Of a stretch of DNA of 64,000 nucleotides, positions 1 through 64,000 are shown in pieces. The notes below the pieces were generated by a model. That model was not told the DNA's origin and searched no databases. It worked only from the letters and a program-made list of their open reading frames with translations. The translations under genes and the position numbers were made by a program. The stretch covers positions 186,001-250,000 of the forward strand of contig MKTW01000012.1 in the NCBI GenBank assembly GCA_001898405.1, read 5' to 3'. Every line of letters begins with the position of its first letter. Positions within the stretch are counted from its first letter, which is position 1. Origin of the DNA: Sphingobacteriales bacterium 44-61 (GTDB lineage Bacteria; Bacteroidota; Bacteroidia; Chitinophagales; Chitinophagaceae).

Positions 1-1
1 T

Positions 2-589
2 GTAAAGAACGGGATCGTGACACTATCGGGTCAAGTGGATAGCTATACCAAGAAACTGGCGGCTGAAAAAGCGGCCAAGCGGATCGGTGGCGTAAAAGCC
101 GTCGCAGAGGATATCAAAGTAGCTTATTACGGGAACCGGGTTAAAACAGATGCGGAAATTGCTGAAGCAGTGGTCAACGCATTAAAATGGCACTCAGCTG
201 TTCAGGAGGAAAAGATCAAGATCAAAGTGGATGATGGCGTGGTGACGCTCGATGGGGAAGTTGATTGGGATTATCAGCGTACAAACGCAAAGACCGCCAT
301 TGAAAACCTGACCGGTGTAAAACTGGTGGTGAACCTGATCGGCGTAAAACCCAAAGTTAAGTCGTCGGATGTAACCCAGGGCATCAAAGATGCATTGTTA
401 AGAAGCGCCAATTCCGATGCAGGCAGGATCAGGGTGGACGTAATAGGTTCAAAAGTTATACTAAGCGGCTTTGTCCGTTCTTTCGCAGAAAAAGAAGACG
501 CCGAAACCGCTGCATGGGCAGCTCCCGGCGTTATAACCCTGGAAAGCAATCTGGTAGTAGCAGAACCGGAATTTTCGATGATCGACTAA
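2..589 (+). CDS. BON-domain protein, 5' end outside the window
   Basis: The reading frame is open to the left edge, so the true start lies outside; a GTG at 17 is not a credible start because it falls inside the first domain. About 195 residues are visible. They form three BON (OsmY-type) units: an incomplete one ending near residue 40 of the visible part, one at about 47-115 and one at about 118-188, each with the alternating VTLxGxV strand pattern. BON domains bind phospholipid membranes and are often found in osmotic- or envelope-stress proteins. No transmembrane segment is visible in this part. It is followed by a hairpin terminator and then by a small heat shock gene, which fits a stress-protein cluster. 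The family is clear; the exact role is inferred. Confidence 0.88.
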   Translation, partial: VKNGIVTLSGQVDSYTKKLAAEKAAKRIGGVKAVAEDIKVAYYGNRVKTDAEIAEAVVNALKWHSAVQEEKIKIKVDDGVVTLDGEVDWDYQRTNAKTAIENLTGVKLVVNLIGVKPKVKSSDVTQGIKDALLRSANSDAGRIRVDVIGSKVILSGFVRSFAEKEDAETAAWAAPGVITLESNLVVAEPEFSMID

Positions 590-614
590 GGATGCTGTCA
601 AATGTATGGCCGGC

Positions 615-653
615 TGACCGGGATCAGTGATCAGGGTTATGCCGGTCATTTTT
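615..653 (+). terminator. Rho-independent terminator after the BON gene
   Basis: A 7-bp stem, TGACCGG at 615-621 pairing with CCGGTCA at 642-648, is followed directly by five T residues. It lies 26 bases after the BON stop codon. The 20-base loop is long, so the call is moderate. Confidence 0.55.
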
Positions 654-695
654 CTTAGGTAAACGCAGCTTTAATTTTAAGCAAATTCATTTTTT

Positions 696-1130
696 ATGAC
701 CCTATCAACATCATTCAGTGGTTGCACTTCTTATCCTGGCTGGTATACGCCATCTTCTGAAGTAAAGAATATGTTGAATAAACTAGATCATGCCCACAGG
801 GATAAACACAACAGGTTACCTGTAAAGCTCAATGAATTCGAACATCATTACAAGATCGAGGCGCCCGTTTTATGGGCCTCCAAAAACGATATTGTTGTGT
901 ACACCCATGACGGACAATTAATGATCGCGGTGAGGAAACGGATAGCTTCAAAAAACAGCAAACGACACACGGAGCTAAACTCCGGTTATTTTTTAGGAGT
1001 TGTTTCACTGCCGCGGGACGCTGATGTGGAATTCTCATCGGCTGAGTGTAAACAGGGGAGCCTGGAGATTTGCTTGTCAAAGACGGCCAGCAAGCAAGGC
1101 GGCATAGATCATCAGATTATCGTTTATTGA
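696..1130 (+). CDS. Small heat shock protein, Hsp20/alpha-crystallin family
   Basis: The 144-residue product has a short N-terminal arm (1-45) and an alpha-crystallin domain (about 46-140). The pattern EAPVLWASKNDIVVY, then LMIAVRKR, then FLGVVSLPRDAD is the strand order seen in bacterial Hsp20 proteins, and length is normal for the family. Such proteins hold unfolding proteins in the cytoplasm without using ATP. The usual C-terminal IxI/V motif is present only loosely, as QIIVY at the end. The gene sits between the BON gene and an alcohol dehydrogenase whose start lies 11 bases after this stop, so both may be co-transcribed. Family assignment is good; the N-terminal arm is not recognisable. 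Confidence 0.82.
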   Translation: MTLSTSFSGCTSYPGWYTPSSEVKNMLNKLDHAHRDKHNRLPVKLNEFEHHYKIEAPVLWASKNDIVVYTHDGQLMIAVRKRIASKNSKRHTELNSGYFLGVVSLPRDADVEFSSAECKQGSLEICLSKTASKQGGIDHQIIVY

Positions 1131-1141
1131 ATCGGAAAGCT

Positions 1142-2140
1142 ATGTATGCAATGGTGTTGAATAAAGCCAATGTTGAATTAACATTATCGACCTTGCCGAT
1201 TCCAGTACCATTATCTGGTCAGGTATTGATCAGAGTAATGGCCTGCGGGATCTGCAGAACAGATTTGCATATCATTGACGGTGAACTTGCTTCGCCGAAA
1301 CTGCCACTTATACCAGGACACGAGGTCATCGGTACGGTTGTATCCACAGGTGATAAAACGTCCGGTCTTCATGAAGGCGATGTAGTAGGTGTGCCATGGT
1401 TAGGGTATGCCTGTGGCAAATGCCGGTATTGTTCAAGGGGACAGGAGAATCTTTGCGATCGTGCGATCTTTACCGGATATACAATGAACGGTGGGTTTGC
1501 GGAATTTATGGTCGCGTACAGCGATTTTTGTATAAAACTTCCCGCGCAATTTGCGTTTGCGCAATATGCGCCTTTCCTGTGTGCAGGATTAATTGGCTAC
1601 CGGTCTTACCGGTTTATTCCAGTGGAATTTTCAAAAATAGGTTTATATGGATTTGGCGCTGCAGCCCATATCATTGCGCAACTGGCCGTGATGCAGGGCA
1701 AGAAGATCTATGCTTTCAGCCGCAAGGGGGATGATGCTGCCGGAAAGTTTGCTTTGTCGCTGGGTGCCGCATGGGCAGGCGGATCGGATGAATCTCCCCC
1801 GGAAAAACTGGATGCAGCCATCATCTTTGCGCCGGCTGGGGAGCTTATACCAAAAGCGTTGAGTGACTGTGATAGAGGAGGGATTGTTGTATGTGGAGGC
1901 ATTCACATGTCTGATATCCCTTCATTTCCCTATTCTTTGTTGTGGGAGGAAAGGCAGGTCCGATCTGTTGCCAACCTGACACGAAAAGATGCTGAAGAAT
2001 TTATGGCGGCTGCTATTGAGCATACGCCTCATACCTCTGTAGAGCTATTTCCGCTGGAGCAGGCCAATAGTGCGATCAGGAAGTTCCGGGAAGGAAAGAT
2101 CAGGGGAGCTGCGGTGCTTGTCATGGCCCCAGGGGAGTAA
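1142..2140 (+). CDS. Zinc-dependent alcohol dehydrogenase
   Basis: A 332-residue medium-chain dehydrogenase that should oxidise alcohols or reduce aldehydes with NAD(H) or NADP(H). Catalytic zinc ligands are Cys38 in GICRTD and the GHE pair His60-Glu61; structural zinc ligands are the four cysteines in CGKCRYCSRGQENLC (91, 94, 97, 105). A Rossmann motif GLYGFGAAA lies near residue 180. I chose ATG 1142 because the longer frame, from TTG 1070, overlaps the Hsp20 gene and adds 24 residues with no family likeness. It resembles the AdhA/propanol-preferring type, but the substrate cannot be read from the sequence. The next gene is convergent. Confidence 0.9.
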   Translation: MYAMVLNKANVELTLSTLPIPVPLSGQVLIRVMACGICRTDLHIIDGELASPKLPLIPGHEVIGTVVSTGDKTSGLHEGDVVGVPWLGYACGKCRYCSRGQENLCDRAIFTGYTMNGGFAEFMVAYSDFCIKLPAQFAFAQYAPFLCAGLIGYRSYRFIPVEFSKIGLYGFGAAAHIIAQLAVMQGKKIYAFSRKGDDAAGKFALSLGAAWAGGSDESPPEKLDAAIIFAPAGELIPKALSDCDRGGIVVCGGIHMSDIPSFPYSLLWEERQVRSVANLTRKDAEEFMAAAIEHTPHTSVELFPLEQANSAIRKFREGKIRGAAVLVMAPGE

Positions 2141-2174
2141 TAAAATAATGGCCAGTGGAGAAAGGATTTCCTTC

Positions 2175-3305
2175 TTATGCAATAGTAACATCCCTGTTCA
2201 GGTACACATCCTGTATGTCGTGCAACAAAGAAATTCCGTCCGGCATTGAGCATTGAAATGCTTTTCTTCCCGCAATCAGACCCATACCGCCAGCCCGTTT
2301 ATTAATGATTGCAGTGATGACCGCCTCTTTGCGGTCAGTTTCACCCTTTGATGCTCCCCCTGAATTGATAAGCCCGACACGACCCATATAACAATTCAGT
2401 ACCTGGTAACGGCAAAGGTCGATAGGATGGGAGGACGAAAGCTGTGTGTACATCCGTTCATCCATTTTACCATACGGTTGGCTGCCTGCATTCAGCACTT
2501 TATATCCACCGTTATTCTCCGGAAGTTTCTGTTTGATAATATCAGCCTGAATTGTTGCACCAAGATAATTTGCCTGGCCAGTGAGGTCTGCAGACAGGTG
2601 CATATCCTTGTCTGATTGTTTAAAGGCTTTGTTCCGCAGATAACACCAAAGAATGGTTGCCATACCTAAAGAATGCGCTTCTTCAAATATCCGGCTGACT
2701 TCTACGATCTGCCGGGACGATTCTTCTGATCCGAAGTAAATGGTTGCGCCTACTGCTACGGCCCCCAGATTCCATGCTTCGCGGGCTGTGCCGAACATGA
2801 CCTGATCTGACTTGTTGGGGTAGGTCAGCAGTTCATTATGATTGAGCTTCACAATAAATGGGATCTTATGCGCATATTTTCTTGACAGCATGGCGAGATT
2901 ACCAATTGTACTTGCTACCCCGTTACAGCCTCCTTCGATCGCGAGCTCTATGAGGTTTTCCGGATCGAAATAATCCAGGTTGGCCGCGAATGACGCTCCG
3001 GCACTATGCTCTACACCCTGGTCAACGGGCAGAATGGATAAATAACCGGAACCTGAAAGCCTGCCATGATTGAAGAGTGTGGCAAGGCTCCGCAGTGTCT
3101 GGACATTGCGGTTGGTATGGCTGTAAATATCAGCGATCACCTTGGGTGATGGCAGGTGCAGTTTTTCTTTTGCCACGGTTGTGCAACGGTGGGTCAATAG
3201 ATCTTCATTTTCTGAGCCTATCAGTTCCATCAGGTCAGTGGTTGTCATATGATGATGTTTTAAGCGTTTCGTGCTATTGTTTAGCATAGATGATTCAGGC
3301 TGCAA
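2175..3305 (-). CDS. fbaB: Class I fructose-bisphosphate aldolase (FbaB/DhnA type)
   Basis: The 376-residue protein matches the bacterial DhnA-type class I aldolases that cleave fructose 1,6-bisphosphate through a Schiff-base lysine. Visible marks are [11 protein letters not shown] (about 92-102), the KLNHN strand (about 153-157), and INSGGASKG near the C-terminal phosphate-binding loop. The first residues up to [11 protein letters not shown] may not be translated: an ATG at residue 20 is an alternative start. The gene lies 6 bases after the mlaD-like gene on the same strand, so it could be read from the same transcript although its job in central carbon metabolism is unrelated. It meets the alcohol dehydrogenase gene tail to tail. 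Confidence 0.87.
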
Positions 3306-3311
3306 GAAGGT

Positions 3312-4313
3312 TCAGTCTTTGACAGTAGCTTTTGATTTGCGTTCCTGTTTTTCCAGTTTCCGGAAGTATCCACGGAAAAGAAAATTATGCTTTAATGCCT
3401 CCATGTTCTGATTAAACCCATCCGTCGCTTTTTCAATGTTGTTCATGCTTTGTCTGAAATGCGCAGCAGTTGAACTGTCGTTCAGCAAAGCATGCAGGGT
3501 GCCATCCTGATTGTTCAACTGACGATCGATAGAAGTAAGCATTACATTCGCTTTTTGGGTCAGTGATCTTGTTTGATCAGCTGCTTCATCGATGGCTGTG
3601 ATAGCTGCTTTAAGATTTCCGGTTATTGCCGAATCTGTCAACAATGCCCCTACAGGGCCTTTACCGGTTTTTATATTGGATATTATTGAGTTAAGTTGGC
3701 TTGTCAGTTCATTTGCCTGCGCTGTGGCCCGCTGAATGTTGGCGGCGGAAGCCCTGAGGTCTGCAGGTATCGATTCATCATTGATGAGTTGCCACAGACC
3801 ATTACTTTCATTGATACGCTCGATCGTGGTCCTCAATTGCGAGGCAATCGCCGCCGCATCATTATTCGTCCTGGAAAGGGTCTGCAGCATCTCTTCTGTA
3901 TTAACGGTTTTTTTTGACTGAAGCAGATCACCTTCTTCGGCAAGTGAGTCCATTCCAGTTCCTGGAACAATATTGACCACCTTATTACCAACCAGCCCTT
4001 CTGTACCGATCGATACCACTGCATTGCGCCGGATAATCGTTTTCATATCCTTATCGATCAGCATTGAGATCTCTATCACTGTATCGGAAAGGAAACTGAT
4101 GCGTTTTACCGATCCTGCCTGTATGCCGGATACGCGTACATTATTGCCGGCAACAAGGCCATTCACATTTTCAAATCTTGCTTTCAGCAGGTAGGTCTTT
4201 CCAAAAAGATGCTGATTTTTTCCGATCATATACAGCATGACGACAAGAAAAAGTAGCCCTGCAAAAAGAAAAATGCCAAGTTTAATATTATTGGTTGTTT
4301 TATCTGCCATCAT
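3312..4313 (-). CDS. mlaD: MlaD-family (MCE domain) lipid transport protein
   Basis: A 333-residue protein with one N-terminal membrane helix (about 12-32) and an MCE domain (about 38-120, with LKARFENVNGLVAGNNVRVSGI), followed by a long helical part rich in Asn, Gln and Thr that is probably coiled-coil. MCE proteins form hexameric rings in the periplasm that carry phospholipids between the membranes, working with an MlaE permease and MlaF ATPase. Here the ATPase gene ends 3 bases upstream and the permease comes before it, giving an mlaE-mlaF-mlaD operon. The C-terminal part is longer than in E. coli MlaD, as is usual in Bacteroidota. MlaB and MlaC are not nearby. Confidence 0.9.
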   Translation of the reverse strand: MMADKTTNNIKLGIFLFAGLLFLVVMLYMIGKNQHLFGKTYLLKARFENVNGLVAGNNVRVSGIQAGSVKRISFLSDTVIEISMLIDKDMKTIIRRNAVVSIGTEGLVGNKVVNIVPGTGMDSLAEEGDLLQSKKTVNTEEMLQTLSRTNNDAAAIASQLRTTIERINESNGLWQLINDESIPADLRASAANIQRATAQANELTSQLNSIISNIKTGKGPVGALLTDSAITGNLKAAITAIDEAADQTRSLTQKANVMLTSIDRQLNNQDGTLHALLNDSSTAAHFRQSMNNIEKATDGFNQNMEALKHNFLFRGYFRKLEKQERKSKATVKD

Positions 4314-4316
4314 TAT

Positions 4317-5093
4317 TTATTCAAAGAATTGTCTGACTTTAGGGTCCTTATTTCTGAGCAGCTCATCATATTTCGCATCCGCATAGCATTTCCCGTCAAT
4401 CAATATCACCACCCGGTTTCCGGCCATCTTAACGCAGTTCATGTCATGCGAGATGATGAGAGAGGTAGTCTGATAAGCTTTTTGTATATCGATCATTAAT
4501 TGAATGATCTCTTTGCCGGTGATCGGATCAAGGCCGGTGGTCGGCTCATCATACAAAATGATCTCTGGTTTGAGGATCAGTGTACGTGCAAGGGCAATAC
4601 GTTTACGCATTCCCCCGGAAAGTTCAGCCGGCATCATATCGATGGTATGCGCGAGCCCCACACTGGCAAGAGCATTGGTCACCCGTTCGTTCGCAATTTC
4701 TTTTGTTAGCCTGATCCAGTGCCTGCGAAGCGGAAATTCGAGATTTTCCCTTACTGTCATTGAATCATATAAAGCATTACTTTGAAAAAGGAACCCAACC
4801 TTTGCGCGCACCTGGTCCATTTCTTCATGGCTCAGGTGCGTCACGTTTTTACCGAGCAATTCTATTTCCCCTTTATCCGGTTGCAATAAACCAATGATGC
4901 ATTTGATCAATACCGACTTCCCGGAACCTGATTTGCCAAGCACCACCACCGCATCACCTTTGGTTACCTGCAGGTTGAAGTCTTCCAGCACTTTGTTCTC
5001 GCCGAAAGATTTAAAAAGATGACGGACTGCCAGGACCGTGTCTGTCTTCTGTGCCCGGCTTTCATTTTCATTGTATAATAATGCGGTTTGCAT
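4317..5093 (-). CDS. mlaF: ABC transporter ATP-binding protein, MlaF type
   Basis: A 258-residue ABC ATPase. Walker A is GKSGSGKS (about 53-60), the signature is LSGGMRKR (about 158-165), and Walker B is IILYDEPTTGLDP (about 179-191). The signature variant with MRKR after GG is typical of MlaF/Ttg2A-type ATPases for lipid asymmetry transport. It should drive the MlaE permease encoded just upstream (2-base gap) and the MCE protein encoded just downstream. It is a cytoplasmic subunit; no extra domain is visible. The first 15 or so residues are poorly conserved and the true start may be slightly downstream. Confidence 0.92.
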   Translation of the reverse strand: MQTALLYNENESRAQKTDTVLAVRHLFKSFGENKVLEDFNLQVTKGDAVVVLGKSGSGKSVLIKCIIGLLQPDKGEIELLGKNVTHLSHEEMDQVRAKVGFLFQSNALYDSMTVRENLEFPLRRHWIRLTKEIANERVTNALASVGLAHTIDMMPAELSGGMRKRIALARTLILKPEIILYDEPTTGLDPITGKEIIQLMIDIQKAYQTTSLIISHDMNCVKMAGNRVVILIDGKCYADAKYDELLRNKDPKVRQFFE

Positions 5094-5095
5094 GT

Positions 5096-5866
5096 TTAAT
5101 TCAGGTTCAGTACATCGGTGATCTGTACGGCCACCAGGTCGATGATAAAGATCAATACAGAAGAAACAACAACGGCAGAGTTGGCGGATTGACCAACGCC
5201 TTCCGTTCCTTTGCTGCTGTTATATCCTTTATAGCAACCAACAATAGCTACCGAGAAACCGAAGAAAAAGCTTTTGACAAAAGCAGGCAATACATCGCCG
5301 AACAGGAGATTGTCAAAGATCTGCGTCCAGAAAAGATGAAAACTGGTGGCTCCATGGATATTCACTCCGATGTAGGACCCAAACAACGAGATAGCATCGC
5401 CCAGCATAACGAGCACCGGTAGCATCAGTGTGGCTGCCAGCACCCGTGTAACGACAAGGTATTTGAACGGGTTCGTGCCGCTGACTTCCATCGCATCGAT
5501 CTGCTCTGTTACTTTCATGGAGCCAAGTTCAGCACCAATGCTGCTGCCGATCTTGCCTGCGAAGATCAGCGCGGTGATTACCGGGCCGATCTCCCGTACG
5601 ATAGCAATGCCAACAATCGCCGGCAGCTGTGATTCCACACCATAATCGATCATGGACGGCCGCAGTTGCATGGTCAATACCAATCCCATGATAAAGGCGG
5701 TCAGCCCAACAAGTGGCAGTGACCTGTAGCCGATCAGAAAACACTGGCGGATAAATTCTCCCACTTCAAACCGTGGCTTTATCCATTGCCTGAAAAAGTG
5801 TCCCGTAAACCGGCTGGCATCACCAGCTTCTGCCAGAAAAACCTGTATTGGCCATTGCTTTTTCAT
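5096..5866 (-). CDS. mlaE: MlaE-family lipid ABC transporter permease
   Basis: The inner-membrane permease of the Mla-type phospholipid transporter. The MlaE core is clear: GLTAFIMGLVLTMQLRP, then IVREIGPVITALIFAGKIGSSIGAELGSMKVTEQIDAMEVSG, the long loop region conserved in all MlaE proteins. Five or six hydrophobic segments are visible. I use ATG at 5866 (256 residues), because the family begins with a KKxxxxxxLxxxGxxxxFTGxFF-like stretch right there; the frame can start at 5977 (293 residues), but the extra 37 residues look unlike the family and would leave only 44 bases to the divergent stress gene. It is the first gene of the mlaE-F-D set. Confidence 0.9.
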   Translation of the reverse strand: MKKQWPIQVFLAEAGDASRFTGHFFRQWIKPRFEVGEFIRQCFLIGYRSLPLVGLTAFIMGLVLTMQLRPSMIDYGVESQLPAIVGIAIVREIGPVITALIFAGKIGSSIGAELGSMKVTEQIDAMEVSGTNPFKYLVVTRVLAATLMLPVLVMLGDAISLFGSYIGVNIHGATSFHLFWTQIFDNLLFGDVLPAFVKSFFFGFSVAIVGCYKGYNSSKGTEGVGQSANSAVVVSSVLIFIIDLVAVQITDVLNLN

Positions 5867-6021
5867 TGAGATCAAATTTGCGGTATAAATCCTGGTAAGA
5901 AGATGAATGCCGTCACTGTCTAAACTGATATTGATCACCTGATGACGATCTTCAATGCCTGGAGTGACGGTTGTCATTCCTGCGTGAGGTAATGAATCCT
6001 ATTTTGATGAAAATTTGTTTT

Positions 6022-6861
6022 ATGGAAAAGATCATGCTGGCCGTTAATGCTGTGGATCTTGATAAAAACTCACTGGAGCTTGCATGCTCACTGGCTAAAA
6101 TGTCCAATTCTGTATTGACAGGCCTGTTCCTGGAAAACCTGGCAAAAGATAAAGAATTGGTTATCAAAAACGTTTACGAAGGGACTTATATTGGCCTGGA
6201 GGTAGACAGGACTTCATCCGAGTACACGAAAAAAAATGCAGAGATTGAAGCAAATATCGAAGTGTTCAATCAAACCTGTCAAAAGAATGGTGTCAGGTCA
6301 AATGTACAAAGAGATGAAGAAAGGCCGGTGGCTGAAGTGATAGGCGAAAGCCGGTATGCCGACTTGCTGATCTCAGATGGCGGGCTGCATTTTAAAAAAG
6401 CGATGCGCCATATCCCGTCTGCAATTGCCAGGAGAATCCTGCGGAATGTCGCATGCCCGGTTATTGTTTCAACCGGGCCGGTGCAGGAGATCCGGGAAAT
6501 GGTCTTTGCCTATGATGGCAGCGCTTCTGCCATGTTTGCTATAAAGCAATTCACCTATCTATTCCCTGAGTTTTCTTCGCATAAACTTTGTGTTGTAAAT
6601 GTAAATGACAGGGAAGGAGCGATCATTATGGTGCCAGATCAGTTGAAAGAATGGCTGGAAGCGCATTACACCTCTTTTGTATTTGAGGAACTGCATGGTA
6701 AAAGGGAAGGTATATTCCTTGATTATCTTGCGGAAAAGAAAAATGCGATCATTATAATGGGAGCATATGGAAGAAGCCGCGTTTCCCGGTTATTGAGAAC
6801 TGTTGCGGCTGATCTGTATGTTGACAAAATTGCCTTACCTTTTTTTGTAGCACACCAATGA
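6022..6861 (+). CDS. Universal stress protein with two UspA-type domains
   Basis: A 279-residue product with tandem Usp folds: domain 1 about 1-150 (starts KIMLAVNAVD) and domain 2 about 158-279 (starts MVFAYDGSASA). The second domain carries GAYGRSRVSRLL, which corresponds to the GxxG ATP-binding loop, but the later Gly-Ser/Thr of the classical motif is not obvious, so nucleotide binding is uncertain. I prefer the ATG at 6022 over a start at 5971, since the fold begins within four residues of it. The gene is divergent from the mla operon and is followed by a ZIP transporter. Proteins like this are usually induced in stationary phase or oxygen limitation; that is family knowledge, not seen here. 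Confidence 0.82.
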   Translation: MEKIMLAVNAVDLDKNSLELACSLAKMSNSVLTGLFLENLAKDKELVIKNVYEGTYIGLEVDRTSSEYTKKNAEIEANIEVFNQTCQKNGVRSNVQRDEERPVAEVIGESRYADLLISDGGLHFKKAMRHIPSAIARRILRNVACPVIVSTGPVQEIREMVFAYDGSASAMFAIKQFTYLFPEFSSHKLCVVNVNDREGAIIMVPDQLKEWLEAHYTSFVFEELHGKREGIFLDYLAEKKNAIIIMGAYGRSRVSRLLRTVAADLYVDKIALPFFVAHQ

Positions 6862-7015
6862 GTGCAGTCAACCCTCACAGTCGGAACTGATAACCGAGAT
6901 CAACCACCGTTTTTTATTGGTATTTCCAATGTGCATCGGTTACTGTCTGTTTCAGAATAAAAAGCAAAGAATAAAACGGATCGATAATATAAAAAGGACA
7001 GTGCAACGATTTTGT

Positions 7016-7726
7016 ATGCTAGTGTTAATTACCATTCTTACCTTTTTCTCCACGCTTGCCGGTGGTTTGTTTGCAATGTATTTCAGGGATAAACTCCGGC
7101 TGATACTTGGATTCAGTGCCGGAGCTGTGATCGGCGTATGTTTATTTGATCTGTTGCCTGAATCTTTATTGCTTAGCCGGGGTCACTTTCTACCGGAGAC
7201 CACTATCAGCATTGTAGCACTTGGTTTTTTCTTATACCTGATCCTGGACCGGTTCACCTTGCTTCACTTCCGGGTTGCCGGAGTGGAGAATCATGGCAGG
7301 GAAAATCTTGCTGCAGGAAGTTTGTCGGTCCATAGCTTTTTCGATGGCGTTGCGATCGGTCTTGCTTTTAAGATCTCTGATCAGATCGGGATATTCGTTG
7401 CAATGGCTGTGATCGTTCATGATTTTTCTGATGGCGTGAATACAGTGAGCGTGGTGTTGAAGAAGAATGAACGTCTCCACAGATCGTTCTTATGGCTGCT
7501 AACAGATTCCGTTGCTCCTGTTTTGGGAGTGTTTTCAACTCATATGTTCCGGCTTTCTGAGGAAGTCTTTGCAGTGCTGATTTCTTTATTTACCGGTTTC
7601 TTTTTATACATAGGAGCCAGTGACCTGCTACCGGAAAGCCATCATGAATATTCTTCATTCTGGACCACTTGTATGACTATAATCGGCGCCGGGCTGATCT
7701 ATGCGGCCATCACTTTCTTTGGGTGA
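7016..7726 (+). CDS. ZIP-family metal transporter
   Basis: A polytopic membrane protein of about 236 residues from ATG 7016 (the frame is open from 6917, which would add 33 polar residues before the first helix). The ZIP metal-binding helices are recognisable: HSFFDGVAIGLAF and, in the next helix, VIVHDFSDGVNTVSV, where the canonical HE pair is replaced by HD. The conserved ending SDLLPESHHE is also present. ZIP proteins bring divalent metals such as zinc or iron into the cytoplasm. The gene follows the universal stress gene by about 150 bases. Start choice is uncertain because there is no clear ribosome site. Confidence 0.8.
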   Translation: MLVLITILTFFSTLAGGLFAMYFRDKLRLILGFSAGAVIGVCLFDLLPESLLLSRGHFLPETTISIVALGFFLYLILDRFTLLHFRVAGVENHGRENLAAGSLSVHSFFDGVAIGLAFKISDQIGIFVAMAVIVHDFSDGVNTVSVVLKKNERLHRSFLWLLTDSVAPVLGVFSTHMFRLSEEVFAVLISLFTGFFLYIGASDLLPESHHEYSSFWTTCMTIIGAGLIYAAITFFG

Positions 7727-7856
7727 ACGGCCAGGGCAATTCTTGTCAGTATTTTTATTCCGATCTGTCATCTTAACATTTTTCCCGGATACCCCGCTAT
7801 TATTAATTGCTCTTCCGTACATTTAACCAATTACTCCATTTCTTAAGTCAACCTAT

Positions 7857-9875
7857 ATGACAAGACTGCTTTTGTTATCCCTCGTCGCCATACTGGCCGT
7901 AAGCTGTAAACAAGCAACAGACCAGGTTCCAGGCCAAGGGCTGATCACCGGTATCGATTCTGCCATAAAGCCCGGTGATAACTTTTTTATGTACGTCAAT
8001 AAGACCTGGTATGACAGCGCCACCATACCAGCCAGTCAATCAGGAGTGGGTTCTTATTCTTTTCTGAACTTTCCGCAGCGGATCCGCTTGCAGGGAATCC
8101 TGGACAGTGTGGCCGCAGCCAATAACCCTGCGGGCAGCATCGAGCAGAAAGTAGGGGATTTCTATGCATCGGGAATGGATACAGCAGCGATTGATAAACG
8201 AGGTTATGAACCCATCAAACCTATCCTGGCAAAGATAGATGCAGTGACAGACCTGGCTGGATTGCTTAAACTCGTGGCGGACGAACATAAAGCGGGCGAC
8301 AGGTCGCTGATCGGTCTTTATATAGGACCTGATGATAAACAGAGCTCAGTGAATATTGTTCAATTAGCACAGGCCGGGCTGGGTCTGCCGGACAGGGATT
8401 ATTATTTCAAAACAGATCCTTCAACAGTTGGTATTCAGCAAGCATATAAAACGGCACTCAGTTCTTATTTTCAATTGATAGGAGTTGATGCCGCTACTGC
8501 GGAAAAAAATGCTGCGCTCGTTTATGAAATAGAAGAGCAGCTTGCCGGCTCTCACAGAACAAATATTGAACTCCGGGATGTGAAGGCAAATTATAATAAA
8601 CTGGCTGTTGCCGATCTTTCGAAAAAACAACCGAATCTTAGCTGGCCTACTTTACTCGCAGATTACGGCGCTAAAGTGGATTCGTTAAATATAGGTCAGC
8701 CTGCTTATTATGACAAACTCAACGCCATGCTGTCAACCGTGCCGATCAATGATTGGAAAGTATATTTAAAAGCCAATATGCTTCGCGATTATTCAGGGTT
8801 TTTAAGCAAACCGTTCAATGATGTAAATTTCAATTATGCAAAGGTGCTCACCGGGCAGGCTGTTATGAAGCCTCGCGCGGAAGAAATGACACAGGCAGTG
8901 GATCGCTCCCTGGGCCAGGCCCTGGCACAGTTGTATGTAAAGAAATATTTTCCTGATGAGGCAAAGAAGCGGATGCGGGTACTGGTGGATAACCTGAAAA
9001 AAGCATTTGAGGCCCGGATCACTAAGTTGGATTGGATGAGCGATTCTACCAAAGCAAAGGCGAAAGAAAAACTTGCTGCATTTACTGAGAAGATCGGCTA
9101 TCCTGATAAATGGAGAGACTACTCGAAAGTGGAAGTAAAACGGGATACTTATTTTGAGAACAGGTTGTCGGCCAACAAAAACGATTATGCGTATATGCTG
9201 GCAAAACTTGGTCAGCCGGTTGACAGAACAGAATGGTACACCACCCCGCCAACAGTAACTGCCTATAATAATCCTCCGTTGAATGAAATTGTCTTCCCAG
9301 CAGGAATACTGCAGCCTCCTTACTTTGATATGAATGCCGATGATGCATTGAACTATGGCGGTATCGGTATGGTGATCGGTCATGAGATCACGCATTCATT
9401 TGATGACCAGGGAGCGCAGTATGATAAAGATGGTAACGTTACGGATTGGTGGACAAAAGCGGACTATGAAAAATTCAAGGCGCGTACCCAGCAGGTACTC
9501 GATCAATACAACTCATTTACCGTGCTTGATTCGGCGCATGTGAAAGGCGCATTGACCCTTGGAGAAAATACAGCGGATCTTGCTGGCATTGCCATTGCGT
9601 ATGACGCCTTTAAAATGACTAAAGAGGGAGAGGATACTACAAAGCTGGATGGCTTTACGCCTGATCAACGGTTCTTTATTTCCATAGCGAGGATCTGGAG
9701 GGTTAAAACAACGGACGCGTTCATGCGGATGTATGTGAATACAAATCCACACTCACCGGCTGTTTGGCGGGTGAACGGGCCACTGATGAACTTTACGCCG
9801 TTTTACAACGCGTTTAATGTGCAGCCGGGAGATAAAATGTATAAGCCGGAGAGTGAACGGATAAAGGTTTGGTAG
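7857..9875 (+). CDS. M13-family (neprilysin-like) zinc metallopeptidase, lipoprotein
   Basis: A 672-residue M13 peptidase. The N-terminus is a lipoprotein signal (MTRLLLLSLVAILAVSC, lipid-anchored Cys near residue 17). Peptidase_M13_N covers about 35-415 and the catalytic part about 470-672. Zinc and catalytic residues are in VIGHEITHSFDDQG (HExxH, near 504-508) and GENTADLAG (the third ligand Glu, near 563). The NAFNV and C-terminal RIKVW endings also fit. It should cut short peptides outside the inner membrane. The length is normal. It stands alone, between the ZIP gene and a convergent LamG gene, with a hairpin between the two convergent genes. Confidence 0.95.
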   Translation: MTRLLLLSLVAILAVSCKQATDQVPGQGLITGIDSAIKPGDNFFMYVNKTWYDSATIPASQSGVGSYSFLNFPQRIRLQGILDSVAAANNPAGSIEQKVGDFYASGMDTAAIDKRGYEPIKPILAKIDAVTDLAGLLKLVADEHKAGDRSLIGLYIGPDDKQSSVNIVQLAQAGLGLPDRDYYFKTDPSTVGIQQAYKTALSSYFQLIGVDAATAEKNAALVYEIEEQLAGSHRTNIELRDVKANYNKLAVADLSKKQPNLSWPTLLADYGAKVDSLNIGQPAYYDKLNAMLSTVPINDWKVYLKANMLRDYSGFLSKPFNDVNFNYAKVLTGQAVMKPRAEEMTQAVDRSLGQALAQLYVKKYFPDEAKKRMRVLVDNLKKAFEARITKLDWMSDSTKAKAKEKLAAFTEKIGYPDKWRDYSKVEVKRDTYFENRLSANKNDYAYMLAKLGQPVDRTEWYTTPPTVTAYNNPPLNEIVFPAGILQPPYFDMNADDALNYGGIGMVIGHEITHSFDDQGAQYDKDGNVTDWWTKADYEKFKARTQQVLDQYNSFTVLDSAHVKGALTLGENTADLAGIAIAYDAFKMTKEGEDTTKLDGFTPDQRFFISIARIWRVKTTDAFMRMYVNTNPHSPAVWRVNGPLMNFTPFYNAFNVQPGDKMYKPESERIKVW

Positions 9876-9892
9876 GGGTATTGTAACAATAT

Positions 9893-9944
9893 GTTGAACG
9901 CTTCAAAAGGCAAGAGGATATGTGTGCTTGTTGAAGCGTTCAAC
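9893..9944. terminator. Hairpin between convergent genes
   Basis: A perfect 14-bp inverted repeat (GTTGAACGCTTCAA at 9893-9906 and its complement at 9931-9944) with a 24-base loop lies between the M13 stop codon and the end of the LamG gene. Being between tail-to-tail genes, it may end transcription from both sides. There is no long T run. Confidence 0.55.
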
Positions 9945-9963
9945 TATTATAGGCATTTCCACA

Positions 9964-11859
9964 TTACTCAATTAAAATTTTTTTCGATTCATTCCCGTTC
10001 GTAACGATATACACGCCTTTAGCAAGCTGACTTATATTGATCATTTGATCGCCTCCATTCAGTTGTGTTTTCAGCATCAGCCTTCCGCCGGTATCAAATA
10101 CCGAAATGACCGAAGGTGCTGCAAGCCGGAGATGCAGCATCCCGGAGGCCACGCGTGAGTTGAGGATGGTAAGTGCTGCGGGAATGTTTTTCAGATCGAC
10201 CATTCTGGTCGGACTGTAACTGCCGTTGTTATCAAGGTCCCGTTGGAAGATGCGGTAATAATTACCGCCTTCAGCCGGGTCTTTGTGGATGAAGCTATAG
10301 TCAGATTTTGCATTGTTGGCCCCGGTTGCCGGTATTGAAGCGATATTACTCCAATTGGATCCGTTGGTGCTGTGCTGGATTAAAAAGTCTTTTGTGTTCA
10401 ATTCCGAACCGGTAGTCCAATCAAGTCTTATTTGCCGGCTGCTGCCCGCCTGTTTGGCTGTAAAACTGATCCATTCCAGCGGCAGCAGTATGATCGTATT
10501 GTTTTGAGTCACGAAGTTGGATGAAGTGCCGGTCAGCGCGAAATTATTCATTACGCCGTAATTGTTTCCTTTCAGGTCATATATGGTGTTAAGCCCGGTA
10601 TTGGTTCCGGAGGATATTCCCTGGTCAAATGTATAGTATGCAACAAGTGAAGGGTTGAATGCCGGTTGTAATTCCCTCGTCATGTTAGCCTGGATCTGGG
10701 ACTGGGTTCTTACTACATTCCAGATCCTAACATCATCAAGCGTGCCGGCAAAAAACTGGATATTGGGTTGAGTTGAGCCCAGTGCGATCCTAGGCGGTGC
10801 TGATCTGAGCGCAGTGGATGTTGCCGGAAAAACTCCCTGGTCGGTTCCGTTGATATACATTTTGACTTCACCGGTCGACTGCCGCCATGATACAGCCACA
10901 TGAACCCAGTTGCCTGTATTGATATCATCTACTGATATAGCGGTCCTGTCGCTTCCGGGGTTGCCTATTCCAAATGCGAGTTTAGATCCTAACAGGGATG
11001 TGCCCCAGTCGTAAGTATCTCCGCCTACCTCAGCATCCACGATGCCGCTACCCTGGAACCATTGCGTTCCGCCGCCGGAAGTTGCGGTAGTTCTTACCCA
11101 GTATTCCAGTGTGAAATCGCTGCTTACGGAATGAGGGATGATGACCTGGTCATTAAGGCCATCGAATGATAAGGCGTTGCCGTTAAATAAAACCGGCGAA
11201 GCAATCCATACAGGAGCATTGATCAGGTTGCCATTGGTTCCTCCGGTCGCATTAATGAGTGTTGTGCCGGCTGATTCATCGCAGTGATAGGCTGCCAGTA
11301 AGCCTGGCTCAGTGTCCGAGGGCCTTCTGAACATATTCGCTCTGATCTCTTCCTGCGTCCGCGCAATGCTCCAGATGCGGACTTCATCGATAGAGGCATT
11401 GATCAGGCTGTTTCCTCCTGTATGTGAACCGATAAAAGTGTTTTCACTGGTATAATTATTCGCTACGGATGTGTTGGTATTAACCAGTATTCCGTCGCGG
11501 TATAACTTCATTGTTGTGGTGCCGGCATCATAGGTAACGGCCACGTGCACCCAGCGGCTTGTAGAAAATGCAGTTCCATCTGTAACCTGTGTATAGTTGC
11601 CACCATGTCCGGCAGAAAGTGTACTGCCGCTGATCCAGAAAGGAGCATTTGCCGAGGAAATGATATTCTGAGACCCTCCTGTACCCGCCGAATAGACCCA
11701 GGCTTCTTTGGTATAGGAGCTGTTGCTGGGGATCGGTGCAAATATTTCTGCGTACTGGTTGGTTCCGTTTAGCCGGATTGCGTAATTGGTTTGCGAGTAG
11801 CTGGCTGAGCAGCAAAAAAAGAAAAGCAGGAGTAATGGATATTTCATTTGGACTTGCAA
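9964..11859 (-). CDS. Secreted LamG-domain protein with type IX sorting domain
   Basis: A 631-residue protein with a signal peptide (about 1-22, ending SYSQ), two LamG-like jelly-roll domains (about 25-170 and 215-395; both contain the IDEVRIWxxARTQEEI or LDDVRIWNVVRTQSQI pattern), a linker with a fibronectin-like stretch (about 455-545), and a C-terminal domain of about 70 residues ending KGVYIVTNGNESKKILIE. That ending is a type A sorting signal for the type IX secretion system, so the protein should be exported to the surface or medium. LamG domains usually bind sugars or proteins. No catalytic motif is seen, so an adhesion or binding role is inferred. Confidence 0.85.
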   Translation of the reverse strand: MQVQMKYPLLLLFFFCCSASYSQTNYAIRLNGTNQYAEIFAPIPSNSSYTKEAWVYSAGTGGSQNIISSANAPFWISGSTLSAGHGGNYTQVTDGTAFSTSRWVHVAVTYDAGTTTMKLYRDGILVNTNTSVANNYTSENTFIGSHTGGNSLINASIDEVRIWSIARTQEEIRANMFRRPSDTEPGLLAAYHCDESAGTTLINATGGTNGNLINAPVWIASPVLFNGNALSFDGLNDQVIIPHSVSSDFTLEYWVRTTATSGGGTQWFQGSGIVDAEVGGDTYDWGTSLLGSKLAFGIGNPGSDRTAISVDDINTGNWVHVAVSWRQSTGEVKMYINGTDQGVFPATSTALRSAPPRIALGSTQPNIQFFAGTLDDVRIWNVVRTQSQIQANMTRELQPAFNPSLVAYYTFDQGISSGTNTGLNTIYDLKGNNYGVMNNFALTGTSSNFVTQNNTIILLPLEWISFTAKQAGSSRQIRLDWTTGSELNTKDFLIQHSTNGSNWSNIASIPATGANNAKSDYSFIHKDPAEGGNYYRIFQRDLDNNGSYSPTRMVDLKNIPAALTILNSRVASGMLHLRLAAPSVISVFDTGGRLMLKTQLNGGDQMINISQLAKGVYIVTNGNESKKILIE

Positions 11860-12342
11860 TTATGATGGTGGTGGTTTATGATGCGAATGTATAGAAAAAA
11901 TAAGTCGTGATTAATTAAATAAGAATCTGGTATGGTGAGAGCGGGTCATTTTCTTTTGGCGGTCTCTTTTTAATTCCTGTAAAAGTGTTCAGATGAAGAT
12001 CTGTCTTCTACTGATATAGGTTTTCCTGCTTTTGGGATAGCTTCAACGTCTGGTAAACCAGGGGTGGTGTCCCAAAAGAGAATTTTCCGGATAGAATAAC
12101 TGGGATGATCCGATTCGCCCTGTCGTTGTTTTTCCGTCATGATATCACAAGATAAATTTCCCCGGTGAAAACGACGAGAATCTCCGTTAAAAAGCCGCTA
12201 CATTTTTTAGTTAAAACATTAGTTTTTGTACTTGTTCAATGCAGGCAGGTAAGTTGGAAAGATTTTCTATTAAACCCGCCTGGAACAGAAGTCCAATCTA
12301 TTTCATATTTCAGAAATTAATTTCATTTTTTGAAATTTTATT
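11860..12342. other. Gene-free stretch upstream of the higBA pair
   Basis: About 480 bases without a credible gene. They hold the 5' region of the minus-strand LamG gene and, at the right end, the AT-rich promoter region of higB. I see no repeat or gene remnant that I can name. Confidence 0.5.
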
Positions 12343-12350
12343 TAACTTTG
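12343..12350 (+). promoter_or_regulatory. -7 element (TAnnTTTG) upstream of higB
   Basis: TAACTTTG matches the Bacteroidota -7 consensus TAnnTTTG. A well-spaced -33 TTTG is not evident. Transcription from it would start near 12357, just before the GTG at 12363, so the toxin start is placed there and the mRNA would have almost no leader. Confidence 0.45.
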
Positions 12351-12362
12351 AAACCGTTTCCA

Positions 12363-12656
12363 GTGGTAGTTATCAGCTATAAGACGATCAAGGATTACAT
12401 AGAGCGGCACAAAAGTGTTTCGGATCAATTGAATAATTGGTATACGATCACGGAGAAATCTGACTGGGCCAATTTTCATGAGATGAAACAACTCTTCAAT
12501 TCGGTTGATGCCGTGGGGGATGATCTGTATGTATTCAACATAAAGGGAAATGAGTACAGGTTGATTGTACGGATCTTTTTTCGCGTGAGAACAGTTTACA
12601 TAAAGTTTGTCGGAACGCATAAGGAATACGATAAGCTGAGTCTGGACGACCTCTAA
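12363..12656 (+). CDS. higB: HigB-family toxin (putative mRNA interferase)
   Basis: The product, 97 residues from GTG 12363, is a type II toxin of the HigB_toxin family (related to RelE), which cleaves ribosome-bound mRNA. It has the family pattern DYIERH...LNNWY...DWANFHEMKQLFNSVDAVG, then VFNIKGNEYRLIVRIFF, then YIKFVGTHKEYDKL with the conserved His in GTHxEYD. The frame is open from TTG 12330, but the family usually begins with (M)xVIS and a promoter element lies inside the extension, so I chose the GTG. The antitoxin gene follows after 35 bases. Toxin first, antitoxin second is the normal HigBA order. Confidence 0.9.
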   Translation: MVVISYKTIKDYIERHKSVSDQLNNWYTITEKSDWANFHEMKQLFNSVDAVGDDLYVFNIKGNEYRLIVRIFFRVRTVYIKFVGTHKEYDKLSLDDL

Positions 12657-12691
12657 CCTTGACTGAGTAATAATTATTTTAAATTGTTGAT

Positions 12692-13069
12692 ATGACAACC
12701 CGTAAAACGAAGATCGGAAGTGAAAAGGAGTACAATGCGGTAATGAAGGAGATCGATATCTTGATGAAGAAGGGAGAGAGAAAGCTTTCCGATAAAGAAC
12801 TGAGATCTTTACAAAGCCTGGCGTTGGCAGCACAGATGTATGAAAAAAGTATCTATAGGATACCTGCGCCACAAACACTGGAAGGGCTGATCGAGCTCAA
12901 AATGTATGAGCGGAGGTTAAAGCAGAAAGAGCTGGCAAAGTTGCTTGGCATTGGGGAACCGAAGTTGTCACAGATCATGAGCAGAAAAAGAAAGCCGGAT
13001 GTTTCGTTTTTGAAGGCCGCGCATAAGTTGCTGGGGATTGATGGGAATTTGTTGTTGGAGTATGCGTGA
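12692..13069 (+). CDS. higA: HigA-family antitoxin with helix-turn-helix
   Basis: A 125-residue protein with a helical N-terminal part (1-65) and a C-terminal XRE-type helix-turn-helix (about 75-122: LIELKMYERRLKQKELAKLLGIGEPKLSQIMSRKRKPD, shown by KQKELAKLLG and KLSQIMSRKRKP). It should neutralise the HigB toxin encoded just upstream and repress their shared promoter. This is the COG5499-type antitoxin that pairs with HigB_toxin proteins. Length is normal. No operator repeat was found by eye upstream of higB. Confidence 0.9.
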   Translation: MTTRKTKIGSEKEYNAVMKEIDILMKKGERKLSDKELRSLQSLALAAQMYEKSIYRIPAPQTLEGLIELKMYERRLKQKELAKLLGIGEPKLSQIMSRKRKPDVSFLKAAHKLLGIDGNLLLEYA

Positions 13070-13105
13070 GGGGGGAGAGGCGAAATTGTCAGATTATGAT
13101 AGAAG

Positions 13106-13125
13106 TCACCTCGCCCGGTGATTTT
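13106..13125 (+). terminator. Weak hairpin after higA
   Basis: A 5-bp stem (TCACC 13106-13110, GGTGA 13117-13121) followed by four T residues lies 36 bases after higA. It may end the higBA transcript, but the stem is short. Confidence 0.3.
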
Positions 13126-13263
13126 GTTGTTTATGCTGCTATTTTACGGCATTAGGTTACGAGATGCTATTCACAATAACCTGCAGAACGTCTTTATCCT
13201 CTTTGTTTTACGCTGTTAATGCGTTTTTGAACATCATCGATCTTTCTGCACTCAGCAGTTCAA

Positions 13264-14076
13264 ATGGCAAAAATCAATGTTCAGAACACGGAAATTACCG
13301 TCCTCTCAGTTGAGGAGCAGGATTACATTTCGCTTACAGATATGGCAAATGCCAAAGATGGTGAAAGCCGGGCAGCTGATATCATCAAAAACTGGATAAG
13401 GGCCCGATACGCTCTTGAGTTTTTAGGAACATGGGAGCAAATAAAAAATCCTGATTTTAAAGTGGTCGAATTTAACCACTTTAGAATGCAGGCGGGTTTG
13501 CCAAGTTTTGTACTAAGTGTTTCAGAGTGGATTGAAAAAACCAACGCAACAGGTATCATCGTAAAAAAAGGTAAATATGGTGGGACGTATGCCCATAAGG
13601 ATATAGCTTTTGAATTCGGATCTGCTATCAGCGTTCCATTCAAACTTTATCTGATAACGGAATTTCAGCGGCTCAAAGAAGAAGAACAAAAGCTGTCCGG
13701 CTGGTCGGCTAAACGGGAGTTAGCGAAATTAAATTATCATATTCATACAGATGCCATCAAACATAATCTTATCCCGGCAGAGCTATCGCCTGCACAGGTC
13801 TCAGTAGTTTATGCGAGTGAAGCCGATGTTCTGAATGTTGCGCTGTTTGGCGTAACAGCGAAACAATGGCGGGAAATAAATCCTGATTTGAAAGGAAATA
13901 TCCGGGATTATGCGACCATCAACGAATTGATTTGCTTATCAAATATGGAAAACCTGAATGCGGTATTTATTAATGAGAAGTTGCCACAAAAAGAGCGATT
14001 GATAAAATTGAATAAGATCGCTATTCAACAAATGAGCATACTACAGGATGTAGAAAAACGGAAACTGTTGAAGTAG
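13264..14076 (+). CDS. KilA-N domain protein
   Basis: A 270-residue protein whose N-terminal half (about 5-130) matches the KilA-N DNA-binding domain: YISLTDMANAKDG, IIKNWIRARYALEFLGTWEQI, then the conserved GKYGGTYAHKDIAFEFGSAISVPFKLYLITEFQRLK. KilA-N domains are common in phage and large virus proteins and in scattered chromosomal genes, often as regulators or anti-repressor-like proteins. The C-terminal half (about 150-270) is helical and has the pattern of its chromosomal relatives, without a recognisable enzyme motif. It sits next to higBA and a tRNA gene in what looks like an accessory patch. No phage genes are around it, so its target is unknown. Confidence 0.85.
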   Translation: MAKINVQNTEITVLSVEEQDYISLTDMANAKDGESRAADIIKNWIRARYALEFLGTWEQIKNPDFKVVEFNHFRMQAGLPSFVLSVSEWIEKTNATGIIVKKGKYGGTYAHKDIAFEFGSAISVPFKLYLITEFQRLKEEEQKLSGWSAKRELAKLNYHIHTDAIKHNLIPAELSPAQVSVVYASEADVLNVALFGVTAKQWREINPDLKGNIRDYATINELICLSNMENLNAVFINEKLPQKERLIKLNKIAIQQMSILQDVEKRKLLK

Positions 14077-14117
14077 CTGAATTTCGTGAAACACTTCTCT
14101 ACAAAGCATTTCAGGAT

Positions 14118-14292
14118 TTAACCAAAAGTCGTCTTACCTGTACAATTTTCGAACTCCTGTCGGGCTTCGCCCATACGTTTATTCTCTGTGATGGTTGTAG
14201 TACAGCTATCGGGCTGCGCCCGACGAAGCCCCGCCCGAAGTTTAGGGTGTACTATAAATGAAAAGCCCGCCTTCGCTAAAGCTTCGGCGGGC
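14118..14292. repeat. Hairpin-rich REP-like spacer
   Basis: This spacer contains several short GC-rich hairpins: CGGGCTTCGCCC near 14160, CGGGCTGCGCCCG near 14210, and an inverted repeat GCCCGCC (14265-14271) / GGCGGGC (14286-14292) enclosing TTCGCTAAAGCTTC. Such GC hairpins in otherwise moderate-GC DNA look like REP/BIME-type intergenic repeats. Open frames across it read as low-complexity peptides such as AFAKASAGG and are not genes. Confidence 0.55.
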
Positions 14293-14296
14293 GGAG

Positions 14297-14370
14297 TCGG
14301 GACGACTAGATTCGAACTAGCGACCCCTTGCACCCCATGCAAGTGCGCTACCGGGCTGCGCTACGTCCCG
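14297..14370 (-). tRNA. tRNA-Pro (anticodon GGG)
   Basis: Read on the minus strand, a 74-base cloverleaf begins CGGGACG at 14370 and its acceptor partner CGTCCCG ends at 14298, with discriminator A at 14297. The anticodon stem CTTGC/GCAAG holds the loop ATGGGGT, giving anticodon GGG at loop positions 3-5. The T arm contains GTTCGAATC. CCA is not encoded. The anticodon reads proline codons CCC and CCU. It borders the accessory patch with higBA and KilA-N, and tRNA genes are common insertion points, but no integrase or duplicated tRNA end was seen. Confidence 0.93.
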
Positions 14371-14503
14371 AACAAAACCGGTACTCCCGGTGGGGATCCG
14401 CTGACCAACTTCGCATTTTGACTGCTCGAAAACCAGCGGGCTGCAAAAGTAAGGTTTTTTACCATTTTTCCGAACCAAAAACAACCTTTATCTTCGCACC
14501 TTA

Positions 14504-15766
14504 ATGAAAATCATCATTAAACAAGCCCGGATAACGGACCCGGCTTCACCTTTCAACGGACAAACAGCTGATATTTTTATTGCAGACGGAATTATCAAAG
14601 CCATTGGTAAAAACCTTACTGATGAGGCTGATAAAGTAATTGACCAACCAGGCATACACGTTTCGCCAGGATGGATGGACGTCTTTGCCCATTTCGGAGA
14701 TCCCGGTTATGAGTTCAAAGAAACACTCGAATCCGGTGCTGCCGCTGCTGCTGCGGGTGGGTTCACTGATATTCTGGTTATTCCTAATACAAACCCCTGC
14801 GTTCACAATAAGGCCAATGTGGAATATATCGTGCAGAAAAGCCGGACACTCCCTGTGTCTGTTCATCCTGTCGGCGCCATCACACGCAACACGGAAGGAA
14901 AAGAACTGGCTGAAATGTATGATATGAAGAACAGCGGCGCCCTGGCATTCAGTGACGGTACCAACCCGGTTCAATCAGCCGGACTGCTGGTAAAAGCGTT
15001 ACAATATGTAAAGGCATTCGGTGGAGTGCTGGTGCAGGTGCCCGATGATAAAAGCATCAATCCGCATGGACTGATGCATGAAGGCATTGTCTCCACCCGG
15101 CTCGGTTTGCCCGGCAAGCCGGAACTGGCAGAGGAACTGATCGTTTCCCGCGATATTCAACTCACTGCTTATGCAGGTTCGCGCCTCCATCTTACCGGTA
15201 TCAGTGCTGCTTCTTCGGTTGCACATATCCGGAAAGGGAAGAAGGATGGTATTGATATCACCTGCTCAGTTACGCCTTATCATCTTTTCTTTACTGATGA
15301 AGACCTGAAAGGATATGATACTAATCTAAAAGTGAACCCGGTGTTACGTTCTGCAGCCGACAGGGAATCGCTGCGCAAAGGCATCACTGACGGCACTATT
15401 GATTGTATCGCTTCGCACCACCTGCCTCATGAATATGATAGCAAAGTGCTGGAGTTTGAATATGCAAAGAATGGAATGATCAGCCTTGAAACGGCTTATG
15501 CAGTACTGAATACAGCGATGCCGGAAGTGAGCCCTGCAAAATGGGTTGAACTGCTCTCGGTCAATCCACGCAAGATATTCGGTCTGCCTGCAATAAGCAT
15601 ACAGGAAGGACAGGCTGCTTCATTGTCCCTGTTCGATCCTTCTGCAAAATGGACGGTATCGGAAAAGAATATCCGTTCAAAATCAAAAAACACACCGTTC
15701 ATCGGAAAAGAGCTTACCGGAAGAGTGATCGGTATTGTACATAAAGGAGAAGCAGTTCTCCAATAA
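14504..15766 (+). CDS. Dihydroorotase-like protein, metal ligands largely lost
   Basis: A 420-residue amidohydrolase of the dihydroorotase (PyrC/AllB) family; true members close carbamoyl-aspartate to dihydroorotate in pyrimidine synthesis. The fold is whole, but the metal site is degenerate: the usual HxH is Phe61-Ala-His63 in [10 protein letters not shown], the next His is Gln178 in VLVQVPDD, the following His is Gly232 in LHLTGIS, and the catalytic Asp is Ser304 in IASHHLPH. His63 and Asp151 remain. Non-catalytic relatives (PyrC-prime in Pseudomonas) support aspartate transcarbamoylase assembly. It starts an operon with DUF4199 and sugar-modifying genes. An active enzyme is unlikely on this evidence. 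Confidence 0.85.
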
Positions 15767-15775
15767 TTAAATCCA

Positions 15776-16270
15776 ATGAATAAAAAAATCAGTCCGCTCA
15801 TAAAAGGCCTTATCACTGGTTTAGCCCTGCTGGTATTTGCATTGATCATGTATTTTACCAAACAGACGGCTGAGTCCAACCTGCACTATGTCAATTATGC
15901 GTTGTATGCGGGAGGTGTATTCTGGACCTTGTTTGCCTATTCCCGGTCAGAAGCATATACCGGTAAGTTCGGAGATATTTTTGGGCAGGGATTCCGTTGC
16001 TTTGTGGTCGTTACATTGATCATGGTCAGCTTTACAGGGATCTTCAGTAAAATGCATCCCGAGTTTGCTGACGAAGCTGCTGTTGCTTACAAGGAGTACC
16101 TCCTGAAAAATGAAAAGGACAGAACGCCTGCAGAGATAGAAGAGAAAGTGGCGCTGTCTAAAAAACAATATACGACCGGACTTGTTTCCACAGCAATTTT
16201 CGGATATTTGGTGATGGGTACTATTTTCACTGCTGCCGGTGCCGGTATTTTATTAATAAGAAGACAATAG
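15776..16270 (+). CDS. DUF4199 membrane protein
   Basis: A 164-residue inner-membrane protein with four hydrophobic segments (about 10-26, 41-54, 75-92 and 138-160) and a charged loop at about 95-130. It matches the Bacteroidota family DUF4199, whose function is unknown. The gene starts 9 bases after the dihydroorotase-like gene and ends 3 bases before a glycosyltransferase gene, so it is certainly in the same operon. In this family such a gene often lies beside the DPM1-like glycosyltransferase, which suggests a shared membrane process, but this is inference. Confidence 0.82.
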   Translation: MNKKISPLIKGLITGLALLVFALIMYFTKQTAESNLHYVNYALYAGGVFWTLFAYSRSEAYTGKFGDIFGQGFRCFVVVTLIMVSFTGIFSKMHPEFADEAAVAYKEYLLKNEKDRTPAEIEEKVALSKKQYTTGLVSTAIFGYLVMGTIFTAAGAGILLIRRQ

Positions 16271-16273
16271 GAC

Positions 16274-17215
16274 ATGGATATCTCCGTGGTTATTCCCTTG
16301 CTGAATGAAGAAGAGTCCCTGCCGGAACTGACGGCCTGGATCGAAAAAGTTATGCAGGAAAACCAATACTCCTACGAAGTGATCTTTGTGGACGATGGAA
16401 GCACTGACAATTCCTGGAATGTAATAGAACAATTGCGGGAGAAAAACCATAATGTCAAAGGCATAAAATTCCAGCGCAATTATGGTAAGTCTGCCGGCCT
16501 CAATGAAGGTTTCAAGGCAGCACAGGGTGATGTGATCATTACCATGGATGCTGACCTGCAGGACAGTCCTGATGAGATACCCGAACTCCGCCGCCTGATC
16601 ATTGAAGATAATTACGACCTGATCAGCGGATGGAAAAAGAAACGTTACGATAATAAACTCACCAAAAACCTCCCCAGCAAACTGTTCAATGCAGCTGCCC
16701 GGCGGATGAGTAAGATACAGTTGCACGATTTCAATTGCGGACTCAAATCATACAAAAAGAAAGTGGTAAAGAGCATTGAAGTGTATGGTGAAATGCACCG
16801 CTATGTGCCGGTGCTGGCCAAATGGGCAGGCTTCCGGAAGATTGGTGAGAAAGTGGTGGAACACCGCCCGCGGAAGTATGGAGTCAGCAAATTTGGCTGG
16901 AACCGTTTTGTGAATGGATTTCTTGATCTGCTGTCTATCTTCTTCATAGGAAAATTCGGTAAGCGCCCCATGCATTTCTTTGGATTCTGGGGAACTATCT
17001 TTTTCCTGATAGGGACCGGCTTCTCTATCTATTTATTTATTTCCAAACTGGTGGATTATAATTATCCTCTTACCAACAGACCGGGATTCTATCTTGCTAT
17101 TGCTTCAGTGATCATTGGTGTGCAATTATTCCTTGCCGGGTTTTTGGGTGAACTGATCTCCCGGAATTCTGCAGGCAGGAACAGTTACCTGATCGAAACA
17201 AAAGCAGGTTTGTAA
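16274..17215 (+). CDS. GT2-family glycosyltransferase, DPM1/GtrB type
   Basis: A 313-residue enzyme with a GT-A domain at the N-terminus: SVVIPLLNEEESLPEL, the VFVDDGSTD-type motif (VDDGSTDNS, about 36-44), and TMDADLQDSPDEI (DxD, about 92-98). Two membrane helices follow (about 232-255 and 268-292). This layout is that of polyprenyl-phosphate glycosyltransferases of the DPM1/GtrB type, which move a sugar from a nucleotide onto a lipid carrier at the inner membrane. The last base of its stop overlaps the next gene's start (TAATG), so translation is coupled to the GT4 gene. The sugar is unknown. Confidence 0.9.
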   Translation: MDISVVIPLLNEEESLPELTAWIEKVMQENQYSYEVIFVDDGSTDNSWNVIEQLREKNHNVKGIKFQRNYGKSAGLNEGFKAAQGDVIITMDADLQDSPDEIPELRRLIIEDNYDLISGWKKKRYDNKLTKNLPSKLFNAAARRMSKIQLHDFNCGLKSYKKKVVKSIEVYGEMHRYVPVLAKWAGFRKIGEKVVEHRPRKYGVSKFGWNRFVNGFLDLLSIFFIGKFGKRPMHFFGFWGTIFFLIGTGFSIYLFISKLVDYNYPLTNRPGFYLAIASVIIGVQLFLAGFLGELISRNSAGRNSYLIETKAGL

Positions 17216-18348
17216 TGTCGAAGATCGTGATCATAGGGCCTGCGCACCCCTTGCGTGGCGGATTGGCCACTTTTAACCAGCGGCTGGCAAAAGAATTCAA
17301 TGAGCAGGGGCATGATTGTTCCATCTTTTCCTTTTCACTGCAATACCCGGAATTTCTTTTTCCCGGCACTACGCAATACAGTGATGAGCCTGCACCGGCA
17401 GGGCTTTCCATTCATTCAGCTATTAATTCTGTGAATCCGCTTAACTGGCTGAAAGTAGGAAAGCAATTAAAGAAGCTAAAGCCTGATATTATCGTGGTGC
17501 GTTACTGGCTTCCACTGATGGGACCCGCCCTGGGAACGATTTTACGCCGTGTAAGAAAGAATGGTCACACCCGGATTGTTTGTATTGCCGACAATGTGAT
17601 CCCACACGAAAAGCGGCCAGGTGACACACCTTTCACCCGATACTTTCTGAAAAGCTGTGATGCTTTTATTACGATGAGCGAAAAAGTGATGCAGGACCTC
17701 CGGCTGTTTGAAAAGAACAAACCTGCACAACTGGTGGAGCATCCGCTGTATGATAATTTCGGACCTATCATTCCCAAATCAACCGCAAGGGAAAAGTTGG
17801 GCCTGCCTGTTGAAGGAAAGCTTGTATTGTTCTTTGGCTTTATCCGGAAATACAAAGGATTGGATTTGCTATTGGAAGCAATGGCTGACAAAGATATCAA
17901 AGCAGCAGGCATACAGTTGCTGGTGGCAGGTGAGTTTTATGAAGATGAAAAGCCTTACCTGGAACTGATTGCAAAGTTGGGTATTGAACAGCAACTGATC
18001 CTTAGAACCAATTTTATTCCGGACAGCGAAGTGCAGCATTATCTCTGTGCTGCAGACGCCGTGATACAACCTTACCGCAATGCAACGCAAAGCGGCGTTA
18101 CCCCGCTGGCTTATCACTTCGAGAAGCCGATGGTGGTGACCAACGTGGGCGGACTGCCCAGGCTGGTGCCCAATGAAAAAGCCGGACTGGTAGTGGAGCC
18201 CGATCCAGGTTCAATAGCCCAGGGCATCCTGCGTTTCTATCAATTAGGAGAAGACTATTTTATTCCTCATCTTCGCAATGAAAAACAGAAATACAGTTGG
18301 GCTAACCTGGCTGCTGTTATTTTTCAGCTTGCCGGAAGTGCTGACTAA
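17215..18348 (+). CDS. GT4-family glycosyltransferase
   Basis: A 377-residue GT-B enzyme. The N-terminal half starts with the Rossmann-like stretch KIVIIGPAHPLRGGLATFNQ and the C-terminal half has FGFIRKYKGLDLLLEA (about 202-217) and then QSGVTPLAYHFEKPMVVTNVGGLPRLV, the Glu-containing nucleotide-sugar region of the GT4 family (Glu replaced by a Thr-Pro context, so the exact donor residue is not obvious). No membrane helix is visible. It overlaps the upstream GT2 gene and is followed by heptose-phosphate genes, which suggests transfer of a heptose or related sugar to a surface glycan; that is inferred from context only. Confidence 0.85.
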   Translation: MSKIVIIGPAHPLRGGLATFNQRLAKEFNEQGHDCSIFSFSLQYPEFLFPGTTQYSDEPAPAGLSIHSAINSVNPLNWLKVGKQLKKLKPDIIVVRYWLPLMGPALGTILRRVRKNGHTRIVCIADNVIPHEKRPGDTPFTRYFLKSCDAFITMSEKVMQDLRLFEKNKPAQLVEHPLYDNFGPIIPKSTAREKLGLPVEGKLVLFFGFIRKYKGLDLLLEAMADKDIKAAGIQLLVAGEFYEDEKPYLELIAKLGIEQQLILRTNFIPDSEVQHYLCAADAVIQPYRNATQSGVTPLAYHFEKPMVVTNVGGLPRLVPNEKAGLVVEPDPGSIAQGILRFYQLGEDYFIPHLRNEKQKYSWANLAAVIFQLAGSAD

Positions 18349-18400
18349 GAAAGATCCTGTTTTTTGAATTGATCTAACCCAAATAATTGGAGACAGACTC

Positions 18401-19423
18401 ATGATCTATAGAAGCAAAGCGCCTTTACGAATCGGCCTGGCAGGTGGTGGCACGGATGTAAGCCCTTACAGCGATCTTCATGGAGGCGCTATACTCAATG
18501 CTACGCTTTCCCTATACGCCAATGCTACTATTGAATTACTGGATGAAAAAAAGATCATCTTACAGGCCATTGACCGTGATGAAGAAGAAGTGTATAACTG
18601 GATGCCATCATTACCCATTAATGGAAAGCTCGATTTGCTGAAAGGTGTATACAACCGTATACAGAAGGATTATGGAATAGGAGAGAAGGGCTTCCGGCTT
18701 TCGACTTTTGTGGATGCACCGGCCGGTTCGGGATTGGGTACATCATCTACTCTCGTGGTGGCTATCATCGGTGCTTTCACGGAAATGCTCCGCCTGCCAT
18801 TGGGTGAATACGATATGGCACATTATGCGTATGAAATAGAACGGAATGATCTGAAGCTGGCCGGCGGGAAGCAAGACCAGTATGCAGCTACATTCGGTGG
18901 CGTTAATTACATGGAGTTTTATGGAGATGATAAGGTTATTGTGAACCCTTTACGGATAAGGCAGGAGTATTTGTTTGAACTGGAAAACAATTTGCTTTTA
19001 TATTATACTTCCACCAGCCGCGAATCAGCAGAGATCATCAAGAAGCAAAGCAAGAATGTAGAAGAAAAGAAAGGCAGCTCCATTGATGCGATGCATCAAC
19101 TGAAAGAACAGGCTCAGCAGATGAAGGAAGCTTTATTGAAAGGCAGGCTGGCACAGATAGGAGAGATACTGGATTTTGGGTTTCAGCAAAAAAAGCAAAT
19201 GGCAGAAGGCATCAGTAACCCATTAATGGAAGATATCTACAGAACGGCCCGCGAGGCGGGCGCTACCGGTGGCAAAATATCCGGAGCCGGCGGTGGCGGG
19301 TTTATGATCTTTTATTGTCCCGGCAATACCAAATATAGGGTGATAAAAGAATTGGAAAGGTTTGGAGGCAAACACCGTAATTACCAGTTTGTGAAACACG
19401 GATTAAAAACATGGACGATTTAA
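18401..19423 (+). CDS. hddA: GHMP-family kinase, D-glycero-D-manno-heptose 7-phosphate kinase type
   Basis: A 340-residue sugar kinase. The start YRSKAPLRIGLAGGGTDVSPY (first 20 or so residues) is the family N-terminal motif, the ATP loop is PAGSGLGTSSTLVVAI (about 107-122), and the C-terminal glycine-rich motif is GATGGKISGAGGGGFMIFYC (about 288-307). This pattern fits HddA, which makes heptose 1,7-bisphosphate on the way to GDP-heptose. The isomerase gene gmhA follows 1 base after the stop, which supports the assignment. The nucleotidyltransferase HddC and phosphatase GmhB are not in the window. A related fucose- or galactokinase-like activity is a less likely alternative. Confidence 0.87.
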   Translation: MIYRSKAPLRIGLAGGGTDVSPYSDLHGGAILNATLSLYANATIELLDEKKIILQAIDRDEEEVYNWMPSLPINGKLDLLKGVYNRIQKDYGIGEKGFRLSTFVDAPAGSGLGTSSTLVVAIIGAFTEMLRLPLGEYDMAHYAYEIERNDLKLAGGKQDQYAATFGGVNYMEFYGDDKVIVNPLRIRQEYLFELENNLLLYYTSTSRESAEIIKKQSKNVEEKKGSSIDAMHQLKEQAQQMKEALLKGRLAQIGEILDFGFQQKKQMAEGISNPLMEDIYRTAREAGATGGKISGAGGGGFMIFYCPGNTKYRVIKELERFGGKHRNYQFVKHGLKTWTI

Positions 19424-19424
19424 T

Positions 19425-20000
19425 ATGGATAAAATAAAAAGTCTTATTCAGGCCTCGATCGATGTAAAGCAGCAATTGCTTAATGATGAAGCCTTGCTCC
19501 GGAGCATTGGCCAGTCGGTTGAACTGATTACGAATACATTCAAACAAGGTAAGCGTGTATATTTCTGCGGCAATGGTGGCAGCGCAGCCGATGCACAGCA
19601 TCTTGCTGCAGAATTCTCCGGCCGTTTTTATACAGACAGGAAGGCCCTTCCTGCAGAAGCGCTTCATTGCAATACCTCTTATCTTACAGCAGTAGGGAAC
19701 GATTATAGTTTTGACCTGATCTATTCCCGGCTGATCGATGGCATCGGCCAGGCCGGCGATGTATTGATAGGATTATCTACTTCAGGAAATTCAAAGAATA
19801 TTATTAAGGCATTTGAAACGGCTAAAGAAAAAGGGATCCATACTATCGGTTTTACCGGCAAGACAGGCGGACTGTTGAAAGCAGTAAGTGATGTGCTGAT
19901 CAATGTGCCGTCAACGGACACGCCCAGGATACAGGAAAGTCATATTCTGGCAGGGCATATTGTTTGTCAGTTGGTGGAGGAGAAGATATTTGGGAGTTAG
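19425..20000 (+). CDS. gmhA: D-sedoheptulose 7-phosphate isomerase
   Basis: A 191-residue SIS-domain protein. The motifs VYFCGNGGSAADAQHLAAEFSGR (shown by CGNGGSAADAQH, about 50-61), AVGNDYSFD and IGLSTSGNSKNI are diagnostic for GmhA, which turns sedoheptulose 7-phosphate into D-glycero-D-manno-heptose 7-phosphate, the first step in heptose synthesis for lipopolysaccharide or glycoproteins. It directly follows the heptose kinase gene, so the two give the first two steps of the pathway. Residue length is normal (about 190-195). Confidence 0.93.
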   Translation: MDKIKSLIQASIDVKQQLLNDEALLRSIGQSVELITNTFKQGKRVYFCGNGGSAADAQHLAAEFSGRFYTDRKALPAEALHCNTSYLTAVGNDYSFDLIYSRLIDGIGQAGDVLIGLSTSGNSKNIIKAFETAKEKGIHTIGFTGKTGGLLKAVSDVLINVPSTDTPRIQESHILAGHIVCQLVEEKIFGS

Positions 20001-20035
20001 CTGGTTTAAGAAGGAAAATCTCAATCAAATAAATA

Positions 20036-20884
20036 ATGAAGCAGGGAAAAATGAACAATAGCTGGGTAAAACGGCTTTTTATACTAACAGTTTTCGCCGG
20101 TCTATTTCAATTATCAGCGACAGCGGCCATCGTAGACACTGTTGATACCTACAGCGCTTCCATGAAAAAGAATATCAAAGCTGTTGTGATCACTCCTGAT
20201 AACTATGCCAACGACAAAGAGCTGCCTGTCGTCTATCTGCTGCATGGCTACAGCGGCGGCTATGCCGACTGGATAACAAAAGCCAAAGGATTTGAAAAAG
20301 CCGCCGATCAGTACCAACTCATCATTGTTTGCCCTGATGGTAACAACAGCTGGTACTGGGACAGCCCCATAGACCCCCACTATAAATACGAAACCTATGT
20401 ATCGAAGGAATTGGTAGAATGGATAGACAGCAAATACAAAACCATCAAAAGCCCGAAAGGGCGTGCCATCACCGGTCTCAGCATGGGCGGCCACGGTGCT
20501 TTATACCTGGCTTTCCGTCACCAGGATGTTTTTGGTGCAGCAGGCAGCATGAGCGGGGGAGTCGATATCCGCCCTTTTCCCAATAGTTGGGACATGGCTG
20601 CACGGTTAGGTAAATATGCAGAGCGCCCTGATAACTGGGAAAAAAACACGGTGATCAACCTGCTTCATTTGCTTACGCCTAATTCCCTTGCGCTTATTAT
20701 CGACTGCGGAACAGACGATTTCTTTTTTAAGGTAAATGAAAACCTTCATCAGCAACTCCTGCAGCGTAACATTCCACACGACTATATCACCCGGCCCGGA
20801 GCCCACAACTGGCCTTACTGGAGCAATGCAATAGGATACCAGCTATTGTTCATGAACAATTTCTTTAAAACTGCTAAAAAGTAA
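20036..20884 (+). CDS. Secreted alpha/beta-hydrolase esterase (esterase D / CE1 type)
   Basis: A 282-residue hydrolase with a signal peptide (about 1-30, ending SATAA). The oxyanion part is VVYLLHGYSGGYADW, and the nucleophile elbow is GLSMGGHGALYLA with the catalytic Ser near 151. The last acid and base are likely Asp in IDCGTDDFF and His in RPGAHNWPYW (near 260). This is the fold of tributyrin, feruloyl and acetylxylan esterases. The gene starts 35 bases after gmhA and is followed by a perfect 29-bp hairpin, so it may close that operon. The ATG at 20051 is a possible alternative start. The substrate is unknown; an arabinose operon follows, so a plant-cell-wall ester is possible. Confidence 0.85.
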   Translation: MKQGKMNNSWVKRLFILTVFAGLFQLSATAAIVDTVDTYSASMKKNIKAVVITPDNYANDKELPVVYLLHGYSGGYADWITKAKGFEKAADQYQLIIVCPDGNNSWYWDSPIDPHYKYETYVSKELVEWIDSKYKTIKSPKGRAITGLSMGGHGALYLAFRHQDVFGAAGSMSGGVDIRPFPNSWDMAARLGKYAERPDNWEKNTVINLLHLLTPNSLALIIDCGTDDFFFKVNENLHQQLLQRNIPHDYITRPGAHNWPYWSNAIGYQLLFMNNFFKTAKK

Positions 20885-20926
20885 TACGAGCACGGTTTTT
20901 AGCCGGCTTTTACTGATAAAAGACTC

Positions 20927-20986
20927 CCTTCCCGTCTTCCCGCCTTACCGGTAAATTTTTACCGGTAAGGCGGGAAGACGGGAAGG
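20927..20986. repeat. Perfect 29-bp inverted repeat (likely terminator or palindromic repeat)
   Basis: Positions 20927-20955 and 20958-20986 are perfect complements with 2 bases between them (central ACCGGTAAA / TTTACCGGT). It lies 42 bases after the esterase stop and about 35 bases before the arabinose promoter. The hairpin would be very stable and probably stops transcription from the upstream operon, although no T run follows. Its length and symmetry are also those of a palindromic intergenic repeat. Confidence 0.8.
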
Positions 20987-21018
20987 AGGCGTTTCAGCAT
21001 AAATTTCGTTACGAAAAA

Positions 21019-21039
21019 TAATTGTTAAATCTACAATTA
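21019..21039. promoter_or_regulatory. Candidate operator of the arabinose operon
   Basis: A 7-bp inverted repeat, TAATTGT (21019-21025) and ACAATTA (21033-21039), with 7 bases between the arms. It covers the -33 element of the araB promoter, so a bound regulator would block RNA polymerase. No regulator gene is adjacent. Which protein binds is not known. Confidence 0.4.
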
Positions 21040-21051
21040 ATAATATATTTG
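21022..21051 (+). promoter_or_regulatory. Bacteroidota-type promoter of the araB operon
   Basis: A TTG -33 element (21022-21024) and a TATATTTG -7 element (21044-21051, consensus TAnnTTTG) are separated by 19 bases, the standard spacing for Bacteroidota primary sigma. The araB start codon is 20 bases downstream at 21072. Confidence 0.6.
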
Positions 21052-21071
21052 AATAGAAATCGCTTGCATTT

Positions 21072-22772
21072 ATGGATAAGCAATACGTTTTAGGAGTAGA
21101 TTATGGCACTGATTCTGTTCGCACTATACTCGTAGATACTTCCAATGGAGATGAACTGGCCACTTCTACTTTCTATTACCCAAGATGGAAAGATCAGCTT
21201 TATTGTGAGCCGGGTTTGAATCAATTCAGGCAACACCCGCTTGATTATATAGAAGGCCTGGAACAAACCATTACTTCCTGTCTTCGTCAGGCAGGTCCCG
21301 CTGTAGTAGCTAATATTGCCGCAATATCTGTAGACACAACCGGCTCCACACCCGTAATTGTGGATGAAAGCGGCACTCCCTTAGCCTTATTGCCCGCCTT
21401 CAGCAATAACCCCAATGCCATGTTCATTTTATGGAAAGACCATACGGCTGTAAAAGAAGCCGCAGAAATAAATGCGCATGCTGCCCGCTATGATACTAAT
21501 TACCTCCGATTTGTAGGCGGCGTTTATTCTTCCGAATGGTTTTGGGCAAAATTATTACACGTGCTCCGGGAAGATACAGCCGTGAGAAATGCTGCTTATT
21601 CCCTTGTTGAGCATTGTGACTGGATACCTTTTTTACTCACCGGTGGAAAGCATGTAAAAGAAATACGTCGCGGTGTTTGTTCTGCCGGTCACAAAGCCTT
21701 ATGGTCTGCAGAGTTTGGCGGATTGCCACCTGATTCATTCTTTACGGCCCTCGATCCTTTGTTGCAGGGATTTACTGCCCGTTTATTTTCCCAAACCTAT
21801 TCCTGTGCAGAACCTGCCGGTACTATTTCCAAAGAATGGGCCGAACGCCTGGGCCTGCCTTCCCATGTTATAATAGGTGTTGGTGGATTTGATGCTCATA
21901 TCGGTGCCGTAGGCGGACAGATCGAACCTTATCATTTAAGCAAAATAATGGGCACGTCCACCTGCGATATTCTTGTTGCACCAATAGAAGAAGTGGGCGA
22001 CCAACTGGTACGCGGTATCTGCGGCCAGGTGCCAGGTTCTGTAATTCCCGGTATGCTGGGAATGGAAGCGGGGCAATCCGCTTTTGGTGATGCTTATGCA
22101 TGGTTCCGGCAGGTATTGAGTTGGCCATTGCAACAAATACTGGCAAAATCAACAATAGTTGATGCTGCTACTGCTCAAAGATTGATGGAGGAAAGCATGA
22201 CTGCTATTATCCCCGAACTTTCCAGGGCTGCTGCAGCATTACCGGTGGATGAATATTCAGAGATCGCGATCGATTGGTTCAACGGAAGAAGAACCCCTGA
22301 TGCCAATCAGTTGCTTGAAGGCGCTGTGCTTGGTCTAAGCCTGGGCACTGATGCTCCAAAAATATTCCGTGCCATTGCAGAAGCTACCTGCTTTGGTGCT
22401 AAAACGATCGTTGACCGGTTCAGTAGTGAAGGTATCCCTGTGAAAGGTTTGATCGGAATGGGAGGGGTGGCAAAAAAATCTCCCTTCATCATGCAGATGA
22501 TGGCAAATGTTATGAACATGCCTATCCGCATTCATCGCAGTGAACAAACCTGTGCCGCGGGTGCTGCTATGTTTGCTGCTACTGCTGCAGGGATTTATCC
22601 TAAAGTGGAATCGGCCATGCAAGCTATGGGAAGAGGCTTTGAAAATGAATATTTTCCCGAACCTGACCAGGTGGCGCTGTATGAAAAACGGTATCACCGT
22701 TATTTGATATTGGGAAAAAATATTGAAAAGGAAACAATGTCTTTACACCAGGAACTGGTTGAACAATTATAA
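21072..22772 (+). CDS. araB: Ribulokinase
   Basis: A 566-residue FGGY-family kinase that phosphorylates L-ribulose to L-ribulose 5-phosphate. FGGY_N motifs: LGVDYGTDSVRTILVD (about 6-21) and AAISVDTTGSTPV. The C-terminal half has GLIGMGGVAKKSPFIMQMMANV and the ADP-binding CAAGAAMFAA. The length agrees with AraB proteins. It is the first gene of araB-araD-araA-GH51, starting right after a good promoter and candidate operator. No frame disruption is seen. Confidence 0.95.
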   Translation: MDKQYVLGVDYGTDSVRTILVDTSNGDELATSTFYYPRWKDQLYCEPGLNQFRQHPLDYIEGLEQTITSCLRQAGPAVVANIAAISVDTTGSTPVIVDESGTPLALLPAFSNNPNAMFILWKDHTAVKEAAEINAHAARYDTNYLRFVGGVYSSEWFWAKLLHVLREDTAVRNAAYSLVEHCDWIPFLLTGGKHVKEIRRGVCSAGHKALWSAEFGGLPPDSFFTALDPLLQGFTARLFSQTYSCAEPAGTISKEWAERLGLPSHVIIGVGGFDAHIGAVGGQIEPYHLSKIMGTSTCDILVAPIEEVGDQLVRGICGQVPGSVIPGMLGMEAGQSAFGDAYAWFRQVLSWPLQQILAKSTIVDAATAQRLMEESMTAIIPELSRAAAALPVDEYSEIAIDWFNGRRTPDANQLLEGAVLGLSLGTDAPKIFRAIAEATCFGAKTIVDRFSSEGIPVKGLIGMGGVAKKSPFIMQMMANVMNMPIRIHRSEQTCAAGAAMFAATAAGIYPKVESAMQAMGRGFENEYFPEPDQVALYEKRYHRYLILGKNIEKETMSLHQELVEQL

Positions 22773-22795
22773 GCACACATCATAACAGAACTACC

Positions 22796-23494
22796 ATGAA
22801 CCCTTACGAGCATATACAGTTGCAAGCCTATGAAGCCAATATGCAGTTGCCGCAACTGGGACTGGTGTTGTTTACTTTCGGCAATGTAAGCGCAGCTGAT
22901 CGCAACAAAGGAGTATTTGCCATCAAGCCCAGCGGTGTTCCTTACAATGAACTATCACCTTCCAAAATGGTGATCGTGGATTTTGACGGTAAAGTGGTGG
23001 AAGGCAAACTCCGTCCTTCTTCCGATACACTTACACATGCGGTATTGTATAAGCACTGGGAAAATATCGGTGGTATTGTGCATACCCATTCTACCTATGC
23101 TACTGCCTGGGCGCAAAGTCTTCGCGATATACCGATCTATGGCACCACGCATGCCGATCATACCACCTGCGATATCCCCTGTGCTCCGCCAATGGATGAT
23201 GAAATGATCAGGGGTGATTATGAATACCAGACCGGCTTCCAGATCATGCAGGCCCTGGAACAAAGAAAACTCAGTTATGAAGAAATAGAAATGATACTGG
23301 TGGGTAATCATGCCCCTTTCACCTGGGGCACAACGCCTCAAAAAGCTGTTTATAACAGTGCCGTGCTGGAATCTATCGCACAGATGGCTTATATCACCGA
23401 ATCCATTAAAGCAGATGCTCTCCGGTTAAAGGATTCACTGATCAAAAAGCATTTTGAGCGTAAGCATGGACCTGACAGTTATTATGGTCAGTAA
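22796..23494 (+). CDS. araD: L-ribulose-5-phosphate 4-epimerase
   Basis: A 232-residue class II aldolase-fold enzyme turning L-ribulose 5-phosphate into D-xylulose 5-phosphate. Zinc-binding residues are visible in [14 protein letters not shown] (His97 and His99 region) and in the later [23 protein letters not shown] follows the AraD family. The stop of araB is 23 bases upstream and araA follows 50 bases later, consistent with one transcript. The family member is clear by order and motif, and not a fuculose aldolase. Confidence 0.95.
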
Positions 23495-23544
23495 AGCAGC
23501 AATGCACATTCACTAACAATCACATCAAAACTAAACGAGAAATA

Positions 23545-25041
23545 ATGGAATTGAAAAAATTGGCTGTATGGTTCATCACAGGAAGCCAGCATTTATATGG
23601 AGAGGAAACACTGAAGCAGGTAGCAGAACATTCACAAGTGATCGTAAAAGCATTGAACGCTTCTTCACAGATACCAGTGGAAATTGTATACAAGCCAACG
23701 GTTACAACACCTGAAGAGATCTATAACGTGATGATGGCGGCCAATGCCGAAAAAAATGTGATCGGTATTGTTGCCTGGATGCATACTTTTTCACCTGCCA
23801 AAATGTGGATCAACGGGTTGAAGATATTGCAAAAGCCATTGCTGCATCTGCATACACAGTTCAACCGTGATATACCCTGGGATAAGATCGATATGGACTT
23901 CATGAACCTCAACCAGAGTGCGCATGGCGACCGGGAATTCGGTTTTATCGTAAGCCGCCTTCGCCGCAACCGGAAAGTGGTGGTAGGGCACTGGCAGGAT
24001 GAAGCAACCCTGCAAAGTATCGATGCATGGGCACGTGCGGCAGCTGGCTGGCACGACTGGCAGGGCGCCAGGTTTGTACGCTTTGGAGATAATATGCGCT
24101 ATGTTGCTGTTACCGATGGCGATAAAGTGGAAGCTGAATATAAATTCGGTTATGCTGTTAATACACATGGTATCGGTGATCTGGTAAAATTGATCAATGA
24201 AGTAGATGATGCAGCTGTGAATACATTGATGCAGGAATATGAAGACCGCTATTTGCTGGCGGCACCGCTTCGTAAAGGTGGGGCTCAACGCCAATCATTA
24301 TACGATGCTGCAAAGATCGAACTGGGGTTGAAACATTTTCTTGAAGCCGGTAATATCAAAGGCTTTTCGGATACGTTTGAAGACCTGCATGGAATGGTGC
24401 AGTTGCCGGGTATCGCTGCTCAGCGCCTGATGAAAGCCGGTTATGGATTTGCAGGGGAAGGCGACTGGAAAACAGCTGCATTGGTCAGAGCCATGAAAGT
24501 AATGGGCAGTGGATTGCCCGGTGGCAATTCCTTTATGGAAGATTATACCTATCATTTTGATCCATCCAATCAATTAGTATTAGGTTCCCACATGCTGGAG
24601 ATCTGTGAAAGTATTGCGGAGGGCAAGCCCTCCTGCGAAGTTCATCCGCTGGGCATTGGTGGCAAAGCAGACCCTGTGCGGCTTGTTTTCAATTCTGCTG
24701 CAGGTCCTGGCCTTAATGCATCCATCATTGATATGGGCAACCGCTTCCGTTTACTGGTCAACGAAGTGGAAGCTGTGAAAGCTACAGAAGCCTTGCCTCA
24801 TCTGCCGGTGGCAAGAGTGCTGTGGAAACCCTATCCCGACATGAAAACCGGTTGCGCTGCCTGGATACTGGCAGGAGGTGCGCATCATACCTGCTATAGC
24901 CAAAACCTGACAGCAGAGCACCTGGAAGATTTTGCGGACATGGCAGATATCGAGTTTGCATTGATTGGAAAAGATACCAGGCTGTCGCAATTCAAGAATG
25001 AATTAAGATGGAGTGAAGTGTACTATCAATTGCATAAATAG
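23545..25041 (+). CDS. araA: L-arabinose isomerase
   Basis: A 498-residue enzyme converting L-arabinose to L-ribulose using manganese. Family marks: the start [34 protein letters not shown] (near 79-93), [33 protein letters not shown] (Glu309-type metal ligand region, shown by GFAGEGDWK) and the final CSSCHTC-equivalent region [10 protein letters not shown]. The gene lies between araD and the GH51 enzyme. Length and motifs are normal, so it should be active. Confidence 0.96.
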
Positions 25042-25074
25042 CATAGTTCCCGGCTATCTACTAAATAAAAAACA

Positions 25075-26619
25075 ATGAAAAAATTGCTTGTCGCATCTCT
25101 GCTTTCGGCTGCAACGGGCTTGCAGGTTTTTGCTCAATCCGAAGTGGCTGTATCCATTAATGGTGTTGATCCAAAATATACCATCAGCCGTCATATCTAC
25201 GGTCATTTTTCAGAACACCTGGGCCGTTGCATCTATGATGGCTTCTGGGTGGGCGATTCATTGAATGTTCCTAAGCAAGACAGGATACGGATGGATATTG
25301 TGGACGCCCTGAAAAGAATACAGATCCCTAATCTCCGCTGGCCGGGCGGTTGCTTTGCAGATGAATATCATTGGAGGGATGGAATTGGCCCGAGAATGCA
25401 GCGCCCTACAATGGTAAACACCAACTGGGGTGGTGTAACGGAAGACAATAGTTTTGGTACCCACGAATTCCTTGAATTATGTGGCCTGCTGAAATGTGAA
25501 CCTTATATCTCCGCCAATGTGGGTAGCGGCACAGTGGAAGAAATGGCCAAATGGGTGGAGTATCTCAATTTCGGCGGCATCAGTCCTATGACCAACCTGC
25601 GTAAACAAAATGGCCGTGCAGAACCCTGGAAAGTGAGCTTTTGGGGAGTGGGTAATGAAAGCTGGGGTTGCGGTGGTAATATGACAGCAGAGCGTTATGC
25701 AGATGAATATAAACGATATGCCACTTATGCACGCGATTACGAAGGTACCCGTTTGAAAAAGATTGCCTGCGGCCCCAGTGATGGTAATTATAACTGGACA
25801 GAAGTGATGATGAAAAATGTGGGCAGGCAAATGTGGGGGTTATCACTTCATTATTACACCATACCAACCGGCAACTGGGGCAAGAAGGGCTCTGCCACCG
25901 CTTTTGATGAGCAGGAGTATTTCAATACTATGAAGAACTGCCTGCAAATGGAGGAATTTGTTTCCCGGCACTCCGCCATCATGGACCGCTATGATATCAA
26001 CAAGAACGTGGCATTGGTAGTGGATGAATGGGGCATCTGGACAGATGTGGAGCCTGGCACCAACCCGGGATTCCTTTATCAGCAAAACAGTTTGAGGGAT
26101 GCATTGATCGCCGGTACCACTTTAAATATCTTCAACAACCATGCAGACAGGGTAAAGATGGCCAACCTGGCACAAACAATAAACGTATTGCAGGCATTGA
26201 TCCTTACACAAAAGGAAAAGATGTTGCTGACGCCGACTTACTATGTGTTCGATCTGTTTAAGGTGCACCAGGATGCCAAACTCCTGCCTGTTTCCTTCAC
26301 CAGCCCTGGTTATACTTCCGGTGATAAAAAAATACCTGCCCTCAATATGTCTGCTTCAAAAGACTCTACCGGCAAAGTACATATCACCCTGGTGAATATT
26401 GACCCGGAAAATAAATGGAAGATCAGCACTTCGTTAATGGGAGTGAAGTTCAGTACTGTAACCGGTCAGATTCTTACTTCTTCGAGGCTTACTGACATTA
26501 ATACTTTTGATGGTCCGCCGAAGGTAAAGAACAGCAATTTTTCAGGTGCTAAAAAGCAGGGTGATCAGTTGGTGGTGGAAATACCGGCCCAGTCTATCGT
26601 AATGCTTGAATTGAAATAA
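25075..26619 (+). CDS. GH51 alpha-L-arabinofuranosidase, secreted
   Basis: A 514-residue enzyme with a signal peptide (about 1-21, ending VFAQ). The GH51 catalytic barrel has the acid/base Glu in [13 protein letters not shown] (near 200) and the nucleophile Glu in [11 protein letters not shown] (near 322), with the beta-sandwich at both ends. It should release arabinose from arabinan or arabinoxylan outside the inner membrane, to feed the araBDA enzymes encoded just upstream (33 bases). No transporter or arabinose sensor is in the operon. After the stop there is no clear terminator. Confidence 0.95.
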
Positions 26620-26773
26620 GGTCACAACCGGCGCATAATAGCAGATGTCGCAATCCCCCCTGTTTTTGTCAGAATAGCACGGCCTGCCTTCCAATTGTTG
26701 ACTTTAATTTTACTTCGGGATCAGCGGGTGAACCGCGGCATCTCTTAAATTTATATTACTAAAACTTTTTACC

Positions 26774-27199
26774 ATGACAACGATGAATCCTTATCTGAAC
26801 TTCGACGGCAATACAGAAGAAGCTTTTGATTTTTACAAATCCGTTTTTGGCGGTGAATTTGAAGGCAAGTTCAAAGCTGGTGATATGCCCGAAGCAGGCC
26901 CGATCCCCGAAAATGAAAAGAACCGTATTATGCATATCTGCCTGCCGATCGGCGGTGGTACAAAGCTGATGGCTTCAGACATTTTTCCTTCTTTCGGACA
27001 TAAGTTAACGGAAGGGAACAATGTGCAGATCTCCCTTCACCCTGATAGCCGTGAAGAAGCTGATCACCTTTTCAATGGCCTTTCTGCAGGTGGAAAAGTT
27101 GAAATGCCCATGGCTGATGCTTTCTGGGGTTCTTATTTTGGAAGCTTCAGGGATAGGTATGGCGTTTATTGGATGATTAATCATGAGATCAAGAAATAA
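26774..27199 (+). CDS. VOC-family (PhnB-like) protein
   Basis: A 141-residue protein of the glyoxalase/VOC fold, PhnB/YdaL-like group: NPYLNFDGNTEEAFDFYKSVFGGEF at the start (NFDGNTEEAFDFYKSVFGG), IMHICLPIGGGTKLMASD in the middle, and FWGSYFGSFRDRYGVYWMIN at the end. Members of this group have no single known activity, and the metal-binding residues of real glyoxalase are not all present. It stands alone, with a terminator hairpin shared with the convergent LytTR gene. Confidence 0.87.
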   Translation: MTTMNPYLNFDGNTEEAFDFYKSVFGGEFEGKFKAGDMPEAGPIPENEKNRIMHICLPIGGGTKLMASDIFPSFGHKLTEGNNVQISLHPDSREEADHLFNGLSAGGKVEMPMADAFWGSYFGSFRDRYGVYWMINHEIKK

Positions 27200-27202
27200 G
27201 CT

Positions 27203-27236
27203 AATTGGCCGGGAGTTGGAATACTCCCGGCCAATT
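27203..27236. terminator. Bidirectional terminator hairpin
   Basis: A perfect 14-bp stem (AATTGGCCGGGAGT at 27203-27216, complement at 27223-27236) with the 6-base loop TGGAAT lies between the ends of the VOC gene and the LytTR gene. T runs on both strands at the ends of the stem suit a terminator for both directions. Confidence 0.8.
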
Positions 27237-27237
27237 T

Positions 27238-27936
27238 TTAACCTGAAAAGCTTTTCATCACCTGGTCCTTATAGTTAACACTTACAGGAATGGTTTTCTG
27301 ATCCGCAAGCACCAATTCACCCGTTCTCACAATCCTGATCTTGCTGACAGAAACGATATATGACTTGTGTGTGCGAATGAATTGGGAGGCCGGCAGCATT
27401 TCTTCCAGCTTTTTCATGGTTAAATGTACCAGGTATTGCCGTTGGGGAGTAAATATTTTCATATAATCCCTCGATCCTTCGATATAAAGAATGTCTGAAA
27501 ATGCGATTTTAAGCAGGCCTTCTTTTTCCTTGACTACAAGATGTTCATTCCCTTTTTCTGTTGACTCTTCTTTTGGAACGGTAACCATTGCCTGCTTCAC
27601 TTTATTTACTGCCTGTAAAAACCGTTCATAGGAAAATGGTTTTAAGAGATAGTCCGCCACATTCAGCTCATATCCCTGCAAAGCATATTCTGCATAAGCA
27701 GTAGTGAAGATCACTTTGGGCGGATTGGTCAGCGTTTTTAAAAATGCTATCCCATTCACTAATGGCATTTCAATATCGAGAAATACCAGGTCAATCGGGT
27801 GCTGTTCCAGTTTGGCAAAAGCTTCCATTGCATTGCGGCATTTGGCCACCAGGGTCAGGCCTTCTGTTTGAAGGATATATTTTTCCAGTATCTGCTGTGC
27901 TATCACTTCATCGTCTGTTATCAGGCATCTGATCAT
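27238..27936 (-). CDS. LytTR-family response regulator
   Basis: A 232-residue response regulator. The receiver domain (about 1-120) starts MIRCLITDDE and carries the phospho-acceptor Asp in LVFLDIEMPLVNG (near 54). The LytTR DNA-binding domain (about 135-230) has the pattern FIRTHKSYIVSVSKI and VSVNYKDQVMKSF. Its gene starts with the ATGA overlap of the upstream histidine kinase stop, so the two are one operon. It should bind direct repeats upstream of its targets; a fitting pair of repeats lies in the divergent spacer 29049-29207. Confidence 0.93.
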   Translation of the reverse strand: MIRCLITDDEVIAQQILEKYILQTEGLTLVAKCRNAMEAFAKLEQHPIDLVFLDIEMPLVNGIAFLKTLTNPPKVIFTTAYAEYALQGYELNVADYLLKPFSYERFLQAVNKVKQAMVTVPKEESTEKGNEHLVVKEKEGLLKIAFSDILYIEGSRDYMKIFTPQRQYLVHLTMKKLEEMLPASQFIRTHKSYIVSVSKIRIVRTGELVLADQKTIPVSVNYKDQVMKSFSG

Positions 27937-29048
27937 TTCGTCAATGCTATTTTCAGGTTAACGGTATAGTGGGTGTCATCATGGGATATCTGCAGTTCAT
28001 GGCGACCCGGATAATATAATGCCAGCCGTTTTTGTACATTTTCTATTCCCACGCCTCCATACTTTGTTTTTTGCTGGGGCGTGGTTAAAATTACGCTATT
28101 GGATAAATGGAAGTGTAATTGAGATCCGGTAACGCTTAGTTTGCCTTCGATAAACCCACTGTCCATTATCCGGTGCGAACCGTGTTTAAAACTGTTTTCC
28201 AGAAAGGGGATCAGCAGTAGGGGGGCTATCGCCTGGTTATCGTTGCCTGAGTGTTCCACTATAAAAGAGATATTGGCTTGGGGATACCGCTTCTTTTCCA
28301 TCTCCAGGTAATTGTCCAGGAACTCAAGATCCTTCTCCAGCGTCACCTGGTTTTGCTGGCAATCGTACAGGATATACCGCATCATATTGGAAAGCCGAAG
28401 AATATAGGCAGGAGTATCCGGCTCTCCCGTAAGGCTCATGCCATAGAGGCTGTTAAGCGTATTAAAAAGAAAATGCGGATGAAGCTGCGCTTTCAGCGTT
28501 TCGAGTTGCAACACGAGATTGTCTTTTTCCAGGGCATGCTTTTTTTCTTCTGTTTCAAATGCATAACGCATGAACAGGACAGAGAAAAAGGCCAGCAGGT
28601 CTGTCAGTAATTCATTTATTTTAACGCCCTTTCCTCCCTGGGTATGCTGATACCAGGAATGCTCCATTTGATAAAACAGGTTCAGGGAGGCATTATGGTT
28701 GGTTTCCTGAAAAATATAACTCACTACATAATTGGACCATTGGGAAACAAAAATGAAATAGGCCAGGGTTACAAAGAATAACCATACATGCCATTTCTTT
28801 TTAAGAAAATAGGGGCCGATAAAACGATAGAAAGGCACAACATATAAGGTAATGGCAATCGAATACAATATCAGCTCCGGAAAAGGGAAATTAGTCCTTA
28901 AACGGGGAATATAAGGGTTGCTTGCATAAAGCGCATATTTATAAATGCATACATAAACAAACCAAACCAGTATCTCGTACACGGAAATGTAGCGCTTGAC
29001 CGGGATCTTTCTTTTAAACAGGTTCATGCCCAAAACTATCTCTTTCAA
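27933..29048 (-). CDS. LytS-type sensor histidine kinase
   Basis: A 371-residue membrane kinase with four N-terminal hydrophobic helices (about 20-155), then the His_kinase domain with the phospho-acceptor His in LHPHFLFNTLNSLYGMSL and the ATPase part ending KYGGVGIENVQKRLALYYPG. This is the family (PF06580) that usually pairs with LytTR regulators, as here. Signals are unknown: the sensor part is only membrane helices with short loops. The first residues may begin at ATG 29027, which is 7 codons into the frame. It is divergent from a TonB-dependent receptor gene. Confidence 0.92.
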   Translation of the reverse strand: MKEIVLGMNLFKRKIPVKRYISVYEILVWFVYVCIYKYALYASNPYIPRLRTNFPFPELILYSIAITLYVVPFYRFIGPYFLKKKWHVWLFFVTLAYFIFVSQWSNYVVSYIFQETNHNASLNLFYQMEHSWYQHTQGGKGVKINELLTDLLAFFSVLFMRYAFETEEKKHALEKDNLVLQLETLKAQLHPHFLFNTLNSLYGMSLTGEPDTPAYILRLSNMMRYILYDCQQNQVTLEKDLEFLDNYLEMEKKRYPQANISFIVEHSGNDNQAIAPLLLIPFLENSFKHGSHRIMDSGFIEGKLSVTGSQLHFHLSNSVILTTPQQKTKYGGVGIENVQKRLALYYPGRHELQISHDDTHYTVNLKIALTK

Positions 29049-29052
29049 GCGG

Positions 29053-29099
29053 TTTTGTCGAAATGGCTTTCGACAAAATCAGGTTTTCCTTCGACAAAA
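29053..29099. promoter_or_regulatory. Repeats with LytTR-like spacing in the divergent spacer
   Basis: TTCGACAAAA occurs at 29069-29078 and again at 29090-29099, exactly 21 bases apart, and its complement TTTTGTCGAA is at 29053-29062. Two direct repeats about two helical turns apart is the arrangement bound by LytTR regulators. The spacer separates the LytS/LytTR operon from a TonB receptor gene. Binding is inferred. Confidence 0.5.
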
Positions 29100-29207
29100 T
29101 AAAGGCTTCTTCATTATGCAGAAAGACTGTTGGCTTTGGACGAAGCAGCCTTTTTAATCCATCGTTCCGGTTGTTGCTTTGTTTCATCAACCACAAAAAA
29201 TAAAAAG

Positions 29208-31577
29208 ATGAAACACTTCAGCAAACTGTCCCTGCTTATCGCAATGATCGCTTTTCTTAACCAAAGTTCCATTGCACAATCTGTCAAAGGAATGGTAATA
29301 GATAGCCTTAGCCGCCAGGCCCTGGTCAATGCTTCTGTAAGCCTTAGCCAAAACGGGGCTATCCTGCATTCTTTAAACGCCACTAAAGGAGAGTTTGAGT
29401 TTTCCGGGCTCGATACCGCAAGTGTGTACAGGTTAAATATCCAGTATACCGGTTATCACAGCTTTGTGTTGGATTCTTTAAAAGCTGATCAGTCTTCATT
29501 GGTGATCAGCCTGGTGCCTGATCAGAAAGAAATAGCAGGTGTAACAGTAACTGCAAGCAAGCCTTTCATTGTGCAGAAAAATGATAGGATCGTGGTAAAT
29601 ATAGCCCAAAGCCCAATTGCGGCTGGTGGCAACGTATACGAAGCCGTCAAAAAAGCACCGGGTGTAGTGGATATACAAGGTTTGCAGTTTCGTGGCAAAA
29701 ACGTAACTGTTTATATTAATGATAAGCCTTCAAGACTGGGCGGCGAGGAATTGAAAACCTATCTTTCTTCCATGCCGGCCAATACGGTTGAAAGGATCGA
29801 AGTGATCCCTAATCCTTCAGCAAAATATGAGGCCTCCGGTGGCCCGGTGATCAATATCATTCTTGCCAAAAGCAAAGATCTTGGCACCAATGGGGTTTTA
29901 ACCACGGGTGCAGGCGCTGGTAAATATGGACGCTATAACGGCGGTCTCTCTCTGAATCATCGTAACGCAGGTATGAATGTTTATGGCAGCTATGATTACC
30001 AGCAGGTAAAAGTCAGCAATAAAAAAAGGGCCGACCGCTCTTTCAATAATCTTTACACCATCCATGACGAACAAGGTTCTATTGAATCAAGCGGTAGCCA
30101 CACCGCTAAACTGGGCATGGATTATACCATCAATTCACGCAGTAGCTTCGGTGGATTGGTCAGAGGTCTGTTTAGTGATAAAGACAGGGATATCAACAAC
30201 AGCTCGTTGGTAAGCACTGACTCGTCTTCCCTTGTGAGTAACGATAACCGCATCAATTTGTCTACTATTTCTGCTAACCTGTATTACCGCACCAGGCTGG
30301 GCAAAACCGGTGATCTGTCGCTCAACGCTGATTATTTCACTTACAATAAAGATTACAGTGATTATTTTATTACTCATTATTATGATAAGAATGGTGGAGA
30401 GTATGGGTCTCCTTATCTTCTCCGCTCCAATGCTCCTGCAAACAATCGCATCAAATCCTTTTCAGCTGATTACACTTTTTCTGCCGGCAATATCAGCTAT
30501 GAAGCCGGTTTGAAAGCTGTGCTTACCCGCACTGATAATAGTTCGGTATGGGAAAAGAATGAGAATGGTGCATGGGAAAATGATGAGTTGAAGAGTAACC
30601 GGTTTGTGTACAACGAAAATATTTATGCTGCTTACCTGTCCGCATCCCGCAGCATCAGTAAATTTGATCTGCAGGCTGGTCTCCGTATGGAATACACTGA
30701 TGCTAAAGGATATTCCGTGACGCTGAAGCAGGAAAATAAAAATAACTACGCCAGTCTTTTTCCCAGCCTTACGGTTTCTTATAACCTGTCGGAAAAGCAG
30801 CAATACAGTTTTTCCTATCGCAGAAGGATCGAGCGGTTTGGGTTTGATATCGTGAACCCTTTTATTGTATACCAAAACCAGTACGCTTATTACCAGGGCA
30901 ATCCGGATATCAAACCTTCTTATTCGCATAATTTTGAATTGGGCTGGACATATGGCAATGAATGGATGGCATCTGCTGAATATGGCCATTTCATAGATGC
31001 ACCTGCCGAAGTGTATAAGAAAAGTGATGATGGAACAGCGATGATCAACACATATGAAAACATTGCCAGTGCAGACCAGGTAATGCTCAATCTTACCTAT
31101 ACCAAACGCTTATTTAAGGGCAAACTGACTACCAGTAATTCACTGGGCGGTTTGTATGCGAAATATAATGCGCCTGAGAACACCGGATTGAGCAACGCTG
31201 CTACCAGTGCTTTTATCAGCAGCAGCAATATGCTGTCGTTGGGTGCTGCCTGGAAAGCGGAACTGTCTGCTTATTATTATTCACCTATGCGCATTGGAGC
31301 CTATGATATCAGGTCGCAGGTTTTAGCTTCTGCAGGTTTTTCCCGCACTTTGTTAAACAAAAAAGCTACACTTGGATTAAGCGTCTCTGATATTTTTAAC
31401 AGCGGCAAAATGCGTTATGGGGTGTCTTCTTACGGGGTGAAGGCATTTAATAAGAACATGCCGGAGACAAGGTTTGTTAAGATGACCTTTACTTACCGAT
31501 TTGGCAATAAAAATGTAAAAGCTGCAAAAAACAGGAAGACAGGCATTGATGATGTAAAGAACAGGATGGGAAACTGA
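29208..31577 (+). CDS. TonB-dependent receptor / outer membrane beta-barrel family protein
   Basis: A 789-residue outer-membrane protein. Signal peptide about 1-24 (ending SIAQS), carboxypeptidase-regulatory-like domain about 25-110, plug domain about 115-225 (QSPIAAGGNVYEAVKKAPGV, VYINDKPSRLGGEELKTYL), then a barrel of the OMP_b-brl_3 type (about 380-770). I chose ATG 29208 because the frame's earlier start at 29130 adds 26 non-hydrophobic residues before a perfect signal peptide. It has no SusD partner. Its divergent neighbour is a LytTR two-component pair. It meets the HTCS gene tail to tail with 14 bases between. Confidence 0.88.
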   Translation: MKHFSKLSLLIAMIAFLNQSSIAQSVKGMVIDSLSRQALVNASVSLSQNGAILHSLNATKGEFEFSGLDTASVYRLNIQYTGYHSFVLDSLKADQSSLVISLVPDQKEIAGVTVTASKPFIVQKNDRIVVNIAQSPIAAGGNVYEAVKKAPGVVDIQGLQFRGKNVTVYINDKPSRLGGEELKTYLSSMPANTVERIEVIPNPSAKYEASGGPVINIILAKSKDLGTNGVLTTGAGAGKYGRYNGGLSLNHRNAGMNVYGSYDYQQVKVSNKKRADRSFNNLYTIHDEQGSIESSGSHTAKLGMDYTINSRSSFGGLVRGLFSDKDRDINNSSLVSTDSSSLVSNDNRINLSTISANLYYRTRLGKTGDLSLNADYFTYNKDYSDYFITHYYDKNGGEYGSPYLLRSNAPANNRIKSFSADYTFSAGNISYEAGLKAVLTRTDNSSVWEKNENGAWENDELKSNRFVYNENIYAAYLSASRSISKFDLQAGLRMEYTDAKGYSVTLKQENKNNYASLFPSLTVSYNLSEKQQYSFSYRRRIERFGFDIVNPFIVYQNQYAYYQGNPDIKPSYSHNFELGWTYGNEWMASAEYGHFIDAPAEVYKKSDDGTAMINTYENIASADQVMLNLTYTKRLFKGKLTTSNSLGGLYAKYNAPENTGLSNAATSAFISSSNMLSLGAAWKAELSAYYYSPMRIGAYDIRSQVLASAGFSRTLLNKKATLGLSVSDIFNSGKMRYGVSSYGVKAFNKNMPETRFVKMTFTYRFGNKNVKAAKNRKTGIDDVKNRMGN

Positions 31578-31591
31578 AGGTAACTCATTGG

Positions 31592-34500
31592 TCATCCTTT
31601 TCGGGGTAAGCTGCTCAGGTAATTTGACGGCGTTACCCCGAATTGCTTATGAAAATCCCTTGAGAAGTTACTGTTCAGGCTATATCCCACCATGCTTGCT
31701 ACCTCATTGATCTTGTATTCTCCTTCCGCCAGCAGTTCGGCAGCTTTTTTCAACCGGGAGATATTGATCAGTTCATTTGGTGTCAGGTCAGACAGCCCTT
31801 TGATCTTCCTGTAAAAACTTGTCCGGCTCATATTCATCATCCGTGAAAGTTTGTCTACATCCAGGTCCATATCGGTGATATTGGCCTGAATGATCTGGTG
31901 CAATTCTTCCAGGAAGTTTTTATCCGCTTTTGAACTGGCGATGCCTTTGATATGCGTTAATGGCGACTTGGCGAAATACTCTTTAATGATATTGCGGTTG
32001 GTGAGCAGGTTGTTGATCTGTGCCTGCAAATGCTCCAGTGAAAATGGCTTTTCTATATAAGCATCTGCGCCTACTTCCAGCCCCTCTATTTTTGAATGCA
32101 GTGTATTTTTAGCAGTGAGCAGTATGATAGGGATATGGCTGTATTGCAGGTCGGTCTTCATTCTCCGGCAAAGCTCAATTCCATCCATTACCGGCATCAT
32201 GATATCGCTGATCACGAGTTGGATGTTTTCCTTTTCCAGCAACTGCAAAGCCTCTTCGCCATTATGGGCTTTATAAATAGTGAAACTGTTTTGCAACTCC
32301 CGTTGGATAAACTGCAGTATTTCCCTATTGTCTTCTACAATCAGCAAAGACATTTTGCCTGGGTCTGTTTGTTCGGATACCGCTTCTTCCTGCACTGTAC
32401 TTACCTCGAAGGTTTCATATTCCTGCAGGTTGATCTCATTTTCCTGGTGTATGGGAATAGAGAGCAGGAAAACATTCAATTCATTTTCTGGCCGTTTCAG
32501 GTCAAGCACGCCTTTATGTAATTCAGCCAGGGAGCGGGCCAGGGGCAGGCCAATGCCTGTGCCGGCCTGCCGGGCTGTTTCTTTGAGGCGGTAAAAAGGC
32601 TCGAATATCTTTTCTTTCAGTTCATAAGGGATCAGGTGCCCATCGTTGCGGATCTCGATATGAAACACATTATCGTCGCTGTTGAAAGGTAACAGCCGGA
32701 CTGTTACTGTTGTGTCTGCATATTTAATGGCATTATTGAAAAGATTACCCAGTATTTTCCTGAATGCTTCGGGATCAACAGAGGCATGCAATGGCACACG
32801 GGGTACTTCCAGCCGCAAGGATATTTTCTTTTGCTCGGCTATCGGCTTAAAGGAAGCGAACAATTCTTTCAGCAGGTCTGTAATATCCGTGCGGATAAAG
32901 TTCAGGCTGAATTTATTGGCCTCTGCCTTCCTGAAATCGAGCAACTGATCGGTGAGATCGATCAGGCGGTTGGTATTCTTTTTCATCATGGTTAAACTTT
33001 CAGCAAGTGATGGATTGTCTGTTTCATTTTTCAGCAGTTTGTCAAGCGGAAGCCTGATAAGGGTCAGCGGTGTCCGGATCTCATGTGCAATATTGGTAAA
33101 GAATTCTATTTTGGCATTATAGATCTCCCTTTCTTTTTCGATTTCGAGAGTTTCTATTTTCCGCTTGTTCTTTTCCTTTAAAGCAATATGATAATAGCGG
33201 AAGATGGTCCATAATATCGCAGCAATGGCCAGCGTATACAGGATATAGGCCCAGGGGCTGGCCCACCACGGCGGCAATACCCGGATTTTAAGCACTGCTT
33301 CTTTTTCATTCCAGATCTCACCACTGCCACTTCCTTTTACGCGGAAAGAATAACTGCCGGGAGGCAATTTGGTATAAAATATTTTCCGGTTGCTTTTCAG
33401 GGATGTCCATTCTTTATCTAACCCCTCCATGATATAAGCGTATTCATTGATCTCCGGGGTGACATAGCTTAATGCTGCAATATCAAAGCTGAGGGTAGAG
33501 CTGTCATATGGCAAAACAATCTCCTTTGCATACATCACCGATTCCTTCAATGGGGAACCGGCTTTATTGGCGCTCATTTCATGATTGTTTACCTGCAGTC
33601 CGGTGATATATACCGGCGGAATGAACTCATCCTTTTTCAAAGAAGCAGGATTGAAACTGATCATGCCTTTCAGTGTGCCGAAATAAAAACTGCCATCTGT
33701 ACTTTTATAACCTGAATTATAGTTGAATTGCTCACTTAGCAGACCATTTACCGTAGTATAGGTCTTGGTTGTACCATTGGATGGGTCAAGGCATAACAGC
33801 CCCCTGGAAGTGGAGACCCATAATAAACCCTTGCCATCTTCCAGCACCCGGAATACCTGTTTATCACTGAGGCCATTCTTATTGAAGCGGGTTATCTTAC
33901 CCGTACTACGATCAAACTTGCAAAGGCCTGCTTCTGTACTGATCCAGAGATTTTTCCGGCTGTCCTGGTAAAGATTGTTTACATAATTAGTGGGAAGGCT
34001 GTTGGGATCATTCAGGTCATAACGGAAATTGCCGCTTTTGCCAGTATGTGGATCCCTGTAATACACACCATTGCCATAACTGCCCACCCAGATAGTGCCA
34101 TCCGCATCTTCATGGATGGTTTGGATCTGCATATTAAAAAATGAGTCCCGGGTAAAATTATCTTTCTCCCTGTTGTAACGGAACAATCCATTCCAGGCAC
34201 CGATCAGTATTTCATTGGCAGATGTTTTGTATAATGTAACAATGAAATTTCCCTGGAGGGAGCTGTTATTGGTTGCATAATGACGGACTACTTTTCCCGT
34301 GGGTATATCCATTACATCCAATCCATGCTCGTAAGTGCCGATCCAGAGACGGTTTCCATCTGCCACCAGGCCGTGGATGTTCTGGTAAGAGATACTGCCC
34401 GGCGCTTTTCCTGGCATGAATTGAGTAATGCGGCCTGTACGCGGGTCCAATTTATTTAGCCCTGCATCTTCTGTCCCTATCCAGATATGGCCATACTGGT

Positions 34501-35563
34501 CTTCACATATTTCATGCACGAGGTTGCCACTAATGCTGTTGTTGCTTTTGTTAGGAAAATATTTCCTGAACTGATTCAGCTGCGATGAATAATAATTAAT
34601 GCCGCCAAAAAAGCTTCCGATCCAGGTACCGCCTTCCCGGTCTTTACAAAAAGAGTAGATCACATTATCGGTGATCGAAAAAGGATTGCTGTATTCTTTT
34701 TGGATATGCTGGCGATAGCCATTATTGAGGTCAACAATATAAATACCTGTTTCAGTTCCCAGCCAGTATTCGTGCTTTGACTGACGGATGATCTTATGTA
34801 TTTGTATGCTGCCGGCATTAGGATCACCCTGGAAAATATTGGTCAGGCTGTTTGTCTTTGTATTAAAAAGCAAAGCCTGGTTCATTGTGCCGATCAGCAA
34901 AGTGCTGTCGCTGGCTGGATATATATCCTGGATAAAGGTCAGTGGCTTTTTGCCATTCAGCGCAGCCAGATCATATGAAAGGAAATCGCCTGTTGCAGGA
35001 TTATATTTTTTGATGGTACCATAACTGGTGGCTATCCATAATTCCCCTTGCGGAGATATGGATAGTGCAATGGTCTGTGTGCTATCGCTCGAAAAAGTTT
35101 TTAACTGGCCATTGCGGGTATCGTATTGTGAAAGCGTGAAATTATTAATGATCCATATACTGCCTGAACTGTCGCGGCTGATATAGCGGGTTTCGCCGCC
35201 GGCCAGTTTTTTAAAAGCTGTGAAGCGTTCCGAAACAGGATCGTATATATAAATTCCCTTGTAAGTGCCGATCCACAATTGTTCCTTTTCATCTTCATAT
35301 AAACTAAGAATGGAATTACTGCCCAGGCTTAAAGAATCTTCCGGATCATTCCGGAAAATCCTGAAAGTGGTACCATCAAAACGATTCAGCCCATTGCGGG
35401 TGCCAAACCACATGAAGCCTTTCTTGTCCTGCAATATGCTGGTGATGGTATTGCTGGAAAGTCCATTGCTGACCTGGTAATTCTTAAAATAGTAGGACTG
35501 TGCGCCCGCGGAAAAGGGGAGCAGGAAAATAAGGATTGATATAAGAAACCTGTTTCTCAACAT
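31592..35563 (-). CDS. Hybrid two-component system regulator (HTCS)
   Basis: A 1323-residue one-protein signalling system. Order: signal peptide (about 1-22, ending AGAQS); Reg_prop beta-propeller repeats through about 690 (many GFMWFGT/GTIWVGS-type units); Y_Y_Y domain about 700-765; membrane helix about 775-795; HisKA with the phospho-acceptor His in NIAHEIRTPLTLI; HATPase with GTGIGLPLA; receiver with Asp in ISDIMMPVMDG; and AraC-type HTH with NFSRDFHKQFG near the end. I use ATG 35563, which begins a signal peptide, not 35638. It should sense a glycan breakdown product in the periplasm and switch on the divergent SusC operon. Confidence 0.96.
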   Translation of the reverse strand: MLRNRFLISILIFLLPFSAGAQSYYFKNYQVSNGLSSNTITSILQDKKGFMWFGTRNGLNRFDGTTFRIFRNDPEDSLSLGSNSILSLYEDEKEQLWIGTYKGIYIYDPVSERFTAFKKLAGGETRYISRDSSGSIWIINNFTLSQYDTRNGQLKTFSSDSTQTIALSISPQGELWIATSYGTIKKYNPATGDFLSYDLAALNGKKPLTFIQDIYPASDSTLLIGTMNQALLFNTKTNSLTNIFQGDPNAGSIQIHKIIRQSKHEYWLGTETGIYIVDLNNGYRQHIQKEYSNPFSITDNVIYSFCKDREGGTWIGSFFGGINYYSSQLNQFRKYFPNKSNNSISGNLVHEICEDQYGHIWIGTEDAGLNKLDPRTGRITQFMPGKAPGSISYQNIHGLVADGNRLWIGTYEHGLDVMDIPTGKVVRHYATNNSSLQGNFIVTLYKTSANEILIGAWNGLFRYNREKDNFTRDSFFNMQIQTIHEDADGTIWVGSYGNGVYYRDPHTGKSGNFRYDLNDPNSLPTNYVNNLYQDSRKNLWISTEAGLCKFDRSTGKITRFNKNGLSDKQVFRVLEDGKGLLWVSTSRGLLCLDPSNGTTKTYTTVNGLLSEQFNYNSGYKSTDGSFYFGTLKGMISFNPASLKKDEFIPPVYITGLQVNNHEMSANKAGSPLKESVMYAKEIVLPYDSSTLSFDIAALSYVTPEINEYAYIMEGLDKEWTSLKSNRKIFYTKLPPGSYSFRVKGSGSGEIWNEKEAVLKIRVLPPWWASPWAYILYTLAIAAILWTIFRYYHIALKEKNKRKIETLEIEKEREIYNAKIEFFTNIAHEIRTPLTLIRLPLDKLLKNETDNPSLAESLTMMKKNTNRLIDLTDQLLDFRKAEANKFSLNFIRTDITDLLKELFASFKPIAEQKKISLRLEVPRVPLHASVDPEAFRKILGNLFNNAIKYADTTVTVRLLPFNSDDNVFHIEIRNDGHLIPYELKEKIFEPFYRLKETARQAGTGIGLPLARSLAELHKGVLDLKRPENELNVFLLSIPIHQENEINLQEYETFEVSTVQEEAVSEQTDPGKMSLLIVEDNREILQFIQRELQNSFTIYKAHNGEEALQLLEKENIQLVISDIMMPVMDGIELCRRMKTDLQYSHIPIILLTAKNTLHSKIEGLEVGADAYIEKPFSLEHLQAQINNLLTNRNIIKEYFAKSPLTHIKGIASSKADKNFLEELHQIIQANITDMDLDVDKLSRMMNMSRTSFYRKIKGLSDLTPNELINISRLKKAAELLAEGEYKINEVASMVGYSLNSNFSRDFHKQFGVTPSNYLSSLPRKG

Positions 35564-35767
35564 GCATCGAAATGGCAGCTCTTCAAAAATAAAGGAAGGA
35601 GTTGAGAGAATCCCGCCTGTTTTCCCATATTGATACATTTTGAAAACAATTTGGAACGCTCAGATTGCCGGGTAAAGGAAATTAGTATTTGTTTCGTGGG
35701 TCATTTGCCGGTTTCCGGCATAAAATATAATGATAGTTCTTTATTCATTACCAAAACGATTGCATCT

Positions 35768-38700
35768 ATGCCAAGCAGCATTACCAGTTATGCACGGTAT
35801 CTTTCCGTTCTACTGCTTTTTCTTTTCCTGTTCATGATCTCGGTTGCGCAAAGCAGCCGCATGACCGGCAGGGTTATTTCCCAGGAGGATAATAAACCCC
35901 TGGCTGGCGTTTCCGTACAATTGAAAGGCAAGCAGACCGGTACCACCACGGATGAAGCAGGCTTTTTTTCCATTGCCGCCGCTCCGGGTGATACATTGGT
36001 CATTTCATACGTAGGTTATGAAAGCGCTGAACTGGCTTTCAGTAATGCTGCGGATATTACTGTCCCGCTCCACCCTGTTGCCGCCGCCATGCAGGATGTA
36101 GTAGTGGTGGGGTATGGTACTCAAAGGAGAAAAGACCTGACAGGCTCTTTGAGCTCTGTAAATGGAAAAGACCTGAAATCACTGCCTGTTCCCAATGTGG
36201 GTGAAGCATTGCAGGGTAGGGCAGCCGGCGTTCAGATCGTTTCATCCGGCGCACCCGGTAGCAATGTCACCATCAGGGTAAGAGGTACAGGTACCATTAA
36301 TAATAGTGACCCGCTGCTGGTGATTGACGGCGTGCCTGCAGATATTCCACTTAACAATATCAGTCCTGATGATATCGCTTCCATTGAAGTGCTGAAAGAT
36401 GCATCCTCCGCTGCGATATACGGATCGAGAGGTGCCAATGGCGTAGTATTGATCACCACTAAACGCGGTGCCAATGGAAGGAACAGCCTTGAGTTCAAAA
36501 GTTTTGCCGGTGTGCAAAAAGCAACCGATATGGTGCCCCTGCTCACTGCCAGGCAATTTGCTTCACTTCATAATGAAATGATGAACAACAATGGGCAGGC
36601 GCAAAATCCTGCTTTCGCTGATCCTGCAACACTGGGTAATGGTACTGATTGGTTAGGCGCTTTATTCCGTTCTGCTCCGATGCAGAGCTATTCCCTGTCT
36701 TATTCAGGTGGGAATGCCAAAACAACTTATTATGTATCCGGGAATGTATTTGACCAGGAAGGTATCGTGATCAATACAAGTTATCGCCGCTACACTGTTC
36801 AGTTCAACAGCGAGTCGCGTGTATTTGACTGGCTGAAATTTGGTAATAATCTTTCCCTTAACCATGATATCAAAAAAAGCGGTTCTTATGATATCCGCAA
36901 TGCAATGTCGGCCCTTCCTACACAGCCGATCTACAATCCTGATGGTTCTTATGCAGGCCCTGTAGGGCAGCCATCCTGGGTGGGTGATGTAGCCAACCCG
37001 ATCGGCAAAGCGACGATCAACAATAACACAACAAAAGGATATAATATCCTCGGAAATATTTATGGCGAACTGACCCTTATGCGCGGCCTTAAATTCAAAT
37101 CCACTGCAGGCATACAGGCTGCTTTCTGGGACTCGCGCAACTGGGCGCCGAAATATAACTGGCAACCCATTCCTCAACCGAATTCTTACCTGGCAGAAGC
37201 CTATAACAAATCGCTTACCTGGCTTTGGGATAATTATTTTACGTATGATACCCGCTTTGGTGATCATAATCTTACTGTACTGGCCGGCAGCAGTGCCCAA
37301 GCCAGCCGGTATGATGGCATGAATGGTTCCATTCAGCAGTTTGCAAGCGATGTAACGCAGCAGTTGAGTAATGGTACTATTTTACCTACAGTGGGTGGTG
37401 GTGCCAATGAATGGGCACTGTTCTCCCTGATGGGCCGGGTAAATTATGGCTACAAGAATAAATATCTTTTAACAGCTACTGTGCGCCGCGATGGTTCTTC
37501 CCGGTTTGGTAAAGACAATCGCTATGGCACTTTCCCTTCTGCTTCTGCAGCATGGAGAATATCTGAAGAAGATTTTTTTAAGAAAACAGATCTGATCAAT
37601 GACCTGAAGCTGCGTGTGGGTTATGGTGTTACCGGTAATCAGAATATTGGCAACTATTCTTTCGCTTCCGTTTTGCAAACGGTTCAATATAATTTCAACG
37701 GAACAGCAGTGACAGCGATCGTTCCATTGATGATCCCCAACCCCGGCATCAGGTGGGAAAGGGTGGAGCAGGCTAACTTCGGCCTGGATGCAACACTCTT
37801 TAATAACCGGGTGAATGTAACCCTGGATGGTTATATCAAGAACACCAATGACATGCTGGTGCCGATGTCGGTTCCCATTTCTACGGGTTACTCAGACATT
37901 GTGGTGCCCAGCATCAACCTGGGCAAAGTGCAGAACAGGGGGATCGAGCTGACCGTTTCCACACAAAACACCAAAGGGGCATTTGAATGGAATACCAGCT
38001 TTAATGTTGCATACAATCAAAACCGGATCATCCGGCTGAATGATACTATTCCTATGTATACCGGCAGCATTGGTTTAAACCAAAACCTGTCTGTCCAGCA
38101 CCCCGGAGGTTATCCCATCAACGAGTTTTATGGGTTTGTGACCAATGGTCTTTTCCAGACACAAAAAGAAGTGGATGATTATGCTGTGCAGGTGCCGGGC
38201 TCTGATCCTTTTAACCGCACATCTCCCGGCGATATCCGCTTCAGGGATTTGAACAATGATGGAAAGATCGATGACAACGACCGCACCTTCCTCGGCAATC
38301 CCAATCCTTCCTTCATCTTTGCGATGAATAATACTTTCGCCTGGAAGGGTTTTGATCTTGGCATTTTCCTGCAAGGTGTTGCGGGCAATAAGATCTATAA
38401 TGCGAACCGCATTTACCAGGAAGGAATGGCAGTGGCTATGAATCAAACCACAGCTGTGCTTGACCGCTGGACAGGCCCTAACACCAGCAATACCATGCCC
38501 CGTGCAGTGTTCAATGACCCCAATAAAAACACGCGTGTGTCTGACCGGTTCATTGAAGACGGTTCTTATCTGCGTATCAAAAATGTAACACTTGGATATA
38601 CGCTTCCTAAGCGCATTGCAGAAAAAGCAAAAATGAGTTCAGCAAGGATATATCTCTCTGCGCAGAACCTTGTCACGTTCACCAAATACACCGGCTTCGA

Positions 38701-38785
38701 TCCTGAAGTTCCTGCCAATGGCATCGACTTGAATGTGTATCCTGTTACCAGGACATTAAGCGCCGGTATCAATATTAGTTTTTAA
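35768..38785 (+). CDS. SusC/RagA family TonB-linked outer membrane protein
   Basis: A 1005-residue outer-membrane transporter. Signal peptide about 1-28 (ending SVAQS), carboxypeptidase-regulatory-like domain about 30-105 (GRVISQEDNKPLAGVSVQLKG, shown by ISQEDNKPLAGVSV), plug domain about 115-225 with the SusC-type QDVVVVGYGTQ and IRVRGTGTINNSDPLLVIDG, and the barrel to the end. The C-terminal VTRTLSAGINISF is the usual ending. I chose ATG 35768 since the frame from 35630 begins with non-hydrophobic residues. It should import an oligosaccharide bound by the SusD protein encoded next, using TonB energy. Confidence 0.96.
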   Translation: MPSSITSYARYLSVLLLFLFLFMISVAQSSRMTGRVISQEDNKPLAGVSVQLKGKQTGTTTDEAGFFSIAAAPGDTLVISYVGYESAELAFSNAADITVPLHPVAAAMQDVVVVGYGTQRRKDLTGSLSSVNGKDLKSLPVPNVGEALQGRAAGVQIVSSGAPGSNVTIRVRGTGTINNSDPLLVIDGVPADIPLNNISPDDIASIEVLKDASSAAIYGSRGANGVVLITTKRGANGRNSLEFKSFAGVQKATDMVPLLTARQFASLHNEMMNNNGQAQNPAFADPATLGNGTDWLGALFRSAPMQSYSLSYSGGNAKTTYYVSGNVFDQEGIVINTSYRRYTVQFNSESRVFDWLKFGNNLSLNHDIKKSGSYDIRNAMSALPTQPIYNPDGSYAGPVGQPSWVGDVANPIGKATINNNTTKGYNILGNIYGELTLMRGLKFKSTAGIQAAFWDSRNWAPKYNWQPIPQPNSYLAEAYNKSLTWLWDNYFTYDTRFGDHNLTVLAGSSAQASRYDGMNGSIQQFASDVTQQLSNGTILPTVGGGANEWALFSLMGRVNYGYKNKYLLTATVRRDGSSRFGKDNRYGTFPSASAAWRISEEDFFKKTDLINDLKLRVGYGVTGNQNIGNYSFASVLQTVQYNFNGTAVTAIVPLMIPNPGIRWERVEQANFGLDATLFNNRVNVTLDGYIKNTNDMLVPMSVPISTGYSDIVVPSINLGKVQNRGIELTVSTQNTKGAFEWNTSFNVAYNQNRIIRLNDTIPMYTGSIGLNQNLSVQHPGGYPINEFYGFVTNGLFQTQKEVDDYAVQVPGSDPFNRTSPGDIRFRDLNNDGKIDDNDRTFLGNPNPSFIFAMNNTFAWKGFDLGIFLQGVAGNKIYNANRIYQEGMAVAMNQTTAVLDRWTGPNTSNTMPRAVFNDPNKNTRVSDRFIEDGSYLRIKNVTLGYTLPKRIAEKAKMSSARIYLSAQNLVTFTKYTGFDPEVPANGIDLNVYPVTRTLSAGINISF

Positions 38786-38804
38786 TAGCTCAAATTGTTT
38801 CTGT

Positions 38805-40304
38805 ATGAAAACAGTTAAAAATACGATTGTGATCATCACTGCACTGGTATTTTGCAGTTGCAGTAAATTCTTAGATAAAGCCCCGCTCGATTCTGTGAAC
38901 ACTTCCAATTTCTGGTTAACGGAATCGGATGCTATTGCCGGTATCAACGGCGCTTACCAGCCTTTGCAATGGCCAAAATTGTATAATCTGCGTATGTGGA
39001 CCACCGATATCTGGGCCGGGAACAGTGTAGTAGGGGCCGGTGGCGGAACGGATGGTATCGAAACGCAGGATATTGCCAATTTTGTAACGGCTACTGATAA
39101 TGCAGCAGCGCTCGATATCTGGCGCGGGCCTGCGCCAGGCATTCTGCGTGCCAATCTTGTTTTGCAGAATGTTCCCTCCATGAACATCGATGGAGAATTA
39201 AAGAACAGGATACTGGGGGAAGCCCGTTTTTTAAGAGCTACCTATTATTTTATACTTGCCCGTTTATTTGGAGATGTGCCTTTGATCACTGTTCCGCAAA
39301 TACCTTCAGATGATCTGCGTCCTACACGCACCAGCAAGTCGGAAGTGTATAACCTGATCATTGATGACCTCACACAAGCGATCTCATTACTTCCTCCACG
39401 CACCAGTTATTCCGGTACAGATATCGGCCGTGCTTCCAAAGGCGCTGCTGCAGGGATGCTGGCAAAAGTTTATCTCACCCTGGGGCAATACCAGAAAACG
39501 CTTGATCTGTGCGAGGAGGTAGCTTCATTGGGTTATACACTGAACGCAAACTATAGCGATAATTTCAGCCCCCTCACCAAAAACTCCAGCGAATCCCTTT
39601 TTGAAGTGCAGTATATCGGTAAAACCAGTTATAGCTTTTGGGATAACGAAAACCAGTCGTCCTGGGTAAGCACTTTCACCGGTCCGCGCAACAGTGATTT
39701 TGTTGGTGGCGGATATGGATGGGACCAGCCGACGCAGGAATTTGTGAATGCCTATGAAGCCGGTGATACACGTAAAGATCAAACCGTCCTTTATGCAGGC
39801 GGGCCAAATTTTGATGGCAAAACCTACCAGGCTTCTTATTCCATGACAGGTTATAACCTGCGGAAATTCCTGGTGCCAAAATCCATTTCTCCTGATTATG
39901 ATACCAATCCTGCAGACTTTCCTGTATTGCGCTACTCAGATGTGCTGCTGATGCAGGCCGAAGCTTTGAATGAATTGGGCAGAACCGCAGAAGCACAATT
40001 GCCTTCTACTTCCATCAATGCAGGTGGCCCTTTGAACAGGGTAAGAAGAAGGGCAGGCCTGACGGATGTACAGGGGCTGAACCAGGCGGCATTGCGGGAA
40101 AAAATATTGCACGAACGGAGAATGGAACTGGCTTTTGAAGGCCATTGGTGGTTCGATCTGGTGAGAGTGAACAATGGGCAATATGGATTGGATTTCCTGC
40201 ACAGCATCGGCAAATCCAATGCTGCAACCAAACATTTACTGTTGCCGATACCGCAAAAAGAGATCGAAGCCAATCCTAACCTTGCACAAAATCCAGGTTA
40301 CTGA
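38805..40304 (+). CDS. SusD/RagB family nutrient-binding lipoprotein
   Basis: A 499-residue lipoprotein. The N-terminus MKTVKNTIVIITALVFCSCS contains a lipobox with the anchored Cys near 17-19, and the SusD start FLDKAPLDSVNTSNFWLTESDA is clear. The helical TPR-like domain (about 60-370) and the RagB/SusD C-terminal domain, with MELAFEGHWWFDLVRVNNG (about 440-458), follow. It caps the SusC channel (20 bases upstream) at the cell surface and binds the glycan. Length is average for the family. Confidence 0.96.
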   Translation: MKTVKNTIVIITALVFCSCSKFLDKAPLDSVNTSNFWLTESDAIAGINGAYQPLQWPKLYNLRMWTTDIWAGNSVVGAGGGTDGIETQDIANFVTATDNAAALDIWRGPAPGILRANLVLQNVPSMNIDGELKNRILGEARFLRATYYFILARLFGDVPLITVPQIPSDDLRPTRTSKSEVYNLIIDDLTQAISLLPPRTSYSGTDIGRASKGAAAGMLAKVYLTLGQYQKTLDLCEEVASLGYTLNANYSDNFSPLTKNSSESLFEVQYIGKTSYSFWDNENQSSWVSTFTGPRNSDFVGGGYGWDQPTQEFVNAYEAGDTRKDQTVLYAGGPNFDGKTYQASYSMTGYNLRKFLVPKSISPDYDTNPADFPVLRYSDVLLMQAEALNELGRTAEAQLPSTSINAGGPLNRVRRRAGLTDVQGLNQAALREKILHERRMELAFEGHWWFDLVRVNNGQYGLDFLHSIGKSNAATKHLLLPIPQKEIEANPNLAQNPGY

Positions 40305-40317
40305 TCATAGCTTTTAT

Positions 40318-41814
40318 ATGAACCATCAAAAAACTTTTATGCTTGCATATAACCATACCATCCAAAAAACAAAACCGGTTTATCTGGCTGGTTTAACGCT
40401 TGCTTTTCTCCTTCTGTTCTTTTCCTGCAAGAAGGTCGATAAGATGGAATTGAATAAAGGGGATAACCCTCTTACGCTTTCTGCCGATAAAAGCTCTGTA
40501 GTGTTGGAAGAAAAGAACCGCTCTGCTGATGCTGTTATACTTAACTGGACAAGCGGTTCCAATAAAGGAACAAATGCTTCCATATCGTATACATTGAAGA
40601 TAGACAAGCAGGGTAATAATTTCAGCCAGGCCATTACAGAAGAAATGGGTAAAGCTGTGCTTACGAGAAAGTATTCTGTAAACGATCTGAATGACCTGGT
40701 AACCAGCCACTGGAGCACAACACCGGGAGCAGAAGTTACGCTTGAAGCAAAAGTGATCCTGGCAGTTTCCAATGATCCCAGGTTGACTGACTCTTCCAAT
40801 GTCTTTGTTTTTAAGGTAAAAACTTATCAGCCGGTAAGCACTACCTTGTATTTGATCGGTGATGCTGCGCCGAATGGTTGGGATAATAACCAGGCTGAGG
40901 CTTTATCGCCGAGCCTTAGCGAACCTGGCGTATTTACATGGCAGGGCCAGCTGCGTGCTGGTGATTTCAAATTCATTACAACCCTCGGCCAGTTCCTGCC
41001 TTCCTATAATAAAGGAACAGATGTGGACCATCTTATTTACCGCACATCAGACAGTGAACCAGATGATAAGTTTACCAATATCAGCCAGGGGATGTATAAT
41101 ATCACCGTAAACCTGCTGAACCTGACGATTTCGGTTACAGCAGCGAATACACCGCCTTATACGAGATTATGGATGCTGGGTGATGCAGTGCCTACGGGTT
41201 GGAATATAGATAACCCCTCTGAAATGCGGGTTGATTCTTCCAATATGTTCGTATTTACCTATAACGAAATTTTAAATGCCGGCGAATTCAAGATCCCGGT
41301 TGCAACAGGCAATTTCAGTACGGATTATTACATGCCGCTGACCAATCACCCGGCAATCACAGAAACCTCTGTTCAACTCGTACCCAATGGCAGCCCGGAT
41401 AATAAATGGCAGATCACGAATCCCGGACCATATAAGATTAAATTGGACCTGCAAAACCAGACTATCCAGATAAAACCTTTTACGCCATATACCAATATCT
41501 GGATGGTGGGAGATGCAACACCTGCTGGCTGGAATATTGATAACCCTCAACCCATGACCCCTGTGGCTGGTAATCCGTATGAGTTTACTTATACAGGGCC
41601 GATGAGTGTGGGGGAGTTCAAATTTCCGCTGGCAACAGGCAACTGGGGTTGCGATTATTTTATGCCGGTGATCAACGGTTCCGGCCCAGGAAGCACCCAG
41701 ATGAAGTTTGTGGCTTCTGGCAGCCCCGATTTTAAATGGAAAATAGCACAGGCAGGTAATTACAAGATCACCATTAACCAATTGTATGAAACCATTTCTA
41801 TTGTGAAGCAATAG
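40318..41814 (+). CDS. SusE/SusF-like surface glycan-binding protein
   Basis: A 498-residue lipoprotein (signal and lipobox LLLFFSCKK). After an N-terminal SusE-type immunoglobulin-like part (about 35-175) come three similar carbohydrate-binding modules that begin LYLIGDAAPNGWDNN, LWMLGDAVPTGWNID and IWMVGDATPAGWNID (near 183, 285 and 392), each about 100 residues. The last two are the closest pair, so a duplication is likely. ATG 40318 gives the normal lipoprotein start; an earlier frame start at 40174 lies inside the susD gene. It should hold alpha-glucan at the cell surface, as SusE and SusF do, although which sugar is inferred from GH66 next door. Confidence 0.9.
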   Translation: MNHQKTFMLAYNHTIQKTKPVYLAGLTLAFLLLFFSCKKVDKMELNKGDNPLTLSADKSSVVLEEKNRSADAVILNWTSGSNKGTNASISYTLKIDKQGNNFSQAITEEMGKAVLTRKYSVNDLNDLVTSHWSTTPGAEVTLEAKVILAVSNDPRLTDSSNVFVFKVKTYQPVSTTLYLIGDAAPNGWDNNQAEALSPSLSEPGVFTWQGQLRAGDFKFITTLGQFLPSYNKGTDVDHLIYRTSDSEPDDKFTNISQGMYNITVNLLNLTISVTAANTPPYTRLWMLGDAVPTGWNIDNPSEMRVDSSNMFVFTYNEILNAGEFKIPVATGNFSTDYYMPLTNHPAITETSVQLVPNGSPDNKWQITNPGPYKIKLDLQNQTIQIKPFTPYTNIWMVGDATPAGWNIDNPQPMTPVAGNPYEFTYTGPMSVGEFKFPLATGNWGCDYFMPVINGSGPGSTQMKFVASGSPDFKWKIAQAGNYKITINQLYETISIVKQ

Positions 41815-41831
41815 ACCCTGATCAAACCCTA

Positions 41832-43607
41832 ATGATAAATAAAGAACAGATGCGGATGAAATATATAAGCTGTGGTTTACTGGCTTTGCTGATCATAACA
41901 GCCGGATGTAAAAGAGATGAACCGAAGAACGATCCTGTCACCTATGGAGCATCTTTCGCGTTGACTGTTTATACGGACAAAGCAATGTATGCACCGGGTG
42001 AAAAGATCCAGTTTACCCTGAATAAACCTCTTACGGGAAATATTAAAATACGGTACAGGCACTTGAATGAAACCATCAGCGAAACATCCTTGTCCGGCAA
42101 TTCCTGGACCTGGACAGCGCCTGCGGCCGATTTCACCGGTTACCTTGTTGACCTGTACGAAATAGTAGAGAATAAAGAAAAGATACATGCAAGTGTGGCG
42201 GTGGATGTATCATCCGACTGGGCAAGATTTCCACGGTATGGCTTCCTGACCAATTTCGGGCAACTCAGCAGTGATGATATCGGTAAAGTGGTCAAAAATC
42301 TTTCACGTCACCATATTAATGGCATTCAATATTACGACTGGCTGTATAAACATCATAAGCCACTGGCCGGTACGGCTGCTGCGCCACAGAGTAGCTGGAA
42401 AGAGATTTCCAATAAAGATGTATATCTCTCTACGTTGAAAGGATATATCAAAGCAGCACATGATAATAATATCCGCTCGATGTTTTATAACCTGGCTTTC
42501 GGTGCTCTCGATGATGCAGCTGCAGATGGGGTGGCAGAGGAATGGTATGCTTATAAAGATGCCAGCCATGGACAAAAAGACAAGCATGATCTGCCACAGC
42601 CCTTCTTCAAGAGCGATATTTTTGTGGTGGATGCAGGTAATACCAACTGGCAAAATTATCTCGCTGCTAAGAATGCCGATGTATACGGTGCGCTGGATTT
42701 TGATGGCTATCATGTGGATGCTCTCGGCGATCGCGGAAGCCTTTATACGTTCGCTGGTCAACAGATCAACCAGGCGGCTACATTCAAGCCTTTTTTGCAG
42801 GCGATGAAAAACGCTGCGCCAGCAAAGCGGCTGGTGATGAATGCGGTGAATCAATACGGACAGCAAAACAGTATTGCTGCCTCACCGGTCGATTTCTTGT
42901 ATACCGAAGTATGGAGCCCAAATGAAAAGTTTGAAGACCTGGCGAATATTATTGCCAATAATGATTTCTATAGCGGTGATACAAAAAAAACAGTGCTGGC
43001 TGCATATGTGAATTACGCGCATGCCGACAATCCGGGCTATTTCAATACTCCTGCAGTGTTGCTGGCCGACGCAGTTATATTTTCCTTTGGCGGCTCACAT
43101 CTTGAATTGGGCGAGCATTTATTAGGCAAGGAATATTTCCCGAATAATAACCTGCAGATGCCGGATGAACTGAAAGTGTCCCTGCTGCGCTATTATGATT
43201 TCCTGGTGGCGTATGAAAACCTGTTGCGTGATGGCGGTAGCTTTAATAGCCCTGCGCTGGTTTGCACCAATGGCAAACTATCATTAAGCAACTGGCCTGC
43301 CTCAACCGGGAAAGTAGCCATTAATGGTAAAGTGGTTGGCAACAGGCAGGTAATGCACCTGCTCAATTTTACCAATGCCAATTCACTGGAATGGCGGGAT
43401 ACACATGCTACACAGCCCCAGCCTGCTTTGATAGAGAATGCAGACCTGGATTTTACTGCATCGGGTGCAGTGAAAAAATTATGGGTGGCTTCACCTGATT
43501 TCAATAATGGTGTGGCTACTGCCATATCATTTACTCAAACCGGCAACAAGGTTTCATTTACGCTTCCTTCCCTGAAATACTGGGACATGTTGGTAGCAGA
43601 ATATTGA
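41832..43607 (+). CDS. GH66 enzyme, dextranase-like
   Basis: A 591-residue protein with a lipoprotein signal (LLALLIITAGCK) and the GH66 fold of dextranase and cycloisomaltooligosaccharide glucanotransferase, which act on alpha-1,6-glucan. Marks are PRYGFLTNFGQLS, HHINGIQYYDW, FDGYHVDALGDRG (the candidate nucleophile Asp) and VDFLYTEVWSPNE (the candidate acid/base Glu). The N-terminal beta-sandwich (about 35-130) is present. ATG 41832 or 41850 could start it. It precedes GH31 by 13 bases. The two catalytic residues are assigned by motif only. Confidence 0.9.
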   Translation: MINKEQMRMKYISCGLLALLIITAGCKRDEPKNDPVTYGASFALTVYTDKAMYAPGEKIQFTLNKPLTGNIKIRYRHLNETISETSLSGNSWTWTAPAADFTGYLVDLYEIVENKEKIHASVAVDVSSDWARFPRYGFLTNFGQLSSDDIGKVVKNLSRHHINGIQYYDWLYKHHKPLAGTAAAPQSSWKEISNKDVYLSTLKGYIKAAHDNNIRSMFYNLAFGALDDAAADGVAEEWYAYKDASHGQKDKHDLPQPFFKSDIFVVDAGNTNWQNYLAAKNADVYGALDFDGYHVDALGDRGSLYTFAGQQINQAATFKPFLQAMKNAAPAKRLVMNAVNQYGQQNSIAASPVDFLYTEVWSPNEKFEDLANIIANNDFYSGDTKKTVLAAYVNYAHADNPGYFNTPAVLLADAVIFSFGGSHLELGEHLLGKEYFPNNNLQMPDELKVSLLRYYDFLVAYENLLRDGGSFNSPALVCTNGKLSLSNWPASTGKVAINGKVVGNRQVMHLLNFTNANSLEWRDTHATQPQPALIENADLDFTASGAVKKLWVASPDFNNGVATAISFTQTGNKVSFTLPSLKYWDMLVAEY

Positions 43608-43620
43608 TCATACAATTATT

Positions 43621-46113
43621 ATGAAGAGATTTTTTTTACTGCCTATCGTTTTCTTTATTGTATTGGGTGGGTATGCCCAATCGCCTGGCAATTGCGCTTC
43701 TTTTTCCATAGAAGGGAATACCGTGGTCTTTAATTGTGACAAAGGCGCAAAGGTCTCCATAAAGTTTTGCTCAGGAAGTATGCTGAAAGTATGGTACGCC
43801 CCTTCAGGCGAGTTCAAAAGAAATAATGAGTCGTTTGCTGTTGTAAAGGAAACGATTGAAGATGTGGGAAAGATACAGGTAGAAGACCGCCCGGAATCTT
43901 ATGAGATCTTCACTTCACGCTTACGCGTTCGCGTTGATAAAGCGCCTTTCCGCCTGCAGATCTTTGATAAATACCAGAAATTATTGCAGGGTGATTACCA
44001 GGATAAAGGCTTGCTGAAAGACAGCAATAAGCTGATCGCATATAAAACCCTTCGCAGCGACGAACAGTTCTTTGGTTTAGGAGAGAAATCAGGACCTCTC
44101 AACCGTCGCGGCCATTCTTATACGATGTGGAACAGTGATAAGCCTTGTTACTCTCCCAATGAAGACCCGCTGTATAAAAGCATTCCCTTCTTTTTAAGCA
44201 GCTATCGTTATGGCGTCTTCTTTGATAATACGTATAAAAGTGTTTTCCGTTTTGGAACCGCCTCAGAAGATTATTACAGCTTTGAAACACCAGGTGGGGA
44301 ATTGATCTATTACTTTATTCATGGCAGCGATTATAAACAGATCATTGAGCAATACATGCAATTGACCGGCAAACCCATTATGCCTCCTGAATGGGCGCTG
44401 GGCTTTTCACAATCGAGAGGCATGTATACCAATGAGCCACTGGCCCGCAGTGTTGCCGCGGAATTCCGTAAACGCAGGATCCCTTGTGATATCATTTACC
44501 AGGATATTGGCTGGACAGAGGGCCTGCAGAATTTTGAATGGAACAAAGAAAGATATACCAATCCCAAAGGGATGTTGCGTTACCTTGATTCACTGGGCTT
44601 TAAAATGATCGTGTCGCAAGACCCGGTGATCTCACAAAAAACGGCTGCACAATGGAAGGAAGCTGATGCATTGGGATATTTTACCACAGATGTAAGAACA
44701 GGCAAGAGTTATGATATGCCCTGGCCCTGGGGTGGCAATTGCGGGGTGGTTGATTTTACCAAACCCGGTGTTGCCGATTGGTGGGGCAGTTACCAGCAAA
44801 AACCGATCAATGACGGCGTGAGAGGATTCTGGACAGATATGGGCGAGCCTGCCTGGAGCAACGAGGATGCTACAGAAAGATTATTCATGAAGCATCATGC
44901 AGGCATGCATGATGAGATACATAACGTGTATGGACTGACCTGGGATAAAGTGGTAAAAGAACAGTTTGAAAAACATAATCCCGGCAAACGCATTTTCCAG
45001 ATGACAAGAGCTGCTTATGCAGGGCTGCAGCGTTACACTTTTGGCTGGTCGGGCGACAGTGGCAATGGCGATGATGTACTGGATGGATGGAACAGGCTTG
45101 CCAACCAAATACCAGTTGGTTTGTCGGCTGGTATGGGTGGCATTCCATTTTGGGCCACTGATATTTCCGGTTATTGTGGTGATATTAAAGATTATCCCGC
45201 GATGGCGGAATTATATACGCGATGGCTGCAATTCGGTGTATTCAATCCATTGAGCCGCGCGCATCATGAAGGAGATAACGCTGCTGAACCATGGTTGTTT
45301 GGGGCAGAAGCGGAAAAGAATTGCCGTGCAGCCATTGAATTAAAATACCAGTTGTTCCCTTATATCTACACTTATGCAAGGGAAGCACATGATAAAGGCT
45401 TGCCTCTTATGCGGGCACTCTTGCTGGAATATCCCAATGATCCGCAAACTTTTTCTGTGGATGACCAGTTCTTTTTCGGAAAAGAACTGCTGGTGGCGCC
45501 TGTGGTTAAAAAAGGCGCTCAGAGCCGGAAAGTATATTTACCGGAAGGAGAGTGGATCGATTTTAATGATGGTAAAACAATGTATGAAGGCGAACAAACC
45601 ATCAGTTATAAAACACCGCTGAGCAGGATACCCATCTTTGTAAAAAAAGGCTCTATTATACCCATGATGCCGGTAATGCAGTATGTGCATGAACGCAGGG
45701 ATTATCCATTGACGTTACAAATATATCCTGCTGCTGAAGGTCAGCAAACTTCCTTCACATTATATGAAGATGATGGGGAAACGAATAATTACCTGGAGAA
45801 TGTTTCCAGTTCGGTTAAGTTCAGTTTCCAGACCCTGGAGAATAAATATGTATTCAATGCAGAAGCCCGGAAAAATAACGGATACACAGCTCCGGGCAAA
45901 AGGGATTATGTCCTGAAAATATATCTCTCTTCAAAACCAGGCAAAATATCCATTGCCGGAAAACTGGTTTCGCCGCAATCTTTTACTGTGTTCAATTCCA
46001 CTGCCGGCAAAGTGTTGCAGAAAACAGGCTGGGCATGGGATGAAAAGAGTGGTATCTGCTATGTGAGACTGCCGGAAGACGGTAAAGAAAAGCAGGTAGA
46101 GATCTCCAGGTAA
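43621..46113 (+). CDS. GH31 family alpha-glucosidase
   Basis: An 830-residue glycoside hydrolase with a signal peptide (about 1-20, ending GYAQ). N-terminal beta-sandwich to about 240, then the GH31 barrel with GFSQSRGMYTN, the nucleophile Asp in RGFWTDMGEPAW (near 405), and the acid/base region GWSGDSGNGDD (near 475), ending with GH31-type beta domains including SIIPMMPVMQYVHERRDYPL. It should release glucose from the oligosaccharides made by the GH66 enzyme encoded upstream. Alpha-1,6 preference is inferred, since GH31 also holds alpha-xylosidases. Confidence 0.94.
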   Translation: MKRFFLLPIVFFIVLGGYAQSPGNCASFSIEGNTVVFNCDKGAKVSIKFCSGSMLKVWYAPSGEFKRNNESFAVVKETIEDVGKIQVEDRPESYEIFTSRLRVRVDKAPFRLQIFDKYQKLLQGDYQDKGLLKDSNKLIAYKTLRSDEQFFGLGEKSGPLNRRGHSYTMWNSDKPCYSPNEDPLYKSIPFFLSSYRYGVFFDNTYKSVFRFGTASEDYYSFETPGGELIYYFIHGSDYKQIIEQYMQLTGKPIMPPEWALGFSQSRGMYTNEPLARSVAAEFRKRRIPCDIIYQDIGWTEGLQNFEWNKERYTNPKGMLRYLDSLGFKMIVSQDPVISQKTAAQWKEADALGYFTTDVRTGKSYDMPWPWGGNCGVVDFTKPGVADWWGSYQQKPINDGVRGFWTDMGEPAWSNEDATERLFMKHHAGMHDEIHNVYGLTWDKVVKEQFEKHNPGKRIFQMTRAAYAGLQRYTFGWSGDSGNGDDVLDGWNRLANQIPVGLSAGMGGIPFWATDISGYCGDIKDYPAMAELYTRWLQFGVFNPLSRAHHEGDNAAEPWLFGAEAEKNCRAAIELKYQLFPYIYTYAREAHDKGLPLMRALLLEYPNDPQTFSVDDQFFFGKELLVAPVVKKGAQSRKVYLPEGEWIDFNDGKTMYEGEQTISYKTPLSRIPIFVKKGSIIPMMPVMQYVHERRDYPLTLQIYPAAEGQQTSFTLYEDDGETNNYLENVSSSVKFSFQTLENKYVFNAEARKNNGYTAPGKRDYVLKIYLSSKPGKISIAGKLVSPQSFTVFNSTAGKVLQKTGWAWDEKSGICYVRLPEDGKEKQVEISR

Positions 46114-46150
46114 ACTACATTAAAACCGCAGCAGCATTTAATCTGTAATT

Positions 46151-48850
46151 ATGCTAAATTCCCTCTTGAACTCATATAAGAAAGGAGTTGTTGTTTTAAT
46201 AATGACAGCTTTCATAGTAAATAATGCCGAAGCCCAGGGGCCGGTATGGCAATCGGATGCTTATTCGTTCTACCCTGACAGGATCGTGCAGAAAAAGTAC
46301 AGCGCAAAAGCTTTGTCATCGCAGGAGATCGTTTCAGATTACAGCAGTCCTGCCAATGAGTTCAAATCGCCTGCTATTTCTTTCAAGTTCAGCATTAACG
46401 GGAAAGACAATGAAATGACCAGTGGTACTGACCATCATTTCAATTGCGAAACAAATTCTTCGTATTCCGAAACGCCCCTGATCGTATTCGGAAAACCTTT
46501 GAAGGAAAAGAATCCCCAGCCTGCGGGCTATTTAAAACCCGGAGCCCGGTTGAAGATAAGACTGGATATGCGTGGTGTAATGAATGAATTTAAAACAAAA
46601 GGGTTTTATACATGCTTTGACGGCAGCCGCATTTACAAAGAAGATTTTAAAGGGGTATATGTGGCGGGCAGTTCAGCTCCGCTTATCTGGGATTTTGACA
46701 ATCTCGTGAACCACCCTGAATTGAAATTGCAGGATGATGATGGAGATGGGATTTATGAGACCACACTTGCGATGAATATAAAAGAAGAAGAAAAAAGAAC
46801 GCTCTCGCATTGGAAACTGGAAAAAGACCTGTCTGCTTTTCCCCGTTACCAGTCTACTTATCTATTGTCCGATGCCCTTTACAATATGGCATTGGAAGAA
46901 ATGATAAAAGCGGTGGAACCTGACAGCACTTTCCGTACAGGCAAAGAATGGGCAGGTGTATGGACAAGGGATGTCAGCTACAGCATCATTCTTTCCATGG
47001 CTCATTTGCAGCCGGAAGTAGCCCGCTACAGCCTGATGCGGAAAGTGAATAAGAAGAAAAAGATCATACAGGATACAGGTACAGGCGGTGCATGGCCCAT
47101 AAGCACCGATCGCATGATCTGGGCAGTGGCTGCCTGGGAATTATATAAAGTGACCGGAGATAACGGCTGGCTGAAGGAAGCATATACCGTCATTAAAAAT
47201 TCCATTGAAGACGATCTGCAGAATATTTATGATCAAGAAACCGGGCTGGTAAAAGGAGAGTCTTCTTTTCTCGACTGGCGGGAACAGACCTATCCTAAAT
47301 GGATGCAGCCGGCTGACATCTTTGAGTCGGAAAATCTTGGCACCAATGCAGTGCATTACCAGGCCAATACAGTAGCATCCCGGATGGCAGCGCTGCTCAA
47401 TGATCAGCAGGCAGCAGATAAATACAAAACCATTGCCGGCCGGATAAAAAAGGCCATTAATGAAAAATTATGGTTGCCCTCTCAACGGTATTATGCCCAG
47501 TATGTGTATGGACGGAAGAATAAACTTGTTTCGCCCCGTGCCGAAGCTTTGGGCGAAGCACTTTGTGTGGTATTCGGTATAGCAGATGAAGAAAAGCAGA
47601 AACAATTGGTGGCGCATGCTCCTGTAACCCCTTATGGCATTTCCTGCATCTATCCGCAGATCCCCAATATCCCGCCCTATCATAATAATGCAGTCTGGCC
47701 CTTTGTGCAGGCATACTGGCTATGGGCAGGAGCTATGGCCGGCAATGAAAAATCCGTGATGGAAAGCATTGCGGCTATTTACCGGCCTGCGGCTTTATTT
47801 GCAACCAATAAAGAAAATTTTGTAGCAGAAAATGGTGATTACTCCGGTACGCAGATCAATTCAAGCAATATGCTCTGGAGCCTTTCCGGCAATATCAGCA
47901 TTGTTCACCGTATTTTATTTGGGATCCAGTTTGGAGAAGATAAGCTGGTATTCCGTCCGTTTGTGCCACAAGCACTCAAAGGGGCCCGCCGCCTGGAAAA
48001 TTTTCATTACAGGAAAGCTGTATTGAACATTACGATTGAAGGATACGGAAATGAGATTAGCTCTTTTATGATCGATGGTAAACCTGTTGCTGCGCATGAA
48101 TTTTCTTCAAGCATGGAAGGGGTGCACCAGGTCAGCATTGTAATGGCTAACAGGAGTCCTGCATCAGGCTCCGTTAACCGCCAGCCGGTCATGTTCTCAC
48201 CTGCCGCACCGAAACTTATGCGAAAAGAGGCAGTACTGTTCTGGCCGCCTGTGGCAGGTGCTGTAAAATACAGGCTGTTTATGAACGGCCGGTTGGTACA
48301 GGAATCAGCGGCTACTGAGTTTAAAGCAAAGAATAAAGAATACGGAGAATACCAGGTGATCGCCGTGGATAAAAATGGAATTGCTTCTTTTGCGAGCGAG
48401 CCATTGGAACTGATCCCTTCAGCAGCTATAAGCCTGTATGAAATGGAGAATTTTGCTGCGCCGGCCGCTTATGCTTACAAAGGATTTTCCGGTAAGGGAT
48501 TCGTGGAAACAGGAGTGAAAGAAAACACGGTTATCCAAATCCCTGTATCAATAAAGGAAGAAGGCGATTATGCAGTGGATATCCGTTATGCCAACGGCAA
48601 TGGGCCGGTGAATACGGAAAACAAATGTGCTGTCCGCAACCTGCGTATAGACGATGGATCAAAAGCTGCTTTTGTTTTCCCGCAACGGGGAAAAGGGGAG
48701 TGGAGCAACTGGGGCTGGAGCAATGCTGTACAGGTCCACTTAACAAAAGGCGAACATGTCCTTACTATTGAATACCTGCCTGCCAATGAAAATATGAATG
48801 AGGAGGTGAACCAGGCTATGCTCGATCAATTGCGGATAATAAAAAAATAA
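46151..48850 (+). CDS. Six-hairpin glycosidase (glycogen-debranching/MGH1-like) with C-terminal carbohydrate-binding-like domain
   Basis: An 899-residue secreted protein with a signal peptide (about 1-28, ending NAEAQG). The middle part (about 220-640) is an alpha/alpha six-hairpin barrel similar to debranching and GH63-type enzymes: GVWTRDVSYSIILSMAHLQPE, GAWPISTDRMIWAVAAWELY, SSFLDWREQTYPKWMQPAD and NNAVWPFVQAYWLWAGA. The C-terminal 140 residues (about 760-899, YEMENFAAPAAYAYKGFSG to MLDQLRIIKK) look like a CBM6/CBM35-type beta-sandwich. It lies in the operon 37 bases after GH31. The linkage cut and the catalytic residues are not known. A terminator follows. Confidence 0.8.
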   Translation: MLNSLLNSYKKGVVVLIMTAFIVNNAEAQGPVWQSDAYSFYPDRIVQKKYSAKALSSQEIVSDYSSPANEFKSPAISFKFSINGKDNEMTSGTDHHFNCETNSSYSETPLIVFGKPLKEKNPQPAGYLKPGARLKIRLDMRGVMNEFKTKGFYTCFDGSRIYKEDFKGVYVAGSSAPLIWDFDNLVNHPELKLQDDDGDGIYETTLAMNIKEEEKRTLSHWKLEKDLSAFPRYQSTYLLSDALYNMALEEMIKAVEPDSTFRTGKEWAGVWTRDVSYSIILSMAHLQPEVARYSLMRKVNKKKKIIQDTGTGGAWPISTDRMIWAVAAWELYKVTGDNGWLKEAYTVIKNSIEDDLQNIYDQETGLVKGESSFLDWREQTYPKWMQPADIFESENLGTNAVHYQANTVASRMAALLNDQQAADKYKTIAGRIKKAINEKLWLPSQRYYAQYVYGRKNKLVSPRAEALGEALCVVFGIADEEKQKQLVAHAPVTPYGISCIYPQIPNIPPYHNNAVWPFVQAYWLWAGAMAGNEKSVMESIAAIYRPAALFATNKENFVAENGDYSGTQINSSNMLWSLSGNISIVHRILFGIQFGEDKLVFRPFVPQALKGARRLENFHYRKAVLNITIEGYGNEISSFMIDGKPVAAHEFSSSMEGVHQVSIVMANRSPASGSVNRQPVMFSPAAPKLMRKEAVLFWPPVAGAVKYRLFMNGRLVQESAATEFKAKNKEYGEYQVIAVDKNGIASFASEPLELIPSAAISLYEMENFAAPAAYAYKGFSGKGFVETGVKENTVIQIPVSIKEEGDYAVDIRYANGNGPVNTENKCAVRNLRIDDGSKAAFVFPQRGKGEWSNWGWSNAVQVHLTKGEHVLTIEYLPANENMNEEVNQAMLDQLRIIKK

Positions 48851-48887
48851 TCATAAGAGGCGAGAAAAGAAATGCTGTTGCAACCAG

Positions 48888-48913
48888 GCCGGGCAAAATG
48901 CCCGGCTTTTTTT
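48888..48913 (+). terminator. Rho-independent terminator after the polysaccharide locus
   Basis: GCCGGGC (48888-48894) pairs with GCCCGGC (48900-48906), loop AAAAT, then seven T residues. It lies 37 bases after the last enzyme gene and marks the end of the SusC-to-debranching operon. Confidence 0.9.
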
Positions 48914-48919
48914 ATAACT

Positions 48920-48937
48920 GCTCATTAATTAGTGAGC
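48920..48937. promoter_or_regulatory. Palindrome upstream of the cytochrome c / sugar dehydrogenase gene
   Basis: GCTCATTAATTAGTGAGC is an 18-base near-perfect palindrome (one mismatched/wobble pair) about 100 bases before the start codon of the next gene. It might be an operator; no promoter was identified with it. Confidence 0.3.
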
Positions 48938-49033
48938 GAATGAGATCGCCGGTCAGTGTTATTGGCCATTAACATTATTAATACCCGTTGCATCCATAAA
49001 TGGAATAATATTGAGGAAAATTGATAATCCGAT

Positions 49034-50476
49034 ATGTTCAGGTATTTAATGATACTCTCGGGTCTTGCTTCCTCTTTCTTTTTATTTGATCTTTTTTCAG
49101 AAGAAAAGACCGGCACGATTGCAACAAATCTCGAGTTGACTGATTCTGCAAGAGCAGAACGCAACTATGCCAGTTTCTGCGCAAGCTGTCACGGTGAAAA
49201 AATGGATGCTTTTGTAGACCGCCGCTGGAGGCATGGGCAAGCCGGCCCTGACCTGTTCAAAGCCATCAAGCAAGGCTATCCTGATGAGGGAATGCCCTCA
49301 TTTGATACAGCTTTTACCGATCAGGAGATCAATGAGCTGGTAGAATACATACAAAAAGGGATTGTCAATGTGGAGCGATACCAGTTCAATGCAAAACCGG
49401 CCACCAATTATTTTTCTTCTGCCGGAATGAATATCCGGCTCGATACCATTGCCCGCCTCAATAATGATATTGCCTGGGGCATGGCATTTTTGCCCAACCA
49501 TGAAATGCTGATCACAGGGAGGTCGGGGAAATTATATAAACGCCTGCCAGATGGCTCATTGCAAACAGTGCAGGGTGCACCGCAGGTGCTGGCAGAAGGG
49601 CAGGGAGGATTGATGGATGTGGTGCTTCATCCGGCTTTCAACGAAAATAAATGGGTGTACCTGTCTTATTCTGCTTATAAAAGAACGGATTCAGGCCTTT
49701 ATTCCACCACTGCTATCATGCGTGCAAAACTGGAAGGGGATAAGCTGGTAGAGCAGCAGGATATTTTTGAAGCATTGCCTTATTCGCGCACGCGTCATCA
49801 CTATGGTTCAAGAATGGTGTTTGATAAAGAAGGACACCTGTATTTTTCTGTAGGAGAGAGAGGCAATGAAAAAGCAAACCCGCAAAACCTGGCGAATGAT
49901 CTGGGGAAAATACATCGCATTAAAGATGATGGAAGCATTCCTGCCGGCAATCCCTTTGCAGGCCAGGAAAATGCAAGAGCGTCCATCTATTCTTATGGGC
50001 ACCGCAATCCGCAGGGTATGGCATTGGATCCGGCAACAGGATTGCTATGGATAAACGAACACGGCCCAAGGGGAGGAGATGAGATCAACCTGGTAAAGAA
50101 AGGGGCCAATTATGGCTGGCCGGTTGCCACTTATGGTATTAATTATAATGGTACGGTTATTTCTCCCCGTTCAGTAATGAAGGGAATTGAGCCGCCAGTG
50201 GTATACTGGATTCCATCTATCGCACCAAGCGGCATGGCCATTGTTACGGGCGATCGTTATCCGGCCTGGAAAGGCGGCGTGCTCACGGGTTCGCTCCGGT
50301 TTAAATACCTGAATCTCTCCATTATCAGAAATGGGAAACCGGTAAAAGAAGAAATGCTGTTGAAGAATGTCGGCCGTATGCGTGATGTAAGAATGGGGCC
50401 TGATGGATACATTTATATTTCGGTGGAAAATCCCGGTTATATCTTTCGCCTGGTGCCGGTTGAAAAAAAGAGTTGA
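49034..50476 (+). CDS. Cytochrome c fused to PQQ-dependent sugar dehydrogenase (GDH-B/Yli type)
   Basis: A 480-residue exported protein (signal helix about 1-22). The N-terminal haem c domain (about 42-115) has CASCHG (near 50-55) and an axial Met in GMPSF (near 93). The remainder (about 130-475) is a six-blade propeller of the soluble glucose/aldose sugar dehydrogenase type: VYLSYSAYKRTD, YSYGHRNPQGMALDP, and WINEHGPRGGDEINLVKKGANYGWP. It should oxidise an aldose in the periplasm with PQQ and pass electrons to its own haem. No PQQ synthesis genes are in the window, so the cofactor may be taken from outside. It follows the glucan locus. Confidence 0.9.
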   Translation: MFRYLMILSGLASSFFLFDLFSEEKTGTIATNLELTDSARAERNYASFCASCHGEKMDAFVDRRWRHGQAGPDLFKAIKQGYPDEGMPSFDTAFTDQEINELVEYIQKGIVNVERYQFNAKPATNYFSSAGMNIRLDTIARLNNDIAWGMAFLPNHEMLITGRSGKLYKRLPDGSLQTVQGAPQVLAEGQGGLMDVVLHPAFNENKWVYLSYSAYKRTDSGLYSTTAIMRAKLEGDKLVEQQDIFEALPYSRTRHHYGSRMVFDKEGHLYFSVGERGNEKANPQNLANDLGKIHRIKDDGSIPAGNPFAGQENARASIYSYGHRNPQGMALDPATGLLWINEHGPRGGDEINLVKKGANYGWPVATYGINYNGTVISPRSVMKGIEPPVVYWIPSIAPSGMAIVTGDRYPAWKGGVLTGSLRFKYLNLSIIRNGKPVKEEMLLKNVGRMRDVRMGPDGYIYISVENPGYIFRLVPVEKKS

Positions 50477-50565
50477 TCTGGCATTATTTTCCCGGCTGGT
50501 CACTATTATAGCCAGTTAGGGGAAAGAAAAGCGTCAAATGAGTGAATAAAAACGACTGAACGATT

Positions 50566-51549
50566 ATGAACGTGTTTATTAGCCGGGTTATTCCTGGTAT
50601 TGCATTGGAATTATTACAGGATGCTGGATACCGGGTCACGCAATTCACTGAAAGAAGAAATATGACCCGGCAGGAACTGATCCAGGCCTGTAAGCATAAT
50701 GATGCGTTGTTGAGCGTAGGACATGAACATCTTGATAAAGAATTCCTGGAAGCCTGTTCCCATCTGAAAGTAATTGCCCTGTTTTCCGTTGGTTTTGACA
50801 AAGTGGATGTGGCAACAGCCACCCGTTTGGGCATCCCGGTCGGAAATACGCCAGGTGTATTGAGCGCAGCTACAGCAGACACCGCTTTTTTACTGATGCT
50901 GGCCGTATCGCGGAAAGCATTTCACCTGCATAAGAAAATATTGAGAGGACAATGGAATTATTATGATCCTGTAGCCAATCTTGGTATCGAATTGGCTGGT
51001 AAAACGCTCGGCATACTGGGATTGGGGAAGATCGGTTATGAAATGGCAAAACGATGCAGGGGCGCTTACGATATGAAGGTCATTTATCACAACCGCAAGC
51101 CCAATCCAACTGCAGAAGCGGAATTAAATGCAACTTATGTTTCATTTGAAGAATTGCTTTCACAAAGCGATGTGATCTCTGTGCATACGGCGCTTACTCC
51201 CGACACAAAAGGATTGTTCAACAGCAGTGCATTTGATAAAATGAGGCCAAACGCGATCTTTATCAATACGGCCAGAGGTGGTATTCATGATGAAGAAGCA
51301 TTGCGGGAGGCATTGGAATCGGGTAAAATATGGGGAGCGGGATTGGATGTGACCAATCCCGAGCCAATGGCAGCAGATAATCCTTTATTGCAAATGCCCA
51401 ATACGGCCATTCTTCCGCATATCGGGTCTGCTACTGTGGAATCACGCGAGGCGATGGCCAGATTGGCTGCTGAGAATATTATTGCAGGCTTGCAGGGCAA
51501 ACCATTACCTTCCCCGGTGAATCCCGAAGTGATCGTGAAAAATGGATGA
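50566..51549 (+). CDS. D-isomer-specific 2-hydroxyacid dehydrogenase (glyoxylate/hydroxypyruvate reductase type)
   Basis: A 327-residue NAD(P)H-dependent reductase. The nucleotide site is GKTLGILGLGKIGYEMAKRC (about 145-164, GxGxIG). Catalytic residues: Arg in INTARGGIHDEEAL (near 237), Glu in VTNPEP (near 266) and His in LPHIGSAT (near 285). The motif ENPL-type AADNPLLQMPN is present. It is of the GyaR/GhrB-like group that reduces glyoxylate, hydroxypyruvate or 2-ketogluconate, so the substrate is not resolved; the neighbour oxidising sugars makes a keto-sugar-acid reductase possible. Length is normal. Confidence 0.9.
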   Translation: MNVFISRVIPGIALELLQDAGYRVTQFTERRNMTRQELIQACKHNDALLSVGHEHLDKEFLEACSHLKVIALFSVGFDKVDVATATRLGIPVGNTPGVLSAATADTAFLLMLAVSRKAFHLHKKILRGQWNYYDPVANLGIELAGKTLGILGLGKIGYEMAKRCRGAYDMKVIYHNRKPNPTAEAELNATYVSFEELLSQSDVISVHTALTPDTKGLFNSSAFDKMRPNAIFINTARGGIHDEEALREALESGKIWGAGLDVTNPEPMAADNPLLQMPNTAILPHIGSATVESREAMARLAAENIIAGLQGKPLPSPVNPEVIVKNG

Positions 51550-51591
51550 TTGAACAGTGAATTGTACTAACTTGTAATAAAATTACAGAAA

Positions 51592-52065
51592 ATGAAAACA
51601 AGCATTGGCATCACAGAAAAGAACAGAAAGGCTGTGGCAACCCAGCTGTCTAAATTACTTGCAGATGAATTCCTGCTGTATACCAAAACAAGGAATGCGC
51701 ATTGGAATGTTGAAGGCCCCGATTTTCATGCAATGCATCTTTTTTTCGAAAGCCAGTATGAGCAGTTGGATGATATCATGGACAGTGTAGCGGAAAGGAT
51801 CCGTTCTATTGGTCACTATGCACCGGCTACGCTGAAAAGTTTTCTTGAACTGACCCATCTCAGTGAACTGGGTGAAAGGGATAATGCGAGCAAGGACTTT
51901 ATCAAGGAATTGCTGAATGATCATGAAAGTATCATTGAATTTATCCGTACTAATGTCAATCCTTTTGCTGATGAATATGGCGATGCAGGTACCAGCGATT
52001 TTATTACCGGCCTGATGGAAGAACATGAGAAGATGGCCTGGATGCTGAGGTCGCATTTTAAATAA
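51592..52065 (+). CDS. dps: Dps-family DNA-binding ferritin-like protein
   Basis: A 157-residue four-helix protein. Iron site residues are visible in TKTRNAHWNVEGPDFHAMHLFFESQYEQLDDIMDSVAERIR (conserved NAHWNV, DFHAMH, ESQYEQLDDIMD). Dps dodecamers store iron, use peroxide to oxidise it and protect DNA in starvation. The N-terminal tail of about 15 residues contains several Lys and Arg, which may help DNA contact. It is a single gene, 42 bases after the hydroxyacid dehydrogenase. Confidence 0.95.
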   Translation: MKTSIGITEKNRKAVATQLSKLLADEFLLYTKTRNAHWNVEGPDFHAMHLFFESQYEQLDDIMDSVAERIRSIGHYAPATLKSFLELTHLSELGERDNASKDFIKELLNDHESIIEFIRTNVNPFADEYGDAGTSDFITGLMEEHEKMAWMLRSHFK

Positions 52066-52339
52066 AGGAAATCCTCAAAATAAGTCGCACTGAATAGGAA
52101 ATAAGAAACCCTGTACATCCTTTTTAGGTAATAAAAAAGGGCTGGATAGACATCCTGCCCCGTTTAAATCCAATTTCCTATGAAAAACCAGTGCAAGGAT
52201 ACGACAGTGCAGGTTGCTGTACAATACCACTTAGTGAGTAGTCGAAAAACTGAGTAAACGGAGAAAATTCACGTAAATCTGGTTGAAATACTCATGGTTA
52301 ATCTGAGAGAATACTCCAATTTTACGGAAATGAATTCTC

Positions 52340-52585
52340 ATGGTAGACTCATTTATCCTTGAGCTGGTCTATAATAACGAACAAAAACAATTCGAAGCGG
52401 AGTTTCATAAAATGAGCCGTTTCACCCATCGCATGGTAGTGAATATTAATGGTGCACAGGTTTATTTTGAGCCTGACGAAGAGAGAAATTACCGTGCTGT
52501 ACTGGCAGAGAATTCATCCTCAGTTCCTGATGCCGGGCTTGTAAAAGCTGTGGCGGATAAATTACATGAGCTGTTTCAGTTTTAG
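52340..52585 (+). CDS. Hypothetical 81-residue protein
   Basis: A small soluble protein with a beta-rich first part (SFILELVYNNEQKQFEAEF, HRMVVNINGAQVYFEPDEERNYRAVL) and a helical end (GLVKAVADKLHELFQF). No domain is recognised. The amino acid pattern, with a strand-turn-strand EFH...VVNINGxxVYFEPDEE, is like small conserved hypothetical proteins found in Chitinophagaceae. The codon use and the absence of competing frames support it. It sits alone in a gene-poor area. Function unknown. Confidence 0.6.
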   Translation: MVDSFILELVYNNEQKQFEAEFHKMSRFTHRMVVNINGAQVYFEPDEERNYRAVLAENSSSVPDAGLVKAVADKLHELFQF

Positions 52586-53156
52586 ATTCCTGTCTCCCAG
52601 TTCCAATAACCGGAATAGGGTATAAATTCCTGTAGGCTTCTGACCCCAACCCCCAACTAAAGATTCAGAACCACCCAAAAAAGAATCCCACCTTTTCAGG
52701 CAGGACTCTCTTTGGTGGAGGATAGGGCTTAACGGTTAATGGGAAATCCCATTGACCAGGGGCTATTATAGTGAATCAGCAAAATCTTGAGCGATATAAT
52801 TTTTAGTGGAATTTTTCCTGGATAGACTTCTTACCAGCATAGCAAAAAAACTGAGAAGAGTGTTGTTGGGCGAATAGCTGATGCGGAGTTTCCGGGATGA
52901 ATAGCTGCTTGGCGAGGAATGTAAAGAATGGTATCTCATAGCAGGATTGGGTTAGTTCACAAGTATTGGTACAGCAAAAGAACGATAAATTGCTAATAAG
53001 CGTATTTGGTAAGAGATTACCCTCTGGAAGACCGTTACCGCGTATTTTAGTAGATTATTAATCTGTAATGCTTAACAGTCAAGGGTTACAGCGGATTGGA
53101 GCAATGAGGGGGGCTGAGTGAAATCTCTCTTTTTTTTGATAAATGTCAACGGATAT
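52586..53156. other. Gene-free stretch of about 570 bases
   Basis: No credible reading frame. It contains a short palindrome at 52738-52753 (AATGGGA / TCCCATT with 2 bases between) and a 5-bp stem CCACC/GGTGG near 52689-52718. I see no remnant of a named gene and no repeat of another part of the window. Confidence 0.5.
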
Positions 53157-53783
53157 CTACTCGGCCAACCGGCTTCTGACCCTGCTCAGTGTTTCAATGG
53201 TCATATTGAGGTAGGAAGCGATGTACTTCAGTGAAATGCGGTTGACCAACCCCGGCCTGGTTTTAATAAAGTGCTGATACTTTTTTTCAGCCGAAGGTAT
53301 ACGGCAGATATAGGCCCTTTCCTCGGCACCGCGGTAATTATCTTCCAGTATCTTTCTGCCTACTATATTAGACTCAGGGAAATTCTCATACAGGTATTCA
53401 ACCAGGCTATAAGGCATGGCGATCAGGGATGAGTTCTCGATGGCCTGCAGATATTCGGGAGAAGGATGATTTAACCCGAGATTCCGGATGGATGTCACTA
53501 TTTCATTTTCTTCATTGATCCAGGTGGTGATCTCCTTTCCCTCTTCTTTGATAAAAGCCCTGATCACGCCTTTTACGATCAGGTAAAGATGAGGCTCGGT
53601 AAGATGGTCCGGCTTGATGAGGTATTTACCTCTTGCTACCTGTACTGGATAAGTCTGCTCATCAATACAGGCAATCGCCTCCCGGGAAACCGGATGTATC
53701 GAATTGAACATAACGGATAAAGGTGAATGCCCATGCGGCGTTTTCCAAACATGCTTCTTTGGGCCTGCTACTTTTTTGGCCAT
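53157..53783 (-). CDS. Crp/Fnr-family transcription regulator
   Basis: A 208-residue regulator. A cyclic-nucleotide-binding-like fold occupies about 25-150 (ARGKYLIKPDHLTEPHLYLIVKGVIRAFIKEEGKEITTWINEENE), and the C-terminal helix-turn-helix is shown by RISLKYIASYLNMTIETLSRVRSRL (188-205). It lacks the cysteines of Fnr-type sensors and the ligand-binding residues of CRP are not obvious, so its signal is unknown. This Bacteroidota subfamily is common. The stop is at 53157, close to the gene-free stretch; no target operon is obvious. Confidence 0.87.
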   Translation of the reverse strand: MAKKVAGPKKHVWKTPHGHSPLSVMFNSIHPVSREAIACIDEQTYPVQVARGKYLIKPDHLTEPHLYLIVKGVIRAFIKEEGKEITTWINEENEIVTSIRNLGLNHPSPEYLQAIENSSLIAMPYSLVEYLYENFPESNIVGRKILEDNYRGAEERAYICRIPSAEKKYQHFIKTRPGLVNRISLKYIASYLNMTIETLSRVRSRLAE

Positions 53784-53910
53784 AACTGCAATACGTTGAT
53801 AACTCTCTCAAAGGGGCTTATGCCCGATCAGGGGCAAAATTAAGTATATGCATTAATTTTCAAGAATATAAAGCAGGATTTATAAACAATTATCTTAGGG
53901 TGTAAACACC

Positions 53911-54234
53911 CTATTTTCTCCGGAGTTTTACCGCTATGGTACCAGATGCCTGATTGATCTTTAACCGCACTGTGTGGTAATCTGTATTCTGACTGGTCAG
54001 CACCAGCGGCAATGGCCTCCATGTCCTGATCCTGAATTCACCCTTTGCATCTGTAAGCGCTTCTTCTTCGCCTTCCGTCACAAAAAGATAAATACCGGGA
54101 ATAGGTTTGCCGGTTTCAGCACTGACAACAATTCCTTTTATTTCAACCGGGTTTTTAGTACGGGTCTCCTGAGCAGGAGAGAACGCCAGCAATGGAAATA
54201 AGAAAGCGGCGAGTGTTGACTTGAGTAGAAGCAT
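53911..54234 (-). CDS. Small secreted protein with carboxypeptidase-regulatory-like domain
   Basis: A 107-residue protein with a signal peptide (about 1-22, ending SPAQ) and one beta-sandwich of the carboxypeptidase-regulatory-like family (about 32-105: VEIKGIVVSAETGKPIPGIYLFVTEGEEEALTDAKGEFRIR, shown by TGKPIPGIYLFV and TDAKGEFRI). This domain is usually the N-terminal part of TonB receptors; here it stands alone. It has a promoter and candidate operator upstream (54338-54369). It may bind envelope proteins; the role is unknown. Confidence 0.8.
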   Translation of the reverse strand: MLLLKSTLAAFLFPLLAFSPAQETRTKNPVEIKGIVVSAETGKPIPGIYLFVTEGEEEALTDAKGEFRIRTWRPLPLVLTSQNTDYHTVRLKINQASGTIAVKLRRK

Positions 54235-54337
54235 TGGTTTGTTTTTAGCGGTATAAGTACGATCAATAGCAATTATTGGTTTATTCAGGTAATAACAATT
54301 TTTTGGAAAAAATACTTTTATTCACTTCCTTTGTCTA

Positions 54338-54369
54338 CAAATTTAGTGGACTAAATTTAACTCTGCAAA
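54338..54369 (-). promoter_or_regulatory. Promoter with overlapping palindrome, upstream of 53911-54234
   Basis: On the minus strand a TTTG -33 (54366-54369) and a TAAATTTG -7 (54338-54345) are 20 bases apart. Positions 54339-54358 form a palindrome: AAATTTAGT, two G, ACTAAATTT. It overlaps the -7 box and enters the spacer, so a repressor could block it. The leader would be about 97 bases. Confidence 0.55.
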
Positions 54370-54593
54370 TGATCCACCACAAAGTTCAACAATGCCGGAG
54401 ATGTTCTATAGTGCTTGTTGATCTTTTAACGTTTTAAATGAACGGTTACGCAAACGTTTGCCATAAGACAAATCAATTGATTAAGGCTTAAAATTGAGCC
54501 ATGACTTCATTTTTGATATTTGAAGCCAGGACAGGTATTCAATTTTTAAACCTTTAAACTTTTTACTGGGTCACTAAAACCGGTGTTTTAAAA

Positions 54594-55811
54594 ATGAGAA
54601 AGATCATTTCTGCTATTGCAATTCTCTTTGCGTTCCTGCCTGCGCTTACACTCAACGCAGGGTCAGCGTTTACGCCATTTGGCAAATGGAGAGGCGTTTT
54701 CCTGATCCGTGAAGGAGTGGAAGTTCCTTTCAACTTCGAGATACAGGGGAAATCGATCAAGGATGCTAAAGTGTATTTCCTGAATGCTGCAGAGAAGTTT
54801 GATGGCGGAAGACTTACCAGCAGGAATGATTCCCTGTTTATTTCACTTGATCAGTTTGATAATGAACTTGCTTTCAGGATTGAAGACAATACGCTCGAAG
54901 GTGTATTGCATAAGCAGGATGGAAGCGGTTCACCCATTCGTGTAAGAGCAGAGCAGGGAAAAGCTTACCGGTTCAGTGAAGGTACCCGGCAACCAGCAGG
55001 AGATCTTTCCGGTACTTATGATATTGTTTTTGGTAAATCCGATAGCACGATAGGACTGTTTACGCAAGAAGGAAATAAACTGACAGCGACCTTTCTGCGC
55101 GTTACCGGCGATTCAAGATACCTGGAAGGTATCGTAGACGGTAACCAGTTTTATCTTTCTTCATTTATCGGTTCAAGCCCTTCCTATTATAAAGGAAGTT
55201 TTAATGCTGATGGAACTATTTCCGGTGAACAGATAGGAGTGCGCGGCTCACAGTCATTTGCCGGAAAATATAATGAAGATGCTACGCTGCCTGATCTTTA
55301 TTCCCTGACCTATCTGAAAAAGGGATACAGCAGGTTTGATTTTTCTTTTCCCGATCTGAAGGGAAAACAGGTCTCTCTTACTGATGCCAAATACAAAGGG
55401 AAAGTAGTGATCGTTGCCATCAGCGGCACCTGGTGCCCCAATTGCATGGATGAAGCTGCTTTTCTTTCTCCCTGGTATAAGCAAAATAATAAGCGTGGCG
55501 TAGAAGTGGTCACCATTTATTATGAAAGAAAAAATGATACGGCTTTTGCGCGTAAAGCAATCGGTCGCTTCGGTCAGAAATTTGATATAAAGTATGACCA
55601 GGTTTTCGGTGGACCGGCTGATAAACAGTATGTAGCCAATTCATTGCCTTCACTGAATGCTTTCCTGTCTTTTCCCACTACTTTATTCATTAATAAAAAA
55701 GGTGAAGTGGCCAGGATCCATACCGGCTATACAGGGCCTGCCACAGGTAAATATTTTACCGATTTTGTAAAGGAATTCAATGAAGAAGTGGACAAACTTT
55801 TGAATGAATAA
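54594..55811 (+). CDS. TlpA-family thioredoxin-like protein with N-terminal beta domain
   Basis: A 405-residue exported protein (signal peptide about 1-22, ending LNAGS). The first two thirds are beta-rich (about 30-250) with repeats like LSGTYDIVFGKSDSTIGLFTQEGNKLTATFLRVTGD (shown by SGTYDIVFGKSD), a fold seen in many Bacteroidota TlpA-type proteins. The C-terminal thioredoxin fold (about 255-400) has the redox pair in GTWCPNCMDEAAF (Cys281/Cys284 region). It should reduce or make disulfides in the periplasm. A possible -7 element GATATTTG lies at 54515-54522. Its client is unknown. Confidence 0.85.
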   Translation: MRKIISAIAILFAFLPALTLNAGSAFTPFGKWRGVFLIREGVEVPFNFEIQGKSIKDAKVYFLNAAEKFDGGRLTSRNDSLFISLDQFDNELAFRIEDNTLEGVLHKQDGSGSPIRVRAEQGKAYRFSEGTRQPAGDLSGTYDIVFGKSDSTIGLFTQEGNKLTATFLRVTGDSRYLEGIVDGNQFYLSSFIGSSPSYYKGSFNADGTISGEQIGVRGSQSFAGKYNEDATLPDLYSLTYLKKGYSRFDFSFPDLKGKQVSLTDAKYKGKVVIVAISGTWCPNCMDEAAFLSPWYKQNNKRGVEVVTIYYERKNDTAFARKAIGRFGQKFDIKYDQVFGGPADKQYVANSLPSLNAFLSFPTTLFINKKGEVARIHTGYTGPATGKYFTDFVKEFNEEVDKLLNE

Positions 55812-55891
55812 GAGATTTGTTTTTCTATTTATATGTAACTGTTCTTTTAATCCTTATATCTTCTTTAACGATCTTATAACTGATCTGGAAT

Positions 55892-55899
55892 TAATTTTG
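55892..55899 (+). promoter_or_regulatory. Possible -7 element upstream of the DUF4397 gene
   Basis: TAATTTTG fits TAnnTTTG, but no good -33 box lies at the right distance. The leader would be about 90 bases. A purine-rich AGGAG lies about 8 bases before the start codon at 55998. Confidence 0.3.
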
Positions 55900-55997
55900 C
55901 AACTCTTATAATTCTACGCCGCTGTTATTTTCCGGTGGCGCCAGCCAAACTATTATACTGCTCCCATTTGTTTTAACCCCAAAAAAGGAGTTGTATT

Positions 55998-56765
55998 ATG
56001 AAACCATTGTTCCCTGTTTTCCGTTCCAGGATCCTGTCCATTTCATTAGTGCTTGCAGGCAGCGCAGTGATGCTGTCATGTTCCAAACTGAATGACGACG
56101 ATAATCAAAACGTTCCGGTCGCCGGTTTAATGGCTTTTAACCTGGCCCCTGATCAATCATCGCTTATTCTTACTTTGAATGGAAGTAATCTTACCAATTT
56201 CCCCTTGCCTTATACCAACTATACAGGCGGTTACCTGTCTGTATATGCCGGCAACCGTACATTAGATGCCTATAGCTCCACTTCTTCTTCAGAACCGATC
56301 GCAACAGCTTCAGCGAATCTTGAACCGAAGAAATATTATTCCAGTTTTACGATAGGTGCCAACAGCAATTACCGCAATGTGATCGTGCACGATAACTTTG
56401 ATACCCTGACGGCTACAGGTCAGTCCTATATCCGTTATATCAATGCTATTCCGGATTCTTCCAGGCCTACCGTTACTATTGCAACAGGTGGAACAAACGT
56501 AGTGAACCAGCAACCGGCTTTTGGTTTTGTTGCTGATTTTGTTGCCATCGCTCCGGGGGAGGTGAGTATCGATATTGCCAATGGCAGCACGATTGATGCA
56601 GACCGTACTATCACTGTTGAACAAAACAAACTTTATACAGTGTTGCTGACAGGTTTACCGGGCACTACTCCTGCTACTGAAATGATCAAATTCATTCAGA
56701 ATGGAGCACTTACCGAACAGCAATCGAAACAAAGCAGTGCCCGTGCGGCTATAAGGAGCAACTAA
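55998..56765 (+). CDS. DUF4397 lipoprotein
   Basis: A 255-residue lipoprotein (signal and lipobox LAGSAVMLSCSK) made of two related beta domains of the DUF4397 type: GLMAFNLAPDQSSLILTLNGSNLTNFPLPYTNYTGGYLSVYAGNRTLDAY (first, about 45-145, pattern as in LAPDQSSLILTLNGSN and PYTNYTGGYLSVYAG) and SYIRYINAIPDSSRPTVTIATGG (second, about 145-250). Proteins of this family occur on the Bacteroidota surface, and their function is not known. A good AGGAG ribosome site precedes the start. Its stop codon touches the stop of the convergent AsmA gene. Confidence 0.87.
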   Translation: MKPLFPVFRSRILSISLVLAGSAVMLSCSKLNDDDNQNVPVAGLMAFNLAPDQSSLILTLNGSNLTNFPLPYTNYTGGYLSVYAGNRTLDAYSSTSSSEPIATASANLEPKKYYSSFTIGANSNYRNVIVHDNFDTLTATGQSYIRYINAIPDSSRPTVTIATGGTNVVNQQPAFGFVADFVAIAPGEVSIDIANGSTIDADRTITVEQNKLYTVLLTGLPGTTPATEMIKFIQNGALTEQQSKQSSARAAIRSN

Positions 56766-59700
56766 TCAGTTCTCCTTTTTCTTTTTCAGCAGGTTGTTCA
56801 ACGTGTTTTTGATCTTATCGCCGGCTTTGGTTTTTGTACTGTCCAGCGTGTTGGCTTTCTGAGTGGTGTCTTTATTGCCCAGTATCTTGTTCTTCAATTC
56901 ATCTTTCAGATCGCTCACCACCTGGTCCTTCACAGCTGTTACAGAGTCCTTAATCGTTTGTTTGGCGCTGTCAATTTTTTGCTGTGCGAAATCCTGTGCC
57001 TGCTGCTTGAGATCAGCTACTGCATCGCCGGCCACTTCTTTCAGATCGGTCTTAATGGTCGGATTATTGATATTGCCGCCCATTTTGATGTTCAGGTCGA
57101 TCATATCACTCACTTTGACCGCGACACCTTTGTTGTTAGCCTGTGTCACCAACCCGTTGATCAGGTTATTCCCCTGCGTGCCCAGGTATTTGCGCGGCAC
57201 TTTCATGGCTACGATATAGTCGATCGACTGATCAAAGGAATGCGTGCCCCCGATCTGCATTTCGATATCTTTTACTTTAACCGTAAAGGGTTTTACCAGC
57301 ACTTTACCATTGGCAAACTCGATGGAGTTTTTGATGTCTTTCAGCGTAATGGATTGCAATTCCTGTATCTGCAAGGTGCTGGCGATCTTTTCCAGTGGTG
57401 CAAATTTCTTTAATACGCCTTCCAGCAGCAGCAGCGTGCCCTTTCCTGTAAGACTGCTTAGCTCCGGCATCATGTTGCCGTTGAGGTTTCCTGTTACGGT
57501 TAGCTGTGAGTTCAGTTTGCCTGCCAGGAATTGGGCAACCGGCATTAGCTGTTTTACGGTATTGAAGGAAAGAAATGCTTTTTGAATATCAATATCCTTG
57601 ATATCATAACTGAGTGATACGGCCGGATCTTTTTTATTCAATTTGGTGGAGTAGGAACCATTGAAATTCATTGTTCCTTCCAGGGCATCCGCCTGCACAT
57701 TCTGGAGCTTTACCGTTTCATCGTTCAGCACCAGGGTGCCATTGATATTATTGTAGTTTACTTTATCATAAGTGACCTGTCCTGCTTTTGCATTCAATGT
57801 CAGGTTAAGTCCTGCAGGCACCAGGAAAGGAGCAGAGCTTGTTGCAGCAGTGCTGCTGGCATTGGCAGCCACGGCAGAAGCAGTATCTGTGCCCATCCAG
57901 TCGTTCAGGTTCATTTTGTCCACATTCACATTTACTGTGCCTTGCAAGGGTTCATTTTTCAGGGCATAACCGATCAGGTTATTCAACACGCCGTTCGCGG
58001 TAAAATTGGAGTTCAGGTAATTACCGGCAAGATTGTTAAGCGCAACAGTTTTTGGATTAAAAGTCAGTTGTGTTGTGCTGATGCCGATACCACCGGGATA
58101 ATCTTTAGATACGTATTTAAACTTATTCAGGTTAGTGGTACCGGATAAGCTGATCTTATCATATTCTCCCTTGTCAATAGCGGTTTTATTTCCTGCAAAG
58201 CTCAATGCGGCATCAAGCAGGCCTGTAACAGAACTGCCTTGTTCCAGTTGAACGAACTGCTTTACATTGTCGAGGTTAAAGCTTCCTTTGGCCGTGCCGT
58301 TGAAATCGATAGAAGACATAGGCCTTTTTAATTGCAGGGTAAAATCAACCGGGTCTTTACCCACTTCAATATGTCCGGAAGGGATCACTATTTCTGTATT
58401 ATCTGCTATGCCGCCGCTGTTAGCGATCTGCACTTTTATATTGCCGTTTTGTATCGGTTGAGGGAATGCGCTGGAAGAATAGAACAGCTTTTGTATATCG
58501 AGAAAGCCGCCTGCTGAGAAATCTCCCTGTTGTGTTTGGAGTGCCGACATATTTCCTTTCGCAAAAATATCTGCGCCTACAATACCTGCGAGTTTGGTAT
58601 TGCCTTCCAGTTTTACAAATTGAGTTACCTGCGAAAGGTCCAGTTTTCCTTTTGCTGCAGCATCTATATATTGCGCAGTTTGCGGGTTTTTGAAAATAAA
58701 GCGAAAGTCGAATGGTTCATTGTCCATTTCAAGATGCCCTTTGGAAAGGTTCACGACCGTGTTATCCAGTTGTCCGTCCTTATTGCTGGCCTGCAGGGAA
58801 AGCTGGATATTTTTTACAGGCTTGGGAAGATCAGGGTATTGGAAAAAACCATCTTTCACTTCCAGGTTCACATCGTAAGCCGGAAGTTGGGTAGCGCTGT
58901 AAGTACCTTTTACAAAACCGTTAAAAGCAGCACTGCCGCTGGTCTTGATTTTATCAAAATCATTTTTATAAACTGCGGGCACCAGGGAAAGGATATCCTT
59001 GAAATCATTGGAAGGTGATTTAAAATTGATATCCATATTATAGGTGCTGTCATTCACTAATTGAAAGAAACCATCTGCAGAAAGTTTCAGGTTATTCAGG
59101 TTAATGTCTTCCGTTTTAAAGCTGTACTTGCTGGCTCTATTATCAACCACGATGTCTGCATCCACATCTGTCTGCGTTTTGACGAGATAGGGGATGCCTG
59201 CATAATTGAAGTTGACTGCATCTGCCTTGGTTTGTGTGGAAAGGGTGAAAAGGTCCTGCGTAAAATCGCCACTGCCTTCATGATTGAGGCCGCTGATCTC
59301 TGCACTCATATCGGCTGTCTTATCTTCATAATAGATATATCCGTTGCGGATGGCATATTTGCTCAGGCTCATTTTAAAAGCAGAGGCCGATGTGTCAGCA
59401 GAAGCAGAAGTATCGGTAGACGGCTTTGTGATATCCCAATTGGCTTTCCCATCTTTATTCACCAGTGCATGTATGCGGGGCGATTCCAGGTAAATACCAG
59501 ACACTTTGATATCCTTGCCTTTGATCACGCTGATCAGGTTGGCCGATACGTCAATATTGGCAGCAGATACCAGGGTATCGCCGGCAAATTCGTTGGTACC
59601 GGTTACAGAGAGTTCATCAAGGCTGATGGATACTTTCGGGAAATGACGGAACAGTGAAAGGCTTACGTCTTTGAATTCCACTGTAGCGGTCAGGCTTTTA

Positions 59701-59828
59701 TTGATCTCTTTTTTAACTAGTGAAGTGATCTGCTTTTTAAAAGCGATCGGAATAATAAAAGCAGCGGCGATCAGTACGAGTAAAACAATTCCCGTGATCT
59801 TTAAAGTCTTCTTGATAGCTTTTTTCAT
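56766..59828 (-). CDS. AsmA-family protein
   Basis: A 1020-residue envelope protein. One N-terminal membrane helix (about 8-28, KITGIVLLVLIAAAFIIPIAF), then a long beta-rich bridge-like part typical of AsmA/YhdP/TamB-type proteins, then a low-complexity charged end with repeated Asp/Lys/Thr (about 960-1020, helical DSAKQTIKDSVTAVKDQV). AsmA-like proteins are thought to form lipid channels between the membranes. A central run of Ala/Ser/Thr near 650-665 suggests a flexible linker. The start has no strong ribosome site. The stop adjoins the DUF4397 stop. Confidence 0.88.
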   Translation of the reverse strand: MKKAIKKTLKITGIVLLVLIAAAFIIPIAFKKQITSLVKKEINKSLTATVEFKDVSLSLFRHFPKVSISLDELSVTGTNEFAGDTLVSAANIDVSANLISVIKGKDIKVSGIYLESPRIHALVNKDGKANWDITKPSTDTSASADTSASAFKMSLSKYAIRNGYIYYEDKTADMSAEISGLNHEGSGDFTQDLFTLSTQTKADAVNFNYAGIPYLVKTQTDVDADIVVDNRASKYSFKTEDINLNNLKLSADGFFQLVNDSTYNMDINFKSPSNDFKDILSLVPAVYKNDFDKIKTSGSAAFNGFVKGTYSATQLPAYDVNLEVKDGFFQYPDLPKPVKNIQLSLQASNKDGQLDNTVVNLSKGHLEMDNEPFDFRFIFKNPQTAQYIDAAAKGKLDLSQVTQFVKLEGNTKLAGIVGADIFAKGNMSALQTQQGDFSAGGFLDIQKLFYSSSAFPQPIQNGNIKVQIANSGGIADNTEIVIPSGHIEVGKDPVDFTLQLKRPMSSIDFNGTAKGSFNLDNVKQFVQLEQGSSVTGLLDAALSFAGNKTAIDKGEYDKISLSGTTNLNKFKYVSKDYPGGIGISTTQLTFNPKTVALNNLAGNYLNSNFTANGVLNNLIGYALKNEPLQGTVNVNVDKMNLNDWMGTDTASAVAANASSTAATSSAPFLVPAGLNLTLNAKAGQVTYDKVNYNNINGTLVLNDETVKLQNVQADALEGTMNFNGSYSTKLNKKDPAVSLSYDIKDIDIQKAFLSFNTVKQLMPVAQFLAGKLNSQLTVTGNLNGNMMPELSSLTGKGTLLLLEGVLKKFAPLEKIASTLQIQELQSITLKDIKNSIEFANGKVLVKPFTVKVKDIEMQIGGTHSFDQSIDYIVAMKVPRKYLGTQGNNLINGLVTQANNKGVAVKVSDMIDLNIKMGGNINNPTIKTDLKEVAGDAVADLKQQAQDFAQQKIDSAKQTIKDSVTAVKDQVVSDLKDELKNKILGNKDTTQKANTLDSTKTKAGDKIKNTLNNLLKKKKEN

Positions 59829-59955
59829 AGTTACTGGCTTGGTTAACTGGGCTGAAAGATAGAAAAAACAATCGTTATGATCTAAGTATCAGTGTCTGAA
59901 GGAAGTAAATTTTAGTAAAAACCCGTTTGGGTGTTGGTCGTTGTCCGTTGATCCC

Positions 59956-60271
59956 TGACCGATGTTCGAATGGCCGATGGCCGAATTTTTACGCCAGCCG
60001 GAATCAGTAGTTCCTCCTCCATTGTCACCCCGGACCAGGTTCAGATCGCTTACTGGTTTAAAGAATATAAGAGCCGGGGTCTCCCCGCGCTGCACTTGCT
60101 TCGAATCTGTAAACCATTACTGCCTGGAAAATATTGCAGATGGGGGAGACCCCGGATCTTAACGAACTATAGCAGCAACTGTACTAAACCTGGTCCGGGG
60201 TGACAAGGGAAAAGGAACTGCTGGTTCTGTCCCTGCGTATTAACCGTCATCGGCTGTTCGGCCATCGGTCA
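59956..60271. repeat. Nested palindromic element (copy 1)
   Basis: The spacer before trmH folds into nested inverted repeats: outer imperfect arms (59956-60021 with 60207-60271, e.g. TGACCGATG / CATCGGTCA), a perfect 20-bp pair (60022-60041 with 60187-60206), and an inner 18-bp pair with one mismatch (60069-60086 with 60143-60160). Between them is GTTTAAAGAATATAAGAGCC. The same left part and inner stem recur at 61721-61860, so it is a repeated element, perhaps a MITE or REP-type repeat. No transposase is inside. Confidence 0.75.
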
Positions 60272-60316
60272 ACGCCCATCAACCAGCAAATAACAAGCTT
60301 TTCCTAATTTCGCCAC

Positions 60317-60916
60317 ATGACCCCTGAAAGAAAGGCCCGGCTTGAAGCTGTTTTATCCCATCGTCAGCCGGATATTACGATCGTACTGGAGAATGTATTT
60401 GACCCTCACAATATTTCTGCTGTTATGCGTACCTGCGATGCCATAGGCGTGCAGGACATTTATATTCTCAATACACGTATTCCCCGCCACAAAAAATGGG
60501 GAAGCCGCAGCTCTTCCAGTGCTGCCAAATGGCTGACCATTCATCAGCTTGACAACCTGGACGCCTGTGTTACTGAATTGCGCAAGCAGTACAAACGCAT
60601 TTTAACAACCCATCTCAGCAGCGATGCTGTAAGTTTACATGCTATTGATTTCACTGAAAGCATCGCATTGGTATTTGGCAATGAACATGCCGGTGTAAGT
60701 GATGAACTAAGGGCTGTAGCTGATGGTAATTTCATCATTCCCCAGGTGGGCATTATCCGTTCGCTGAACATCAGCGTGGCTTGTGCTGTAACTTTGTATG
60801 AAGCTTTCAGGCAAAAGAATAATGCAGGGCAGTATGATCAGGCGAGGATGGGAGAGGAGAGGTATCAGAAGCTGATGGATGAGTGGAGGGGTTGGAAGGA
60901 GGGCCAGGAATCGTAA
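60317..60916 (+). CDS. trmH: SpoU/TrmH-family RNA methyltransferase, probably tRNA Gm18
   Basis: A 199-residue SPOUT methyltransferase using S-adenosylmethionine to 2'-O-methylate RNA. The three family motifs are present: ENVFDPHNISAVMRTCDAIGV (Arg near 41), ALVFGNEHAGVSDELRAVAD, and IPQVGIIRSLNISVACAVTLYEAFRQ, the knot that binds the cofactor. The short N-terminus with MTPERKARLEAVLSHRQPDITIVLE matches TrmH, which modifies G18 in tRNA, rather than rRNA enzymes with a longer N-terminal arm. The target is inferred from the similarity. Confidence 0.88.
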   Translation: MTPERKARLEAVLSHRQPDITIVLENVFDPHNISAVMRTCDAIGVQDIYILNTRIPRHKKWGSRSSSSAAKWLTIHQLDNLDACVTELRKQYKRILTTHLSSDAVSLHAIDFTESIALVFGNEHAGVSDELRAVADGNFIIPQVGIIRSLNISVACAVTLYEAFRQKNNAGQYDQARMGEERYQKLMDEWRGWKEGQES

Positions 60917-60955
60917 GCCGGGGGTAGCGAATAGTTTTTACATTAATTATAGGTT

Positions 60956-61438
60956 ATGGAACTGAAAAAATTATTCTTTGGTTGTGTGCTCTTGCTTGGC
61001 AGTGGGCTTGTGATGGCGCAGAAGGTAGCGAAGGTAAAAGTTACGGAGTTGGAGAAAATGATTACGGAGAGCAGGACGCCTCTTATTATTAATTTCTGGG
61101 CTACTTATTGCAAGCCATGTATTGCAGAGATGCCACATTTTGAAAAGCTTGGTGCAAAATATAAAGAGAAGGGCCTTACGGTGGTATTTGTAAGCCTTGA
61201 TATGGAGGATGATTACCCGGTGAAAGTGGACAGTTTTGTAGCAAAAAGGAAACTGCAAAACAAGGTGCTTTGGCTTGATGAGACCAATGCAGATTATTTC
61301 TGTCCGAAAATAGACCCTAAGTGGTCCGGGGCTATGCCAGCCACATTATTTGTAAACAATACAAAATCTTACCGCCGGCTCCTCGAAGAGGAGCTGACGG
61401 AAGAAGAGTTGGAAAAAGAAATCATGGCTATACTTTAA
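60956..61438 (+). CDS. TlpA-like thioredoxin-fold protein
   Basis: A 160-residue exported protein with a signal peptide (about 1-21, ending LVMAQ) and a thioredoxin fold of the TlpA/ResA kind: INFWATYCKPCIAEMPHFEKL with the redox motif CKPC (near 53-56), VVFVSLDMEDD, and a cis-Pro region GAMPATLFVNN. It should reduce disulfides in the periplasm, possibly for cytochrome c maturation. It is 39 bases after trmH, but likely a separate function. Confidence 0.87.
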   Translation: MELKKLFFGCVLLLGSGLVMAQKVAKVKVTELEKMITESRTPLIINFWATYCKPCIAEMPHFEKLGAKYKEKGLTVVFVSLDMEDDYPVKVDSFVAKRKLQNKVLWLDETNADYFCPKIDPKWSGAMPATLFVNNTKSYRRLLEEELTEEELEKEIMAIL

Positions 61439-61453
61439 TGGGGGTTGGCTTCC

Positions 61454-61651
61454 CTACCTGTTTTCTTCTGCTTCCATTTCCTGCTTCACCCTGGCCAGCA
61501 GGTACAGGAAATAAATACCGGCTCCCAGGCTTGTAATGCAAAGGCATAATCCCAGCCAGCTTCCAGACTGGATGCTTTTTGCCAGGGCATAACCTACAAG
61601 CACCATAAAACCGAGAATGATAAGGCGGTTGATCATTACGGGGGATAGCAT
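61454..61651 (-). CDS. Small membrane protein (65 residues)
   Basis: Two hydrophobic helices (about 8-26 and 31-52) with a short Gly-Ser turn, then a charged tail KQEMEAEENR. No domain is recognised. It is convergent with the TlpA-like gene (15-base gap). The hydrophobic periodicity and positively charged inner loop make a real small protein likely. Confidence 0.55.
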   Translation of the reverse strand: MLSPVMINRLIILGFMVLVGYALAKSIQSGSWLGLCLCITSLGAGIYFLYLLARVKQEMEAEENR

Positions 61652-61720
61652 AAGCGTGATTTTGGGTGATGAATAGATGTGTCGGTAAATAGGAGATGCC
61701 AGCGTTGAGAAATTCCATAC

Positions 61721-61860
61721 GAGTTTAAAGAATATAAGAGCCGGTGTCTCCTCAACATTGAGGAGACACCGGCTCTTAATGCACTATTCCAGTTATTCTC
61801 TGAAATCAGGGCCGGGGCGGCAAACAGCGGGAAGAGGCTTCCGGCTCCGGTCCCGACCAG
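61721..61860. repeat. Palindromic element (copy 2)
   Basis: A perfect 20-bp stem (61736-61755 with 61758-61777; loop CA) follows GTTTAAAGAATATA, as in copy 1 at 60055-60068. The bases after the stem (CTTAATGCACTAT, then GGCCGGGGCGGCAAA) also resemble the right half of copy 1. The outer left arm is not evident, so the copy is diverged or shortened. It lies between the small membrane protein and the end of a thioredoxin gene and may also act as terminator. Confidence 0.7.
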
Positions 61861-61876
61861 CTCTGTTCAGGAATAA

Positions 61877-62485
61877 TTATTTTACCCTTTTAATAACACA
61901 TCCCACAGATCTTGTGGTGGGTGTTGCGATGGATTTACCAGAAACCAATTCTTCAATGGCAATGCTCAGATGCTTCCTTGTTACCTGGTCGGCTGCATTG
62001 GCATTATCATCAATAGCGCCATGGTAAACCAGCTTATTGTTTTTGTCGAACAGGAATACTTCAGGGGTGCGGGTAGCGCCAAAAATATCGGCCATGGCAG
62101 AATTGTTGTCAACCACATAGCTGAAGTTGTAGCCCTGCTCTTTGGCATAAGCCTGCATATCAGTATAGGAGTCGCCCTCATTCCTGGAAGCTTCATTCGG
62201 GTTGAGGAGTATGACCCCAATATTCTGGCTGCTGGCCAGCTTAGCTGCTTCAAGGGTACGGCCCTGGTATTTCTTTACAACCGGGCAGGTATTACAACTG
62301 AACATTACCATTAACCCATTTTTTTTCATCGCATCCTTAAAGGATACTTCTTTACCGCTGATGTCTTTCATCTTCGCATCAGCGTTAGGCAGGCTGGATC
62401 CAATGGGAAGAGGGTCTGTTGCAGTCCGGAATGCCATAAAGGCTATTGCTGCGAGAGGGATGGCGGCAATGAGTATTTTTTTCAT
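61877..62485 (-). CDS. Thioredoxin-family (peroxiredoxin-like) exported protein
   Basis: A 202-residue protein with an N-terminal membrane helix or signal (about 3-19) and a thioredoxin/AhpC-like fold. The redox motif is MVMFSCNTCPVVKKYQ (CNTC, near 64-67), and GATRTPEVFLFDKNNKLVYHGAID shows the cis-Pro region. The C-terminal TRSVGCVIKR with a lone Cys (near 196) may act with the CNTC pair. This family is common in Bacteroidota and related to a group of thiol-disulfide enzymes; the client is unknown. Confidence 0.87.
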   Translation of the reverse strand: MKKILIAAIPLAAIAFMAFRTATDPLPIGSSLPNADAKMKDISGKEVSFKDAMKKNGLMVMFSCNTCPVVKKYQGRTLEAAKLASSQNIGVILLNPNEASRNEGDSYTDMQAYAKEQGYNFSYVVDNNSAMADIFGATRTPEVFLFDKNNKLVYHGAIDDNANAADQVTRKHLSIAIEELVSGKSIATPTTRSVGCVIKRVK

Positions 62486-62526
62486 GACAATTTGGTTTGA
62501 GGTTATACATCAAATTTCCGCAAAAA

Positions 62527-63501
62527 TTATGCATTATGGTGCCCGCCTGCCAGATTTTTATTCCTTTCATCCACTTCATACTTCAGGGAATTGATGCTTA
62601 CATTCAGCTCAAAACCAATTAATAACACCAGTGAATTAAAATAAATCAGCAACATCAGGATCAGCACGGTGCTGATAGACCCGTAAAGCTCATTGTAGTT
62701 GGAGAAATTGCTGACCCAATAGGAAAAGCCTGCTGTGAACGCGATCATCAGGAAACCGGCCAGGATGGAGCCGGGATTGATGAGTTTCCAGCGCTTGTGC
62801 ATGGCCGGCGCATACCGGTAAATAAAAGAGATACAGAAAAAGAACATCAGCACGATAAAGACCCAGCGCAGGTTATGGATCAGGGAGATCACGGTTTCAT
62901 TGGTCACACCCATCCATCGCAACACAGCACCCTGCATGATCAGTGCAATGATGGTAATAAAGAGCAGAATGAACAGGATGAACGTTAACCGGAGGGCCAT
63001 ACCTCTTTGATTAAGTCCCTTACGCTTTCTGAAACCTATATAGTCTTTATCAAAAGAACGCATGATACCCATCACGGCATTGGAGGAGAAGAACATGGCC
63101 AGAACAAAACCGGTAGATAAAAGCCCGGTCCTCGGCTTGTTCAAAATATCTGAAAGAAAATTGATCAGTCCATGATTATTTCTTTCACCTGGTACCACAT
63201 CCCTGATCAGGCCAAACATCTGCTGAACGAATTCTTTTGAAATAGGAAGATAAGGTACCAATGTGAACAGGAAGATCACGGCAGGAGGGATGGCCATGGT
63301 GAAGTTGAATGCAATAGCAGACGCTCTTTCCGTAAACCCTGTCTTTTTTGCCTGTCTGAAAAAGAAACGGATCACATCAAACAAAGGAATGCCCTGAAAG
63401 CCCGGAAGAATGATCTTCTTGCTTTTCCTGATCAGGAAACTGACAGGTGCGGATGTTATAAATTCTCTCCGTATCCGTGTGAGCAGGTTCGGGAAATTCA
63501 T
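62527..63501 (-). CDS. YihY/BrkB family membrane protein
   Basis: A 324-residue polytopic membrane protein with about six helices (between residues 60 and 310). Family marks include AKKTGFTERASAIAFNFTMAIPPAVIFLFTLVPYLP (pattern TERASAIAFNFTMAIPPA) and FNSLVLLIGFELNVS near the end. YihY/BrkB proteins were once called ribonuclease BN but have no known enzymatic function. The start codon overlaps the MltG stop (ATGA), so translation is coupled and both are in one operon. Role unknown. Confidence 0.9.
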   Translation of the reverse strand: MNFPNLLTRIRREFITSAPVSFLIRKSKKIILPGFQGIPLFDVIRFFFRQAKKTGFTERASAIAFNFTMAIPPAVIFLFTLVPYLPISKEFVQQMFGLIRDVVPGERNNHGLINFLSDILNKPRTGLLSTGFVLAMFFSSNAVMGIMRSFDKDYIGFRKRKGLNQRGMALRLTFILFILLFITIIALIMQGAVLRWMGVTNETVISLIHNLRWVFIVLMFFFCISFIYRYAPAMHKRWKLINPGSILAGFLMIAFTAGFSYWVSNFSNYNELYGSISTVLILMLLIYFNSLVLLIGFELNVSINSLKYEVDERNKNLAGGHHNA

Positions 63502-64000
63502 TTCACATTGCGGTTATTTAATTCTTTCTGATAAAGACGGGCATTGGTCATATGGTCTTTATAATTGCTGGTAAATACATGCGTGCCATCAAATGCGGGA
63601 TTGGCCACAAAGTAGATATAATCTGTTTTGGGGGCATGCAGCACAGCGTCCATGGTGGCCAGGCCAGGTGTGCAAATCGGCCCGGGTGGCAGGCCCTTGT
63701 TGACATATGTATTGTAGGGAGAAGCCGTGAGCAATTGCTTTTCATAAATACGCCGCAGGCCAAAATTCCGCAAAGCAAATTTCACTGTCGGGTCGGCTTG
63801 TAAAGGCATTCCTTTTGCCAGCCGGTTCAGGTATACGCTGGCGATATTGGGCCGGTCACTTTCAGCATTGGTTTCTTCATCAATGATGGATGCGAGGATG
63901 GATACCTGGGCGGGGGTAAGTCCCAGGCTATCGGCTAATTGCTTACGTTCAGGTGTCCAGAAAGTGGTCCATGCATTATGGAATTCACGGAATATGCGCG
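63498..64000 (-). CDS. mltG: Endolytic transglycosylase MltG, C-terminal part (cut by window edge)
   Basis: Only the last 167 codons are in the window; the frame is open to 64000. The visible part (from RIFREFHNAWTTFWTPERK) has the YceG/MltG family marks: SILASIIDEETN with the candidate catalytic Glu, RPNIASVYLNRLAKGMPLQADPTVKFAL, YNTYVNKGLPPGPICTPGLATMDAVLHA and YIYFVAN...GTHVFTSNYKDH. MltG cuts nascent peptidoglycan strands at the inner membrane. The stop overlaps the start of the BrkB-type gene. Confidence 0.94.
   Translation of the reverse strand, partial: RIFREFHNAWTTFWTPERKQLADSLGLTPAQVSILASIIDEETNAESDRPNIASVYLNRLAKGMPLQADPTVKFALRNFGLRRIYEKQLLTASPYNTYVNKGLPPGPICTPGLATMDAVLHAPKTDYIYFVANPAFDGTHVFTSNYKDHMTNARLYQKELNNRNVK

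Follow-up and report, generated by a model that had tools for sequence, protein, structure and literature searches.

A probable four-half-site LytTR operator lying back to back between a histidine kinase-regulator operon and a TonB-dependent receptor-like gene in a Chitinophagaceae bacterium

What purpose is served by a ten-base repeat that occurs three times in the short spacer between a histidine kinase (HK) gene and a divergent gene for a TonB-dependent receptor-like protein? The locus lies in a window of 64,000 nucleotides (the whole stretch of contig MKTW01000012.1 of Sphingobacteriales bacterium 44-61 that was analysed), and the 180-bp spacer separates the start of the HK gene on the minus strand (29027) from that of the receptor gene on the plus strand (29208). 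From the spacing of the repeats, the initial annotation had proposed that a phosphorylated LytTR regulator controls the receptor and perhaps its own operon. Our analysis indicates that the repeats are very probably DNA sites by which a LytTR-type two-component regulator turns on its own genes and, via a second pair in the spacer, the receptor. The features of the locus are the following.

27238..27936, minus strand: response regulator with receiver (PF00072) and LytTR (PF04397) domains, Pfam match
27933..29027, minus strand: histidine kinase (HK), PF06580, Pfam match
29031..29038, minus strand: predicted HK -7 box, TAGTTTTG, 3 bases before the ATG, proposed from the TAnnTTTG consensus
29053..29062, plus strand: third copy, inverted, TTTTGTCGAA, genus-specific and probably accessory
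29069..29078, minus strand: HK-facing half-site, proximal to the HK promoter, TTTTGTCGAA, kept in 22/22 orthologous spacers
29090..29099, minus strand: HK-facing half-site, distal, TTTTGTCGAA, kept in 22/22 orthologous spacers
29114..29123, plus strand: receptor-facing half-site, distal, TTATGCAGAA, fixed offset and 21-bp spacing in relatives
29135..29144, plus strand: receptor-facing half-site, proximal, TTTGGACGAA, fixed offset and 21-bp spacing in relatives
29174..29181, plus strand: predicted receptor -7 box, TTGCTTTG, 29 bp past the proximal half-site
29208..31577, plus strand: outer-membrane beta-barrel / TonB-dependent receptor-like protein, PF14905 and PF00593, Pfam match

The divergent operon does encode a LytTR regulator, as had been claimed: Pfam identified there a receiver-LytTR gene (E-values of 2.4e-20 for PF00072 and 5e-23 for PF04397) plus a kinase. 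The regulator contains a FIRTHKS stretch, similar in its orthologues, which fits the FhRhHRS motif given in PMC4227749. The three repeat copies are also where the initial annotation had put them (29053, 29069 and 29090), with the 21-base separation confirmed; TTCGACAAAA stands at 29069-29078 and 29090-29099 on the plus strand, and inverted at 29053-29062. When read in the HK direction, the pair is TTTTGTCGAA-N11-TTTTGTCGAA, and its 10-base repeats with 11 bp between them have the format of LytTR sites, which are 9-11-base repeats with 11-13 bp between (PMC4847170). The single 10-mer is common, with 7 matches at one mismatch allowed against 5.87 expected in the 64-kb window and a fourth exact copy at 62041-62050. 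At least two copies within the 180-bp spacer were found in 0 of 20000 Markov-1 resamplings, and the search of the 5.58-Mb genome that the initial annotation had suggested returned the exact pair, with 8-14 bp allowed between the copies, only at this locus (reversed-pattern control, 0). The repeat cluster is genuine and beyond chance.

We searched 394 genomes of the family for HK orthologues at a cut-off of E<=1e-80 and found a match in 20, with an identity of 42-69% outside the source genome; the regulator adjoins the kinase in 20/20 loci, with 49-100% identity. All 20 genomes have two TTTYRTCGAA half-sites upstream of the kinase that jointly match in at least 18 of 20 letters, a score that was reached in 2 of 8000 resampled spacers (Markov-1; eight spacers, 1000 times each). 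The consensus had been formed by eye, with 13 of the 20 genomes unseen at that point. When loci L075 and L078 are added, the pair is present upstream of the HK in 22/22 genomes, spaced by 21 bp in 19 and by 20 bp in 3. In these counts L073, L074, L076 and L077, whose coordinates coincide with those of G160, G075, G030 and G197, were each counted once, L079 (26%) was left out of the orthologue set, and G007 (HK 37%) stands outside it, though a similar pair is present there. Conservation in orthologous spacers was one of the tests on which the initial annotation had staked its prediction, and the 21-bp pair is indeed retained upstream of the HK orthologues.

The position of the pair is as regular as its sequence. 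Distances counted by script over the 22 loci showed that 18 have a full TAnnYTTG -7 box starting 27-30 bp past the proximal half-site, that three (G339, G257 and L078) have a partial one (5/6 letters) at 27-28 bp, and that G290 has no recognisable -7 box after the half-site pair. The pair would therefore serve primarily to activate the HK-regulator operon. If the -7 box spans -12 to -5, the placement reported in PMC9723704 for a flavobacterium, and the distance is 28 bp, the half-sites would occupy about -50 to -41 and -71 to -62, just upstream of the -35/-33 region where LytTR operators are positioned, and this placement, with start sites predicted from the -7 box, would be that of an activator. 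We also observed that only 3 bases separate the predicted HK -7 box TAGTTTTG from the ATG (window 29025-29038), and the HK mRNA therefore probably has little or no leader; the corresponding gap is 5 bases in G001, G160, G075 and L075. Leaderless mRNAs make up only 5.5% of the total in a mapped flavobacterium (PMC9723704).

A second pair, absent from the initial annotation, faces the receptor. On the plus strand, 14 bases past the strong pair, we found TTATGCAGAA-N11-TTTGGACGAA (29114-29144), with its half-sites 21 bp apart, followed after 29 bp by TTGCTTTG. This layout was first noticed by eye in relatives and then tested by sliding the HK-side consensus over 90 offsets and three spacings in five sequence subsets, and offset 14 with spacing 21 was the best in 5/5 subsets. 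The mean score there was 14.1/20 for 22 sequences and 14.9/20 for the 14 receptor-linked ones, against a mean of 6.3 (sd 1.5) over positions; a permuted consensus did as well in 0 of 2000 cases, and L075 and L078, both outside the sliding test, scored 13/20 and 15/20 at offset 14. Since the second pair stands at one offset with the same geometry, each promoter possesses a pair of its own, and the receptor is more likely served by this second pair than by the one noticed initially. An intergenic region in which each of two promoters has its own LytTR pair recalls the agr layout, a resemblance in arrangement and not a sign of agr membership.

It could be argued that the strong pair serves the HK-regulator operon and that the neighbouring receptor is unregulated, a reading that we consider unlikely. 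The pair is constant at the HK promoter whatever lies across the spacer: among the 22 loci the divergent neighbour is a receptor in 16 (in three of them, G323, L075 and L078, assigned from reading of the translation only), an erythromycin-esterase-like gene in five (G030, G339, G290, G257 and G200) and a PF00144 serine-hydrolase-like gene in one (G108), and the pair is found beside these six non-receptor neighbours as well. Moreover, the receptor-facing pair is degenerate, matching in 7 and 8 of 10 letters in the source genome, and it is weak in G200 (6/20) and at the kinase locus of G030 (10/20), both of which have the esterase-like neighbour. However, regulation of the operon only leaves the fixed offset and geometry of the second pair unexplained, and it fits poorly with what is found at genes that lie away from the kinase. 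Indeed, the full four-half-site array is kept at an unlinked receptor in G030 and at unlinked esterase-like genes in G108 and G281. At the relocated arrays of G030 and G108 the upstream gene is co-directional, which leaves the kinase-facing pair without a divergent gene to control, while in G281 a small divergent ORF lies beside the relocated array. The relocated arrays could in part be inherited relics, and those of G108 and G281 may represent one event, since the two esterase-like genes come from one genus. The more distant unlinked receptor of G257 (39%) has no site.

The genomes that have a receptor and no HK bear on the same question. The site is absent from all three informative receptors of HK-less genomes (G004, G345 and G192), as is predicted if the receptor is a target of the regulator; G118 was uninformative, as its receptor match starts at residue 144 and the upstream DNA reads as coding. 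These three receptors (L194, L223 and L229) have other loose repeats, e.g. GGTTCGTCCT / TGTTCGTGCA, ahead of the receptor -7 box and at the same two positions relative to it, as if another LytTR regulator had taken them over. Esterase-like homologues (E<=1e-20) occur in 9/24 genomes searched, that is, in 9/20 with the kinase and 0/4 without it; five are divergent from the kinase, two come immediately after the receptor gene at the kinase locus and two are unlinked. Pfam assigned PF05139 to the genes of G257, G108 and G281 (3/3), and the others rest on protein match. The partner genes, receptor, erythromycin-esterase-like and serine-hydrolase-like, hint at small-molecule uptake and hydrolysis.

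Taken with the promoter geometry, these comparisons largely support both controls that the initial annotation had proposed and reverse their emphasis. Self-control becomes the main reading and no mere "perhaps", because the noticed pair is fixed at the kinase's own promoter; control of the receptor is upheld by the array kept at a receptor unlinked to the kinase, and more likely runs through the second pair than through the noticed one.

The initial annotation had rested its prediction on spacing, the repeat being unlike the classic consensus, and this spacing turned out to be over-represented in general ahead of LytTR operons and of genes for homologous kinases. We surveyed 131 regions, namely 49 LytTR operons of the source genome and 82 homologous kinases of relatives, the latter drawn from part of the listed HK matches; the index operon, its orthologues L044, L045 and L046 and the LytTR match C2:540084 (one of 51) stand outside this count. 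Direct repeats above a fixed score were found at 21 bp in 27/131 regions, whereas 34 other spacings averaged 1.29 regions and none exceeded 5. The count of 27 includes related paralogues and the neighbouring operons L081/L096, which are not independent, and some regions that are probably chance, such as L157, where the repeat lies inside a reading frame. A LytTR match (E<=1e-5) lies close by in 79/82 of the relatives' HK regions, and without the other three (L055, L153 and L184, all among the 27) the count at 21 bp is 24/128. Spacings of 20, 22, 31, 32 and 42 showed no enrichment. Ordinary promoters had 21 bp in 3/88; with two G281 operator regions included, this control gave 5/90 at 21 bp and 0-4 at other spacings. 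A perfect 10-base repeat at 22 bp, GTGTACGGAA, was seen in one paralogue, about 130 bp upstream of the kinase gene at L084 (G000 C19).

With 51 LytTR domains in the genome, the pair might instead be bound by another LytTR paralogue than the adjacent regulator, and a subset of paralogue promoters does have the TCGAA core in common with the present site. We regard this as highly improbable, because the pair goes with the HK-regulator pair in 22/22 genomes (regulator adjacency checked in 20/20) and the paralogue operons mostly have different repeats of their own, e.g. TCTGCCAACC, TTTGTCCCTG and GTTTTGCCTC. Three paralogous HK-regulator operons (L260, L263 and L264, in G236, G108 and G030) are preceded by a 21-bp pair whose half-sites resemble TTTAATCGAA. 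The divergent gene beside that pair is thioredoxin-like (PF00578) in G236, and those of G108 and G030 look similar.

A regulon reading from the pattern alone was rejected, since genome-wide matches with two mismatches stayed at the background set by control matches (12 against 11, and 79 against 71 in a second search); the claim made here thus rests on position and conservation and not on pattern alone. Ten matches had zero mismatches: eight are HK operators, one belongs to the G108 esterase-like gene and one is unexplained, an operator-like pair between two genes at G257 C1:2733670-2733700 (L253) with no evident link to the system. Among the part of the 79 that was inspected, the one- and two-mismatch matches L261, L262, L265, L266, L267 and L270 had no evident link either.

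The third, inverted copy forms a near-perfect dyad with the proximal half-site, and the inverted repeat at 29053-29078, with a loop of 4-6 bases, might suggest that an unrelated repressor has a palindromic operator here, or that the RNA folds into a hairpin. This reading has very little left in its favour, as the inverted copy is found at the equivalent place in only 2/22 orthologous spacers (G000 and G001, both of this genus), lies upstream of the predicted HK transcription start and is followed by no T run on the plus strand. We take the copy as probably accessory, in view of its presence in 2/22 spacers. An artefact of DNA curvature, in which phased A/T runs two helical turns apart would need no specific protein, can be dismissed almost outright: the half-sites do contain T or A runs at such a distance, but the TCGAA core is conserved with its G and C, spacings of 20, 22, 31, 32 and 42 are not enriched, and several paralogue repeats, e.g. 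TCTGCCAACC and GTTTTGCCTC, are not A-tract-like.

The reading that we favour, with a probability of about 0.78, is that the spacer is a back-to-back four-half-site LytTR operator activating both the HK-regulator operon and the receptor. The kinase presumably phosphorylates the regulator encoded beside it, and the regulator would bind immediately ahead of the HK promoter, at the strong 21-bp pair (29069-29099), activating the HK-regulator operon in a positive feedback. It would also bind the weaker 21-bp pair (29114-29144) ahead of the receptor promoter and activate the receptor, probably with the assistance of the strong pair, each pair being bound head-to-tail. The model rests on the sequences, their conservation, the fixed two-way geometry, the retention at relocated targets and the 21-bp enrichment; binding, activation rather than repression and phosphorylation are proposed by analogy with the LytTR systems described in PMC4847170, PMC6193735 and PMC4227749, and cooperativity is presumed as well.

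Switches of this type are known from other bacteria. In the agr system of Staphylococcus aureus, the promoters P2 and P3 diverge and P2 drives AgrA's own operon. As in the present locus, a LytTR regulator (AgrA) has a direct-repeat pair just upstream of each of two promoters within one intergenic region (PMC4227749); unlike agr, the locus has another half-site sequence, a Bacteroidota-type promoter and an outer-membrane receptor as its second target, and no peptide-signal genes were seen among the listed ORFs beside it. The LytTR regulatory systems (LRS) likewise have operon-specific direct repeats of differing sequence and near-constant spacing upstream of their own promoter, with positive feedback (PMC6193735). 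However, an LRS consists of a LytTR protein and a membrane inhibitor, whereas here the receiver-LytTR regulator is partnered by a histidine kinase (PF06580) and has a second target on the far side of the spacer. Escherichia coli also has a comparable pair, YpdA/YpdB, and the YpdB site has an 11-bp spacer. This pair also joins a LytS-type kinase to a LytTR regulator, which recognises a 10-base direct repeat, GGCATTTCAT, but it has one target gene, yhjX, and an unrelated half-site (PMC4847170). We did not find a mapped operator for a Bacteroidota kinase-LytTR pair in the open-licence PMC papers searched; the nearest precedent is the set of repeats proposed for Bacteroides LRS-like operons, one of which has two repeats of 11 bp, separated by 11 bp and followed by a TATCTTTG box (PMC6193735, Table 3).

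In the source genome (G000), five of the ten listed receptor homologues (15 matches in all) directly adjoin a LytTR regulator or a homologous kinase (C10:395541, C9:229650, C7:41727, C1:142538 and C12:215208), and a kinase-LytTR pair with an OMP_b-brl_3 receptor looks like a recurrent module. The odds seem about even that the array represents a portable LytTR switch of the Chitinophagaceae, which stays with its relocated targets and is one of many paralogue-specific 21-bp repeats. The present locus yields a concrete candidate operator, a candidate regulon made up of its own operon, the receptor and the esterase-like gene, and a simple rule by which many LytTR systems could be decoded, namely direct repeats spaced by 21 bp ahead of a -7 box. 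If the portable switch is real, dozens of orphan LytTR systems in the Bacteroidota could have their operators read from nothing but sequence and matched to DNA-contact residues.
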